This document shows, piece after piece, positions 1-53,227 of a stretch of 53,227 nt of DNA. Below the pieces are notes generated by a model, which worked only from the letters and a program-made list of their open reading frames with translations, was not told the origin of the DNA and did no database searches. The DNA is taken from positions 1-53,227 of the forward strand of contig JAHJBM010000069.1 in NCBI GenBank assembly GCA_018813505.1, read 5' to 3'. This DNA comes from Microcaldota archaeon (GTDB taxonomy: Archaea; Micrarchaeota; Micrarchaeia; Anstonellales; Bilamarchaeaceae). Both the position numbers and the translations under genes were made by a program. Positions within the stretch are counted from its first letter, which is position 1, and every line of letters begins with the position of its first letter.

Positions 1-240
1 GAACGTGCAAAAAAGGACATAGAAAAACTTGAACGTATCATCGCATTTCTAAAACATGAAGGCCTTGACAGTCAATACTCAGAAGTTATGGGATTCATAG
101 AGAACTATTATTCAGATGCCAAGCATTTCTATAGTCAGGGTGATCATTTTACGGCTTTTGGCGCAGCAAACTATGCATATGGTTTTGCAGATGCAATACT
201 TGTAATAGAGGGTAAAAAAGATGAGCAAACTGTCTTTTGA
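1..240 (+). CDS. DUF357-like archaeal helical protein (5' truncated by window edge)
   Basis: Frame open from base 1: ERAKKDIEKLERIIAF...FIENYYSDAKHFYSQGDHFTAFGAANYAYGFADAILVIEGKKDEQTVF*; resembles DUF357 (Y..DA..F...G.....A..YA.G..DA). Overlaps the ksgA start. Not in the ORF track. Confidence 0.7.
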   Translation, partial: ERAKKDIEKLERIIAFLKHEGLDSQYSEVMGFIENYYSDAKHFYSQGDHFTAFGAANYAYGFADAILVIEGKKDEQTVF

Positions 241-976
241 TCCTATCAAGCGAATGGGCCAATGTTTCTTACAGGACAAGAATATTCTTGAGCTTGAGGC
301 AAAACTCGCAAACCCGAAACACAAGACCGTTCTTGAGATAGGGCCTGGTGATGGAAGGCTTACTGAGGTGTTGCTCAGACACAAACCAAAAAAGATATTT
401 GCAGTGGAAAAGGATTATCGGTTTATTCATCTTCTGAAAAAAAAGTTTGCAAATGCGCCTGTTGAAATTATCGAAGGTGATATTCTCAAGATAAAAATTC
501 CAGAAGTTGATATCGTCATAGGCAATATCCCATATTATATTTCTTCTGATATCATTTTCACTATTAAGGATTCTAATTTTGAGCATGCTGTGTTGATGGT
601 GCAAAAGGAATTTGCACAAAAAATGGTGGCAGAAAAAAACAAGAGCAATTATGGTCGCCTTAGTGTTACTTCACAAATCCATTTTGATATCAAGCTGAAG
701 CACATTGTGCCAAGGCATCTTTTTGTGCCAATACCACAGGTTGATTCGGCAATCATCATTCTCAAGCCAACAAAGGCATCAATTACACAATTCGATGAAA
801 ATGTCATTCGTTATATTTTCCAGCACAAAAACCAAACCGTGCGAAATGCCCTTCTGCATTCGAAATTCTTTGAAAAGTATGAACTCGATGTTCTTGGTAA
901 GTTTGCAAAGCGCAAAGGAAGGACACTTTCGAAGACAGAGTGTCTTGAGATTTCAAAACTTCTTTCAAGTGTATGA
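221..976 (+). CDS. ksgA: 16S rRNA (adenine-N6,N6)-dimethyltransferase
   Basis: GQCFLQDKNI, VLEIGPGDGRLTEVL, GNIPYYISSDI motifs of the KsgA/Dim1 family. Confidence 0.95.
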   Translation: MSKLSFDPIKRMGQCFLQDKNILELEAKLANPKHKTVLEIGPGDGRLTEVLLRHKPKKIFAVEKDYRFIHLLKKKFANAPVEIIEGDILKIKIPEVDIVIGNIPYYISSDIIFTIKDSNFEHAVLMVQKEFAQKMVAEKNKSNYGRLSVTSQIHFDIKLKHIVPRHLFVPIPQVDSAIIILKPTKASITQFDENVIRYIFQHKNQTVRNALLHSKFFEKYELDVLGKFAKRKGRTLSKTECLEISKLLSSV

Positions 977-1001
977 TTCAATATATGTATAATCTTGTCC
1001 G

Positions 1002-1415
1002 ATGCTCCTGAGAATGTTTAAAAAACTTAATCATGTTAGCAGTATGAGTGGTATGATGGTAAAAAGCATAAAAGAATTTCAGGATGAGTTGGGTGTCTTA
1101 AGGAAAGAGATGTATAATTATGGCGAAACAGCCGATGCTGAACTTGTGGCGAGTTGGCTTGACAGGCTGGTAATCTCTCTCGATAAACTATGTAATAATC
1201 TGGATTTGATGTCAGTAGGTGCTGATGTGATGTCAGAATGCTGCTGTGGTGGAAGCCCGTGCGATATACCGGCAAAATCATCTGCAAAAAAACACGTAAA
1301 AGTTGCTCATGCAAAAAAGCCAGTTCATGCTAAACATGCAAAGAAACCAGCAAAGGCGGTACATGCAAAAAAGAAAAACGTTCATGCAAAGAAAAAGCCA
1401 AAAAGAAGAAGATAG
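1002..1415 (+). CDS. hypothetical protein with histone-H1-like Lys/Ala/His tail
   Basis: ORF; C-terminal repeats VHAKKPVHAKHAKKPAKAVHAKKKNVHAKKKPKRRR; Cys cluster ECCCGGSPC. Confidence 0.65.
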   Translation: MLLRMFKKLNHVSSMSGMMVKSIKEFQDELGVLRKEMYNYGETADAELVASWLDRLVISLDKLCNNLDLMSVGADVMSECCCGGSPCDIPAKSSAKKHVKVAHAKKPVHAKHAKKPAKAVHAKKKNVHAKKKPKRRR

Positions 1416-1478
1416 TGGTTGCATTATAATCCATAATCAAAGCAACTGATTTTTATTCTTTTTTGATTTATTCTTTAT

Positions 1479-2657
1479 TTGATGAAGCCGAATCATAAAA
1501 TAGCATTGCTTGTCTCGCTTCCATTTGCAGGGCTACTTTTGATACTTGCAATTCTATCGGTATATCTATTCTTTGAAAACAGTTCACTTAGTGAAAATCT
1601 CAGGAATAATGTCAGCACTGTAAACAGCCTTAACTCGCAGCTGGCAGATGCACATACCGAAATATCAGAACTAAACTCAGATCTCCAGAGCACAAGCAAT
1701 GAACTTGCTGAAACAAAATTCATCCTTTCCAATACTAGTGAAGAACTTGATAAAACCCGGGACGCGCTTTTGCAGGCAAGCTCAGAACTTAATGATACTC
1801 ATTTGCAGCTGGAGGAAGCTACTGAGCTGCTGGATGAAACAAAGACCGAATTCCTTCAGTTGAAAACAGAACTTTATGGGATTGAGGAATCCATCAATGA
1901 CTCAGTTCAATGGTTCAGCGATAATGCTTTCCTGCCATCAATACCATTGCTCAACGGCTTTTTCAGCAGGACAACCTCCAAATGCATAGAAAACAATCAG
2001 CTTAACATGGGCTGCGTTCCGTTTGTAATGGAAGATCGTTTGAATTTCAGATATCTATTTGAAAATCCAGACAGACTCTATTCAATTATAGACATGGTTG
2101 ATCATGAGGGCGGGGATTGCGAGGATTTTTCATTGTTTTTCAAGGCATATCTGAACACCCTGAGAAAAGATTATCCTGATATCAAATTGGAGGCATGGGA
2201 TAGGAGCCCTGGCGAGCAGTATGTTGTGTATGAAAAGTCGGGTACATCCTGGTATTATGAAGCCACTCCACACGATCTTGGTTCGCTTGATGATTTTACA
2301 CCATATGTTATCTGCTACAATACCGCATATTATGATGGCATAAACAGGCAAGGTCATTGTATTGTCGCGCTCTCAAGAAATGAATTGTTAACAGGGAATG
2401 ACATGACAAAACTAAATGGCGCACCAGCATTTGAACCACAGAACGGTATGTTCATGGGTACTGTGGGGACAAATTTCTATATTTGCGCAGAAGGCGAGAC
2501 TGGTTGTGATAATGATCTAAATAGTATTGTTTTTGTAATTTCAGATGACGACCTTTACCAGTTTATTGACAGCAAATGGAGATATTACAAGGATTATCAA
2601 AAAACGACTTCCGAGATGCGGATGAATATAGATAATATGATTGAAAGTTTTAACTAA
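1479..2657 (+). CDS. membrane-anchored coiled-coil protein with transglutaminase-like domain
   Basis: N-terminal TM, heptad-rich region, then HEGGDCEDFSLFFKAYL (transglutaminase-like Cys motif). Confidence 0.7.
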   Translation: MMKPNHKIALLVSLPFAGLLLILAILSVYLFFENSSLSENLRNNVSTVNSLNSQLADAHTEISELNSDLQSTSNELAETKFILSNTSEELDKTRDALLQASSELNDTHLQLEEATELLDETKTEFLQLKTELYGIEESINDSVQWFSDNAFLPSIPLLNGFFSRTTSKCIENNQLNMGCVPFVMEDRLNFRYLFENPDRLYSIIDMVDHEGGDCEDFSLFFKAYLNTLRKDYPDIKLEAWDRSPGEQYVVYEKSGTSWYYEATPHDLGSLDDFTPYVICYNTAYYDGINRQGHCIVALSRNELLTGNDMTKLNGAPAFEPQNGMFMGTVGTNFYICAEGETGCDNDLNSIVFVISDDDLYQFIDSKWRYYKDYQKTTSEMRMNIDNMIESFN

Positions 2658-2720
2658 CTCTGCCTTTAGATTCTGAGTTTGGGGGTGAATTGTCGTTCAA
2701 TCAGAAGTCGAATGAGCAAA

Positions 2721-3557
2721 TCACATAAAGCTTCTCGAAAAAACCTCTAATACGTTTGCATAAAACATTGTAGCATACGAACCAACCAGATTCAATACTT
2801 TTTTTGTTTCAGGGCCAATTGTCCCTGATGGCATATTTACGAATTCCAGTGTTTCTTCCATAGTCGGAATTCTTATCAATTTCTGTTCAAGCAATTCAAA
2901 ATCAGGTATTTCTTCTATTAATCCTCCAAGATCTAATCTGTATATTTTCGGAACAATATCCGAAATCGAGTTTATCAGCAAATCTGGATTGCCACCATTA
3001 TTTGGTAGAATATAGCCCGCTTGTACGGGAAATGCCGGTAACAAGTCACAATCAATAGTTGTAGCGATTTCGCAACCTGCTATTTTATCAGTAAGATATC
3101 GATATTCTTTATGCACAAATTGCAAATGATTTCTCATTCCTAATGTTTTTGTATCGGTCATTTTAGTTGCAGTCATATGGTTTGAACAGTCAACATCACT
3201 CACGTTTTTCGGTTCATTTCCATCATAATTGCGATATTCATCGCTATGTTGATCGTAACATATTTTCAATTTTATTCGTGGATCCAAGGTGAAGAAAAAG
3301 CTTTCACCATGTCTATTCCCATCTCCCCAAATGTAAGCCATTCTGCCTCTCAGAAAGAACAATTCCATATTTCTTCTATCTGGCTCTTCTGATAATGCTT
3401 TAAATCTACACTTTCGCAAACCTGGCATTTCTTTGAATTTTGCTATTAGTACTTTGTTTGATTGTGTAGGTGCAAATACCACTTCAAGAACCATACCATA
3501 ACAATAGTATGATGTTGTTTTAAATGTTTCCATGTGTACAGCAATAGGCTGTCGCAT
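2721..3557 (-). CDS. hypothetical protein
   Basis: 278-aa ORF, no recognised family. Confidence 0.6.
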   Translation of the reverse strand: MRQPIAVHMETFKTTSYYCYGMVLEVVFAPTQSNKVLIAKFKEMPGLRKCRFKALSEEPDRRNMELFFLRGRMAYIWGDGNRHGESFFFTLDPRIKLKICYDQHSDEYRNYDGNEPKNVSDVDCSNHMTATKMTDTKTLGMRNHLQFVHKEYRYLTDKIAGCEIATTIDCDLLPAFPVQAGYILPNNGGNPDLLINSISDIVPKIYRLDLGGLIEEIPDFELLEQKLIRIPTMEETLEFVNMPSGTIGPETKKVLNLVGSYATMFYANVLEVFSRSFM

Positions 3558-3672
3558 GACTTTTCAGAGTGTATGTATTGTTAGCTTGCTCAAAAAATGA
3601 TCGCGATCTAACCAGTCTAATTATAGGTGTGAAGTGCATCTATCTACACTCAATAAAAACGGCAAAATCGAG

Positions 3673-4791
3673 CTAAAACAACTCATCAAGGATTCCTTTT
3701 TTCTTTCCTTGTTCTTTTTCAAGTTCTTTTAACAGTTCCCGCTCTTTTTTGCTGGTCTTTTTCGGAACATTGACAATAACCCTAACCATTTCATCTCCTT
3801 TTCCGTTTCCTTGGAGATGTGGAATCCCCTCGTTCCTCAACCTGATTAGCGTATGTGATTCTGTGCCTGGAGATACATCCATATCCACTTTTCCAAATAA
3901 TGTTGGGACTCTTACCTTACCGCCTAGCACTGCTGTTGAATATGTTATGGGCACTTCTATCACAATATCATCTTTAACCCGTTTGAAAAGTTTATGGTGA
4001 TTTATATGGACTCTGATAAAAAGCTCGCCATTGCCATCTTTTCCATACTGTCCTAGCCCGCTATAACGTACTATCATCCCATCCTGAATTCCTGCAGGTA
4101 TGTCAACACTGACTTTTTCTTTGGTTGCTGTTCTCTTCGATCCTCTGCACAAATTGCATAATTTTTCAAATTGTACCCCTTCTCCATGGCATCTATTACA
4201 TGCAGTGACCGTGTAAAATGACATAGGACCAAGTCGCTTTGCCTGTTGCACCTGTCCTTGTCCATTACAATTACCGCATCTTGTTTTTTTGCTTCCTGGT
4301 TCGGCTCCGGTTCCGCTGCATTTGTTGCAGGCAATGTGCCTGTTATACGAGATGTCCTTTTTTACTCCTTTTGCGGCATCTTCAAGTTCTATATTCATCT
4401 CTAATTCTATGTCCTCTCCATATTCTGCGCGTCTTCCTCTTGCATGAGATCCGCGGAACATTTGGCCAAACATACCCTCGAATGGTGTTCCCGACATGTT
4501 GCCGAATATGTCTTCAAAATCCCTGAAATTAGCATTTCTGAATATGTCCTCGCGTGTATACATCTGGTCAAATCCCGCATGGCCATATTGGTCATATTGA
4601 GCTTTTTTCTTTTCATCACTAAGAACTGCGTATGCCTCACTTATTTCTTTAAATTTTTCAGTAGCAGAAGAGTCGCTGTTGCGATCAGGATGATACTGCA
4701 TGGCAAGTTTGCGGTATGCTTTTTTTATATCAGCACTACCAGCACCTTTGCTAAGGCCGAGAATTTCGTAATAGTCACTTTTCGCTACCAT
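3673..4791 (-). CDS. dnaJ: chaperone DnaJ
   Basis: J-domain (HPD) plus four CxxCxGxG-type zinc motifs and C-terminal domain. Confidence 0.95.
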   Translation of the reverse strand: MVAKSDYYEILGLSKGAGSADIKKAYRKLAMQYHPDRNSDSSATEKFKEISEAYAVLSDEKKKAQYDQYGHAGFDQMYTREDIFRNANFRDFEDIFGNMSGTPFEGMFGQMFRGSHARGRRAEYGEDIELEMNIELEDAAKGVKKDISYNRHIACNKCSGTGAEPGSKKTRCGNCNGQGQVQQAKRLGPMSFYTVTACNRCHGEGVQFEKLCNLCRGSKRTATKEKVSVDIPAGIQDGMIVRYSGLGQYGKDGNGELFIRVHINHHKLFKRVKDDIVIEVPITYSTAVLGGKVRVPTLFGKVDMDVSPGTESHTLIRLRNEGIPHLQGNGKGDEMVRVIVNVPKKTSKKERELLKELEKEQGKKKGILDELF

Positions 4792-4936
4792 ACTATTTTA
4801 CTCCTATATTCTCCTTATTTCTGTTTACGTCGCCTTTCCACAGTATTCTTATCTGGCATTGTATTCTATTTCACTTATGCAATGCCAGCAGACTGGACAA
4901 ACTCAGTCCATCGCATAAATAACCATTCTGCATTCA

Positions 4937-5236
4937 TCAGACATACATGGTCTTATTCTCATCTTCCATTTTGCTCCATATATCCATTACATGGCCTTCC
5001 CATGTTTTTGGTCTGCTGTTCATCTGCATCTGTTTTGCACTTTCTGGATTTGTCAATATCATATATGCCTCGTTTATTTCCTTGAATTTTTCAGAAGCCG
5101 AAGGATTGCTGTTTTTGTCAGGATGATATTGCATGGCAAGTTTTCTGTATGCCTTTTTTATTTCCTGTACATTGGCATCCTTTGAAACCCCAAGTATCCT
5201 TCGGTATTTCTTCCGTTTATCTTCCATCTTTTTCAC
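4937..5236 (-). CDS. small J-domain-only protein
   Basis: 99 aa; [32 protein letters not shown], lacks G/F and zinc domains. Confidence 0.85.
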
Positions 5237-5384
5237 ATCACATGTTATCTACGTTAAACCGATCTAGTCAAACATGTTGATATTTGACTAATAGAACGCT
5301 CGATATCTCGGGTGTCAGCAGTTCGATGCCGTTCTGATAACTGGCATCATTTATTTGGACTGGTATATCAATATGTTTTCTATA

Positions 5385-7268
5385 CTATTTTTTATCGTCA
5401 TCTACCTTTTCGTATTTCCCGTCAACAACTGTTTCATCAGTTCCAGACTTTCCGTTATTATCGTTGCCTTTATGTCCAGCATTATTGTCTGGCGGTGGTG
5501 TTTCGCCACCCATGCCTGGACCTGCCTGCTTATACGCTTCAGCACCTACTTCCTGCAGTACCTTTTTTAGGTTTTCCGATTCCGTCCTGATCTTTGCAAG
5601 CTGATGCGCAAGCACTGCTTCCTCAAGCTTCTTTTTTGCACTATCAAGCTTGTCAAACTGGTCCTTTGACAGTTTATCCTTAAGTTCTTCAACAGTCTTG
5701 TTTGTTATGTATATCAGAGATTCTGCCTCGTTTTTAGCAGTTGCAAGGTCAAGTGCCTCCTTGTCTTTTTCTGCATATTTCTCTGCTTCGCCCATCTTCT
5801 CCTTTATGTCATCATCAGACATTTTTAATGGGGAAGTGACCCTCATATTTTGTTCCTTGTTTGTTGCTTTATCCTTTGCACTTACATTCAATATGCCATT
5901 TGCATCTATGTCAAACGTAACCTCTACCTGAGGAACTCCTCTTGGTGCGGGTGGTATGCCCACCATAGTGAATTTACCGAGAGATACATTATCGTTTGCC
6001 ATTGCCCGTTCTCCTTGCAGGATGTGGATATCCACTGCGGTTTGCATATCTGCAGCTGTTGAAAACGTTTGGGTTTTCTTTGTTGGTATTGTCGTGTTTC
6101 TTTCTATTAGTTTTGTAGAAACCCCTCCAAGGGTTTCAAGTCCAAGCGACAATGGAGTAACGTCCAGAAGAAGTATATCCTTAACGTCACCGGATAAAAC
6201 TCCTGCCTGTATTGCAGCGCCCATTGCCACACATTCCATTGGGTCAATACCCCGTTCAACATTCTTACCAGCAGTGTCTTCGACAAACTTCTGTACTATC
6301 GGCATTCTTGTTGGTCCACCAACCATGATAATTTTGTTTATTCCTGACGGTGTCAATTTTGCATCTTTGAGTGCCTGTTCAAGGGGGCCGCGGCATCTTT
6401 CTATTACTGGTCTTAAAAGATCCTCGAGTTTTGCCCTTGTCAGTTTGTGTACAAAGTGTTTTGGCTGGTTGTTCACTGATGCAAGGAAAGGTAAGTTAAT
6501 CTGAGTTTCCAAAGTTGTTGATAATTCAATCTTGGCCTTTTCTGCTGCTTCCAACAGTCTTTCGTGTGCTTGTTTATCCTTTGAAATATCAACTCCGCTC
6601 TCTTTTCTGAACTGGTCTGTAAGATATTCTGCGATTATCGCATCCATATCTCTTCCACCAAGTTGTGTGTCTCCGCTTGTGGATTTCACTTCAAATACCC
6701 CACCACCAAAATCCATGATGGTTACATCGAGCGTTCCTCCACCTAGGTCAAATACAAGTATTTTCATTTCCTGGTCTGATTTGTCAAGACCATATGCAAG
6801 GCATGCTGCCGTTGGTTCGTTTACAAGTCTTACTATCTCCAGTCCTGCGATTTTTCCTGCATCTATTGTTGCCTGCCTTTGGTTGTCATTGAAATATGCC
6901 GGTACAGTTACTACTGCTTTCTCTACTTTTTCTCCAAGGAACTCTTCAGTGTCTTTTCTTATTTTTTGCAGAATATATGCAGAAAGATCCTGTGGCGAAT
7001 ATTCTTTTCCAAATATTTTGTATTTCTCTTTTGTTCCCATCTTCCTTTTGAATCCGGTTACTGTTCCCTCAGAGTTTGTTACTGCCTGTCTTCTTGCAGG
7101 TTCGCCTATGATTCTTGTTCCATCTGGCATAAACGCCACAACACTTGGAAATGCCTTACCATATTGTGTAATTCCTTCAGTACTTGCGATTATTTTTGGT
7201 CTTCCTGCCTCAAGAAATGCAGCTGCCGAATTAGATGTTCCCAAATCAATACCAATTATTTTGCTCAT
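5385..7268 (-). CDS. dnaK: chaperone DnaK (Hsp70)
   Basis: [41 protein letters not shown]. Confidence 0.97.
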
Positions 7269-7783
7269 ATCTTATCACCTTTTTTTCCTACGACAACTTT
7301 TGCGTGTCTAAGGATTTTTCCTTTGAATAAATATCCTTTTTGTACAACCTCTATTATCTTGCCGTCTTCTCCAATTTCCTGTCTTATTGCGTCGTGTCTG
7401 TAAGGATCGAATTGATGGCCTTCTACATCCATTTCCTGCACCCCTTCGTTTTTCAGAATATCAAGAATTTTCGAATATATTAGTTCCATTCCTCGCTTGA
7501 ACTCTGGGTCTGCATTATGTGCATGTTGAAGCGCAATTTCGAATTCATCTGCTATGGGGAGGATTTTTACCAGTACCTCTGCACCTGAATTTTGTCTGAT
7601 ATTATCATTTTCTTTTAACATTCTTTTCTTGTAATTCTCGAAATCTGCCTGAAGTCTCATAATTCTTTCTTCAAGCTCATCAGCCTTTTTCTTCTTGCTT
7701 TCAAGCATTTCGATATGTTGATGTTCCATGAGTTTTTTTTCTTCATGCTCGGGCAGACTCTGTTTTTCGTCGGTTCCAAGCAT
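7265..7783 (-). CDS. grpE: nucleotide exchange factor GrpE
   Basis: [12 protein letters not shown], coiled coil, C-terminal [22 protein letters not shown]; overlaps dnaK start. Confidence 0.92.
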
Positions 7784-7941
7784 CTGCGGTTCTTCGTGTT
7801 TTGGATCATGTTTTGTATCTTTTGTCGTAAAATCACCTTATTTCGCTGTATTCATCAATATTTTATCCATTACAGTTAAATTTTAACAAATTGTTTAATA
7901 TTAGTAAGGATTTTTAAATATTAGCCTTAAGTTAATAGCAT

Positions 7942-8349
7942 ATGGAAAGAAACCGACGCTATCGACGCCAGATCATCATATGTGAGATAACTATGCCAGT
8001 TGAAGATGACTATTCTGCAGAGATCGATTGGATGTATCAATGCCTTGGTCTTGGTGATGAACGTGATATTGTCGGTAGCTTGATCTTCAGGGAAATCCTA
8101 ATTGCGAACCGGGAAGAGCGCGGTATCTCCTCCAGGGAACTTATGTTTAAATGCAACGTTACTCAGGCGGCCGTTGTTTATCATCTTAATCTGTTTATGC
8201 GAACCGGACTTTTAGTGAAAGAGGGGCGCATTTATTATCTCAGGGCAAAAAACCTTGAGCGAACATTGGAAGAGATTGAAAATGATCTTGCCAGGCGTTT
8301 TGATATTTTGAAAAGAATCGGGCGAAAGATAGATGAAGGTTTTCAATAG
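7942..8349 (+). CDS. winged-helix transcriptional regulator (ArsR-like)
   Basis: SSRELMFKCNVTQAAVVYHLNLFMRTGLLVKEGRIYYLRA wHTH pattern; divergent from grpE-dnaK-dnaJ. Confidence 0.75.
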   Translation: MERNRRYRRQIIICEITMPVEDDYSAEIDWMYQCLGLGDERDIVGSLIFREILIANREERGISSRELMFKCNVTQAAVVYHLNLFMRTGLLVKEGRIYYLRAKNLERTLEEIENDLARRFDILKRIGRKIDEGFQ

Positions 8350-8385
8350 TTTTACTACCAACATCACATTCTATTCACGATTCAA

Positions 8386-9330
8386 TTATTTTCCAGTACT
8401 AAGTACTATACTATATTCCTTGTCATAGGGCAAAGGCTGCCAGTTTGTTTCTGTTGCATATCCTGTTGAAAGATTGACAAACAGCCTCATCTCTTTCGTA
8501 TAACTGTTTCCTGTAGCATAGGAGTCAGCCGTATTATAGTATACATTGACAACATCGCTTACTAGGTGCACACTTTCAGTCTGTTCAATCTTAAGTACCA
8601 CCCAGTATCTTCCAGGTGCGAGTTTTGTTTTTGAATCAAGGTCAAATATTATCCATCTCTTGTTGAGCGGTACCTCGTTGCTTGGTACTGTTCCAGCTGC
8701 TATCAGTGCTCCGGGCTCTCCATTATCATTTCCTCTTATCTCCGCAATAACGCTTGTTCCTGGCTGAAAATTGGAATCCAATCTTTTCATATATGCCTTG
8801 ACCTGTCCAACTTCTATTTCATTACCGATATCAAAAGCCATTGCACGCCATTCCTTGAAAGAGATGGCATCATAATCATTCTTGCCCGGTTCTTCGTTGC
8901 CAAGTGGCTTCACTTCCCAGTCACGTGACATTATTGTATCATCACCAACCAAAGCCGTTATTCTGGAGATTCCATCGTTAATGCCTATTATTGGAAAATT
9001 CAGTGGTGTTGCCTCATCGCTTGTAATGGTCTGTCGTCCTATAAGTTGGTCGTCAATATAAATCAAAATCTCTTTTCCGCCTGCGCATGTTACTGTCGCG
9101 ATCAGAATGCTCGTTTGCGATAAAATCCCCTCGTCCATTCTTGAGAATGTATAAGTCGGGTCAACACAATCCTCGTTCTTTTCATATTGAAATGTGCTAT
9201 TGTCATTTGAGTAATCGCCATACTGACCTGTTGTATTATTCATTGTGACATAATCGTCATTTCCAGTATTGCCTCCCAAACATCCGAACAAAAAAATCAG
9301 CAGTAAAAATGTATATGCAGTACTTCTCAT
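8386..9330 (-). CDS. secreted lipoprotein, hypothetical
   Basis: Signal peptide with lipobox LFLFGC. Confidence 0.65.
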   Translation of the reverse strand: MRSTAYTFLLLIFLFGCLGGNTGNDDYVTMNNTTGQYGDYSNDNSTFQYEKNEDCVDPTYTFSRMDEGILSQTSILIATVTCAGGKEILIYIDDQLIGRQTITSDEATPLNFPIIGINDGISRITALVGDDTIMSRDWEVKPLGNEEPGKNDYDAISFKEWRAMAFDIGNEIEVGQVKAYMKRLDSNFQPGTSVIAEIRGNDNGEPGALIAAGTVPSNEVPLNKRWIIFDLDSKTKLAPGRYWVVLKIEQTESVHLVSDVVNVYYNTADSYATGNSYTKEMRLFVNLSTGYATETNWQPLPYDKEYSIVLSTGK

Positions 9331-9357
9331 AAAACTCCCAATATATATTCGAATTTA

Positions 9358-9648
9358 CTATTTATAATCCTGCTCTTTGTAAATCTCGTTCACTCCGTCG
9401 ATCCATCCCCTTACATATTCCTTCCATTCGACCTTTGTTTCGTTTGAGAGTACTCTGAAGAAAATATCTTCTCTCTTTGGGAGTCTTATATCTTCTAATT
9501 CTTCTATCTCAAGTTCGTACCATTGCCGTATCTCAAAATAGTCTGCATGATTCGTTGCCCAGTTTTTACCCTGTTCAAAACCAATCAGATATGATTTTGC
9601 TGGGCTTTTGTTGCCGTTATTTATAAGGCTCTCTAATATTCTGGACAT
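9358..9648 (-). CDS. hypothetical protein, 96 aa
   Basis: ORF, downstream of the intron-bearing tRNA-Asp on the same strand. Confidence 0.5.
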   Translation of the reverse strand: MSRILESLINNGNKSPAKSYLIGFEQGKNWATNHADYFEIRQWYELEIEELEDIRLPKREDIFFRVLSNETKVEWKEYVRGWIDGVNEIYKEQDYK

Positions 9649-9761
9649 TTTCTCAATTGAACTTTTTCACTTTAATTATTAAATACACTTACTTTTCATC
9701 TCTAAAAAAATATATGATTGTTTTCGCTTAAATTTCCAACAAAGCAGGTAATAAAAATGAT

Positions 9762-9928
9762 CGCCTCGGCCGGGGTTCGAACCCGGGTCGCAAGAGTTCC
9801 GTTGCACATATTATGCCTTTTTTGGGCGCTTTTTTTACTAAAAAAGTGCAATGACAGTCTCGTATGCTAACCAGTATGTACCTTGACCAATCGTCTAAGA
9901 TTGATCATAAGTTCTACACTACCGAGGC
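9762..9928 (-). tRNA. tRNA-Asp(GTC) with two introns
   Basis: Exons on minus strand: 9913-9928, 9852-9874, 9762-9796; introns 9875-9912 (D-loop, 38 nt) and 9797-9851 (37/38, 55 nt). Spliced: GCCTCGGTAGTGTAGACTGGTTAGCATACGAGACTGTCACTCTTGCGACCCGGGTTCGAACCCCGGCCGAGGCG, a full cloverleaf with G73. The 37/38 junction is a canonical BHB: CTGT/ACGG core, CA^T and AA^C bulges, TGCAC/GTGCA outer helix. TATA-like CTTTAAAAAA upstream. Confidence 0.93.
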
Positions 9929-10085
9929 TAAAAGTATTTTGATTCTGCTGAATTACTTTTTTAAAGCGATCGTTGAAGTCTGTAATTTGTTAAATCTGAT
10001 GGTTTTTATATTTGGCATCATTATCAACGTCAATTTTAATGGACAAAACATCCATTTTTAAATACTTGTTGACACATAACATTTC

Positions 10086-10949
10086 ATGTGGAAGGGACGC
10101 CAATCAATTTTACATTCTAAACTCGATAACTTTAATCTGGCCGTTGCAAAGCCATTGTCTAATACAGCATTACCGATGTTGGAAACCATTCTACTTGCAG
10201 ATCGCAAGGGCGCTATATTATTGCCAAACAACCTGTTCGATAAATTGAGGGCACAAGGAAAAACTAATGATGGAAAAAAATACTGGACTGGTACATTAAC
10301 TGCTCATAGTAAGCTAACTTGCGGCGTATTTGATTCTGATGAACTATCATCTGAACATAATTCTACCATTGTCTTTGGTATCCCACCAAATTTCATTGGA
10401 AAAGCAGGGATAATTACAGTGAATCATGGGGATTTTACAGTCGTATTGTATGAAGGAACCTATTACATTCTTCCACGTGGAAGTACCCACCAACCATATA
10501 CGCGCAACCCATATACGCGCAACCCATATACCTACGATCCAAATCCCTATCAATTAATTCCTATGAATGCAATTGGTGACACGAAATGTTTGATGGTTCA
10601 TGCTGCCTCAGGCATTCCAATGAATCCACGGTTTCTTGACTGGTTAGGTGATACTATTGGTTCAAAAAAGTTAACTCTGCAGTATGCTTCCAGTGTTTCA
10701 CTTGTCTTGCGAGAAAATGATGAAATTGTTATTGGTGCAAAAAAAAGCCAACTAGCTGACGCATTCATCTATCCAGCTGCCAATGAAACAAATTTCGAAG
10801 ACGTAATTCCAAAGTGGCTGGAACAAGGAATTGGTAGGAATCTAAAGGTTATAATCCAAGAATTATGTGGTTTTAGTGAAACTTTAAAAATCGCTATAGA
10901 TGAAATTATCAGAAGAACTGAATTACATGGCTCTCCTTTCAGAGATTAA
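10086..10949 (+). CDS. hypothetical protein with internal PYTRN tandem repeat
   Basis: ORF; 15-nt tandem repeat encoding NPYTRNPYTRNPYT near 10494-10530. Confidence 0.6.
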   Translation: MWKGRQSILHSKLDNFNLAVAKPLSNTALPMLETILLADRKGAILLPNNLFDKLRAQGKTNDGKKYWTGTLTAHSKLTCGVFDSDELSSEHNSTIVFGIPPNFIGKAGIITVNHGDFTVVLYEGTYYILPRGSTHQPYTRNPYTRNPYTYDPNPYQLIPMNAIGDTKCLMVHAASGIPMNPRFLDWLGDTIGSKKLTLQYASSVSLVLRENDEIVIGAKKSQLADAFIYPAANETNFEDVIPKWLEQGIGRNLKVIIQELCGFSETLKIAIDEIIRRTELHGSPFRD

Positions 10950-11051
10950 TAATTGACCTGATTCTTCAAATTTTCAATCAATTCGCAATCATCAACTATT
11001 TTACATCTGAATTGAAACTAATTAATAAATGTCCTATATAAACCATCCTCT

Positions 11052-11948
11052 ATGATCGATCTTCATGCCCATACAAATGCCTCAGATGGCAGGTTGTCTC
11101 TTGAAGAACTTGTGGCACAGGCAGAAAATGCCGGGTTGAAGGCAATTGCAATTACTGATCATGATACCATCCAAAATGCAAAGCGAATAAAAGAGATTAA
11201 AATCTCGAAATCCAATCTAGGAATAGAATTAATCCCAGGAATAGAAATTTCTGTTTATGATTACGAATTGAATTATGTGGAATTACATATTCTTGGTCTT
11301 TTCATTGATACTGAAAATCAAAAGCTTAATTCAAAGCTCAAAGACCTGGAAAAACAAAGAATTGATCAGAAAAAGGCTACAATTCAGAAATTAAATGAAC
11401 TTGGGTATGGAATAACTTTTGAAGAAATTGTGGCTCAGGCAAAAGGCTCAGTGAGCAGAGTTCATATTGCGAGAGTTTTGATGGAAAAATATCCAAACAA
11501 ATTCAAATCTGTTCCTGATGCATTTTTCAAGTTGCTTGACAAAGGAAAACCTGCATTTGTTTCTCGTAAAGTCTCATTCAAACTTAAAGATACAATCGAT
11601 CTTATTCATGAAGCGAGAGGTTTAGCAATATTATGCCATCCTGGGTTTTTTGATGGAGACAAAAACAAATTATTTCAAGATTTCAAAAAGCTTGGCGGTG
11701 ATGGGGTAGAATCTGTTTATGATTATGTTGCCAACGCTGCATCACGCAAAGTAAATTCTGGCGATAATGAAAAGTTTGCAAAAGAATTCCTCAAGATCGC
11801 CAAAGAAATGAGTTTTCTTGAAAGTGGGGGTTCTGATTTTCATGGTCCAAATAAAGGTTCGAAACTTGGGGAATTGGATGTGCCAGATAAATTTCTAGAG
11901 AAAATGAAAGAACATATGAAAGAAAATATGGAAGAAAAGAAGAAATGA
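11052..11948 (+). CDS. PHP-domain phosphoesterase
   Basis: MIDLHAHTNASDGRLS, ITDHDTI, GSDFHGPN motifs. Confidence 0.9.
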   Translation: MIDLHAHTNASDGRLSLEELVAQAENAGLKAIAITDHDTIQNAKRIKEIKISKSNLGIELIPGIEISVYDYELNYVELHILGLFIDTENQKLNSKLKDLEKQRIDQKKATIQKLNELGYGITFEEIVAQAKGSVSRVHIARVLMEKYPNKFKSVPDAFFKLLDKGKPAFVSRKVSFKLKDTIDLIHEARGLAILCHPGFFDGDKNKLFQDFKKLGGDGVESVYDYVANAASRKVNSGDNEKFAKEFLKIAKEMSFLESGGSDFHGPNKGSKLGELDVPDKFLEKMKEHMKENMEEKKK

Positions 11949-12009
11949 GGACATACAAAAAAGAAATCCTTTTAAGCACCTTTCATACATTACTATTAAC
12001 TGGTTCTTT

Positions 12010-13566
12010 ATGACGAAGATTAGCCGAGCGCTGGTCAGCGTCTACGATAAAAGCAATATCGCAGAGCTGGTGCGCTTTCTCTCTGAAAATGGTGTTGAGA
12101 TATTATCAACCGGTGGTACTGCCAGATTACTTTCAAAATCAGGAATAAAAGTTACTGAAGTATCTGATTTTACAAAATCGCCTGAAATGATGGATGGCAG
12201 GGTCAAAACCATTCATCCGAAAATCCATGGCGGTATTCTTGCCGATCGTTCAAACAAGGAACACATGAAACAGGCAGAAATTCATGCCATGAAAATGATT
12301 GATCTGGTTATCGTGAATCTTTATCCTTTTGAACAGGCCGTGTTAGGGGGCAAATCACATGAAGAAATCATTGAGAATATCGATATTGGTGGCCCTACGC
12401 TTCTGCGTTCTGCTGCAAAAAACTACAAAAGTGTTGCAGTAGTCACGAATCCCAACAGATACCGAACCATCATGGATGAAATTTCAAAGAGTGGAAAAAT
12501 ATCCGACAAAACGCGTCAAACACTTGCAATTGAGGCATGGGAACATGTTGCACATTATGATGTCGTTATAGAAAAATATTTCAGAAAGACATTTGGAAAT
12601 GTTTTTGATTATCCTGAAAACATGAATCTCACTTTCAAAAAGAAACAGGATCTTCGTTATGGTGAAAATCCTCATCAGACTAGCGCATTCTATGTAGATC
12701 GACACGATGGCGAACCGTCAATCACAACAGCGGAACAACTTCAGGGTAAGCTGTTATCATATAACAACATTCTCGATGGTAATTCTGCACTAGAGCTTAT
12801 CAAAGAATTTGATGAGGATCCAACTGCAGTCGTAGTAAAACACAACAATCCATCTGGTGTGGCTTCTCACAACGAAATCCTCGAGGCATACAAACTTGCA
12901 CGTTCTGTTGATCCAGAAGCTGCCTTTGGCGGTGTGGTATGTATCAATCGCGAGGTGGATGAAATTCTTGCTCAAGAAATCTCGTCAAAGTTTGTTGAAA
13001 TGGTAATTGCTCCATCATTTACTGATGCTGCAATAAAGACATTTGCAAAAAAGAAAAATGTTCGTTTGCTTAAGGTTGAAGGTATCACAAAAAAACGCAA
13101 ACCATATCGGGAGTATCGTTCTGTAGTTGGGGGGTTACTTGTTCAGGATGGTAATGTCAAATTGCATGATGGCACTTTCAATATCGTGACGAAAAGAAAA
13201 CCTACGGAAGAAGAAATGCTGGCCATGAAATATGCCTGGAAAGTATGCAAGTACGTCAAATCAAATTCAATAGTTTATGCAAGGTCAACGCGTGTTGTTG
13301 GCATAGGTGCGGGCCAGATGAAACGTGTTGATGCTGCCAGGTTAGCAGCAGAAATCGCAGCTGATTTTGGCCTTGATCTCAAGGGATGTGCCATGGCTTC
13401 TGATGCGTTCTTCCCGTTTCGTGATGGTGTTGATGCAGCGGCAAAACGAGGTATTACTACAGTTATTCAGCCAGGTGGTTCAATACGCGATCAGGAAATA
13501 ATTGATGCGTGCAATGAAAATGGCATGGTAATGGTTTTCACTGGCATAAGACATTTCAGACATTAA
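12010..13566 (+). CDS. purH: bifunctional AICAR formyltransferase/IMP cyclohydrolase
   Basis: RALVSVYDKSNI, STGGTARLL, DGRVKTIHPKIHGGIL, LRYGENPHQ, KHNNPSGVA, ASDAFFPFRDGVD. Confidence 0.96.
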   Translation: MTKISRALVSVYDKSNIAELVRFLSENGVEILSTGGTARLLSKSGIKVTEVSDFTKSPEMMDGRVKTIHPKIHGGILADRSNKEHMKQAEIHAMKMIDLVIVNLYPFEQAVLGGKSHEEIIENIDIGGPTLLRSAAKNYKSVAVVTNPNRYRTIMDEISKSGKISDKTRQTLAIEAWEHVAHYDVVIEKYFRKTFGNVFDYPENMNLTFKKKQDLRYGENPHQTSAFYVDRHDGEPSITTAEQLQGKLLSYNNILDGNSALELIKEFDEDPTAVVVKHNNPSGVASHNEILEAYKLARSVDPEAAFGGVVCINREVDEILAQEISSKFVEMVIAPSFTDAAIKTFAKKKNVRLLKVEGITKKRKPYREYRSVVGGLLVQDGNVKLHDGTFNIVTKRKPTEEEMLAMKYAWKVCKYVKSNSIVYARSTRVVGIGAGQMKRVDAARLAAEIAADFGLDLKGCAMASDAFFPFRDGVDAAAKRGITTVIQPGGSIRDQEIIDACNENGMVMVFTGIRHFRH

Positions 13567-13579
13567 TTTCTGTGATTCT

Positions 13580-13987
13580 ATGCCATCTATATTTGCCAAA
13601 CCCTCAAATCTTCTCTCTAAAGAGGGTGAACGTGTTGCTGCGGAAAAAAAGGCACTCCGTCCTTTATTATGGGTAGTTCCTACCAGTGTAATGGTTGCAG
13701 GTATCTATACATCTCATTGTGATATGATTTCGTCCATAGAACAATCCCGTGCATCTGATTTGAGAAAACTCAAAGCAAATGAAGCTGGGAGCGAGCCAGA
13801 TGATATTCAGCTTGCTACTGTACAAGTCAATTTACGATACGATTCTCTTGTTTCTGAAGCTGAGTTCAAGGCAGGTACTGGCACTGCAATGATTGTTGCA
13901 ATGTGCCTTGTTCTGATTTACTATGCAGATAAACTGTTGTTTGCCAAACGTTCTAGCGATTACATCAATAAGATTATTAGGAAATGA
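13580..13987 (+). CDS. small membrane protein, hypothetical
   Basis: Two hydrophobic segments. Confidence 0.5.
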   Translation: MPSIFAKPSNLLSKEGERVAAEKKALRPLLWVVPTSVMVAGIYTSHCDMISSIEQSRASDLRKLKANEAGSEPDDIQLATVQVNLRYDSLVSEAEFKAGTGTAMIVAMCLVLIYYADKLLFAKRSSDYINKIIRK

Positions 13988-14003
13988 GTTTATCTCGAAT
14001 TAT

Positions 14004-14993
14004 TCAAAGTACTTTTGCATATCTTTCAGCCAGATCAACATACTTTTCAATTCTTTTTTTCGCTTCGTTGTTTGGATGTTGCGAATATTCTATTGCTGCA
14101 ATTTTTGCCCTTACATTTGCTCTATAGCATTTGTACAAGTTTAAAAGTGTTCTGAGTTCCGTATCTTTTGTTTTGGAAATATATTCATCAACAAAAATTT
14201 CAGAAAGTTCATATCTTCCAAAGGCATCAAGATCCATAGCCATGAAAGCGATTTCGCTTGCCACATCAATATATCTGAAATCTTTACTGAACTCAATACA
14301 ATCAAAAATAACTGTCCTGTCTTCTAAAACAAAAATATTTGCAGAATGCAGATCACCGTGACAGTCCTTTATCCTTCCATGTTTCTGTCGTTTATCAAAT
14401 ATGTCTGCATTCTCATTTATGAATTTACCAGATCTCTCAAGTATCAAATCAACCTTCTTTCCGAATTCGCAGGATTTCTCTATCACTTCCCTGAAATTTC
14501 CAAGGTCATCTATCTGGTTTTTTACTGTCATTGAAGATCCATATCCTGGATCATTTATCGTTTCTACTTTGCTATGGAAATCTGCTATGATAGTTGCTAT
14601 TTCAACTATTTTTTCTTTTTCCAAATTATTATTTATGAGAAGTATGTCCATTCTTTTTTCCTGAGGTAGTCTCTTCATTTTTACTGCATATTCAACTATA
14701 TCGCCTGATTGTTCTATCGCCATGCCATCATTCGTTGATACTATCGGCACAACCTCAATGTATACCTCTGGTGAAAGCCTTTTGTTGAGCCTGACTTCCT
14801 CTTCACACAAATTCTTTCTCTTTTCAAGTGTTGAGAAATCAAGAAATGAAAATTTTAATGGTTTCTTTATCTTATATACCTCATCACTGCCTAAAAGTAT
14901 CCATGATATGTGGGTTTCTATGAGTTCAAACTGCATTTTTTCTGCAAGTGCATTTATATCTTCACCATTCATTTTTTCCACCAATGAATTCAT
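14004..14993 (-). CDS. APH-family kinase-like protein (COG2187-like)
   Basis: KDCHGDLHSANIF...IFDCIEFSKDFRYIDVASEIAFMAMDL. Confidence 0.8.
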   Translation of the reverse strand: MNSLVEKMNGEDINALAEKMQFELIETHISWILLGSDEVYKIKKPLKFSFLDFSTLEKRKNLCEEEVRLNKRLSPEVYIEVVPIVSTNDGMAIEQSGDIVEYAVKMKRLPQEKRMDILLINNNLEKEKIVEIATIIADFHSKVETINDPGYGSSMTVKNQIDDLGNFREVIEKSCEFGKKVDLILERSGKFINENADIFDKRQKHGRIKDCHGDLHSANIFVLEDRTVIFDCIEFSKDFRYIDVASEIAFMAMDLDAFGRYELSEIFVDEYISKTKDTELRTLLNLYKCYRANVRAKIAAIEYSQHPNNEAKKRIEKYVDLAERYAKVL

Positions 14994-15465
14994 TTACTAT
15001 TGCAACTCTTTTCTTTAGCGGCAACAGCATATCTATTGTGAGATGCCTGCCTTCTATCGGTTCAAATATGTCCCTTAGTTTGAGATAAACATTATAATCT
15101 GCATCACTCACGTTGGATTTTCTCCTCTTTAATCTTTGTTCTATCTCTTTTTCAGGAAGGGTACAAAGGACGAAGTAATATTTTTCTCCAAGTGATTCTG
15201 CAGTGCTTGACATCATATTCCTATATTGATTTTGATAAAATGTGGCATCAAGTATCACAATTTTTCCTTTGGCAAGATAATCTCTTGTTTCTTTCTTAAG
15301 TCTGGAGTATACCTGGGTTTTTTCTTCAATTGTATATGTCGGGTTTGGGAACATTTTTTTCCTTACAATATCGCTGTTTATATGGATCCCATCAATTTTT
15401 TTTGCAAGTTCTTTTGAAAAAGAACTCTTGCCAGTGCCGGGTAATCCGCAAACTAAAATCAGCAT
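14962..15465 (-). CDS. P-loop kinase (COG0645-like)
   Basis: MLILVCGLPGTGKSSFSKELA Walker A; overlaps the APH-like gene. Confidence 0.8.
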   Translation of the reverse strand: MLILVCGLPGTGKSSFSKELAKKIDGIHINSDIVRKKMFPNPTYTIEEKTQVYSRLKKETRDYLAKGKIVILDATFYQNQYRNMMSSTAESLGEKYYFVLCTLPEKEIEQRLKRRKSNVSDADYNVYLKLRDIFEPIEGRHLTIDMLLPLKKRVAIVNEFIGGKNEW

Positions 15466-15855
15466 TATTCCTATCTGTTCTATCTAATTTATAATTCTCG
15501 CTGGAATGGTTGTTATAATAAAGAGATTAATATGGTGTTCTATCTCTTGTTTTTTGGTTTTCTGTTACAGAAGAGAAAGTCGTATTAAGTATAATCTAAT
15601 GGTTTTACTTTCTCTTCGGAGAAATTAGCAAGTTTTTTATATGGCCGTATATTTCTCGTCGAAGATTTTTCTTCTTTTTAAATATTTTTGTCTATTTTTT
15701 TATCTCGGTACTACGACGTAAAAGTCTATCAGACGTTAAGATCACCTGTTTAAATCCTTCCTATACATCCAGCTAACACATATTCTTCTGATCTGGTATG
15801 TTGGATTTGGAAGATATGTTTGAACTTGGAATATATGATGTTTTTTGGTGGTATT

Positions 15856-15927
15856 ATGAGCGACGATGATATGGAAGATGAAGATGAATTCGATGAAGAA
15901 GATGGGGAAGAAGACGAAGAATTATAA
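15856..15927 (+). CDS. putative 23-aa hyperacidic microprotein
   Basis: MSDDDMEDEDEFDEEDGEEDEEL*; not in the ORF track. The preceding small ORF MLDLEDMFELGIYDVFWWYYERR* (about 15798-15869) overlaps it in another frame. Confidence 0.35.
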   Translation: MSDDDMEDEDEFDEEDGEEDEEL

Positions 15928-15964
15928 CTGACGTCTTTTTTTATCTTTTCATTGTTAAATTCTC

Positions 15965-16957
15965 ATGGACTCTAAACTGTTATTTATTCTTTTATGTTTT
16001 ATTTTTTTTGTTGGTTGTGTTGGTAATAATCCTATTCCCTCTGATGCCGATTCTCCTGCTATTGATACGCCTATCGTGCCGTTCAGTGTTGACAGAGAAT
16101 CAAAAATACCTCTAAACGCAGTGAAAATGCTGCCAGCGGATGATTTTTATCCGCCCCAGCTTCATTCAGATCAATGGGAAGAACCAGAGCCTCTTTCCTA
16201 TCCTATAAATACTAGGGGTGCAGAGGATTCGCCTTTTGTCATGCCAGATGGAAATACTATTTATGTTTGGTTTACTCCAAACAATAGGATGGACATATCT
16301 GAGCAAGTCCAAGATGAGGTGACTGGAATTTACAAGTTTGGAAAACAAGAAGATGGTAGCTGGAGCGATGCAGAACGGATTTGGCTTGTTGAACCAGGAA
16401 AACCGCATTTAGATGGATGTGGGTTTTTTCAAGACAATAAAGTTTGGATCTGTGGTGCAAGAGAAGGTTATACTGGGCTTCATTGGTTCACATCTGAATT
16501 TAGCAATGGTAAATGGTCTATCGCAGAAATTTCAGACTTTAATCCTGATTATGAGGTTGGAGAACTGCACATTTCAAATGATGGCAATGAGCTTTATTAT
16601 CATTCTCCAAGGGCTGGTGGTAAAGGTGGGTATGATCTTTGGATGAGCAAAAAGATGGATGGGGAATGGCAGGAACCAACAAAACTCGAAATCCTAAACA
16701 CAGAACAGACTGAAGGATGGCCATACCTTAGCCAGGATGGCTCAGAACTTTGGTTTACGCGCGTTTACATGGGAAGTCCTGCAATCTATCGTTCGATAAG
16801 AGGGACCGATGACGAATGGCAGGAACCTGAGCTTATACTTTCACAATTCGCAGGTGAGCCGACTTTAGATAATGATGGCAACATATATTTCACCCATCAT
16901 TTCTATGAAAACGGGACTATGATTGAAGCTGATATTTACGTTGCAATGAAAAAGTAG
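15965..16957 (+). CDS. lipoprotein with WD40-like/PD40 beta-propeller repeats
   Basis: Lipobox FFVGC; repeated SxDGxELWFTR / SNDGNELYYHSPR motifs. Confidence 0.75.
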   Translation: MDSKLLFILLCFIFFVGCVGNNPIPSDADSPAIDTPIVPFSVDRESKIPLNAVKMLPADDFYPPQLHSDQWEEPEPLSYPINTRGAEDSPFVMPDGNTIYVWFTPNNRMDISEQVQDEVTGIYKFGKQEDGSWSDAERIWLVEPGKPHLDGCGFFQDNKVWICGAREGYTGLHWFTSEFSNGKWSIAEISDFNPDYEVGELHISNDGNELYYHSPRAGGKGGYDLWMSKKMDGEWQEPTKLEILNTEQTEGWPYLSQDGSELWFTRVYMGSPAIYRSIRGTDDEWQEPELILSQFAGEPTLDNDGNIYFTHHFYENGTMIEADIYVAMKK

Positions 16958-16958
16958 A

Positions 16959-17957
16959 TTATGATCTCTGAACAGCATCTACGAATGGATTCGGGACATG
17001 TTCGTTCAATATAGTTAATATCGAATAATCCTTTATAATATCAGGAAATCTCTTTCTTATTTCATTTATGATCCTATGTACATCACGCACATTCACTGTA
17101 TCAAAATCCACTTCCAGATCCCATTCACCGACGTTCCTATTCAAATATGCCGAGTTTGGATGCTGCACGCAGTATTCTATGAATTCTTTTTCTTTATCTT
17201 CTGTTATATGTTTCAGCCAAAAAAGAATCTTGTATCTTGTATATCCGAATTTTTCCGGATCATAATAAGCTCCAAAAAAACTAATCACTCCGTTGCGCAG
17301 CAGATTCTTTATCCTGTATTGTACTGCGTCCGGGGAGATGCCTAATCTGGTTGCGATTGTCACCGTGCTGGTTCTGGAATTTTCAAACAATTCCCTCATT
17401 ATTCCTTTGTCCAACTCATCAACATCCTCGGTTTTTTCTTCTAATGTTTGCATTCTTGTTGTTCCACGATAACCCGTAAGATAATTAAGAGGAAGGTAGC
17501 CCTGCTGTATGGTTATCGCGATATTCTTTGATTTCATGCAATCTCCGAATCTTTTTGTTAACTCATCGATCTCTTTTTTAAATTCAATTTCATCACGTAG
17601 CGAGTATCTCATTATATAATCCCAGTTTCCTTCCAGTGCAGCAAACCATTGGCCTTTCGGGTGCTTTTTGAGATACGCAATAAACTCATTTTCCTTTTCA
17701 GAGGAAATATTCTCCATCTTCAAATAAAGCCGGTAAGTTTTTAGGCCAAGCTTTGCAAGGTTTGGTTCTGCAAACATCCTGAGAATAATGCCGGATTGAA
17801 TAAGCTTGTTGATCCGGTATTCCACCGTGTTGCTCTTTAGTCTCACTTTTTTTCCTATTTCTGTATAAGATTGCCTGGAATTCTCCTCGAGTTCGTGCAT
17901 TATCTGCCTGTCTTTCTTATCGAGTTTTATCTCTGTTCTTTCTTTTATCTTTTCCAT
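16959..17957 (-). CDS. Lrp/AsnC family regulator with duplicated HTH+RAM unit
   Basis: Two Lrp-type HTH units: LDKKDRQIMHELEENSRQSYTEIGKKV and LDKGIMRELFENSRTSTVTIATRLGIS. Confidence 0.85.
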   Translation of the reverse strand: MEKIKERTEIKLDKKDRQIMHELEENSRQSYTEIGKKVRLKSNTVEYRINKLIQSGIILRMFAEPNLAKLGLKTYRLYLKMENISSEKENEFIAYLKKHPKGQWFAALEGNWDYIMRYSLRDEIEFKKEIDELTKRFGDCMKSKNIAITIQQGYLPLNYLTGYRGTTRMQTLEEKTEDVDELDKGIMRELFENSRTSTVTIATRLGISPDAVQYRIKNLLRNGVISFFGAYYDPEKFGYTRYKILFWLKHITEDKEKEFIEYCVQHPNSAYLNRNVGEWDLEVDFDTVNVRDVHRIINEIRKRFPDIIKDYSILTILNEHVPNPFVDAVQRS

Positions 17958-18077
17958 ATATCAATATTTTACGCTATTTTAATATAAATATATCGGAAAT
18001 TTACAAAAAAACTTCTAAAACATATTAAATATCAGTTAATTACATATCCCTCTATAAAATAACACGAAGGTGGAAAA

Positions 18078-18650
18078 ATGACCATGAATGCAAATATTGA
18101 ACTACCAGAAACTCATCTACATAATACTAAACATGCCCGGGGTAAGTCTTTTAACCGGTTCAGGTTGATAAATTCTATTTTTAGTTCAGAGACATCATCA
18201 GATGTTCAAGCCAGTGTTTTACTAAAAGAAATCCAGGGTATGCAGTTAACAGTTGCGAACAGTCGTAGCTTAACGCGCGCGGTACACGAATTAAGTAATT
18301 TTGGTGATCGCAAAGTAAATCCATATACTTTATTGTCTCTATTATCTCCAAAACAATTTTATGTTATGGCGTTATATTCTGATGGTTTATTTGCAACTTA
18401 CGTTTCAGAATTTATTGCATTTAAAGAATTTAAGCATATCCCTGTAGTTCATCCAGCAAGAATAGCTACTCATGCAATATCTGAACAGATTGCTTTTCAT
18501 ATTTTACTCTTTATTGACTTAACTGATAAAGAGTTAACCTCCATCATAAAAAAGTCGAAACACGAAAGTGTACGTGAAGCTGCAACTAAACTTTTAAGTC
18601 TGGGGCTTTTTACGAATACTGAAAACCCTAAACACGAAACCAATAAATAG
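18078..18650 (+). CDS. hypothetical protein
   Basis: 190-aa ORF. Confidence 0.5.
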   Translation: MTMNANIELPETHLHNTKHARGKSFNRFRLINSIFSSETSSDVQASVLLKEIQGMQLTVANSRSLTRAVHELSNFGDRKVNPYTLLSLLSPKQFYVMALYSDGLFATYVSEFIAFKEFKHIPVVHPARIATHAISEQIAFHILLFIDLTDKELTSIIKKSKHESVREAATKLLSLGLFTNTENPKHETNK

Positions 18651-18660
18651 AAAAAGAAAT

Positions 18661-18881
18661 TCCCGCCTACCTGATTTATTCCACTGTTTTTCAACAGCCC
18701 CTTTTTGGGCCGCCTTTTTGGTAAAAAGGCGGAATTGAACAAGTAACCTGCCGGTATCTACTGGATTCCCAGTATTGAAACTCGTAAAAACGAGTAAACC
18801 ATAACTACAGCCGGCCGCTCTACCGTTGCACGCCCTGAATACAAATCTTGAATACAATTCAAGGCTTTGAGCTAAGGCGGG
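18661..18881 (-). tRNA. tRNA-Tyr(GTA) with three introns
   Basis: Exons on minus strand: 18867-18881, 18805-18825, 18735-18755, 18661-18675; introns 18826-18866 (D-loop), 18756-18804 (37/38), 18676-18734 (T-loop). Spliced: CCCGCCTTAGCTCAACGGTAGAGCGGCCGGCTGTAGACCGGCAGGTTACTTGTTCAAATCAGGTAGGCGGGA; C1-G72 and A73 are archaeal Tyr identity elements. BHB cores: GCTC/GTGC (1 mismatch), CTGT/GTAG, GTTC/GAAT. Confidence 0.93.
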
Positions 18882-18965
18882 ATTAATATGAATTCATGGG
18901 TCGAACTGCTTATAAATCTAACATTGATCTTCCTCAACAATTGGGATTAAAGTTTTAAATCCTCT

Positions 18966-19670
18966 ATGAGCACTAGCTTCATGCAATCATTATCCAATGG
19001 AAGATCCAAAGAACAGATAATTCATCGTCCAAAAACATTTTCCACCCAGGTCGAATTATTTAAAAAAATCGCTAAAAGCACGTGGATTGCCCTTCCTGAC
19101 AAGGATGTCGTCAAACAACATTCAAAAATTAATAAATTCGATTCACTTGCAGAAATACTGAAGAATGAAGTTAGTTCTTTATCAATGAACGATGTTCAAA
19201 AACCAGAAACGCAGGTTAACGATCGCATCATATCAATCACTGTTTTCATGTATCTTGTTGATTCAGTGCTTGAGATGCACCCTTTGGTAATGGGGAGAAA
19301 TAAGGTCGGTTTATATGCATTGTTTAATTCTGTTTGTGATTCCATATATACATTCCTTACTGATGGATACTTTGAAAAATCAACCTCTGAAATTGTGTAC
19401 GAATTTCATAAAATAGAGCCTCGTTTTGTTGCATGTGCTAATCTTGTGGAGCTTGAAGTAATTCCTGTACATGAAGCAGTTGGTATTTATCAAAGTACTC
19501 TTGCCGAACTTATTACATTGGTGCAAAAGGACAAAACATCAGGTAAAAAATCCAAGTCTAAAAAACCCCCAGCGAAAAAATCCGTCAAGGCAAAACCTAC
19601 AAATCACAAATCTGCCAATTTAAGCAAGTCCAAAATCAAGCGATCAAAACGTTCGAAAAAGAGAAGATGA
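18966..19670 (+). CDS. hypothetical protein with Lys/Arg-rich C-terminal tail
   Basis: ORF; tail KKSKSKKPPAKKSVKAKP...KIKRSKRSKKRR. Confidence 0.55.
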   Translation: MSTSFMQSLSNGRSKEQIIHRPKTFSTQVELFKKIAKSTWIALPDKDVVKQHSKINKFDSLAEILKNEVSSLSMNDVQKPETQVNDRIISITVFMYLVDSVLEMHPLVMGRNKVGLYALFNSVCDSIYTFLTDGYFEKSTSEIVYEFHKIEPRFVACANLVELEVIPVHEAVGIYQSTLAELITLVQKDKTSGKKSKSKKPPAKKSVKAKPTNHKSANLSKSKIKRSKRSKKRR

Positions 19671-19710
19671 TTATTATTCGATGCTAGAGAATCCAATTAT
19701 CTTTTTCTTT

Positions 19711-20967
19711 CTACTCAATTGGAATACCTGCACTCGCAGAAGCAGTTTTCAAATGCTCTGCTCTTTTCCCACCACTCGGGAATAGCGAGTTTGGGGTAAC
19801 TGTTTCTTTATCCGAATGTGGATGGCTTATATATGTGTTTCTTCTTGCCATTACTTGATGCCCATGCGTTTGATTATCTGGCGTATTTGTACTTGCGTTG
19901 TTTAGTGTTGATGGTTGTGCTAATTGCTCAGTGATCATATTCATTTTGACAGGGTTATCTGAGGTGTTTGTTTGCATAGTTACATTATCTGCGTTCTTTA
20001 CTATTTCGGTTAATCCGGAATGGCTGTGTCTTCCACATCTTCTATGTCCAACATGCGAATTACTGCTGTTGGTATGCATTGCGCCATGTTTTGTATGGTG
20101 CAAGATTTTTATTACATGGTGCGATGCTCCTGGTTTTTGTATTTCCACCGTTTCATTAGTTTGAATATCGGTTATCATTACAACTATATTTGGGGTGGGT
20201 TGGGTATTGGCTGTCATTATGGCTGCATTTAGAGTTTTTTTTATTAGTATATCAATATTTACAGGTAAAACTTCCTGTGATTGGTTTAATCCTATATCTT
20301 CAATTATTGGAGCAACTTGGCCACGTAGTCCAGGGTTGCTTATTTCAATTCTGTTTGTTGCACTTACCTCATTCAATTGTTGTGTTTGTGGTTGGTGCGT
20401 ATTTTGTGCTGATGTTTCTTCTGTCTTTATTTCGTTCGCTAAATGAACAGAGCCACCATGCCACTTGTCTGGGTGATGGCAATTATGTTTGACTTGAGTT
20501 GTTGTGGATTGTGTGTTCATCACCGTATGGTGGTTTTTTCTCCTTTTTAATAAAACATCTATCAGATTCCCATTAACTATACTAGTAGGATGATTAGATA
20601 ACTCTCTCTCGATCATTGGAGTTGTTTTTCCATGTCGCATAAAAAAATTATGATCTCTTCCATGTGCCGCTCTGTCAGCACCAAGTCCCCTTCTTTTTGT
20701 CTTGCAATAAAGAAATCCACTTCGACCAAATAATGTCATTGGTCCGCCCCACGGAGATCTGAACATGAGATAAGCGGGCAATCTTCTGTATTTTGCATAT
20801 TGTTGGCCTCTATATTTCAATTGTTCTTGGTGTTTGCAAGCCATTCCTGGGGGGTGTGAAGCCATACCTTCGGCTAGTGGTTCGGCATTTGGTTTATTTA
20901 CAACTTCGATAGGGCCTGAAAACTTCGTCGTTACTTTGTTTCCAGTCCTATGACTAAGCCTCGTCAT
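19711..20967 (-). CDS. hypothetical His/Asn/Thr-rich protein
   Basis: 418-aa ORF; TATA-like CTTTTAAATAG shortly upstream on the minus strand. Confidence 0.5.
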   Translation of the reverse strand: MTRLSHRTGNKVTTKFSGPIEVVNKPNAEPLAEGMASHPPGMACKHQEQLKYRGQQYAKYRRLPAYLMFRSPWGGPMTLFGRSGFLYCKTKRRGLGADRAAHGRDHNFFMRHGKTTPMIERELSNHPTSIVNGNLIDVLLKRRKNHHTVMNTQSTTTQVKHNCHHPDKWHGGSVHLANEIKTEETSAQNTHQPQTQQLNEVSATNRIEISNPGLRGQVAPIIEDIGLNQSQEVLPVNIDILIKKTLNAAIMTANTQPTPNIVVMITDIQTNETVEIQKPGASHHVIKILHHTKHGAMHTNSSNSHVGHRRCGRHSHSGLTEIVKNADNVTMQTNTSDNPVKMNMITEQLAQPSTLNNASTNTPDNQTHGHQVMARRNTYISHPHSDKETVTPNSLFPSGGKRAEHLKTASASAGIPIE

Positions 20968-21044
20968 CTGGGTGAGTAAGTATTAGTTAACTATTTAAAA
21001 GTTCCGAATACCAGTACGTCATCAGTCTTAATGGAGATTAGTGG

Positions 21045-22373
21045 TTAATCATGTTTTGTTAGATATTCTCCACAAAAAAGTAAAAATTCATTTATCCTTT
21101 CAGATGGTATGGCTGCACCGGCAGCTATCTTATGGCCTCCGCCAACTCCCCCGAATTCCAAAGCACTTTTTTTCATCAAATCCCCAAGATTAAGCCCTTT
21201 TGAAATCAAATCTTTTGTGGCGCGAGATGAGATCTTAATTGTGTTTTTATCTCCTGAAGATATCCCAATTATGGGCACTCCCCATTTTTGTCTTAGTGCC
21301 ATCCCGCATATGGTTCCTATAATTCCCTCGTCTATCACATTCCTTGCATCAAGGAAATAAAATTTTCCCAGGTTAAATGCATGTGATGATGCATATTCTA
21401 TCCCGTTCCTGAGCATTTTCCTGTGCAATCTAAGTAGTTCTCTTGCTTCTATATATGCATCCTGGTCTTGAAGACAAACTTTCAGTCCTATATCTGGTCT
21501 TGAATGTCTTCCACAGGCATTGAGAAGGGTGCTGAATTCATTTGCCTCATAAGTCTCGTTCATTGGTCGCTTTGGAAATATGTGGCTTTCACCAATGAGT
21601 TCGTTTGCCTTTTTCAGTTGATTTGCATCAACAAGTATCTTTGCAAGTGCACTTATCAAAAGTGTTTTCTCATCTTTTTTAAGATCAGAATATGTTCTCT
21701 TTTTTCCATTATGCTCAAGTGGTATCCCGAGTTTTTTTAGCATGTCTTCTGCTTTTTCTTCTCTATATGAAATACCTGGTATATATGGAGAATCAGAATA
21801 AGCAAGAAATTGCACTAAGGTCCTGCAATACCTTCCATAAAATGAGATTTCATTTTCAGTCTTAATTTCACCCTCAGTTTCTCCTTCTGCCAGTACAATT
21901 CTATTCATTCCACAAAGAGGCCATTGCATGTCTCCGACAGCACCCACAATTGCAAGATCTGGATGTTCTCTGAAAACCAGATAAGCCGTACCGGATGCGC
22001 TGAGTTCATCGCTTCCATCAATACCATGTAACATTGGATTTGCCTGTGGTTTTTCAATGCCATCGGTCTGGTGATGATCAATGATTATTACATCATTCAA
22101 TTCGTTTACCCGTTTGTTGCCTCCGCCTAAATCAACAAAAACCAATTCCTTCTCGCGCGCGTATTTTTCGATCGCATCATCGTCAAGTTTCTTGATGCAC
22201 TCGTTTCGGTATTTTTTCCCTTTTTTGACAAATGAACTAATAACTATAGCACCAGAACTAAGGCCGTCCGCATCATAATGGTGCACTATCAGCGGATTAT
22301 TGAATGAAAATGCGATTTTTTGGATTTCTTTGCATCTATCGAGAAATACGTTTTCTTCTCCCATAAACTCCAC
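21045..22373 (-). CDS. DHH-family phosphoesterase, RecJ-like
   Basis: HHYDADGLSSGAIV, IIDHHQTDG, GVGGGHKIAAGAAIP. Confidence 0.88.
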   Translation of the reverse strand: MEFMGEENVFLDRCKEIQKIAFSFNNPLIVHHYDADGLSSGAIVISSFVKKGKKYRNECIKKLDDDAIEKYAREKELVFVDLGGGNKRVNELNDVIIIDHHQTDGIEKPQANPMLHGIDGSDELSASGTAYLVFREHPDLAIVGAVGDMQWPLCGMNRIVLAEGETEGEIKTENEISFYGRYCRTLVQFLAYSDSPYIPGISYREEKAEDMLKKLGIPLEHNGKKRTYSDLKKDEKTLLISALAKILVDANQLKKANELIGESHIFPKRPMNETYEANEFSTLLNACGRHSRPDIGLKVCLQDQDAYIEARELLRLHRKMLRNGIEYASSHAFNLGKFYFLDARNVIDEGIIGTICGMALRQKWGVPIIGISSGDKNTIKISSRATKDLISKGLNLGDLMKKSALEFGGVGGGHKIAAGAAIPSERINEFLLFCGEYLTKHD

Positions 22374-22548
22374 ACAACCGGCTCTGTAAAAATGCCCTCT
22401 TCTGGAGCTTGCCGCACTAGTCTTATATAATACTTACAGACGTGCTTTAGGTGCATATTGTCGAACAACATGCATCAACAGACCATGTTTTCTAAGGATT
22501 TCTACAAGCCACACAACCGATAATTATATAACCAATCTCATTTAATTC

Positions 22549-23037
22549 TTGGTCATGATTGTCCAAATTATTATGGCGTTGGTTCAGATCTTTATTGCAA
22601 TTGTTTTATCTGCAGGTGCTCTTTACACTGGCATTAGTATGCTTGATCGTCTTACTCCTAATATTGACGAATGGAAGGAAATTAAGAAAGGAAACCTTGC
22701 TGTTGGAGTGTTTTACACTGCAGTTATGGTTTCACTGATAATTCTTGTTGCGCCCTCTATATCTGATCTGTTGGGGTATCTTGTAATGCCTTTACAAGTT
22801 GTTGCTTTGCTATTATCATTTCTGAATTATATTATTACATTAATTATCGGAATCGTGGTCATATATTTTTCGATTCACGTTGTGGACAAACTGACCTATG
22901 ATCTTGATGAGATGGAACAACTGAAAAAAGGAAATGTTGCAATAGCGCTTATCATGTCAGCAGCTGTTCTTGCAATAACATATACGGTTACATTCCCGCT
23001 CTTATATCTGCTCACTCTTCTGAAGTCTGTTTTTTGA
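22549..23037 (+). CDS. DUF350-like membrane protein, duplicated unit
   Basis: Two repeats ending D(E)W/M..IKKGNLAVG / LKKGNVAIA with flanking TM helices. Confidence 0.65.
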   Translation: MVMIVQIIMALVQIFIAIVLSAGALYTGISMLDRLTPNIDEWKEIKKGNLAVGVFYTAVMVSLIILVAPSISDLLGYLVMPLQVVALLLSFLNYIITLIIGIVVIYFSIHVVDKLTYDLDEMEQLKKGNVAIALIMSAAVLAITYTVTFPLLYLLTLLKSVF

Positions 23038-23854
23038 TTTTTTTCTTTTCTAAATATTCTAGTTTTCCAAACCATTTTTTGGCATCTTCAGGTGTTTCTC
23101 TTGTCTCAAATTTCAAGCTAGATAAGTCTATTAACATCTTTGCATCCTTGATATCCATTATCCTATTTTTCCTGTCAAAACTAAGTCGATAAATCTTTCC
23201 TTGTTTAGCATAAACGAGATCCCCGGAATAATCCCATTCTGCCCAATCTAGTCTACCAAGCGAAATCTTTTCTTGTGAATTGATATCTACTATTCTGTAG
23301 TCTGCCATTTCGTTTATCAGTTCGTACTTGTGATTTTTAACTTGATTTCTCTTTCTTATCGTATATTGATTTTCTATAACCCAACCGTCTCTGACTAATC
23401 TTGATTTATTCTTCTGACTCCAACCACACTCAATCTTAATTTTTTTAGGTATTGAACCTTCTGCAAGTTTCATCTCATTTGGTCTATGGGTTATTATTAC
23501 TATATTTTCGTTTTTGAAAAGTCCTCCACCCCCCCAACAATCTCCCTTTGGCCACAATGCCAATGCTGTTAAAAACGGGGGTCTGCTTACGGCAGTCCAT
23601 GTATCATATTTTCCTTTAAATTTTCCAGCAAAATATAATAGTTTGTCTCCCATGGGTGACAAATCACATGCTTCAGGATATATTCTTCCCTTCAACCATT
23701 GACCAATATAGAATTCATCAGAATTTGTTTTCCAATAAATCAAAAGAACTTGCTTGGATGGACCTCTGCGAAAAATAACTGCTACTGGAACTTTTCTTGC
23801 AAGAATTGCATAAAGACTAACACTTGACTTTGATATGTCTTTTTTTGTTTTCAT
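23012..23854 (-). CDS. hypothetical protein
   Basis: ORF; start reassigned to MKTKKDISKS because the longer ORF overlaps the proS promoter and start. Confidence 0.5.
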   Translation of the reverse strand: MKTKKDISKSSVSLYAILARKVPVAVIFRRGPSKQVLLIYWKTNSDEFYIGQWLKGRIYPEACDLSPMGDKLLYFAGKFKGKYDTWTAVSRPPFLTALALWPKGDCWGGGGLFKNENIVIITHRPNEMKLAEGSIPKKIKIECGWSQKNKSRLVRDGWVIENQYTIRKRNQVKNHKYELINEMADYRIVDINSQEKISLGRLDWAEWDYSGDLVYAKQGKIYRLSFDRKNRIMDIKDAKMLIDLSSLKFETRETPEDAKKWFGKLEYLEKKKIKKQTSEE

Positions 23855-23927
23855 TATTTTGTTTTCAACATCTGTTTTTAAAAATCTTTTAACTCTATTG
23901 ATAAACTCTACAATTGAGGTATTATTT

Positions 23928-25370
23928 ATGCAAATTGATAAATCAAACTTTTCAGAATGGTATAATACAATCACCAAGGATGCAGAACTTTGCGATTTGC
24001 GATACGGCATAAAGGGATTCGTTGTATTCATGCCCTGGTCAGTTATGACAATGAACCGGATGTATTCGATGATGGAACAAGCTCTCGAGAAAAAAGGTCA
24101 CGTGCCAGCATTATTTCCAGCTCTTATTCCTGAAAGTTACTTGACAAAGGAAAGCAAGCATGTCGAAGGTTTTGTTCCTGAAGTGATGTGGGTTACGCAG
24201 GCAGGATCAACTGATCTTGAGGAAAGATGTGCCATGAGGCCGACAAGTGAAACTGCAATGTACACCATGTATTCCATGTGGATTCATGGATTGAAGGACC
24301 TTCCGCTCAAGATATATCAAAGGTGTCAGGTCTGGAGATATGAAACAAAGGCAACAAAACCCTTCATAAGAAGTCGCGAATTCTACTGGATAGAAGCACA
24401 TGATTGTTTTGCAACAGAAAAAGATGCAATGAAACAAGTTCGCGAGGATATGGAAACAAGTGAGGAAGTGCTTCATCAACAATATGGAATTCCATTCTTG
24501 TTTTTCAAAAGGCCACAATGGGACAAATTCCCTGGCGCAGTAAATACATTTGCCGCAGACACGCTGATGCCTGATGGTAAGGCATTGCAGTTGCCATCAA
24601 CGCATATGCTTGGGCAGAATTTCTCAAAAGCTTTTGATGTGAAATACAAAGATGAGAAGGGGAATGATGAGTATGTTTGGCAGACGTGTTATGGGCCTGC
24701 AATCTCACGAATCTATGCGGCTCTTATTGCAATGCACGGGGATTCCAATGGTCTTATTATTCCATTTGATCTTGCACCTGTGCAGGTTGTAATAGTTCCG
24801 ATATACCGTGACGACACAAAGAAAGCTGTGCTAAAAGAATGCAAAAAACTTCAGAAAAAACTTTCAAAAGATTTCACAGTAAAGCTTGACGATTCTGACA
24901 ATACTCCTGGATTCAAATTCAATCAATGGGAAATGAAAGGAGTTCCTATTCGTCTTGAGCTTGGCCCAAGAGATCTGGAAAAAGGGCAGGTGGTGCTTGT
25001 CAGAAGGGATACGAAGGAAAAATCATTTGTGAGTCTGAAATCATCAGAACTGAAGAAAATGATACTCAAGACACGAGACTCGATACTAGAAACATTAAAA
25101 TCAAGAGCTGATCAGTGGTTTTCTGACAAGCTTTCATTTGCAGATACTATGGGCGAGCTTGAGAGGAAGACAGAATCGCGCGGGTTTATTCGGGTTCCAT
25201 TCTGTACCGAAGAATTGGATGGAAAGCCATGTGCAGAAGTTTTGAAAGATAAATTTCAAATGAATATGCGAGGTTCATTGTTCGGTACTGATACGCATCC
25301 AAAGGACAAGAAATGCATTGCATGCGGAAAAGATGCTACTGTGTATTTGTATGCTGCGCATCAGTATTAG
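23928..25370 (+). CDS. proS: prolyl-tRNA synthetase (archaeal/eukaryotic type)
   Basis: Starts MQIDKSNFSEWYN; motifs MRPTSETAMYTMYS, RCQVWRYETKATKPFIRSREFYWIEAHD. Confidence 0.95.
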   Translation: MQIDKSNFSEWYNTITKDAELCDLRYGIKGFVVFMPWSVMTMNRMYSMMEQALEKKGHVPALFPALIPESYLTKESKHVEGFVPEVMWVTQAGSTDLEERCAMRPTSETAMYTMYSMWIHGLKDLPLKIYQRCQVWRYETKATKPFIRSREFYWIEAHDCFATEKDAMKQVREDMETSEEVLHQQYGIPFLFFKRPQWDKFPGAVNTFAADTLMPDGKALQLPSTHMLGQNFSKAFDVKYKDEKGNDEYVWQTCYGPAISRIYAALIAMHGDSNGLIIPFDLAPVQVVIVPIYRDDTKKAVLKECKKLQKKLSKDFTVKLDDSDNTPGFKFNQWEMKGVPIRLELGPRDLEKGQVVLVRRDTKEKSFVSLKSSELKKMILKTRDSILETLKSRADQWFSDKLSFADTMGELERKTESRGFIRVPFCTEELDGKPCAEVLKDKFQMNMRGSLFGTDTHPKDKKCIACGKDATVYLYAAHQY

Positions 25371-25493
25371 TCTCTGGGTTGTATCTTGCAAAAGCTTCTG
25401 TTAATCTGTCTATTATCTTTTTCTTCTTTTGTTAATAAAAATCAAAAACATCGGATTTATAATAATATTGTGTCAAACTATAACTGATCATGT

Positions 25494-26399
25494 ATGTTAA
25501 AATATACAAAAACTAATCCGAACCTAACTGGTATGTCAGTATCTGGAAAACCCAAAGTTGCAAAAGATTCGAGGCGCGATTTCTTACGTTTTGGTGCTAC
25601 TAGCGTAGGAATTTTTGTATCTGCCACTCTGTTTGGTTGCAGATCTAATCAGCAAAGACCTACAATTCATACAGAGCCAAGAGAATCAGACGGTCCATCT
25701 CCCCGATATACGCGGGTTGAGGATCTGGAAGTTCCGCTTCTTATATTGTCCGGAGATACTGTGCTTAGTGGTGATTTTGATATTGATCGTATTGCCAACA
25801 GGATCAGAGAGAATACTTTGACTGCTGAAGATGTTGGGCATATGATTGCAGCAACGATTGATGCGGCACAAAGATATGATCCTAATTGTAGATGTATAAC
25901 AAGAGCAGATACGCTAAGAGCACAATTTTCTGAGCTTACTATTCTTGCATTTCAAAGACTTGATCAGACACTTAATGAAATCTATGCGCAGTTACCTCGA
26001 GCTGAAAGACGTCCTGTGGAAGGATTCCATTCAGATTCAATCGAACGCATAAGTCACATAATGGAAAAAATCCAACATCGTGAGATTGATCAAGAATTAA
26101 TAGATCTTTTCAATGGAATTTCTGATGATGAATTTCCTGCACTCGGTCAATTCGTTCTTGATGGATTTAGAGATCATCTTAGTAGCGGTACGCCATTAAC
26201 TGATGCCAATCATGAATTGATAACAAATCATTACTGGATGGCATCTACTATGATTGGCCTTCTTCTTGGGAATGAGCCATCATTACCTGAGGCGGTTAAT
26301 ATTGAATTTTTGACTGGTTCGGCAAATAATATCAGGTTGAATGATGCAGATATAAGTCATCGTTTGGTACGTGCGGCGCATTCTGACAAACAAAAATAA
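25494..26399 (+). CDS. hypothetical Tat-type lipoprotein
   Basis: DSRRDFLRFGATSVGIFVSATLFGC: twin-arginine motif followed by lipobox. Confidence 0.6.
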   Translation: MLKYTKTNPNLTGMSVSGKPKVAKDSRRDFLRFGATSVGIFVSATLFGCRSNQQRPTIHTEPRESDGPSPRYTRVEDLEVPLLILSGDTVLSGDFDIDRIANRIRENTLTAEDVGHMIAATIDAAQRYDPNCRCITRADTLRAQFSELTILAFQRLDQTLNEIYAQLPRAERRPVEGFHSDSIERISHIMEKIQHREIDQELIDLFNGISDDEFPALGQFVLDGFRDHLSSGTPLTDANHELITNHYWMASTMIGLLLGNEPSLPEAVNIEFLTGSANNIRLNDADISHRLVRAAHSDKQK

Positions 26400-26404
26400 G
26401 AATA

Positions 26405-26832
26405 TAGCCCCGACCGGATAAACGTTGCGTTTCGAGTTTCCAATTGAAACGATATTTCGTTTCAATGGATGTCATGGTCGACGATTCGACCATGAGCATG
26501 TTCGTAATCGAAACGTCGATTACGACACCATTGAAGCAAGCTTCAATCGGTTCAGTTTCCGGTTTCGTGTCATGAAACACGAGACCTCAAGAACTAAACT
26601 CAAGACCCTAAACGCAATTTCGAACCGGTGTCACAGGATATCTTCAGACCTTTTGATTTCCTCAAGGCTTTTCGCGGGTGTGTTGCCCTAAGTTCTCAGA
26701 GGTCAAAAGGCCCCCAAAGTCCCGTATCCTTGACCAATGTCAAGTCTTTTGACTTTTCTATCTCAGGGCTTTTTAGTGAAGGTTTTTGCCATGAGTTTTT
26801 ATGAGTCAAAAAAGTTCCTAGACGACGGGGCT
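26405..26832 (-). tRNA. tRNA-Gln(TTG) with three introns (about 355 nt of intron)
   Basis: Exons on minus strand: 26818-26832, 26714-26736, 26619-26639, 26405-26418; introns 26737-26817 (D-loop, 81), 26640-26713 (37/38, 74), 26419-26618 (T-loop, 200). Spliced: AGCCCCGTCGTCTAGTGGTCAAGGATACGGGACTTTGGATCCTGTGACACCGGTTCGAATCCGGTCGGGGCTA; A1-U72, A73. The 37/38 BHB has core CTTT/GAAG and helix CCTTTTGA/TCAAAAGG. T-loop junction can shift by 1 nt with the same product. Confidence 0.9.
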
Positions 26833-26983
26833 ATATATATTTTCTAAGCTAGCCAGTTGGCTACTTAGTTTCAAGTTTTCAGTTCAGGGTTTTAAGTTCC
26901 GAACTGAGTATTCTTTAAGTGTCCATAATAATATAAAAACACTTCTCTCTAAACAGAAAACACCAAACACATAACATTATCCT

Positions 26984-27214
26984 GGGCCCGTAGTCGAAAC
27001 TTTTTTGGGATGCCTAAAAAGTTTCATCAAAAAGGCATCAATTTCGACAATGGTTAAGATGTCCGCCTCACAGAAACTTTTTAGTAAAAAGTTTCCAATT
27101 GAAATGCGCACATTTCAATGGACCATTGAAACATTAGTTTCAATTGGTCATCAAAAACCTGCTGAAAAGTTTTGCGAACGCGGAAGATTCGCGGTTCAAT
27201 TCCGCGCGGGCCCA
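26984..27214 (+). tRNA. tRNA-Val(CAC) with two introns
   Basis: Exons 26984-26998, 27051-27072, 27179-27214; introns 26999-27050 (D-loop, 52) and 27073-27178 (37/38, 106). Spliced: GGGCCCGTAGTCGAATGGTTAAGATGTCCGCCTCACACGCGGAAGATTCGCGGTTCAATTCCGCGCGGGCCCA. D-loop BHB core GTCG/CGAC is perfect; anticodon intron outer helix AAACTTTT/AAAAGTTT. Confidence 0.92.
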
Positions 27215-27267
27215 AAAATTCCTTTGTTTACAGTTTCCGGTCTTGGGTTTTGCCGGCTGGATTTTTG

Positions 27268-27367
27268 GGACAACAAAGTTCTTTTGTTGAACTTTGTGCG
27301 CCTTGTTCGAAGTATCGAACAAGTGCGAGAAGTGAAATTTCGAGAGAAATTTCACAACTGCCCAATT
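27268..27367. other. cluster of three perfect hairpins downstream of tRNA-Val
   Basis: ACAAAGTTC-ttttgtt-GAACTTTGT, CTTGTTCGA-agta-TCGAACAAG, GTGAAATTTC-gaga-GAAATTTCAC in sequence, flanked by TTGGG...CCCAA. Confidence 0.6.
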
Positions 27368-27449
27368 TTCTATTTAAAGTTTCGGGTTTAGAGTTTCGAG
27401 TTGTGAGTTTCAGAATTTAGCTCTACCTGTCCATCGTATTTATATATTA

Positions 27450-28370
27450 ATGAGGGAAATTGTCATTGATATGAAAATGAACTCCGCTAGTGAAGCATTA
27501 GCTCAGTCCATCACTTCTTCATCTAGTAAACAGGCCAATTTCATCGCTAGTCTATTAGTGGACAAACCGCTTATTAGTGATTTTTATCGAGCATATGCCT
27601 ATTTTCGTTGGGCTGATGATGTAATCGATGACCAATGTCAATCAGTTGAAGAACGCCGTTCTTTCATTAAGGGACAAAAGAACTTGATTGATAGTCTTTA
27701 CCTTGGAGAAAAACCCAATTTTCTGCCTGAAGAAGAGATGGTGGTTGATCTTATTAGAAATGGTCGTGGTGAAAGTAATTTACTTCAATCGTACATTTAC
27801 AATCTTTTATCTATTCTTGAATTCGATGCAGGACGCGGTGGCAAATTAGTCAGTGAGCAAGAACTTATTCAATACTCCAATTATATTGGAAAAGGTGTCA
27901 CAGATCTTTTGTTATATTGCATAGGTAATGATTATTCGTATCCATCTAGTGAAAAACGCTATTTTGCAGCCACTGGTGCTCACATTGTTCACTTGCTTCG
28001 TGATTATGTGGAGGATCTGCCATGCGGTTATATCAATATTCCAAAGGAGTATCTTGATGCCCATGGATTAAATCCAAAAAATATCGAGAACTTGGCCTTC
28101 AGGAACTGGGTTAAAAAACGAGTGAAATTGGCTCGGAAATATTTCCGGGAAGGGAAGAAATATATTGATAAAGTAGATGTTCTGCGTTATAAAATAATGG
28201 CTTACTGTTATTGCTTGCGTTTTGAAACAATCCTTGATACTATTGAAAAAGATAATTATGTTCTACGTGCTGAATACAATAATCGACGAAGTCTTTTAAC
28301 CTGGGTTAAGATGGCTTATGTGGCTCTTAAGGTCACTGCCAAACACTTTAGTGGAGGCAAGAACGCATAG
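27450..28370 (+). CDS. squalene/phytoene synthase family protein
   Basis: FYRAYAYFRWADDVIDD and HIVHLLRDYVEDLPCGYINIPKE motifs. Confidence 0.85.
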   Translation: MREIVIDMKMNSASEALAQSITSSSSKQANFIASLLVDKPLISDFYRAYAYFRWADDVIDDQCQSVEERRSFIKGQKNLIDSLYLGEKPNFLPEEEMVVDLIRNGRGESNLLQSYIYNLLSILEFDAGRGGKLVSEQELIQYSNYIGKGVTDLLLYCIGNDYSYPSSEKRYFAATGAHIVHLLRDYVEDLPCGYINIPKEYLDAHGLNPKNIENLAFRNWVKKRVKLARKYFREGKKYIDKVDVLRYKIMAYCYCLRFETILDTIEKDNYVLRAEYNNRRSLLTWVKMAYVALKVTAKHFSGGKNA

Positions 28371-28446
28371 TGATTATTGTTACTGACATTACTCTATTCG
28401 ATCATTCAAAGCTAATTTAGTGTTCTTATTGATGTCAGTATCTCTT

Positions 28447-29076
28447 CTAGTTTACCAAGAATTTCAGTTTTACTGGTTCTTTCACTACTCCGTTCCATTG
28501 TAGGACATTTCCATTTGTTGTCATTATGGCGCCTTTTCTTTTTTCACAGTTGCTGATACTTATCATGACTTTTATTGGAATTTCATCAAGACTTTGCAAA
28601 GTTATTTCATTCTCGCCGATTTTCAGGCTTGAATTAATAAGTGACACCAATCCACTTGTACTATCGATATCAGTGACAATCGGTGATCGCGTACCATTAA
28701 ACAATATCCTTAATTTGCCATCTTCTATGTTGTAATTAATAGCATACGTGTTCTTGAATAGTGAGTAATTACTTCTCTCGTTGAAATAAATCCAATCCTC
28801 TCCGTTCTTTTGAAATATCAATTGATACTCAGATTCATCCTGGTTTTTCATATGCGCAATATCAAATCCATCAAAAGTTTCAGTTCCAATAAGTTTGCTG
28901 TTTTTCATGCTGTTCAAGTCCACAAAGATGTTGCTAAAGAAATATTCCTCCTGATCTAGTGGCAATATTTCTGAAGTTTTAAACCAGCTCATATAAACTT
29001 TTTTTAAGAATGCAACATCCTCATTATCTATCGCATTCATATACTTTTTTATAAACTCTTCAAAATTCGATACCAT
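28447..29076 (-). CDS. hypothetical protein
   Basis: 209-aa ORF. Confidence 0.5.
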   Translation of the reverse strand: MVSNFEEFIKKYMNAIDNEDVAFLKKVYMSWFKTSEILPLDQEEYFFSNIFVDLNSMKNSKLIGTETFDGFDIAHMKNQDESEYQLIFQKNGEDWIYFNERSNYSLFKNTYAINYNIEDGKLRILFNGTRSPIVTDIDSTSGLVSLINSSLKIGENEITLQSLDEIPIKVMISISNCEKRKGAIMTTNGNVLQWNGVVKEPVKLKFLVN

Positions 29077-29182
29077 AAGTTTCTGTCAGCTGTGAAATTA
29101 ATAAATGCTTTTAGTATATTTGAAACTATGCGATAGAATTTACATTTGAAAAATAAAAAGTATAAAAATAAAAAAGAAAAAA

Positions 29183-30292
29183 TTATTTTTTCAGATAAAT
29201 TATTTGTGTCGGGAATGGAATTCCGATCTTTGCCTTGTTGAGTTCTTTGTATATCAGATTATTGGCTTCAATCTTCGTGTCATATGCCCTGTCATAATGG
29301 TCTATCCACAATCTTGCCTGGAAATTCAGTGAGGATGCGGCCATCTCAGTAAAAACAACTGAAACTGGTGGATTCGTAAGTATTCCTTTTATGTTTTTTC
29401 TTATTGCATCCTCTATTAATTTCGCTACCTTCTCAGGATCATTTCCATACTCTACACTAAATGGCACATTAACCCTTACTTTAAGATCTGGTTGTGTAAA
29501 ATTCTTTATCCTCGCCTTTGCAAGTGTGTCATTCGGTACAAGTATTATTTCATTATCATATGTCTTTATTCTGGTACTTCTAAGGCTTATCTCATGCACT
29601 GTTCCTAGATCTCCCGAATCAAGTTGTATCTTGTCGCCTACTTTGAATGTTTTATCCATTATCAGTGCAACTCCTGCTATTATGTTCGAAAGTGTGGTCT
29701 GCATGGCAAATGAAACTGCAAGGCCTGCGATACCGAGTCCTGCGAGGAAAGGCCCTACATCAACGCCCCATGCCCCGAGTATTATTATCAGGCCAAATGC
29801 CCAGGTTATTATCACAGCTGCTTTGTGGAATATCGGGACAATCTCGTCATCAAGTGTACTGTCTGTTTTTTTTGCCAGATCTTTGATTCCATACTCAACG
29901 AGTATTCCAAGGCCTTTTACTATAAATAAAATCACCGTAACATAAGCCAGCGTTAAAATCAGCTTTAGGATAATATCGTACATCGTATCTCCTGTCGAGA
30001 TATTCATGACAGCCAGATACAGTCCACCTATAACTATCAATCTAAAAATCGGCTGCTGTGCAGATTCCAGCAATTTATCGTCAAACTCGGTTTTTGTTCT
30101 TTTTGCAAGCTGTTTTGTGATTATACTGAGTATGACTATCGCTATTGTCGCTAGAATAAATGAAACAACTATGAACCCTATCGAAACAATCACTGGGTTC
30201 AGTGTTTTTATCTGCTCCAAAACAGCCGTATCTATAAACGGTTCGAATATACCTAAATTCTGTACGGCAAGATTTACACTAATATTCTCCAT
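29183..30292 (-). CDS. mscS: MscS-family mechanosensitive channel
   Basis: TM helices then FLAGLGIAGLAVSFAMQTTLSNIIAGVALIMDKTFKVGDKIQL. Confidence 0.93.
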   Translation of the reverse strand: MENISVNLAVQNLGIFEPFIDTAVLEQIKTLNPVIVSIGFIVVSFILATIAIVILSIITKQLAKRTKTEFDDKLLESAQQPIFRLIVIGGLYLAVMNISTGDTMYDIILKLILTLAYVTVILFIVKGLGILVEYGIKDLAKKTDSTLDDEIVPIFHKAAVIITWAFGLIIILGAWGVDVGPFLAGLGIAGLAVSFAMQTTLSNIIAGVALIMDKTFKVGDKIQLDSGDLGTVHEISLRSTRIKTYDNEIILVPNDTLAKARIKNFTQPDLKVRVNVPFSVEYGNDPEKVAKLIEDAIRKNIKGILTNPPVSVVFTEMAASSLNFQARLWIDHYDRAYDTKIEANNLIYKELNKAKIGIPFPTQIIYLKK

Positions 30293-30351
30293 ATTCTCTG
30301 TTTCAACAGTTATGCTTAAAATATTTGGGTTGCGTTTATTAGAGTTTTATT

Positions 30352-30966
30352 ATGCAAAATAAACGCGTGTTTCTTCTCTACGATCGCCTTCTCGAGGAAT
30401 CTGGTCCTCAGAATTGGTGGCCTGCAGAAACTCCATATGAAGTAGTTGTCGGTGCAATACTTACTCAAAACACCAATTGGAAGAACGTGGAAAAAGCAAT
30501 TGCAAATCTGAAAAAAGAAAACCTGCTTAATGAAAGTTCAATACTCAAAACTGAAAACCAGGAACTGGAAACTCTCATCCGCTCGAGCGGTTTTTACAGG
30601 CAAAAAGCCGAAAGGCTGAAGTTGGCAACAAAAAAATGGATTGAATTGCAGAATAGAAAAGACAAACTACAACTAAATACACCTGAATTGCGTGAAGAAT
30701 GGTTATCAGTAAAAGGAATCGGAAAAGAAACTGCTGACAGTATACTTTTGTATGCAATGGATCACCCTATTTTTGTAATAGATGCGTACACGAGAAGGTT
30801 TTGTAAGGCTGAATTTGGTCTTGAGTTTGGTGTTAAGGATTATGACGATTGCCGCATGTTTTTTGAAAAAAACCTGCCAAAGGAAAATGCTCTTGAACTA
30901 TTCAAGGAATATCATGCACTGATTGTGGAATGGGGAAAGCGAGATTCACATTGGTGCAAATCCTAA
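30352..30966 (+). CDS. HhH-GPD DNA glycosylase (endonuclease III-like, apparently without FeS loop)
   Basis: VVGAILTQNTNWKNVEKAI, LSVKGIGKETADSILLYA, VIDAYTRRF; no obvious C-terminal 4-Cys motif. Confidence 0.85.
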   Translation: MQNKRVFLLYDRLLEESGPQNWWPAETPYEVVVGAILTQNTNWKNVEKAIANLKKENLLNESSILKTENQELETLIRSSGFYRQKAERLKLATKKWIELQNRKDKLQLNTPELREEWLSVKGIGKETADSILLYAMDHPIFVIDAYTRRFCKAEFGLEFGVKDYDDCRMFFEKNLPKENALELFKEYHALIVEWGKRDSHWCKS

Positions 30967-33353
30967 TATTCACACACATAAATGCGTTGTCCTGATGTAT
31001 CTCCTTCCATGAAGACTATGTATCTGCCGTCAATCTGCACTGTTGATCCGCTGCTATTGTCTTCTGCAACTATACCTTCATAAACAACTCTCGTCTCTCC
31101 TGTTGGTATGTGGTATAATCGTATTTCCTCTTCCGCTCTACCATGACTACTAAAAGCTACATAATCTCCATATATGCCATAGCTCTTCACATTATTACTA
31201 AAATGGTATGATATAGTTTCATTCATTATCTCTGTTCTTTGTGGGTTTGTTGGATCATCGATATTGACAAGTTGTAAGCTATACATATCTAGTCCTCCAC
31301 TCAGTTGTACATAATCATAATAAACAACATTGTTTCCATATATTCTTGGTATCCGTCCATTCCCATCTAAATCATAGTTGGATGCCGTATTTATGTCATA
31401 TAACCTAATTGGTACATTCTCATCTGGTGGACATCCTCGATTTCTTGTTTCAGCATAAGCTACATAATTACCATGAATTGATACACTGTTTCCTTCTTCT
31501 ACTATTAGGTCAATATTGCCTCTAGTAAGATCACTTAGATATATATCTCCGTATTCACCAATTCCAGTTCCTTCACTCACAAAAACAAAATTATTTCCAG
31601 ACAGTGAATAATTGAAAATACAGCCACTCCAAGAATGTAATTCCTCAGTGATATTGATGATATCTCCATTTTCAATATTTACAATTCTATATCCGTGTTC
31701 ATCTGTACTAGTCCAGGTGGATATTAATCTCCCGTCATCTAAGCTGTAATTATAACGATATTCGGCAATTTCATTTCTATTTCCTGTTTCAATGTCGTAA
31801 ACACTTATTTCTATTCCATCACTGCTGAATGCTATTTTTCCTTCATCAAGACTAAAGCTTAGGAAACCATACTGGCCAGCAATTTCTGTATCAGTGCATT
31901 CCAGTAAATCTATATCTTCCCAATCACATTCCTCAGCCGTCACATATCCATGAATCGAAGTACAAGAGACAGCGATATCATAAGGATCGCATATCTCATC
32001 TTCCAGCATGTAAGATGTGAAGTAATCCCCTTCCATTTCACATCCTTCAGCAGGATAGAATCCAATCTCATACTCTTCATCATCACTTACGTGAAGTGAT
32101 GTTGAAAGTTCAGCAGAAAAAAGATGCAAGGGGTCAAGAGCAGTTACAGTCAGGCCATACTCCGGATTGTAGTTTTCACATGCACCTGCATCAAAGAAAA
32201 ATCTGTCCTCTGAACCTGGGATTATATACTCCAAAGTCGGGATACTTCCATCAACATGCTCAAGCCTTACAGTTCTTGGCATATTCAATGATGGAGCTTG
32301 ACTTAGGTCTACCCTACCATTTATATGCGCTACTGGGGCTTCCCAGTCATTGTCAGGTCTTTCTACTGGAAGAATTATCAGGACTGGATTTCTTAATAAG
32401 CTGATATCAACGTCAGGTATACCTGTTCCTATCTCTATTCCTTCGAATCCACTCAACACCCAGATTTCAAATCTATCATCATCTTCATAACATAGTCCTC
32501 TATAATATGAAGCCCAGTCTAATGTATCTGCAATAGCACATGCCTCTAATGCTGTCGTGATCAATCCAAATGCATTTAATCTATTTTCTGTTTCAGCACT
32601 GAGTTTTATTCCGAGGGCTAAGAGAAACTGTATTGCCCCTCCCTCTATCCCCCTACCTATCAAGTCTTCTCTAATTGCTTCTATGACCTGACCTAATGAA
32701 TTGTCTAATTCACTGAGTGCGACATTATCAGAATTTCCAGCTCTTCCAAAAAGAGTTTGAATCACACTCTTGTTTTCATCTTCCAAATATCTGTCATCGT
32801 ATAATTCTGCAGGGCTTCTACCAGAGACCAAAAACCTTCTTGGTGCATTACATGGAGTTTCTGGTATTTCAACAACCACATTACTCATTCTTACATACGA
32901 TTCAGCATCTTCATCTTCAGCACTCACACCAGTCATAGCTGGAGAATACCTATCCCCTTCCTGATCATATACGATATACAATCCTCCTTCCTCTGTAGCA
33001 GAAAGTATTCCAAGCATATTTGGCACCCCTTCTCCTGTTTCAGAATCCGTCACATTCAATTCATATCGTATGCCATATATGTCAAAAGTAGCACGGCCAT
33101 TCTCATCAGTCAGGGCCGCTCTTGTTACAACTTCCCGTCTTTGTGTTTCCTGAGTCTCCTGTGAACATGCAGGCATATTAACTGTTCCTGTGGTAAGAGC
33201 CAAAGCAACAGCTACCTTCATAGCAAATCTCTTTATGCCATTCCACATTCTTGTACCAAGTCTATCCTCTAGTGGTCCTCTTGTGTGGAATTCATTTCTC
33301 ATTCTCACTGAATCAGGTGACCCTGCCAGGTCATTAAACATGCATCCTGCCAT
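30963..33353 (-). CDS. large extracellular protein with beta-propeller-like repeats
   Basis: N-terminal hydrophobic segment; C-terminal repeats YDIETGNRNEIAEYRYNYSLDDGRLISTW / LYHIPTGETRVVYEGIVAED. Confidence 0.65.
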   Translation of the reverse strand: MAGCMFNDLAGSPDSVRMRNEFHTRGPLEDRLGTRMWNGIKRFAMKVAVALALTTGTVNMPACSQETQETQRREVVTRAALTDENGRATFDIYGIRYELNVTDSETGEGVPNMLGILSATEEGGLYIVYDQEGDRYSPAMTGVSAEDEDAESYVRMSNVVVEIPETPCNAPRRFLVSGRSPAELYDDRYLEDENKSVIQTLFGRAGNSDNVALSELDNSLGQVIEAIREDLIGRGIEGGAIQFLLALGIKLSAETENRLNAFGLITTALEACAIADTLDWASYYRGLCYEDDDRFEIWVLSGFEGIEIGTGIPDVDISLLRNPVLIILPVERPDNDWEAPVAHINGRVDLSQAPSLNMPRTVRLEHVDGSIPTLEYIIPGSEDRFFFDAGACENYNPEYGLTVTALDPLHLFSAELSTSLHVSDDEEYEIGFYPAEGCEMEGDYFTSYMLEDEICDPYDIAVSCTSIHGYVTAEECDWEDIDLLECTDTEIAGQYGFLSFSLDEGKIAFSSDGIEISVYDIETGNRNEIAEYRYNYSLDDGRLISTWTSTDEHGYRIVNIENGDIINITEELHSWSGCIFNYSLSGNNFVFVSEGTGIGEYGDIYLSDLTRGNIDLIVEEGNSVSIHGNYVAYAETRNRGCPPDENVPIRLYDINTASNYDLDGNGRIPRIYGNNVVYYDYVQLSGGLDMYSLQLVNIDDPTNPQRTEIMNETISYHFSNNVKSYGIYGDYVAFSSHGRAEEEIRLYHIPTGETRVVYEGIVAEDNSSGSTVQIDGRYIVFMEGDTSGQRIYVCEY

Positions 33354-33364
33354 GTCATCCCCCG

Positions 33365-34477
33365 TTAATAATTGTTATAACAGCGGATATTGTTTATAAT
33401 AAAATATAAATCTTCGTCTTCTTCGGCCGGGGACTGATATATTATTATGAAACCAAGTGGATTTCCTATGAAGTCTCCTCTTACTATATGCCTCGTTATT
33501 GTTTCATTGTTGTTTAAAATTTTGGTATCACATATTTCAAGAGCTTCTTTATCTATCTTTGTATATTCCTTTTCATAGGTGTTATAATCTGGGGTAAACC
33601 CTCTTTTGAGCCAATAATCAGCTCCCTCATCCTTCTCACATGTTTTAAAACTATATCTACTAGGTAATCCATCAAAAAACAAAAATTCATTATCATTCTT
33701 GTAAAAACTTGCCTTTGTGTTGACAGTATTATTTACTTTGCTGCTTATAATAGCTCTAGTTTCATTATCTGCAACTTTCCATCCATCTGGAAGGGTAACA
33801 TAACAAATATCTCTGGGAATTCCTGTTTCTGTATGAACGTAGGCAAAAGTCGCAGTGATGGTTCCGTCACTGTTGTTTGTTACGTTATTTTCATAATGCA
33901 CTGGGCTGTTGACCAGGAAATATGCATATACAAAGAACATCCCAAGCTGTATCACTCCTATGCCGAGGTTTGTAATTACCAAAAGCACAATGACATTCCC
34001 ATAGCTCGTATTATGAACTTCTTTTGTCGCAACAAGAAGAAGATAGAAGAAAGGGATGAAAAGGAGCAGGCCAAGATATGCAAGAGGTGTGTATATCATT
34101 GCCAGCAAATTCAAAATCAATATCACGATGAAAAACGATGAAAAGGCCACCAATCCAACATAGGTGACTTCTACAAAACTCGCCTTTGACTTGTACATTG
34201 CTTTTCCTACCCCCCAGTTCAGCAGTATTGCAGGGATGAAGAGTAGCAGTGCCATGATAAAGAAATTGTAAACTATGCTTCCTATCACGGAAGACTGGAG
34301 TTGTGGATTTAGTATAATATCTAATTTCTGGTTATAATCGCTGAATAAGACTAGTAGTCCCATGGCAAAACTTACGAGTGCAAAGACTAGAACGGCTCTC
34401 AGGACGCTTGCTTCTTTCTTCCTGTTTCTGAAGAAGAGTTCTACTTTTTTGTTATCTATCAAGTTATCCCCCATCAC
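33365..34477 (-). CDS. polytopic membrane protein, hypothetical
   Basis: Several TM segments, extracellular C-terminal domain. Confidence 0.6.
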   Translation of the reverse strand: MMGDNLIDNKKVELFFRNRKKEASVLRAVLVFALVSFAMGLLVLFSDYNQKLDIILNPQLQSSVIGSIVYNFFIMALLLFIPAILLNWGVGKAMYKSKASFVEVTYVGLVAFSSFFIVILILNLLAMIYTPLAYLGLLLFIPFFYLLLVATKEVHNTSYGNVIVLLVITNLGIGVIQLGMFFVYAYFLVNSPVHYENNVTNNSDGTITATFAYVHTETGIPRDICYVTLPDGWKVADNETRAIISSKVNNTVNTKASFYKNDNEFLFFDGLPSRYSFKTCEKDEGADYWLKRGFTPDYNTYEKEYTKIDKEALEICDTKILNNNETITRHIVRGDFIGNPLGFIIIYQSPAEEDEDLYFIINNIRCYNNY

Positions 34478-34538
34478 TATTATATTCTGTATAATTTTAT
34501 AAGACCAGCACCTTAAAAAAGTAAAAAATGAAAATTAT

Positions 34539-35396
34539 TTATCCTGCAAGAAGGTCAATTATTTTTCCTAGAAGTCCTTTTTTCTTTTCCTTTGGTTTTT
34601 TTGTATCCAGTTCGTTGGCTTTACTCCTGGTTTGCTTTGGTGCCGATTCATACTTTTCTTTCTTCGCCGTGGTGGGTATTTCTGCACGTGCTGCGAACTT
34701 AGGGCCTTTTCTTTTTCTCATTTGCTCTTCTTTTCCAGATCTGATCTCTTTTTTCCTGACTCGCCTTACTTCCGGTCTTTTCACATTTCCGGTTCGCTGA
34801 TAAGATGAAGCCGTGCTTTTTTTCACAATTCCTTGTTTTGCCTTTCTTATAATCTCAGCATAAGTTTTTTCTCTATTACTTCCATCCAATACAAAGACCT
34901 CTCCGTGCATCCCGTATGTTTCCAGATATTCATTGTGCGCCGATGCGATGAATGGTATTCCCGATTCTATAATATCTTCGAGTAGTGCTGCAAATCGTTT
35001 GCTTTTCATTTCCATTCTGCCTATCTCATCTATTACAAAGACATCATAGTTGCCATATTTCTGCATTACAGGTATTGCAATGCTTTCAAATGACTGTATA
35101 TTCACATAATATTTGCTTACTTTTGGTCCATCTCCTTTGACAGATGCAAGCAATGCTTTTTTGCCTGTGTTTATATCCATAACATAAAAAGCGGTTCTTG
35201 TGCCGTGGTGTCTCTCCTCAGGTGAAACTATCCCCCCGACTCTCAGTCCGTTTTTTTTCAATTCATCAACGATTTCTTTTAGTAAAGTGGTCTTCCCAGT
35301 ATTTGGATTTCCGGTAATAAAAAAATTCTGTGGCATATTGACTATCGCGATAACAAACATTATAATGATTCTGTTTGGGCTTACTTCTCTATGCAC
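34539..35396 (-). CDS. THEP1-like nucleoside triphosphatase with basic C-terminal extension
   Basis: FFITGNPNTGKTTLLKEIVDEL, GGIVSPEERHHGTRTAFYVMDI, VFVIDEIGRMEMKS. Start likely MPQNFF, internal to the listed ORF. Confidence 0.85.
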   Translation of the reverse strand: MHREVSPNRIIIMFVIAIVNMPQNFFITGNPNTGKTTLLKEIVDELKKNGLRVGGIVSPEERHHGTRTAFYVMDINTGKKALLASVKGDGPKVSKYYVNIQSFESIAIPVMQKYGNYDVFVIDEIGRMEMKSKRFAALLEDIIESGIPFIASAHNEYLETYGMHGEVFVLDGSNREKTYAEIIRKAKQGIVKKSTASSYQRTGNVKRPEVRRVRKKEIRSGKEEQMRKRKGPKFAARAEIPTTAKKEKYESAPKQTRSKANELDTKKPKEKKKGLLGKIIDLLAG

Positions 35397-35627
35397 TTAG
35401 ATATAATTAGAATAATTATGGTTTTATCTTCATCTATTGCACATCAGATCCAGTACTAGTATAACTATATAACTAGTTCCGGTATCATCGGTTAGAAAAA
35501 TACAGATATCTCAATCAAAAACTCAAACCCATAACCCAAAACGCAATTTGCTGCATCAGCAGACTGGGTTCGGTTCTTATCTGAAAATATAGATATCCTT
35601 TAAATCAATTGTTGGTTACTTTAATAC

Positions 35628-36491
35628 ATGCTTAAACTGACATTCCTCGGAACTTCAGGCAGTACGCCGACAATCGAGCGGGGCATGCCCTCAATAGCGC
35701 TAAAATATGACCGCGAGCTCATGCTCTTTGACTGCGGCGAAGGCACCCAGAGACAGCTCATGAAATACAAGGTTGGTTATGGGAGTGTTGACTCCATCTT
35801 TATATCCCATCCCCATCTTGACCATTATCTTGGAATGTATGGGTTGTTGGAAACATTGCGGCTCTCATCTCCATCTCCGAGGCCACTAAATCTCTTTCTT
35901 CCTCGCAATGTCGAACCCAGGGATTATTCGTTCATAAAAACACATGGGATACGAAAAGGCGTCGTATACAAAGGTACTGGGTTTTCTATTTCCGCATTTC
36001 CTGTCAAACATTGCAATTCTGCATATGGTTTCGTATTTCAAGAGGATGATCGCTTAAAGTTCGATGAAAAAAAAGCACATGGTCTTGGGCTGAAAGGCAG
36101 AATGTTTGCTGAGATCCAAAAAAAAGGTCAAGTAAAAACTCCTGGTGGAATTGTAAATATCGACGAGATAACCTGGACAAAACCAGGTATAAAAATTGTC
36201 TATGGTGGGGATTGCACTCCGGATGCCGTTAGTATGGAAGCTGCAAAGAATGCAGATATTCTGATTCACGAGGCGACTTTTGACAGTTCGCTTAAAGAAG
36301 AAGCAAAAGAAAGATTACACAGTACTGTTGAGGATGCGGCTTTAGTTGCAAAAGAGGTGAATGTCAAACAGCTTATACTAACGCACATAAGTCCACGCTA
36401 TTCTGATATCTCAGATCTTTTGGCCTCGGCACGTAATATATTTGATAATACAATTATAGCTCAGGATGGTTTAGTTATAGAAGTGAAATAA
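35628..36491 (+). CDS. rnz: ribonuclease Z
   Basis: MLKLTFLGTSGSTPT, SIFISHPHLDHYLGMYGLLETL, VYGGDCTPD, LILTHISPRYSD. Confidence 0.93.
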   Translation: MLKLTFLGTSGSTPTIERGMPSIALKYDRELMLFDCGEGTQRQLMKYKVGYGSVDSIFISHPHLDHYLGMYGLLETLRLSSPSPRPLNLFLPRNVEPRDYSFIKTHGIRKGVVYKGTGFSISAFPVKHCNSAYGFVFQEDDRLKFDEKKAHGLGLKGRMFAEIQKKGQVKTPGGIVNIDEITWTKPGIKIVYGGDCTPDAVSMEAAKNADILIHEATFDSSLKEEAKERLHSTVEDAALVAKEVNVKQLILTHISPRYSDISDLLASARNIFDNTIIAQDGLVIEVK

Positions 36492-36660
36492 TAATAAAAT
36501 ATAATAATACGTTTACGACGTAAAAATACGATTCATTCGATCATAGACGTATATTATTTACGTTTATTGTCTTGGTTTCGGTTGTAATCCATAAACTGGA
36601 GTTTATACATCTACACAACGTTTTTAAATATTTTCCCAGAGACTCACTCAATCATATATC

Positions 36661-36777
36661 GATAGGGTACTCCCTATCCGACCGGAAGAGAATCTCTTTC
36701 GGGATGTTGGGCCTAAAACCACACCGCCATAGTTATTTTTCAATGGCCCAAATAGGCGGTGAAAAAAATTGAGGTGA
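36661..36777 (+). promoter_or_regulatory. structured 5' leader of S-layer mRNA: two hairpins, potential pseudoknot, Shine-Dalgarno
   Basis: GATAGGG-TACT-CCCTATC (36661-36678); CCGGAAGAG-aat-CTCTTTCGG (36682-36702); TTGGGCC(36707-36713)/GGCCCAA(36745-36751) interleaved with CACCGCC(36722-36728)/GGCGGTG(36755-36761); SD GAGGTGA 36771-36777. TATA-like TTTTTAAATA at about 36619. Confidence 0.75.
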
Positions 36778-36781
36778 ACAA

Positions 36782-39727
36782 ATGAAAGTGAACCTAAAGA
36801 AACTCGGAGCCATTGTTGCAGGAGCAACAATTTTGGCTAGTTCAGCTGCGTTTGCCGGACTTATGTTTGGTTCGACAACGTTGGTGGACGACAATGGAGC
36901 ACCAGTCGCTAAGGTCGTAATTGGATCTAATGCGGCTGCTTCAGACGGTGTAGCTGCAGCCCTTATCGCTACAAAACTTGCTAGCGCAGCTTATAAGAGC
37001 TCGACTGTAACGGCTGAAGTGTCTGGAGATGCTGTATGTGCAGCAGATGGATCTGATGGAACTGGTGGATGTGCAATTAGCAATGAAAAGGCAAAGTTGG
37101 AAATTACTGTGCCTGGTTCAACTGCTATGGGTACATGGACTGGTGAAAACCTTATCGGTGACCACTTGGACAGACAACTGTTAGACAGAGACTACAATGG
37201 TGCAGCTGCAGATGTAAATGATTCTGACAACGCATATACCATTGGTGGCTCAGATACAGTTGACACTGCAAATCCATTTACAGACGGAAACAGCAGCAAC
37301 TTGGGTCAGGATGAAATATTCTTGTACAAAGTTGGAGGCAGCCAATTCTCTCCATTTGCAGACCAAACTTTGACAGATTCAAAGTCTGGAAATACATATG
37401 TAGAGAAACAGGCATTGTGGCTTAAAGGTGATAACAGATTCGATACATCTAACGATGTTATCGTAGGTCGCTTGGAATACCTCGTCTACTCAATAAAGTT
37501 TGACGGTCCGGGCGGAAAAGAAATTGGTATCCCAACATGTACCGAGTCAAATGAAAATGACTATGGTTACTGTATTACAACAGATGGGGATATTGATGAT
37601 GCCACAGAAACAAACAGGCTTAAGGTCTACTTCCTCGGCGAGGAATGGATAATCAGTGATATGAACCCACCATCAACATCGAGCGGTTCAGAAATAACCA
37701 CTGAGAACATTCTTTATCCAGGCGGATCGATTAAACTTGCTAAGGAATCAATATCTGGTATCCTGAACCAAGGTGAATCACTACCTGTTGACGACCTCAA
37801 ATTCCAATTGGATGACCTTGAGGCTCACGGTGATACAACATCGGCCATTATATCTATTGTTGATGCAAATGGCAATGTTCTTGAACACGACACTGTGACT
37901 CCAGGAACAACTCAGGAATATACTATCAACGGTAAGGAATACAGATTCCACGTATACAAGGTTGCTCCAGGTTATACATTTGGTGCAAAGTGGGCTGAAG
38001 TAGCTGTTTTCGCAGAAGAATTGACTCTTGAAAGTGCTGAAGAACTCGATTCTGATGAGGATTCCAATCCAGAATACAAAGTATTGCTTGGATGGAAAAA
38101 CCTTGATGCACAAACCGATGATGGTGACAACACAGAACCTGAAAGAGATGATGTTGATTCATTAAGATCAATTCTCATCTACTCTGACACCATTGATGAT
38201 TTGGCAAGCGGTGGAGACAACAGCATGCAAGAGGGGGAATACATTCCATTGATACAGGATCCAGTGACCTGGAAACTGTACTACAATGGTCTTGATTTAA
38301 CCTCAAGCGACAAGGTAAGTCTGAAGTTTGAAATTAAGACTACTGCAAAAACCCTTAACGCAGATGACGGACCTGTGCTTAACACCGGTACAACTCAATC
38401 AAAGTGTTCTATAGAACCACCATATGTAAAAGTAACATCTGGTAACAGTGGTTCATCTGTCTTTGAAATGGACAGAGATGACACAACTGGTACAATGTCA
38501 GATGACGAGTTCATGGTGGCATTGAGTTCTGATGCTGGTTCAACAAACTATGCTGCAAGGTGCGATGCCAATGGTGATGGTGACTACACAGATATTACTG
38601 ATGTCAACATCACGGCTGGTTCAATTTTCATGAAACTTTCTCCGTCAAGTACGGATTATGGTTTCTCGAACTACACAGCTACTACGGTTGTCAGATACGA
38701 TGAGATAGGAGACGGATCCCATGCATTTGCACCTTCAGAAGGTGGAGCAATACTCATTGCAAATGAGGCAGATGTAGATGGTGATACGCAACCAGGTGAC
38801 AGTGCTCTTGGTGATATGTTGTTCAGTGCAACAAGAAACCAATGTGCAAGTACGTCCTGTGCCGAATTCTACTTTGCAATTGCAGAGAAGGCCGGTTCAG
38901 GTACATCAAACGGATATGTGGACTACTGGGTTTGGGGTATAGATCAAACTAACTCAGCATCGGCTGCAACATTCGATTTTGATTCGTACAACACAACAAG
39001 CCTTGTCATCACATCTGATGCAAATGAGATACTCTATGGACACGCAACAGTAAATGCACCTTCAGGAACTAGTGCAAATGAGTTCTATGGTGCAAGTGGA
39101 ACAAGAACTGGTCCAGTGAGTCCAGGCATGGAAATGGTCGAAGAAGATTATGTATCTGAAAGAGGTACACACTTCAAGTCAATCGATGCCGACTCAGTTG
39201 AATTCGATATGGCACATGAGCTAGCACATGCTCAGTGGTTCTTGGCTGCAGCAGATACAACTACAGCATCATCTAGCACAACAGTTGCTACGCTTGGTGA
39301 GGGTGAATCTGTAACAGTGAGTGGCGTAACGGTTAAGGTAGTTGAAATTACCGAGACTGTTGGTGCATGTAGTAGTTCTGGTGGTGCAGTAGCTTGTACA
39401 GCAGATATGAGCGATGTATCAGCAGTAATCATGCCAAACAACGTTGCCTCATTGGAAGTGGCTCAGCCATACGCTGGTAACTATGGTAACTTAGTTATCC
39501 TTGATACAGATGCAGTTGGTGTAAACACACTTGTTTCCGTTGGTGGTGACAAGGTAAACTCCGTTACTGCAAACTTGTTACAAGGATCTGCCGTAGACTG
39601 GTCTGCTGAGACAAAGGTTGTGCGAGAAGTAGTTCAGGGTTCAAAGATTGTTGTTGCAGGTAAGGATGCAAGCGACACTCTTGAAGCAGCTCAGGACTTC
39701 GTAAGCCAATTGCAGAGAGTTAACTGA
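36782..39727 (+). CDS. S-layer protein
   Basis: Signal peptide MKVNLKKLGAIVAGATILASSAAFAG, KVVIGSNAAASDGVAAALIATKLASAAY, and C-terminal NLVILDTDAVGVNTLVSVGGDKVNSVTANLLQ...VAGKDASDTLEAAQDFVSQL, typical of archaeal S-layer proteins. Confidence 0.9.
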   Translation: MKVNLKKLGAIVAGATILASSAAFAGLMFGSTTLVDDNGAPVAKVVIGSNAAASDGVAAALIATKLASAAYKSSTVTAEVSGDAVCAADGSDGTGGCAISNEKAKLEITVPGSTAMGTWTGENLIGDHLDRQLLDRDYNGAAADVNDSDNAYTIGGSDTVDTANPFTDGNSSNLGQDEIFLYKVGGSQFSPFADQTLTDSKSGNTYVEKQALWLKGDNRFDTSNDVIVGRLEYLVYSIKFDGPGGKEIGIPTCTESNENDYGYCITTDGDIDDATETNRLKVYFLGEEWIISDMNPPSTSSGSEITTENILYPGGSIKLAKESISGILNQGESLPVDDLKFQLDDLEAHGDTTSAIISIVDANGNVLEHDTVTPGTTQEYTINGKEYRFHVYKVAPGYTFGAKWAEVAVFAEELTLESAEELDSDEDSNPEYKVLLGWKNLDAQTDDGDNTEPERDDVDSLRSILIYSDTIDDLASGGDNSMQEGEYIPLIQDPVTWKLYYNGLDLTSSDKVSLKFEIKTTAKTLNADDGPVLNTGTTQSKCSIEPPYVKVTSGNSGSSVFEMDRDDTTGTMSDDEFMVALSSDAGSTNYAARCDANGDGDYTDITDVNITAGSIFMKLSPSSTDYGFSNYTATTVVRYDEIGDGSHAFAPSEGGAILIANEADVDGDTQPGDSALGDMLFSATRNQCASTSCAEFYFAIAEKAGSGTSNGYVDYWVWGIDQTNSASAATFDFDSYNTTSLVITSDANEILYGHATVNAPSGTSANEFYGASGTRTGPVSPGMEMVEEDYVSERGTHFKSIDADSVEFDMAHELAHAQWFLAAADTTTASSSTTVATLGEGESVTVSGVTVKVVEITETVGACSSSGGAVACTADMSDVSAVIMPNNVASLEVAQPYAGNYGNLVILDTDAVGVNTLVSVGGDKVNSVTANLLQGSAVDWSAETKVVREVVQGSKIVVAGKDASDTLEAAQDFVSQLQRVN

Positions 39728-39883
39728 AGAGTTATCTCTTCTTTTTTTATTTTTTCTTTTTCTCTATAATTCTAATTGATCCTAATCATTCTTTTTGAAA
39801 CAATCTCTTCTTGGATTAAAATTAGTAAACTGTTGAAATAATCTAGCTATTTATCAATTGAATTCAAATACTAGCAATTCAGT

Positions 39884-40720
39884 TTACATTTCACGTTCCA
39901 TTCTATGCTCTTCCATGGCACAATTGACATGATAAATGTATTCGTCTCCTTGCAAATAATCACCCGTGACCTCAAGAAATGCCATTCTAATAGCGATTGA
40001 TTCGAACATCCTAGCAATGCTTGGATCCTCGTTTGCAATTGAAACTAGTATGTCATAGGCAAGCCGTGATGCATCTGATTCTTCAATTAAAACATCGAGA
40101 AGATGGGGAATACATCTTGGATCAATTTGGCCTTTTAATGCTGCAATTCTGATTATGAATACTGCATCATATCTAGTTTCGTTACCGCATGATGGCATGT
40201 TTTTCATTATATCTAAAAGCAATGGCCGTATGTCATTTCCTTTTAAAACCATTTTTTCTATTCCGCTTATACCCTGCCATATATCACTAGATTTAATCGA
40301 AAGAAGGTATCTTACACTATTCCAATAGCCATTTGAAATTGCATACTGAAACAACGCATCAATCGCAAAACTTCTACTTTTCCAATGTATTGCCCTGTTT
40401 GATATTTCGCCAAGAACTTCGATTGCACTACTGTAGGACATCCCCATTTCTGCTGCAGTGTCGAAAATCCTCATGGCTCTTTCTCTTATTTCATTTTTGG
40501 TATCTGCAAGAAGTAGTGCTGCTGGTCTGAAATTTTCTGCTGATTTTACAAGTCTTCTAATTCTTGTTCTAGTTGTAGCATGCAACAATTGTCTTCTAAG
40601 TTTCACCACCTCATCATATAATCGATCTGAAAATACGTTTATTGTTGTCATGCTATCGTTTCTTCTTGTTCGGTCTGGATGACGTATCACTGCCTTTTCA
40701 GCCTTATACATATGTAACAA
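39884..40720 (-). CDS. hypothetical alpha-helical (HEAT/ARM-like) protein
   Basis: Repeated helical segments; no specific family recognised. Probable start at the internal MTTINVF. Confidence 0.5.
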   Translation of the reverse strand: MLHMYKAEKAVIRHPDRTRRNDSMTTINVFSDRLYDEVVKLRRQLLHATTRTRIRRLVKSAENFRPAALLLADTKNEIRERAMRIFDTAAEMGMSYSSAIEVLGEISNRAIHWKSRSFAIDALFQYAISNGYWNSVRYLLSIKSSDIWQGISGIEKMVLKGNDIRPLLLDIMKNMPSCGNETRYDAVFIIRIAALKGQIDPRCIPHLLDVLIEESDASRLAYDILVSIANEDPSIARMFESIAIRMAFLEVTGDYLQGDEYIYHVNCAMEEHRMEREM

Positions 40721-40870
40721 CCATTACAAAATCTATAAATATCCATATGCTATTCATTCGATACTCCTATTAGTACAATTTCCACTTACTTATATTGAGA
40801 TTTTGTTTATCTCGCGAAGCGAATCATTGTTCCGTTATCTGTTTTTAAATTTTAGTATCGTATTTTTATC

Positions 40871-42319
40871 ATGGTTTACAAATTAATGGGAAAAGGAGAA
40901 GAACGTGCAAGACCAAGTGAACCTATCACTCATAGCATTCAATTTCAGGTACAAGATCTAACACAAGCACAGGCAGATCGATTACAACAAACACATATTG
41001 TCGTTCCTTTGATTGAACCTGCAACAAACCGAAGAGCATCAAGATATCTTGTTGCAGAAATTCCAGACGCACTAAGATCTGAACTCGGAAGGCGCATTAA
41101 TACTACGCGAACATATTCAGGTAGAATCGATCATTACATGAGTGGAGTCGAAGATTGGATAAGCCTTGTACAATCAAGAATGGTTAGCGTTTATATGGCT
41201 TCAAGATCTGGGAACAACCCCAGTTCAAACCTTCAAGCAGTTGTTCCTGATATTCCGCCTCCAAGATTTTCTGCTATTGCCGATGCCATAGATAATCTTC
41301 ATAATATTGTTCCACGACCGGCAAGTCCTGTTCCTGTTCGTGTTCTAAGAGCAAATCAAGAACCTGCACCGCGAGTTATTCCAGCATCACAACCAGTAGA
41401 GCAACCTGCGCCACAACCACCGCCAGTAGTAATACCTACACCTGCGCCTCCTGTAGATGCACCACTTGTTTCAGGAACTGGTGGTCAAGGTGCTGGTCGA
41501 AGACCTGGTATTGGTGGAGCACCTTCATCTACAGTTGCCCCGCCAGTACAGCAACCGATAACAGATGCACAAATCAATGGCTATATTGGCGGATCACTCT
41601 CAGCTGAACAAGTTGCACTTATGGAATGGCCAGATGAGCGAGTACGTGCTCTGGCAGATGCGAGAATTGCGAGGCTTAGGGCATTGCACGGGCAACTCAC
41701 TGCTTCTGATTCAAGTACGAATGTAACTGCTGAAAGAGAAAGACGTATGAACAGATCAATCGAACAGCTCAATGCCCCTTACGGAACTCGCAGAGCTCCG
41801 CCTACAGCTGCAATTTTGATAACGAGATTTGGAGGTATTACCAATCTTTTAATTGAATTTCAGCGAACTCTTGCTGACAGAACTCGTGCATCTGTGCCGC
41901 AACCAACTAGAATTCCTGGTCATATTGACCCAGTGGTTGGTCGATTACCTCAAGGTATACTGCGTGGCACAGGCGTTGATAGAGATAATCCATATGTCAT
42001 ATCTCCATGGAATCAGCCAAATACCTCAGGTAATGTTATTTTTCCTATCAATTTAACTGTATTACCAGTTCCTACAGATGAATCAATTCGTTTTACTGCT
42101 CATTTTAGTATCTCTGTTCCACAAGATAGACTCCGTAGAACTGGCCATCTTGATTTAGTTCCAGTTCGAGAGTTATCACGTATCGTGAGGCGTGGTCTAG
42201 AACACGCTGCTCGGGCAAATGGTTTTGATCCAACCAACCAACAAATCTCTCACGCTATTGGTCTTTCATGTGATGATTTTGAACAAAATTTATTGCACCA
42301 AGAGTTTACATTTGAATAG
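40871..42319 (+). CDS. hypothetical protein with Pro-rich linker
   Basis: 482-aa ORF; PVEQPAPQPPPVVIPTPAPPVDAP linker. Confidence 0.6.
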   Translation: MVYKLMGKGEERARPSEPITHSIQFQVQDLTQAQADRLQQTHIVVPLIEPATNRRASRYLVAEIPDALRSELGRRINTTRTYSGRIDHYMSGVEDWISLVQSRMVSVYMASRSGNNPSSNLQAVVPDIPPPRFSAIADAIDNLHNIVPRPASPVPVRVLRANQEPAPRVIPASQPVEQPAPQPPPVVIPTPAPPVDAPLVSGTGGQGAGRRPGIGGAPSSTVAPPVQQPITDAQINGYIGGSLSAEQVALMEWPDERVRALADARIARLRALHGQLTASDSSTNVTAERERRMNRSIEQLNAPYGTRRAPPTAAILITRFGGITNLLIEFQRTLADRTRASVPQPTRIPGHIDPVVGRLPQGILRGTGVDRDNPYVISPWNQPNTSGNVIFPINLTVLPVPTDESIRFTAHFSISVPQDRLRRTGHLDLVPVRELSRIVRRGLEHAARANGFDPTNQQISHAIGLSCDDFEQNLLHQEFTFE

Positions 42320-42361
42320 CCAGCCTCCCCTATTTTTAATTATTCCCTGTAATTTCATTCT

Positions 42362-43138
42362 ATGGGTTCATGTTCTCGCTGCGGTCAGCAGTGTCATACT
42401 GAATATGGTTCAGATGGCCGGTCTTATTGTTCCTCCTGCGTTTTTTATGGAATGAACAAGCCATGCTGGAAATGCGGTATGTATGTTCCTGCATCAGAAC
42501 TACAACAATATCGTGGTCAATGGGCCTGCCCTTATTGCATTCAGGATATGCGTGATGAGAATAGGCGGGCGCAAACGTCTGTTAAAAAAACTACAAGCGT
42601 ACGATATGTGCCTGAGATATGCGATAGGTGTGGTAAAAATCTTGAGGGTCGTGTATATCTTTGGAATGGCAGAAAACTTTGTAAAAGCTGTCTTGATGAA
42701 GAGCAGGATAGTTGGGGGGTAGTTGGTGGAAAGCCATCCCATTCTGTTCAGCGAATATCAGTAACTCCGCAGAAAAGAAAAGGTATACTCTCAGGTATTG
42801 AGCGCCTTTTCTCAGAATTCCTTGCACTGTTCGGAATAAAAACAAAACAGTCAGTTTCTGAAATTGTTGTTTATCACACCCCAGAGTCATTAAAACATGC
42901 AAAACCGATGTCAGAGGGAAAACTCAGTGAAAAATCAGAAGAAGAACCACCTCCACAGATCGAAGGACTGATGACAAAAGGAAAATCGCGCGGTGAGAAT
43001 ATACAAAGAAAAACTAGTTCATTTCCAAATCAAAATTCAGTTGAAAAAATAAAAAAATCAAAAAAACAGGAACCAGAAAAAAAAGAAGATAACAATCCGT
43101 TTGTTTCATACAAGGATAAAAAGAAGAAACGCAAGTGA
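42362..43138 (+). CDS. multi-zinc-finger (LIM-like) protein
   Basis: CSRCGQQC...CSSC, CWKCGMYV...CPYC, CDRCGKNLEGRVYLWNGRKLCKSC; basic C-terminal tail. Confidence 0.8.
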   Translation: MGSCSRCGQQCHTEYGSDGRSYCSSCVFYGMNKPCWKCGMYVPASELQQYRGQWACPYCIQDMRDENRRAQTSVKKTTSVRYVPEICDRCGKNLEGRVYLWNGRKLCKSCLDEEQDSWGVVGGKPSHSVQRISVTPQKRKGILSGIERLFSEFLALFGIKTKQSVSEIVVYHTPESLKHAKPMSEGKLSEKSEEEPPPQIEGLMTKGKSRGENIQRKTSSFPNQNSVEKIKKSKKQEPEKKEDNNPFVSYKDKKKKRK

Positions 43139-43203
43139 TTGGCATTTCTCTATTTTTCAGGAAGGAATTTAAGTTCTTGCCACAATATCATTGTGGGAGG
43201 GTT

Positions 43204-43716
43204 ATGCTTAGCTATTCTGATCTTAGAGACATCCAGAAAAAAGAAATGAGTTCATCAGCAATAGTAAAGCTACCTGATGATTTTTACTTGGTTATGTCAC
43301 AGTTATTGTTAAAAAAGAAGGAGGATGCGCAGTTTTCCAAGTCCCTCCTTTCGATAAAAGAACATGAAAATATTAAGAAAATACTAATCACAATCCAGAC
43401 TAAAAGAGAAGAAAAGATAGTTTTTATGGCAGTAAGGGGCGAAAAAGAGGGGTTGGGGCTCACATCTGAAGAAAGGGAAACGTTAAAAGAGTTATTATCG
43501 ATAATAAAGAAATCACGCGAGACGTTAAAAAACGTTTGGGATAATGAAGAAAGCGTACAAACTGACTCGCATCGTATTAAGATTATAAAGGATGTATCTC
43601 AGTATAGAGGTCTTGATAATTCTCTTTACGGTCCGTTTAAATCAGGAGAAGAGAAACATCTTCCTCAGTCTGAGGTTGAGTGGTTGCTCAAGGCAGGTTT
43701 AGCCGAGATATTATAG
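43204..43716 (+). CDS. GINS complex subunit (archaeal Gins51-like)
   Basis: MLSYSDLRDIQKKEMSS...LPDDFY...YGPFKSGEEKHLPQSEVEWLLKAGLAEIL; start reassigned to ATG 43204. Confidence 0.82.
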   Translation: MLSYSDLRDIQKKEMSSSAIVKLPDDFYLVMSQLLLKKKEDAQFSKSLLSIKEHENIKKILITIQTKREEKIVFMAVRGEKEGLGLTSEERETLKELLSIIKKSRETLKNVWDNEESVQTDSHRIKIIKDVSQYRGLDNSLYGPFKSGEEKHLPQSEVEWLLKAGLAEIL

Positions 43717-43726
43717 GTGATAGGTT

Positions 43727-44008
43727 ATGAAATTTCCAAAAGAGATAAATGCATATTGTTCAAGTTGCCGTGCTCACAAAGTTCATAAGGTCAAGCTTGC
43801 GAGTAAAGGCAGGCCAAGAACTCTTGCAAAGGGTAATCGTGCCCATCAGAGAAGTCTTATGGGTCACGGTAGTAAGAGGGCCGGTGAAAAGACCGTGAAA
43901 AAACAGGGAAAAAAACAAAAGCTTATGTTACAGTGTAGTGAGTGCAAAAAAAAGCAGGAACGTGTTGTTGGTGGAAGAACAACTAAACGTATAGAGCTCC
44001 AAGCATGA
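43727..44008 (+). CDS. rpl44e: 50S ribosomal protein L44e
   Basis: MKFPKEINAYCSSCRAHKVHKV...LQCSECKKKQERVVGGRTTKRIEL. Confidence 0.95.
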   Translation: MKFPKEINAYCSSCRAHKVHKVKLASKGRPRTLAKGNRAHQRSLMGHGSKRAGEKTVKKQGKKQKLMLQCSECKKKQERVVGGRTTKRIELQA

Positions 44009-44027
44009 TTTGTTAAGGTGTTAATCT

Positions 44028-44189
44028 ATGAGCAATTATATAAAAGTGAAATGCAAGTGTGGCGAGGAAAAAATAATATTCAGTCATTCAACTTCTGTTG
44101 TTAAATGTAGTAAATGCAGCGAACCAATTGTCCATCCTTCTGGTGGCAAAGCAATTGTACATGCTGAAGAAGTAGAAGATCTTGGGTGA
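44028..44189 (+). CDS. rps27e: 30S ribosomal protein S27e
   Basis: MSNYIKVKCKCGEEKIIFSHSTSVVKCSKCSEPIVHPSGGKAIVHAEEVEDLG*; not in the ORF track. Confidence 0.93.
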   Translation: MSNYIKVKCKCGEEKIIFSHSTSVVKCSKCSEPIVHPSGGKAIVHAEEVEDLG

Positions 44190-44944
44190 TTTGGATAGTC
44201 ACTCTTCCAGATGAAGGCGAATTAGTCATTGCAGTGGTCAAAAAAATAATGCCTTACGGTGCATTTTGTATACTTCCAGAATATAATGATCTAGAAGCGT
44301 TCATTCATATCTCAGAAGTTGCGCCACGTTGGATAAAGAATATCCATGAATTTATATCGGAAGGTCAAAGGCATGTTGTTTCTGTTCATAGGGTTGACCG
44401 TGAGAAGAACCAGGTTGACATATCAATTAAAAGGGTAAATGAGGAAGAGAAAAAAAGGAAGCTCGAGCTTATAAGAAATGAAAAAAGAGGTTCAAAACTT
44501 CTTGAGCTTGCAATGACTGCAGTAAAATTAAAAACCGATGTGCGGGTCATCCGTGATGAGATCGAATCCCATTTCCCCGATGTATATACTTGTTTTAAGG
44601 AGATAAGTGCTGAAGGGCCAGAAGTAATGAAAAAAGTAGACCTTCCAAAAGCCCTTAAGGAAAAGATCATTGAGATTGCTCAAAAAAACATAAAAAAATC
44701 GGTTGTTTATGTTGATACAACAATTACATTCGTTTGTTATGGTTCAGATGGCATCAATGACCTAAAAAAAGCCCTCGCGCCACAAGAGGACGTTACAATC
44801 CAGTATCTTGGCGCTCCGAAGTATAAAATATCCCTTACGGCATCTGATTATAAGAATGGTCAAAAAAGGCTCGACAAGATATTGGAAGGTATAAAAGGGT
44901 TTGCGCAGAAGAACAACTGTGATTTTAGTTCAGAGTCGGGATGA
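44186..44944 (+). CDS. translation initiation factor aIF2 alpha
   Basis: S1 domain LPDEGELVIAVVKKIMPYGAFCILPEYNDLEAFIHISEVAPRWIKNI; GTG start overlapping the rps27e stop. Confidence 0.95.
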   Translation: MIWIVTLPDEGELVIAVVKKIMPYGAFCILPEYNDLEAFIHISEVAPRWIKNIHEFISEGQRHVVSVHRVDREKNQVDISIKRVNEEEKKRKLELIRNEKRGSKLLELAMTAVKLKTDVRVIRDEIESHFPDVYTCFKEISAEGPEVMKKVDLPKALKEKIIEIAQKNIKKSVVYVDTTITFVCYGSDGINDLKKALAPQEDVTIQYLGAPKYKISLTASDYKNGQKRLDKILEGIKGFAQKNNCDFSSESG

Positions 44945-45109
44945 ATGTATAAAATACGTCGGTGCTTTGCATGTGGGGGATACACATTATCTACCATCCA
45001 TTGCGAAAAATCTACTGTGTCTGCGCATCCACCTAAATTCAATCCAGATGATCGTTTTGGGGATCAGCGCAGGGCTGTCAAATATCATGAACCAAATCAG
45101 AAGAACTAA
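44945..45109 (+). CDS. nop10: H/ACA RNP protein Nop10
   Basis: MYKIRRCFACGGYTLSTIHCEKSTVSAHPPKFNPDDRFGDQRRAVKYHEPNQKN*; not in the ORF track. Confidence 0.93.
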   Translation: MYKIRRCFACGGYTLSTIHCEKSTVSAHPPKFNPDDRFGDQRRAVKYHEPNQKN

Positions 45110-45133
45110 TTTGGTTCGTTATACGGTGCTCAG

Positions 45134-45901
45134 ATGAAAGAAACTACGATAATAGAAAAAGTGAAAATAAAGAAAAAATTGCATAATGCAGTACTTCTAA
45201 CTGGACTTCCTGGCATTGGTCTTATCGGTCAAGTGGTGGGTCGCTACCTCGTAGAAGAACTCAAAGCAAAAAAAGTTGCATGGCTTCTTTCACCTCATTT
45301 TCCACATCAGGTATTTATGACTAAGAAAGGTGGTATGCGCATGGTCAAGAATACCTTTTACCATTACAAAGGCAAAAAGAACGATATCCTATTCCTGCTT
45401 GGTGACATACAGGCAATAAGTTCTGTTGGGCAGTATGAAGTTGCTTCAGTGGTTTTAGAATATTGCAAGAAACTTGGTATAAAAGAGATACTTACTGTAG
45501 GTGGGTATAGTACCGGAACCTTGTCAGATCAAAGAGATGTATTAGCTGTTGCTACGTCCGATAATCTCAGAGATCGCCTTAAGAAGAAAGGAGTTATCTT
45601 TGGAAAAGCGAATGGGTGCATTGTGGGTGCAGCAGGGCTTTTACCTGCCCTTAGCAGATTATATGATATGGAGGGTGCGTGCATCATGGGCGAAACCCAT
45701 GGAAGTTATGTTGATACTGCATCAGCCAAGCAAATTGTTGTATTGCTTTCGAAATACCTCTCAATAAAAGTTGATATCAAGCGTTTGGACAAGCGTGCCA
45801 AAGAGAGCCAGAAGATACTGAAAAAAGTGCAGGAAGAAGTTGAAAAGAGTGTTGAAGCCCAATATGCGGCTGCGAGTACAAATGTCTCTTACATAAGATA
45901 A
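45134..45901 (+). CDS. PAC2-family (proteasome assembly chaperone-like) protein
   Basis: LLTGLPGIGLIGQVVGRYLVEEL, GDIQAISSVGQYEVA; conserved neighbour of nop10. Confidence 0.88.
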   Translation: MKETTIIEKVKIKKKLHNAVLLTGLPGIGLIGQVVGRYLVEELKAKKVAWLLSPHFPHQVFMTKKGGMRMVKNTFYHYKGKKNDILFLLGDIQAISSVGQYEVASVVLEYCKKLGIKEILTVGGYSTGTLSDQRDVLAVATSDNLRDRLKKKGVIFGKANGCIVGAAGLLPALSRLYDMEGACIMGETHGSYVDTASAKQIVVLLSKYLSIKVDIKRLDKRAKESQKILKKVQEEVEKSVEAQYAAASTNVSYIR

Positions 45902-45957
45902 TTTCTTTCTTTTTTATTGTACTATAAAAAGTTAGCAGTTTTCACTACAAACTCCAA

Positions 45958-45985
45958 ACAGTAAAGTTGTATACAACTTTACTGT
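45958..45985. repeat. 28-bp perfect palindrome
   Basis: ACAGTAAAGTTGTATACAACTTTACTGT equals its reverse complement, with no spacer. Confidence 0.95.
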
Positions 45986-46006
45986 ACAATAAAATTTTTG
46001 AAAATA

Positions 46007-46049
46007 TTTGACATGATACTTCATGTCAAAATTTGACATTACATGTCAA
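46007..46049. promoter_or_regulatory. tandem TTGACAT inverted repeats (putative operator)
   Basis: TTTGACATGA-TACT-TCATGTCAAA (46007-46030) and TTGACAT-TAC-ATGTCAA (46033-46049), upstream of ATG 46084. Confidence 0.75.
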
Positions 46050-46083
46050 TCTGAAAGATTTCAATTGTTTTTATGGTGCTTAC

Positions 46084-47001
46084 ATGTTATACAAATCGAT
46101 CGAAGCAAATTTTGTTTTGATACTTGTCATTGCTATAATTGCCGGGGTGGTGTTTCCTCAGCTTGCCGCTTTACAAAATGCCATACATCTTCTTCTAGCA
46201 TTTATTATTTTTCTCTCCAGTTTCAAGGTCGATATCAATATCATTTTTAATTATATTAAAGATCTCAGATTTTTCGGTTCACGATTTATTCTGATAAAAT
46301 TTATCATGCCCCTTGCTGTGTTCTATACTATATCATTATTTTCATTGGAACTTGCATTAGGCAGCCTACTGCTCGTGGCAACTCCTTCAGGTTTAAGCAA
46401 TGTTGTTTTGTCCGATATATTCAAGGGAAACAACGAGCTGTCTCTTGCATTTACAATAACCAGTCATCTACTTTCGGTTATCACCATTCCGCTTTTGGTG
46501 TTTATTACAATTCGGGAGTCTATCTCATTTGATTATATCTCGTTATTGATATCGCTTGTTGAAATTGTCTTGATCCCACTGATATTGTGTTGTCTGGTCA
46601 AAAAGTTTTTCTGGCATAAGTTAGAACCCTATTCGAAATATTCTTCTGCCATCTCCATTATTTTTATTTTTATAGTTGTTTCAGGCATAGTTTCAATTAA
46701 CCGTGGTTCTTTTCTTGAATTTCAAAACTTTATAACCACCATTATCTTTGTAATCCTTCTTCTTCTTACAATGATGTTTTTGGGATTTTTTCTTGGAAAC
46801 AATAAAAAAGATAAACTGGCAATTTCATTGAGTAGTTATCATATCAACGCTGTTTTGGGATTATATATCGCAAGCACATTTTTTTCCAAGGGTGTTGTGG
46901 TGGTGCTGATTTCTGCAGTTCTTTCTCTTGATATTCTTCTGGTTGTGTTCACTTGGGTAACTGGTCATTATATACAAAATTCTAGTATCAAATCTCCATA
47001 A
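46084..47001 (+). CDS. BASS/AEC-type multi-TM transporter
   Basis: About 10 hydrophobic helices, ATPSGLSNVVLSDIFKGN; start set to ATG 46084 (MLYKSIEANFVLIL). Confidence 0.72.
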   Translation: MLYKSIEANFVLILVIAIIAGVVFPQLAALQNAIHLLLAFIIFLSSFKVDINIIFNYIKDLRFFGSRFILIKFIMPLAVFYTISLFSLELALGSLLLVATPSGLSNVVLSDIFKGNNELSLAFTITSHLLSVITIPLLVFITIRESISFDYISLLISLVEIVLIPLILCCLVKKFFWHKLEPYSKYSSAISIIFIFIVVSGIVSINRGSFLEFQNFITTIIFVILLLLTMMFLGFFLGNNKKDKLAISLSSYHINAVLGLYIASTFFSKGVVVVLISAVLSLDILLVVFTWVTGHYIQNSSIKSP

Positions 47002-47058
47002 GGTAAAATCTCCAAAGAGCCAAGTTTTAATAATTTTGCCGGTTTATTCAAAACGGGG

Positions 47059-47451
47059 ATGAATGTGAAAGGTCAGCTTAGTATTGAATATCTTCTGGTA
47101 TCTACAGTTGCGATCCTTCTTATTTTGGTATCGCTTGCTGCGCTTATAGGGGTAAAGGATTATTCTGATAGTGCTATGAAAGTACATACACTCAAATCTT
47201 CTGCTATCTCATTAAATACTGCGATAAACGAAGTTTGCGCTCTTGGCAACGGTAATGGGAGGGTGATCCAACTCACGACCAATCTTTCCATAGATTGTGA
47301 ATATGCTGATGAAGAATGGGTCGTTTCTTTTTATGATCCTGAAAATTCAATTATCCATTCTAGTCATTGTGAAGTAAAAACAGCAAAAAACTTAAACGGG
47401 CTAGTCTATATTCAGAATGAAAAGGGAATAATAAAAATTACTGAGAGGTAG
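47059..47451 (+). CDS. type IV pilin-like protein with class III signal peptide
   Basis: MNVKGQLSIEYLLVSTVAILLILVSLAALIG. Confidence 0.85.
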   Translation: MNVKGQLSIEYLLVSTVAILLILVSLAALIGVKDYSDSAMKVHTLKSSAISLNTAINEVCALGNGNGRVIQLTTNLSIDCEYADEEWVVSFYDPENSIIHSSHCEVKTAKNLNGLVYIQNEKGIIKITER

Positions 47452-47477
47452 GTCATTTTTGGGAATTTTCCTGCCAA

Positions 47478-47762
47478 TTAGACTACTGTGATTTTTCCGA
47501 ATTTACCAAGCGTAAGCTGCGGAGTTCCTTGCCATTCGTTTACATAACCGTTTTCTATTTTTACCTTATCCCCTTCTTTTACCTGATCTATAGTATCGTT
47601 CCATAGTGTGAGTGTTATGGATCCGCTGTCATCCTTTACGGTGACATTTGCAACTCTTAATTTTCTTCCGTATTTGTTTATCTCACGTGTTGCTTCAACC
47701 GAGGCTATTTCAGCTTCAAGATTTACACTTCCAGTACCAACTTTCAATTCACTAATTTTCAT
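47478..47762 (-). CDS. OB-fold single-strand nucleic acid binding protein (RPA/SSB-like)
   Basis: VTVKDDSGSITLTLWNDTIDQVKEGDKVKIENGYVNEWQGTPQLTLGKFGKI; start set at MKISELK. Confidence 0.85.
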   Translation of the reverse strand: MKISELKVGTGSVNLEAEIASVEATREINKYGRKLRVANVTVKDDSGSITLTLWNDTIDQVKEGDKVKIENGYVNEWQGTPQLTLGKFGKITVV

Positions 47763-47846
47763 TTTATACATCTCCAAATCTTATAATTTTTGATGGTTCC
47801 GAAACACGGAACTCATCAGGACCCGAAATGCGGGCATAAATAAAAA

Positions 47847-48095
47847 AGCCTCCGGAGGGAAAAACAGCGTTCCGAGTTTCCCGTTCCGAGTTTTGATGTG
47901 GTTTAACAAAACTGGAAACCCGAGACCGAAAACGCTTTTGAACCCCCAACTTCCTCCTATCCAGTTCTATGTCTTGGGTCTCGAAATTCGGAACCCTAAA
48001 CAGGAAACTACAAGAGAGGCACTCTGCCGTTACTCGTCTTTTTAGCAAACCTGTTTTGGGTGTGCTTTACAAAAAGTACATTGAGTTACGGAGGC
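47847..48095 (-). tRNA. tRNA-Thr(TGT) with three introns
   Basis: Exons on minus strand: 48081-48095, 48009-48029, 47937-47958, 47847-47860; introns 48030-48080 (D-loop, 51), 47959-48008 (37/38, 50), 47861-47936 (T-loop, 76). Spliced: GCCTCCGTAACTCAACGGCAGAGTGCCTCTCTTGTAAGGAGGAAGTTGGGGGTTCAAATCCCTCCGGAGGCT; U73. D-loop BHB core ACTC/GAGT is perfect, with AA^T and AA^C bulges. T-loop junction ambiguous by about 1 nt. Confidence 0.92.
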
Positions 48096-48163
48096 ATTTA
48101 TTTCTTTTATATAGAATCGCATGTTTTTTAAATGTAAATCTTGTTACTATTATTGGTGTTATA

Positions 48164-49090
48164 ATGCGATTGAACCTCATTTTTGTATTTTTGATGCTTT
48201 TTGTTGGCTTTATTTTTGCATACAATTATCTGGGTCAACATAATTCTAAAACGGCAATTATCAAATGGAGTCCCTCGTCTGACTCCGAACTGGCACTTAA
48301 GGGGAATCAGAATGGCCATGGTATCAATCAAACAAACGATTCGGGTGGTTCGGGTGTTGGAGTAGGGCCTGGAACTGATGTGGATATTGAAAGCGAAACA
48401 GAGCATGGGATGGGTGTCGGGTCAGATAATAAATCTAACGAAGAAATAGAAAATGGAACTGGGCATGGGAACTCTCCTCAAGAAGACCATGGAAATAACG
48501 GTGAAAACTCAAATAACAACTCAAACGGATCTGCGCTTTCAATTCAAAACCAAAACAATGGAGTATCTGATCAAATCCATATAATGGTGCAACAAAAACA
48601 GAATGGGTCTCTTGACGTTCCCCAGGGGATGATAGTACGGATAATAGCCAGAAACCACTCTCTTGATATTGGGAACTTGAGCTTCCAGTTAAACGAATCG
48701 CTTCAGCTTAACTTTTCATTGCACGGGAAGAAAAATTCGATTGTAATAGAACTTGCTGGAAATGGCGTTGGGATACATCAAGGTAATGCAAGTGCATATA
48801 CAAACGAGACAATCGAAATCGAGAATGAAACGATTTATGTTGGCGGTAGTGAGCTTGTTTTTTTACCATCGCAGATAAAAGAAATGGTCAAGGCCAAGAG
48901 TACCAACATGATCACTGTCCAGCATGAGAACAATCGACTTGTTTATCGTTTTATGGCCCGAAGGGAAGTGAGGCTTTTTGGCATATTTAATGCTGACATG
49001 GAAACTACTATGGCTATGGATGCAACTAATGGTGAAGTGCTTGAACAAAGAGGGCCGTGGTGGGCATTCCTTGCATTTGATTCAGAGTAG
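48164..49090 (+). CDS. secreted/membrane-anchored protein with Asn/Gly-rich linker
   Basis: Starts MRLNLIFVFLMLFVGFIFAYNYLGQ. The longer ORF start (47969) would run through tRNA-Thr, so start reassigned. Confidence 0.7.
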   Translation: MRLNLIFVFLMLFVGFIFAYNYLGQHNSKTAIIKWSPSSDSELALKGNQNGHGINQTNDSGGSGVGVGPGTDVDIESETEHGMGVGSDNKSNEEIENGTGHGNSPQEDHGNNGENSNNNSNGSALSIQNQNNGVSDQIHIMVQQKQNGSLDVPQGMIVRIIARNHSLDIGNLSFQLNESLQLNFSLHGKKNSIVIELAGNGVGIHQGNASAYTNETIEIENETIYVGGSELVFLPSQIKEMVKAKSTNMITVQHENNRLVYRFMARREVRLFGIFNADMETTMAMDATNGEVLEQRGPWWAFLAFDSE

Positions 49091-49150
49091 CTTATACTTC
49101 TAAATATCTTCCTTCCCTATTTACCATTAAATGATGCAGAGGTCACGCTT

Positions 49151-50212
49151 ATGGATATTGAAACAAAAATCGAACTTGTAAAGCGAAAACCTACGGAAGA
49201 AGTTGTTACTGACGAAGGACTAAAAGAGATGTTTGAGAATTACGAACACCCCCGTCATTATATCGGATTCGAGATATCCGGTAAAGTTCATATCGGTTCA
49301 GGTTTATGCACAGCACTCAAAATCCGGGATTTTATCAAGGCAGGAATCAAACCGACAATTTTTCTTGCAGATTATCATTCATGGATAAATGAAAAAATGG
49401 GTGGTGATCTTGAGAATATCCGGAAGATCGGAAACGGCTATTTCAAGCATGCTTTCATTTCTCTTGGACTTACTGAAGACAAGGTTGATTATGTACTTGC
49501 TAGTGACGTTTATGATAAGGATTATTGGCCAGAAGTTCTCAAAGTTGTAAAAGACACAACTATCAAGCGTATGCTTCGCTGTGTTACAATTATGGGTCGC
49601 AAAGAATCTGATTCACTAAAATCTTCTGCGATTCTTTATCCTGCAATGCAGGCGGCAGATATCTTCAAGCTTGATATCCAGCTTGCACATGCTGGAATGG
49701 ATCAAAGAAAAGTACACATGCTCGCATGGGAAGCGGCAAGAAAGCAGGGCAGGAAATTCGTTTCAGTTCATGGTCATTTGCTTCCTGGTCTTCAAGGCGT
49801 CCAGCGAATGAACCCTACTGAAGATGAGGCGATCGATGCAAAAATGAGCAAAAGCATTCCAGACAGCGCAATTTTCATACATGATAGCGAGGCTGACATA
49901 AAAAGAAAAATAAACAAGGCACACTGCCCTGAGAAAATTGTTGAGGGTAATCCTGTAATCGAGTACGCAGAATATCTAGTTTTAAGAGATCAGCCATTAA
50001 AGATTGAAAGACCAGAAAAATTCGGCGGAGATTTAGAAATTCAGAATACAGAAGAATTAAAGAAAGTTTATTCTGAAGGAAAACTTCATCCAGCTGATTT
50101 GAAGAATGGGGTTGCTACAATGCTTGCAGAAATCTTGGCACCCTCAAGAAAATATTTTGAGAAGAACAAACATTACCTTGAGGATATTGAAAAGGCTACG
50201 ATTACCCGTTAG
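49151..50212 (+). CDS. tyrS: tyrosyl-tRNA synthetase (archaeal type)
   Basis: HYIGFEISGKVHIGSGL, ILYPAMQAADIF, KMSKSIPDSAIF. Confidence 0.95.
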   Translation: MDIETKIELVKRKPTEEVVTDEGLKEMFENYEHPRHYIGFEISGKVHIGSGLCTALKIRDFIKAGIKPTIFLADYHSWINEKMGGDLENIRKIGNGYFKHAFISLGLTEDKVDYVLASDVYDKDYWPEVLKVVKDTTIKRMLRCVTIMGRKESDSLKSSAILYPAMQAADIFKLDIQLAHAGMDQRKVHMLAWEAARKQGRKFVSVHGHLLPGLQGVQRMNPTEDEAIDAKMSKSIPDSAIFIHDSEADIKRKINKAHCPEKIVEGNPVIEYAEYLVLRDQPLKIERPEKFGGDLEIQNTEELKKVYSEGKLHPADLKNGVATMLAEILAPSRKYFEKNKHYLEDIEKATITR

Positions 50213-50219
50213 TTTGATG

Positions 50220-51029
50220 TTATCGTAACACTTTCTTCATAGCTCTTCTTTGTTCATTTTGCGTAGGTTGCCGTTCTCTAAATGTTGTTATGTTTATTTT
50301 TAATGGTCCAGCTGCAATCTCTTCAACTACTGGAACTAAACTTTTTGTGCCAGTTGTCGTGAGCATATCTAATCTCATTTTTGCCAGTTGCCTTGTTTTT
50401 TCGCTGAATATATCACCCTCTGCCAGGTATTCAATCACTGCAGCAAAATTATGTTGTACTAAAAGATCCATCATATCCTCTAGGAATTTTTCACTTAGCT
50501 TACTCATTCCCCCATTCATTTGTAGGTTTGAAAATCCTAAAAAATTTAAAATGAACCTAATTCTATCTTCTGTTGGTCCTTTCTCCATTAATTTTGAAAC
50601 TTCTCTTAGCAAGTTATCTTCATTCCTATGTACATCATTTTCTGTTTCACAAGACAGTAATGCAAAAAGAATGTGGCCATTATCAGCAAATTTACTGATT
50701 GCCATATCTATTATTTTGTTTGTCAGTCTCGTTTCTGAACGTCTCCTTGATTTACCGATAACCCCCATGACTATCATAGGATATGTCCCTGTACTTTCCT
50801 CCATTATTCTCACTAACGTTGTCTCGTGTAATTCAGGAATTCTAAGTATTGCGTGTACTAAATCTGATCCTGTTTTTCTATCTTCCTCTCGTGCTGTTTT
50901 TATTGCAGCAATTATCTCTCGTTCTCCTTCATCTATTGAAACTAAGTATAATGCTCTTAATTTCTCTGCTCTCGCTAGTTCTTCAGGGTGTATTGATACC
51001 TCTCTTGGGTCTATTGGTATTTTGCTCAT
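50220..51029 (-). CDS. hypothetical alpha-helical protein
   Basis: 269-aa ORF, no recognised family. Confidence 0.5.
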   Translation of the reverse strand: MSKIPIDPREVSIHPEELARAEKLRALYLVSIDEGEREIIAAIKTAREEDRKTGSDLVHAILRIPELHETTLVRIMEESTGTYPMIVMGVIGKSRRRSETRLTNKIIDMAISKFADNGHILFALLSCETENDVHRNEDNLLREVSKLMEKGPTEDRIRFILNFLGFSNLQMNGGMSKLSEKFLEDMMDLLVQHNFAAVIEYLAEGDIFSEKTRQLAKMRLDMLTTTGTKSLVPVVEEIAAGPLKINITTFRERQPTQNEQRRAMKKVLR

Positions 51030-51066
51030 GGTTGTTATCTGTGTTTGAATATGTTTATAATGTTAT

Positions 51067-51786
51067 CTATTTTGGATATCTTTTAATCAATTCTTCAAGC
51101 AAACTAACGACATCCTTTTTTCTTTTTTCCAATGCTTCAAAAACCTCTTCCTGGGTTAACTGCTTTTTTGAAATCCCGCATGCATAATTGGTTCCAACTG
51201 CAATTGCAATTTGCGGAATCCCAAGTTCGTGAATTAGTGGTGTCTCATGTCCACATGTCATATTCACCAAATTCGCGTTCATATTCTTTAGTGCAGAAAT
51301 TTCTGCCTTGGTTTCAAATCTCGGGCCAAAAGTTGTTGCGATTATTCCTTTTTTCTTAATTTCAATTCCTTTCTGCTTAGCAACATCAACTAGTGTTGTC
51401 TGTAATTTTTTATCAAATGGTTCAGTGAAATCCGTATGTTTTACTCCAGATGAAAAATCATCATAAAACGTGCTAGGCATCCAGAAATTTATGAAATCAT
51501 CAACTATGATCAAATCGCCTGGTTCATAATCGGAAATAATTCCGCTTGCATATACACAAAAAACTGATGAAACATTCATTTTTTTCAATGCAGCAATATT
51601 TGCTTTGTAATTTATTTTGTGCGGCGGGATGGCGTGTTTTTCTCCATGCCTTGGAAGGAAAAGAAGTTTTTTTCCATTCAATTCTACTTCGTGCAATACT
51701 ACTGTTCCATACTGTGTTTCAATTGTATGTTCGCAAATCTTTTTTCCTAAATTGTAAAATCCACTTCCTCCTATGAATGCAAGCAT
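51067..51786 (-). CDS. MTAP/purine nucleoside phosphorylase family
   Basis: MLAFIGGSGFYNL, FLPRHGEKHAIPPHKINYKANI, GPRFETKAEI, NMTCGHETPLIHELGI. Confidence 0.9.
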   Translation of the reverse strand: MLAFIGGSGFYNLGKKICEHTIETQYGTVVLHEVELNGKKLLFLPRHGEKHAIPPHKINYKANIAALKKMNVSSVFCVYASGIISDYEPGDLIIVDDFINFWMPSTFYDDFSSGVKHTDFTEPFDKKLQTTLVDVAKQKGIEIKKKGIIATTFGPRFETKAEISALKNMNANLVNMTCGHETPLIHELGIPQIAIAVGTNYACGISKKQLTQEEVFEALEKRKKDVVSLLEELIKRYPK

Positions 51787-51794
51787 TTCACCAC

Positions 51795-53227
51795 CTATTT
51801 AATTTCATCGGTTCTATAGTAAAGTCTTCTCTTGTCTCTAGCATATCCATCTCCTACCACTTCAAAACTGCTCTTATCTGCCCGTTGCACAGTATAGCCA
51901 CAATAACGGACCTCGTTTTTATCTTTTAGGTATCCGTCTTTTAGTATTTTAAGTGATTTTATATCCATATCATCTATCGAAGATGCGTTAAAGTAGAATC
52001 GTTTGTCATCATGACCGCATGCTGGTTGTCTTATATCTTTGGTAAGTACGACAAATCTCTTTGGGTTGGCATTTTTAACTACTTTTCCATTCCAGAACAA
52101 AATCTCTCCATCGGTTGCATAACCATGTTCAAGCACTTTGAAATTTTTAATATTTACATTCTCAATTTTATTATGTCTATTCTCGTACTCCAGGGAATCT
52201 ATATAGTATATGTTCTTCCCATCAGTATAATATTTGTCTTTCAAAGACTTCAGATAAATATCTCCATATTTAACATCTGAAACTGTTCTTTTAGGATTTG
52301 GATATACTATGGCAAGTCTTAGTAAATTTATATCATATGTGTATTTTTTATCTTTGACTTTAAGTCCCGTCGTTTTGACTGTTGTTACATCTACGTCTGT
52401 CATCGGTACAAATCTGTCATAGGATAAATAGTACAAATGTTTTTCATCGACCGCAAAATCATCAGCTATCATTTTTAATGTGCCAACATCAATTTTTTTA
52501 TTTCGGTAAACTTTAGCATTACAAAAAATTTGATTTTTATCTTTGATAAATTGCGGGTATGTATATCGTTTAAGTGGTTGTGCTGTGTTGACATCTATGT
52601 TCTTTACTATTTCGTTACCGCAGAAAACTTGGTTTTTGTCTTTAGCATATCCATAACCCAAAACTTTGAATGTTTTGGAATTCGCTTTCATTAACCACTT
52701 ACCTTCATAAAATACGTGATTTAAATCTTTGGAATATTCTTTATCTAACACTTCAAATGTTTTAACATCTGCTTTTTTTATCTCTCGTATGCTACCATAA
52801 TCAGGGCTATAAACATACCAAGCTCTCTTTTTGTCTTTAAAATAACGTCCTTCAACACGTTTGAAAGTTTTTGGATCGGCATCTTCCAGGTGTCCATTTG
52901 CAAATAACATTGCGGAAGTTGTACAAAGTTTGCTGTTTGTACTACCTAAATAAGCACCTGGCACACTTGCAGAATATGCATATATTCCGTCACTGTCTTT
53001 CAATAGGTATGCAATGTGGTTAAATTTTCCGTATTCTTCTTCAGACTGATTAGAATAGATGATTTCACAAGTTTTTGGATCTATCTTGTCTAATTTTAAA
53101 CCACACAAATAAATATTTTTTCCATCTTCTGCCAATCCGTTACTCACTATATTAAGTTTTGTTTTAGTAGTTTGAGATTCATTCTTTTCAAACCACCAAT
53201 AATTCTTTAGTTCTGGATGCCTTTGGA
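51795..53227 (-). CDS. DKNYY-repeat family protein (5' end beyond window)
   Basis: Repeats GYAKDKNQVFCGNEIVKN, DGKNIYYIDSLEYENR, GYLKDKNEVRYCG. Frame stays open upstream of the GTG at 53147 (QRHPELKNYWWFEKNESQTTKTKLNIVSNG). Confidence 0.8.
   Translation of the reverse strand, partial: QRHPELKNYWWFEKNESQTTKTKLNIVSNGLAEDGKNIYLCGLKLDKIDPKTCEIIYSNQSEEEYGKFNHIAYLLKDSDGIYAYSASVPGAYLGSTNSKLCTTSAMLFANGHLEDADPKTFKRVEGRYFKDKKRAWYVYSPDYGSIREIKKADVKTFEVLDKEYSKDLNHVFYEGKWLMKANSKTFKVLGYGYAKDKNQVFCGNEIVKNIDVNTAQPLKRYTYPQFIKDKNQIFCNAKVYRNKKIDVGTLKMIADDFAVDEKHLYYLSYDRFVPMTDVDVTTVKTTGLKVKDKKYTYDINLLRLAIVYPNPKRTVSDVKYGDIYLKSLKDKYYTDGKNIYYIDSLEYENRHNKIENVNIKNFKVLEHGYATDGEILFWNGKVVKNANPKRFVVLTKDIRQPACGHDDKRFYFNASSIDDMDIKSLKILKDGYLKDKNEVRYCGYTVQRADKSSFEVVGDGYARDKRRLYYRTDEIK

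Follow-up and report, generated by a model that had tools for sequence, protein, structure and literature searches.

A covarying pseudoknot precedes the S-layer gene in 12 families of one archaeal class

Why should the mRNA of an archaeal S-layer protein carry two perfect, interleaved pairings immediately ahead of its ribosome binding site, and what might such a structure do there? The question is raised by a 53,227-nt stretch of DNA from a Micrarchaeota archaeon (contig JAHJBM010000069.1), referred to below as the window. The sequences TTGGGCC/GGCCCAA and CACCGCC/GGCGGTG interleave in the order A-B-A′-B′ upstream of a Shine-Dalgarno (SD) sequence and the ATG at position 36782; both 7-bp pairings, their spacing, the SD and the start codon lie where the first-pass annotation had placed them. 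The features of the locus are as follows, the four stem strands being defined by sequence, comparison of leaders and covariation.

36592–36605, + strand: palindrome TAAACTGGAGTTTA, an element upstream of the promoter, at the DNA level and outside the RNA (sequence; related promoters)
36621–36630, + strand: TATA box TTTTTAAATA (sequence; spacing rule used for 50 leaders)
36661–36678, + strand: P1, 7-bp hairpin at the 5′ end (folding; sequences vary among leaders)
36682–36702, + strand: P2, second hairpin, 9 bp (folding and cross-leader hairpin survey)
36707–36713, + strand: 5′ strand of stem A, TTGGGCC
36714–36721, + strand: L1, A-rich linker of 8 nt (61% A across leaders)
36722–36728, + strand: 5′ strand of stem B, CACCGCC
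36729–36744, + strand: L2, 16 nt, with a conserved unpaired motif, consensus GNUAAUNNUUNU, here AUAGUUAUUUUU (cross-leader survey)
36745–36751, + strand: 3′ strand of stem A (A′), GGCCCAA
36755–36761, + strand: 3′ strand of stem B (B′), GGCGGTG
36771–36777, + strand: SD GAGGTGA, behind an A-rich spacer (invariant in the genus alignment)
36782–39727, + strand: S-layer protein gene, 981 aa, with a signal-peptide-like start MKVNLKKLGAIVAGATILASSAAFA (PF05124; PDB 9fsa match)

The identity of the downstream gene is supported by a match to the Pfam family S_layer_C (PF05124; 60.2 bits versus a cut-off of 23.9) and to the S-layer protein of PDB entry 9fsa (E = 2.6e-5). A transcription start downstream of 36713 would speak against a structured leader; the start predicted from the TATA box lies well upstream, at about 36651. 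In related promoters, TTTATAAACTNNAGTTTA starts 33 nt upstream of the TATA box, and this fixed spacing suggests a dedicated regulator site approximately three helical turns from the box, the palindrome TAAACTGGAGTTTA being the probable site of a putative regulator. TTTATAAA, the opening part of the palindrome, starts at precisely this 33-nt distance from the TATA box in 13 of 15 same-genus promoters. As a genome-wide regulator site the palindrome was rejected, given that it occurs at only four places in its own genome, below the reversed-pattern control.

The 130-nt leader of the window folds with z = -4.0, with P1 and P2 forming perfect or near-perfect hairpins upstream of the pseudoknot, and none of 200 dinucleotide shuffles reached its pseudoknot score; in the same kind of test, 50 out of 52 leaders with short loops gave p ≤ 0.01. 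The defined core of the element spans about 55 nt. Covariation among related S-layer leaders, which had been proposed as a check of the pairing, was strongly positive. It was assessed in two sets, 33 distinct leaders of the family and 59 distinct stem sets from 33 genera; in both, stems were registered by sequence anchors, loops were excluded and the shuffle test ignored the tree, which is unlikely to affect the conclusion because the margin is very large and the slid control low. In the larger set, compensatory double changes occur in 12 of the 13 base pairs, with 138 double-change cells against 42.7 expected (equalled by none of 500 shuffles) and a covariation score of 0.494 against 0.197 expected (slid controls, ≤ 0.10). 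In the family set, 12 of 15 pairs show double changes (0/500 shuffles), stem A appearing as GGACC/GGTCC, GGGGAC/GTCCCC or AGGGATC/GATCCCT and stem B as CCACC/GGTGG, CTGCC/GGCAG or CACTGTC/GACAGTG. When only the genus is considered, covariation is seen in stem B, the core of stem A being invariant. Two interleaved helices with compensatory changes constitute an RNA pseudoknot, and the leader almost certainly has a conserved RNA structure, as judged from sequence comparison. The idea of a long, structured, pseudoknotted leader on an S-layer gene is supported, both pairings being preserved in related leaders through compensatory changes.

How far does the structure extend among relatives? The S-layer gene is present in all 17 genomes of the genus examined, and 14 of these yielded 15 plainly homologous leaders, each with the A-B-A′-B′ arrangement. 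A first covariance model, built from the genus leaders with stem B as the sole structure, produced 30 matches at E ≤ 1e-4, all directly before an S-layer start and spread across the family. For the wider survey, we collected the DNA upstream of S-layer genes located by protein alignment, covering 84 genomes of the order and 303 of the class. Outside the family, 26 of the 37 order leaders examined contain the pseudoknot (families f2, f3, f5, f7, f8 and f11), and it recurs elsewhere in the class in f12, f13, f14, f16 and f17; in total, S-layer leaders of a single archaeal class share the pseudoknot across 12 families and 33 genera. The four arms are disjoint in all 68 leaders. In some species whole hairpins have been inserted into L1, L2 or L3, and both stems are nonetheless kept. 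No pseudoknot was found in leaders of f4, f6, f9 and f10, many of which have a TATA box near the ATG, or in the sampled leaders of f18–f21, f23 and f26. In three leaders of f19 and f18 (L174, L172 and L173) that lack the pseudoknot, other possible hairpins, maybe replacement elements, precede the SD. Since S-layer proteins are made without the element in f4, f6, f9, f10 and most of the remaining class, it is not essential for high expression generally.

The element also appears to be confined to one gene. A broader model, R2, was built from loop-trimmed sequences; its sensitivity is low and its results therefore bear on specificity only. Across 303 genomes, all 29 R2 matches at E ≤ 0.01 are at S-layer start codons and none is at any other gene; the genome of the window has a single match (E = 0.0019), the next being at E = 1.1. 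One element per genome is the rule, and most S-layer paralogues in the same genomes lack the leader, with most of those from the same genus scoring 0 for the pseudoknot. From these sequence searches, the element is apparently used on no gene other than that of the S-layer; occurring only at S-layer starts and once per genome, it would be a dedicated output element rather than part of a multi-gene regulon. Many genomes of the genus (G002, G003, G007, G008, G011 and G016) contain more than one S-layer copy or fragment, frequently truncated by a contig end, whose N- and C-termini closely resemble one another; the structured leader is on one copy only (two in G002). The pattern suggests one expressed copy accompanied by variants, which may reflect S-layer variation through recombination. 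A comparison with Rfam gave no match above the curated gathering cut-offs and, for 36560–36860, none even at E ≤ 1, which places the leader in no known family, and no description of an S-layer leader pseudoknot was found in the literature outside most subscription journals.

Besides the stems, two further parts of the leader are conserved. L2 begins, directly after the 5′ strand of stem B, with the 12-nt unpaired motif, which is kept in 33 genera; its genus-weighted conservation is 100% for T0 and A1, 97% for T6 and 95% for A2 and T9. Median loop lengths are 8 nt for L1, 17 nt for L2 (range 12–54) and 7 nt for L3, and the end of B′ is separated from the start codon by a median of 20 nt (range 13–63). 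With such an L2, the fold differs from the classical H-type, in which L2 is short or absent and the stems stack directly. At the other end, the first of one or two hairpins is located at the TATA-predicted start in every one of the 50 leaders whose upstream sequence was long enough (median offset 0, interquartile range -2 to +3), and 41 of these hairpins fold at z below -2; in species without P1, P2 takes the position at the predicted start.

Comparison of leaders gives the order of the module: 5′ hairpin or hairpins, the A-B-A′-B′ pseudoknot with the L2 motif, an A-rich spacer, a strong SD and the start codon. The reading that we favour, at about an even chance of being correct, is that the major S-layer mRNA carries in its leader a cis-acting RNA module dedicated to this one gene, in which the hairpins would protect and the pseudoknot would aid initiation. 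The 5′ hairpins may shield the end of the transcript from decay. At its median distance from the start codon, 20 nt, the folded pseudoknot would sit approximately where the mRNA leaves a bound small subunit, and there it could keep the SD single-stranded and help ribosome loading; the L2 motif may make a specific tertiary contact or one with the ribosome or a protein, and pseudoknot and loop together would present the SD to the ribosome or bind a factor. What is probably the most abundant protein of the cell surface would thereby be produced at a high and steady level.

The strongest competitor, to which we leave roughly a third of the probability, is a regulated sensor: the ligand of pseudoknot and L2 would be either a small molecule or a protein, such as an RNA-binding protein of the ribosome or one related to the envelope, and its binding would raise or lower S-layer translation, as in the rpsO and T4 gene 32 operators or in a small pseudoknot riboswitch. 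It retains this share because nothing points more strongly to a bound partner than the constant L2 motif: unpaired bases with little or no variation are typical of a binding site, the fold adjoins the SD, and a constitutive booster would have no obvious need for a near-invariant 12-nt loop. A related hint comes from the sister family f2, where 8 of 18 leaders, versus 0.33 expected, have a kink-turn signature in the 5′ hairpin, namely a C-stem, a YAT or GAT bulge and GA ... GA (for example, L129, L133, L134, L136, L139 and L146). On sequence grounds this hairpin is a likely L7Ae site on the S-layer mRNA, and in f2 the leader might plausibly exist in a protein-bound state, because L7Ae regulates archaeal mRNAs through kink-turn leaders (PMC5539422). 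However, none of the 35 leaders of the window's own family has the kink-turn, with its C-stem, 3-nt bulge and tandem G.A pairs; no conserved alternative pairing hides the SD; and occurrence on one gene per genome, always the same gene, is unusual for metabolite riboswitches. A bolder version, in which the leaders would form a new class of cis-regulatory RNA sensors in archaea, with pseudoknot and GNUAAUNNUUNU loop binding a ligand or protein that signals the condition of the cell envelope and setting S-layer translation in at least 12 families, we regard as tentative and less likely than not.

Another possibility is that the 5′ hairpin and the pseudoknot solely block decay, stopping 5′-3′ exonucleases of the aRNase J type, and take no direct part in initiation. 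The position of the 5′-terminal hairpin, locked to the predicted start, and the retention of the pseudoknot despite hairpin insertions in all three loops fit this reading, but it leaves unexplained both the distance of the knot from the start codon (13–63 nt) and the L2 motif, and we consider it improbable.

Far less probable is a translational switch, as proposed in the first-pass annotation, in which the stems would be alternatives or CACC would pair with the SD. Nested folding programs cannot draw pseudoknots; in the nested minimum-energy fold of the window leader, stems A and B do not appear together and CACC pairs with GGTG of the SD. Within 36729–36777 of that fold, the U-rich L2 and CACC pair with the A-rich spacer and the SD, which is probably incidental. 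The idea of alternative stems loses ground on several counts: the arms never overlap, covariation in the competing B/A′ hairpin is no higher than in shuffles, and the combined stacking energies of A and B beat the best nested core fold in 51–60 of 66 leaders for pseudoknot penalties of 7–12 kcal/mol, a comparison that is indicative only, the penalty being a rough constant. The 3-nt L3 between A′ and B′ in the window leader is tight for a 7-bp stem A, and opening the two outer U-A pairs would give 5 nt across 5 bp. We take it that both stems probably form together on the same RNA. CACC is present in some members only, the 5′ strand of stem B elsewhere being AGCCGCC, TGTCGCC or TTGCCGTC; the SD is inside neither stem in any leader, and its predicted accessibility barely shifts when the four arms are blocked, as they would be in the pseudoknot (median from 0.40 to 0.43). 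A simple SD switch is therefore set aside. Nor does the leader resemble a riboswitch expression platform, with mutually exclusive structures and the SD hidden in one state: no covarying alternative helix was found. Finally, two-arm repeats can arise by chance within one sequence, but the view that these are chance or DNA-level inverted repeats with no RNA function is refuted by the covariation data, together with the single strand orientation, the constant place before the SD and the shuffle tests, and is left with a vanishingly small probability.

To our knowledge, few cis-acting structured RNAs have been described from archaea, and the element bears on the means by which these organisms produce a single surface protein so abundantly. 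With the strongest kind of comparative support, a core of modest size and a clear target gene, its function is directly testable with reporters; natural variants are available in species that lost the element, in loop insertions and in a sister family with the kink-turn, and the aligned leaders could serve at once as the seed of a new RNA family. Among known systems, the Methanosarcina slmA1 S-layer mRNA has a conserved 159-nt 5′ UTR with predicted secondary structure (PMC3361143). It shares with the window an archaeal S-layer gene, a long, conserved, structured leader and one dominant paralogue, but belongs to another archaeal lineage, and the part of that report at hand describes neither pseudoknot nor covariation; the two were compared by description rather than sequence. 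The SLH motif is likewise a candidate structured RNA, upstream of S-layer-homology genes, yet it is bacterial (Synergistaceae, Firmicutes) and associated with SLH-domain genes (PMC6429828); the window leader has no match among the Rfam families, which may or may not include the SLH motif. The L7Ae kink-turn leaders are archaeal cis-acting leader structures whose signature is seen in the f2 5′ hairpin (PMC5539422, PMC6298567), whereas the window's family lacks the kink-turn and the pseudoknot is a separate element. The rpsO (uS15) operators of E. coli and mycobacteria contain a 5′ UTR pseudoknot, at the initiation region or immediately upstream of it, that is needed for initiation or regulation (PMC10931766), a placement like that of the S-layer element; there, however, a ribosomal protein gene is autoregulated by its own product, whereas an S-layer protein, being exported, would hardly bind its own mRNA, and the restriction of the R2 matches to S-layer starts sets the element apart from ribosomal protein operators. 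The phage T4 gene 32 leader resembles it in having a pseudoknot, of the H-type, followed by unstructured RNA up to the SD, but that pseudoknot lies 67 nt upstream of the start codon and binds gp32 (PMC3014915). Pseudoknots near the SD are already known from rpsO and T4 gene 32, and the S-layer leader element is a new family of such structures.
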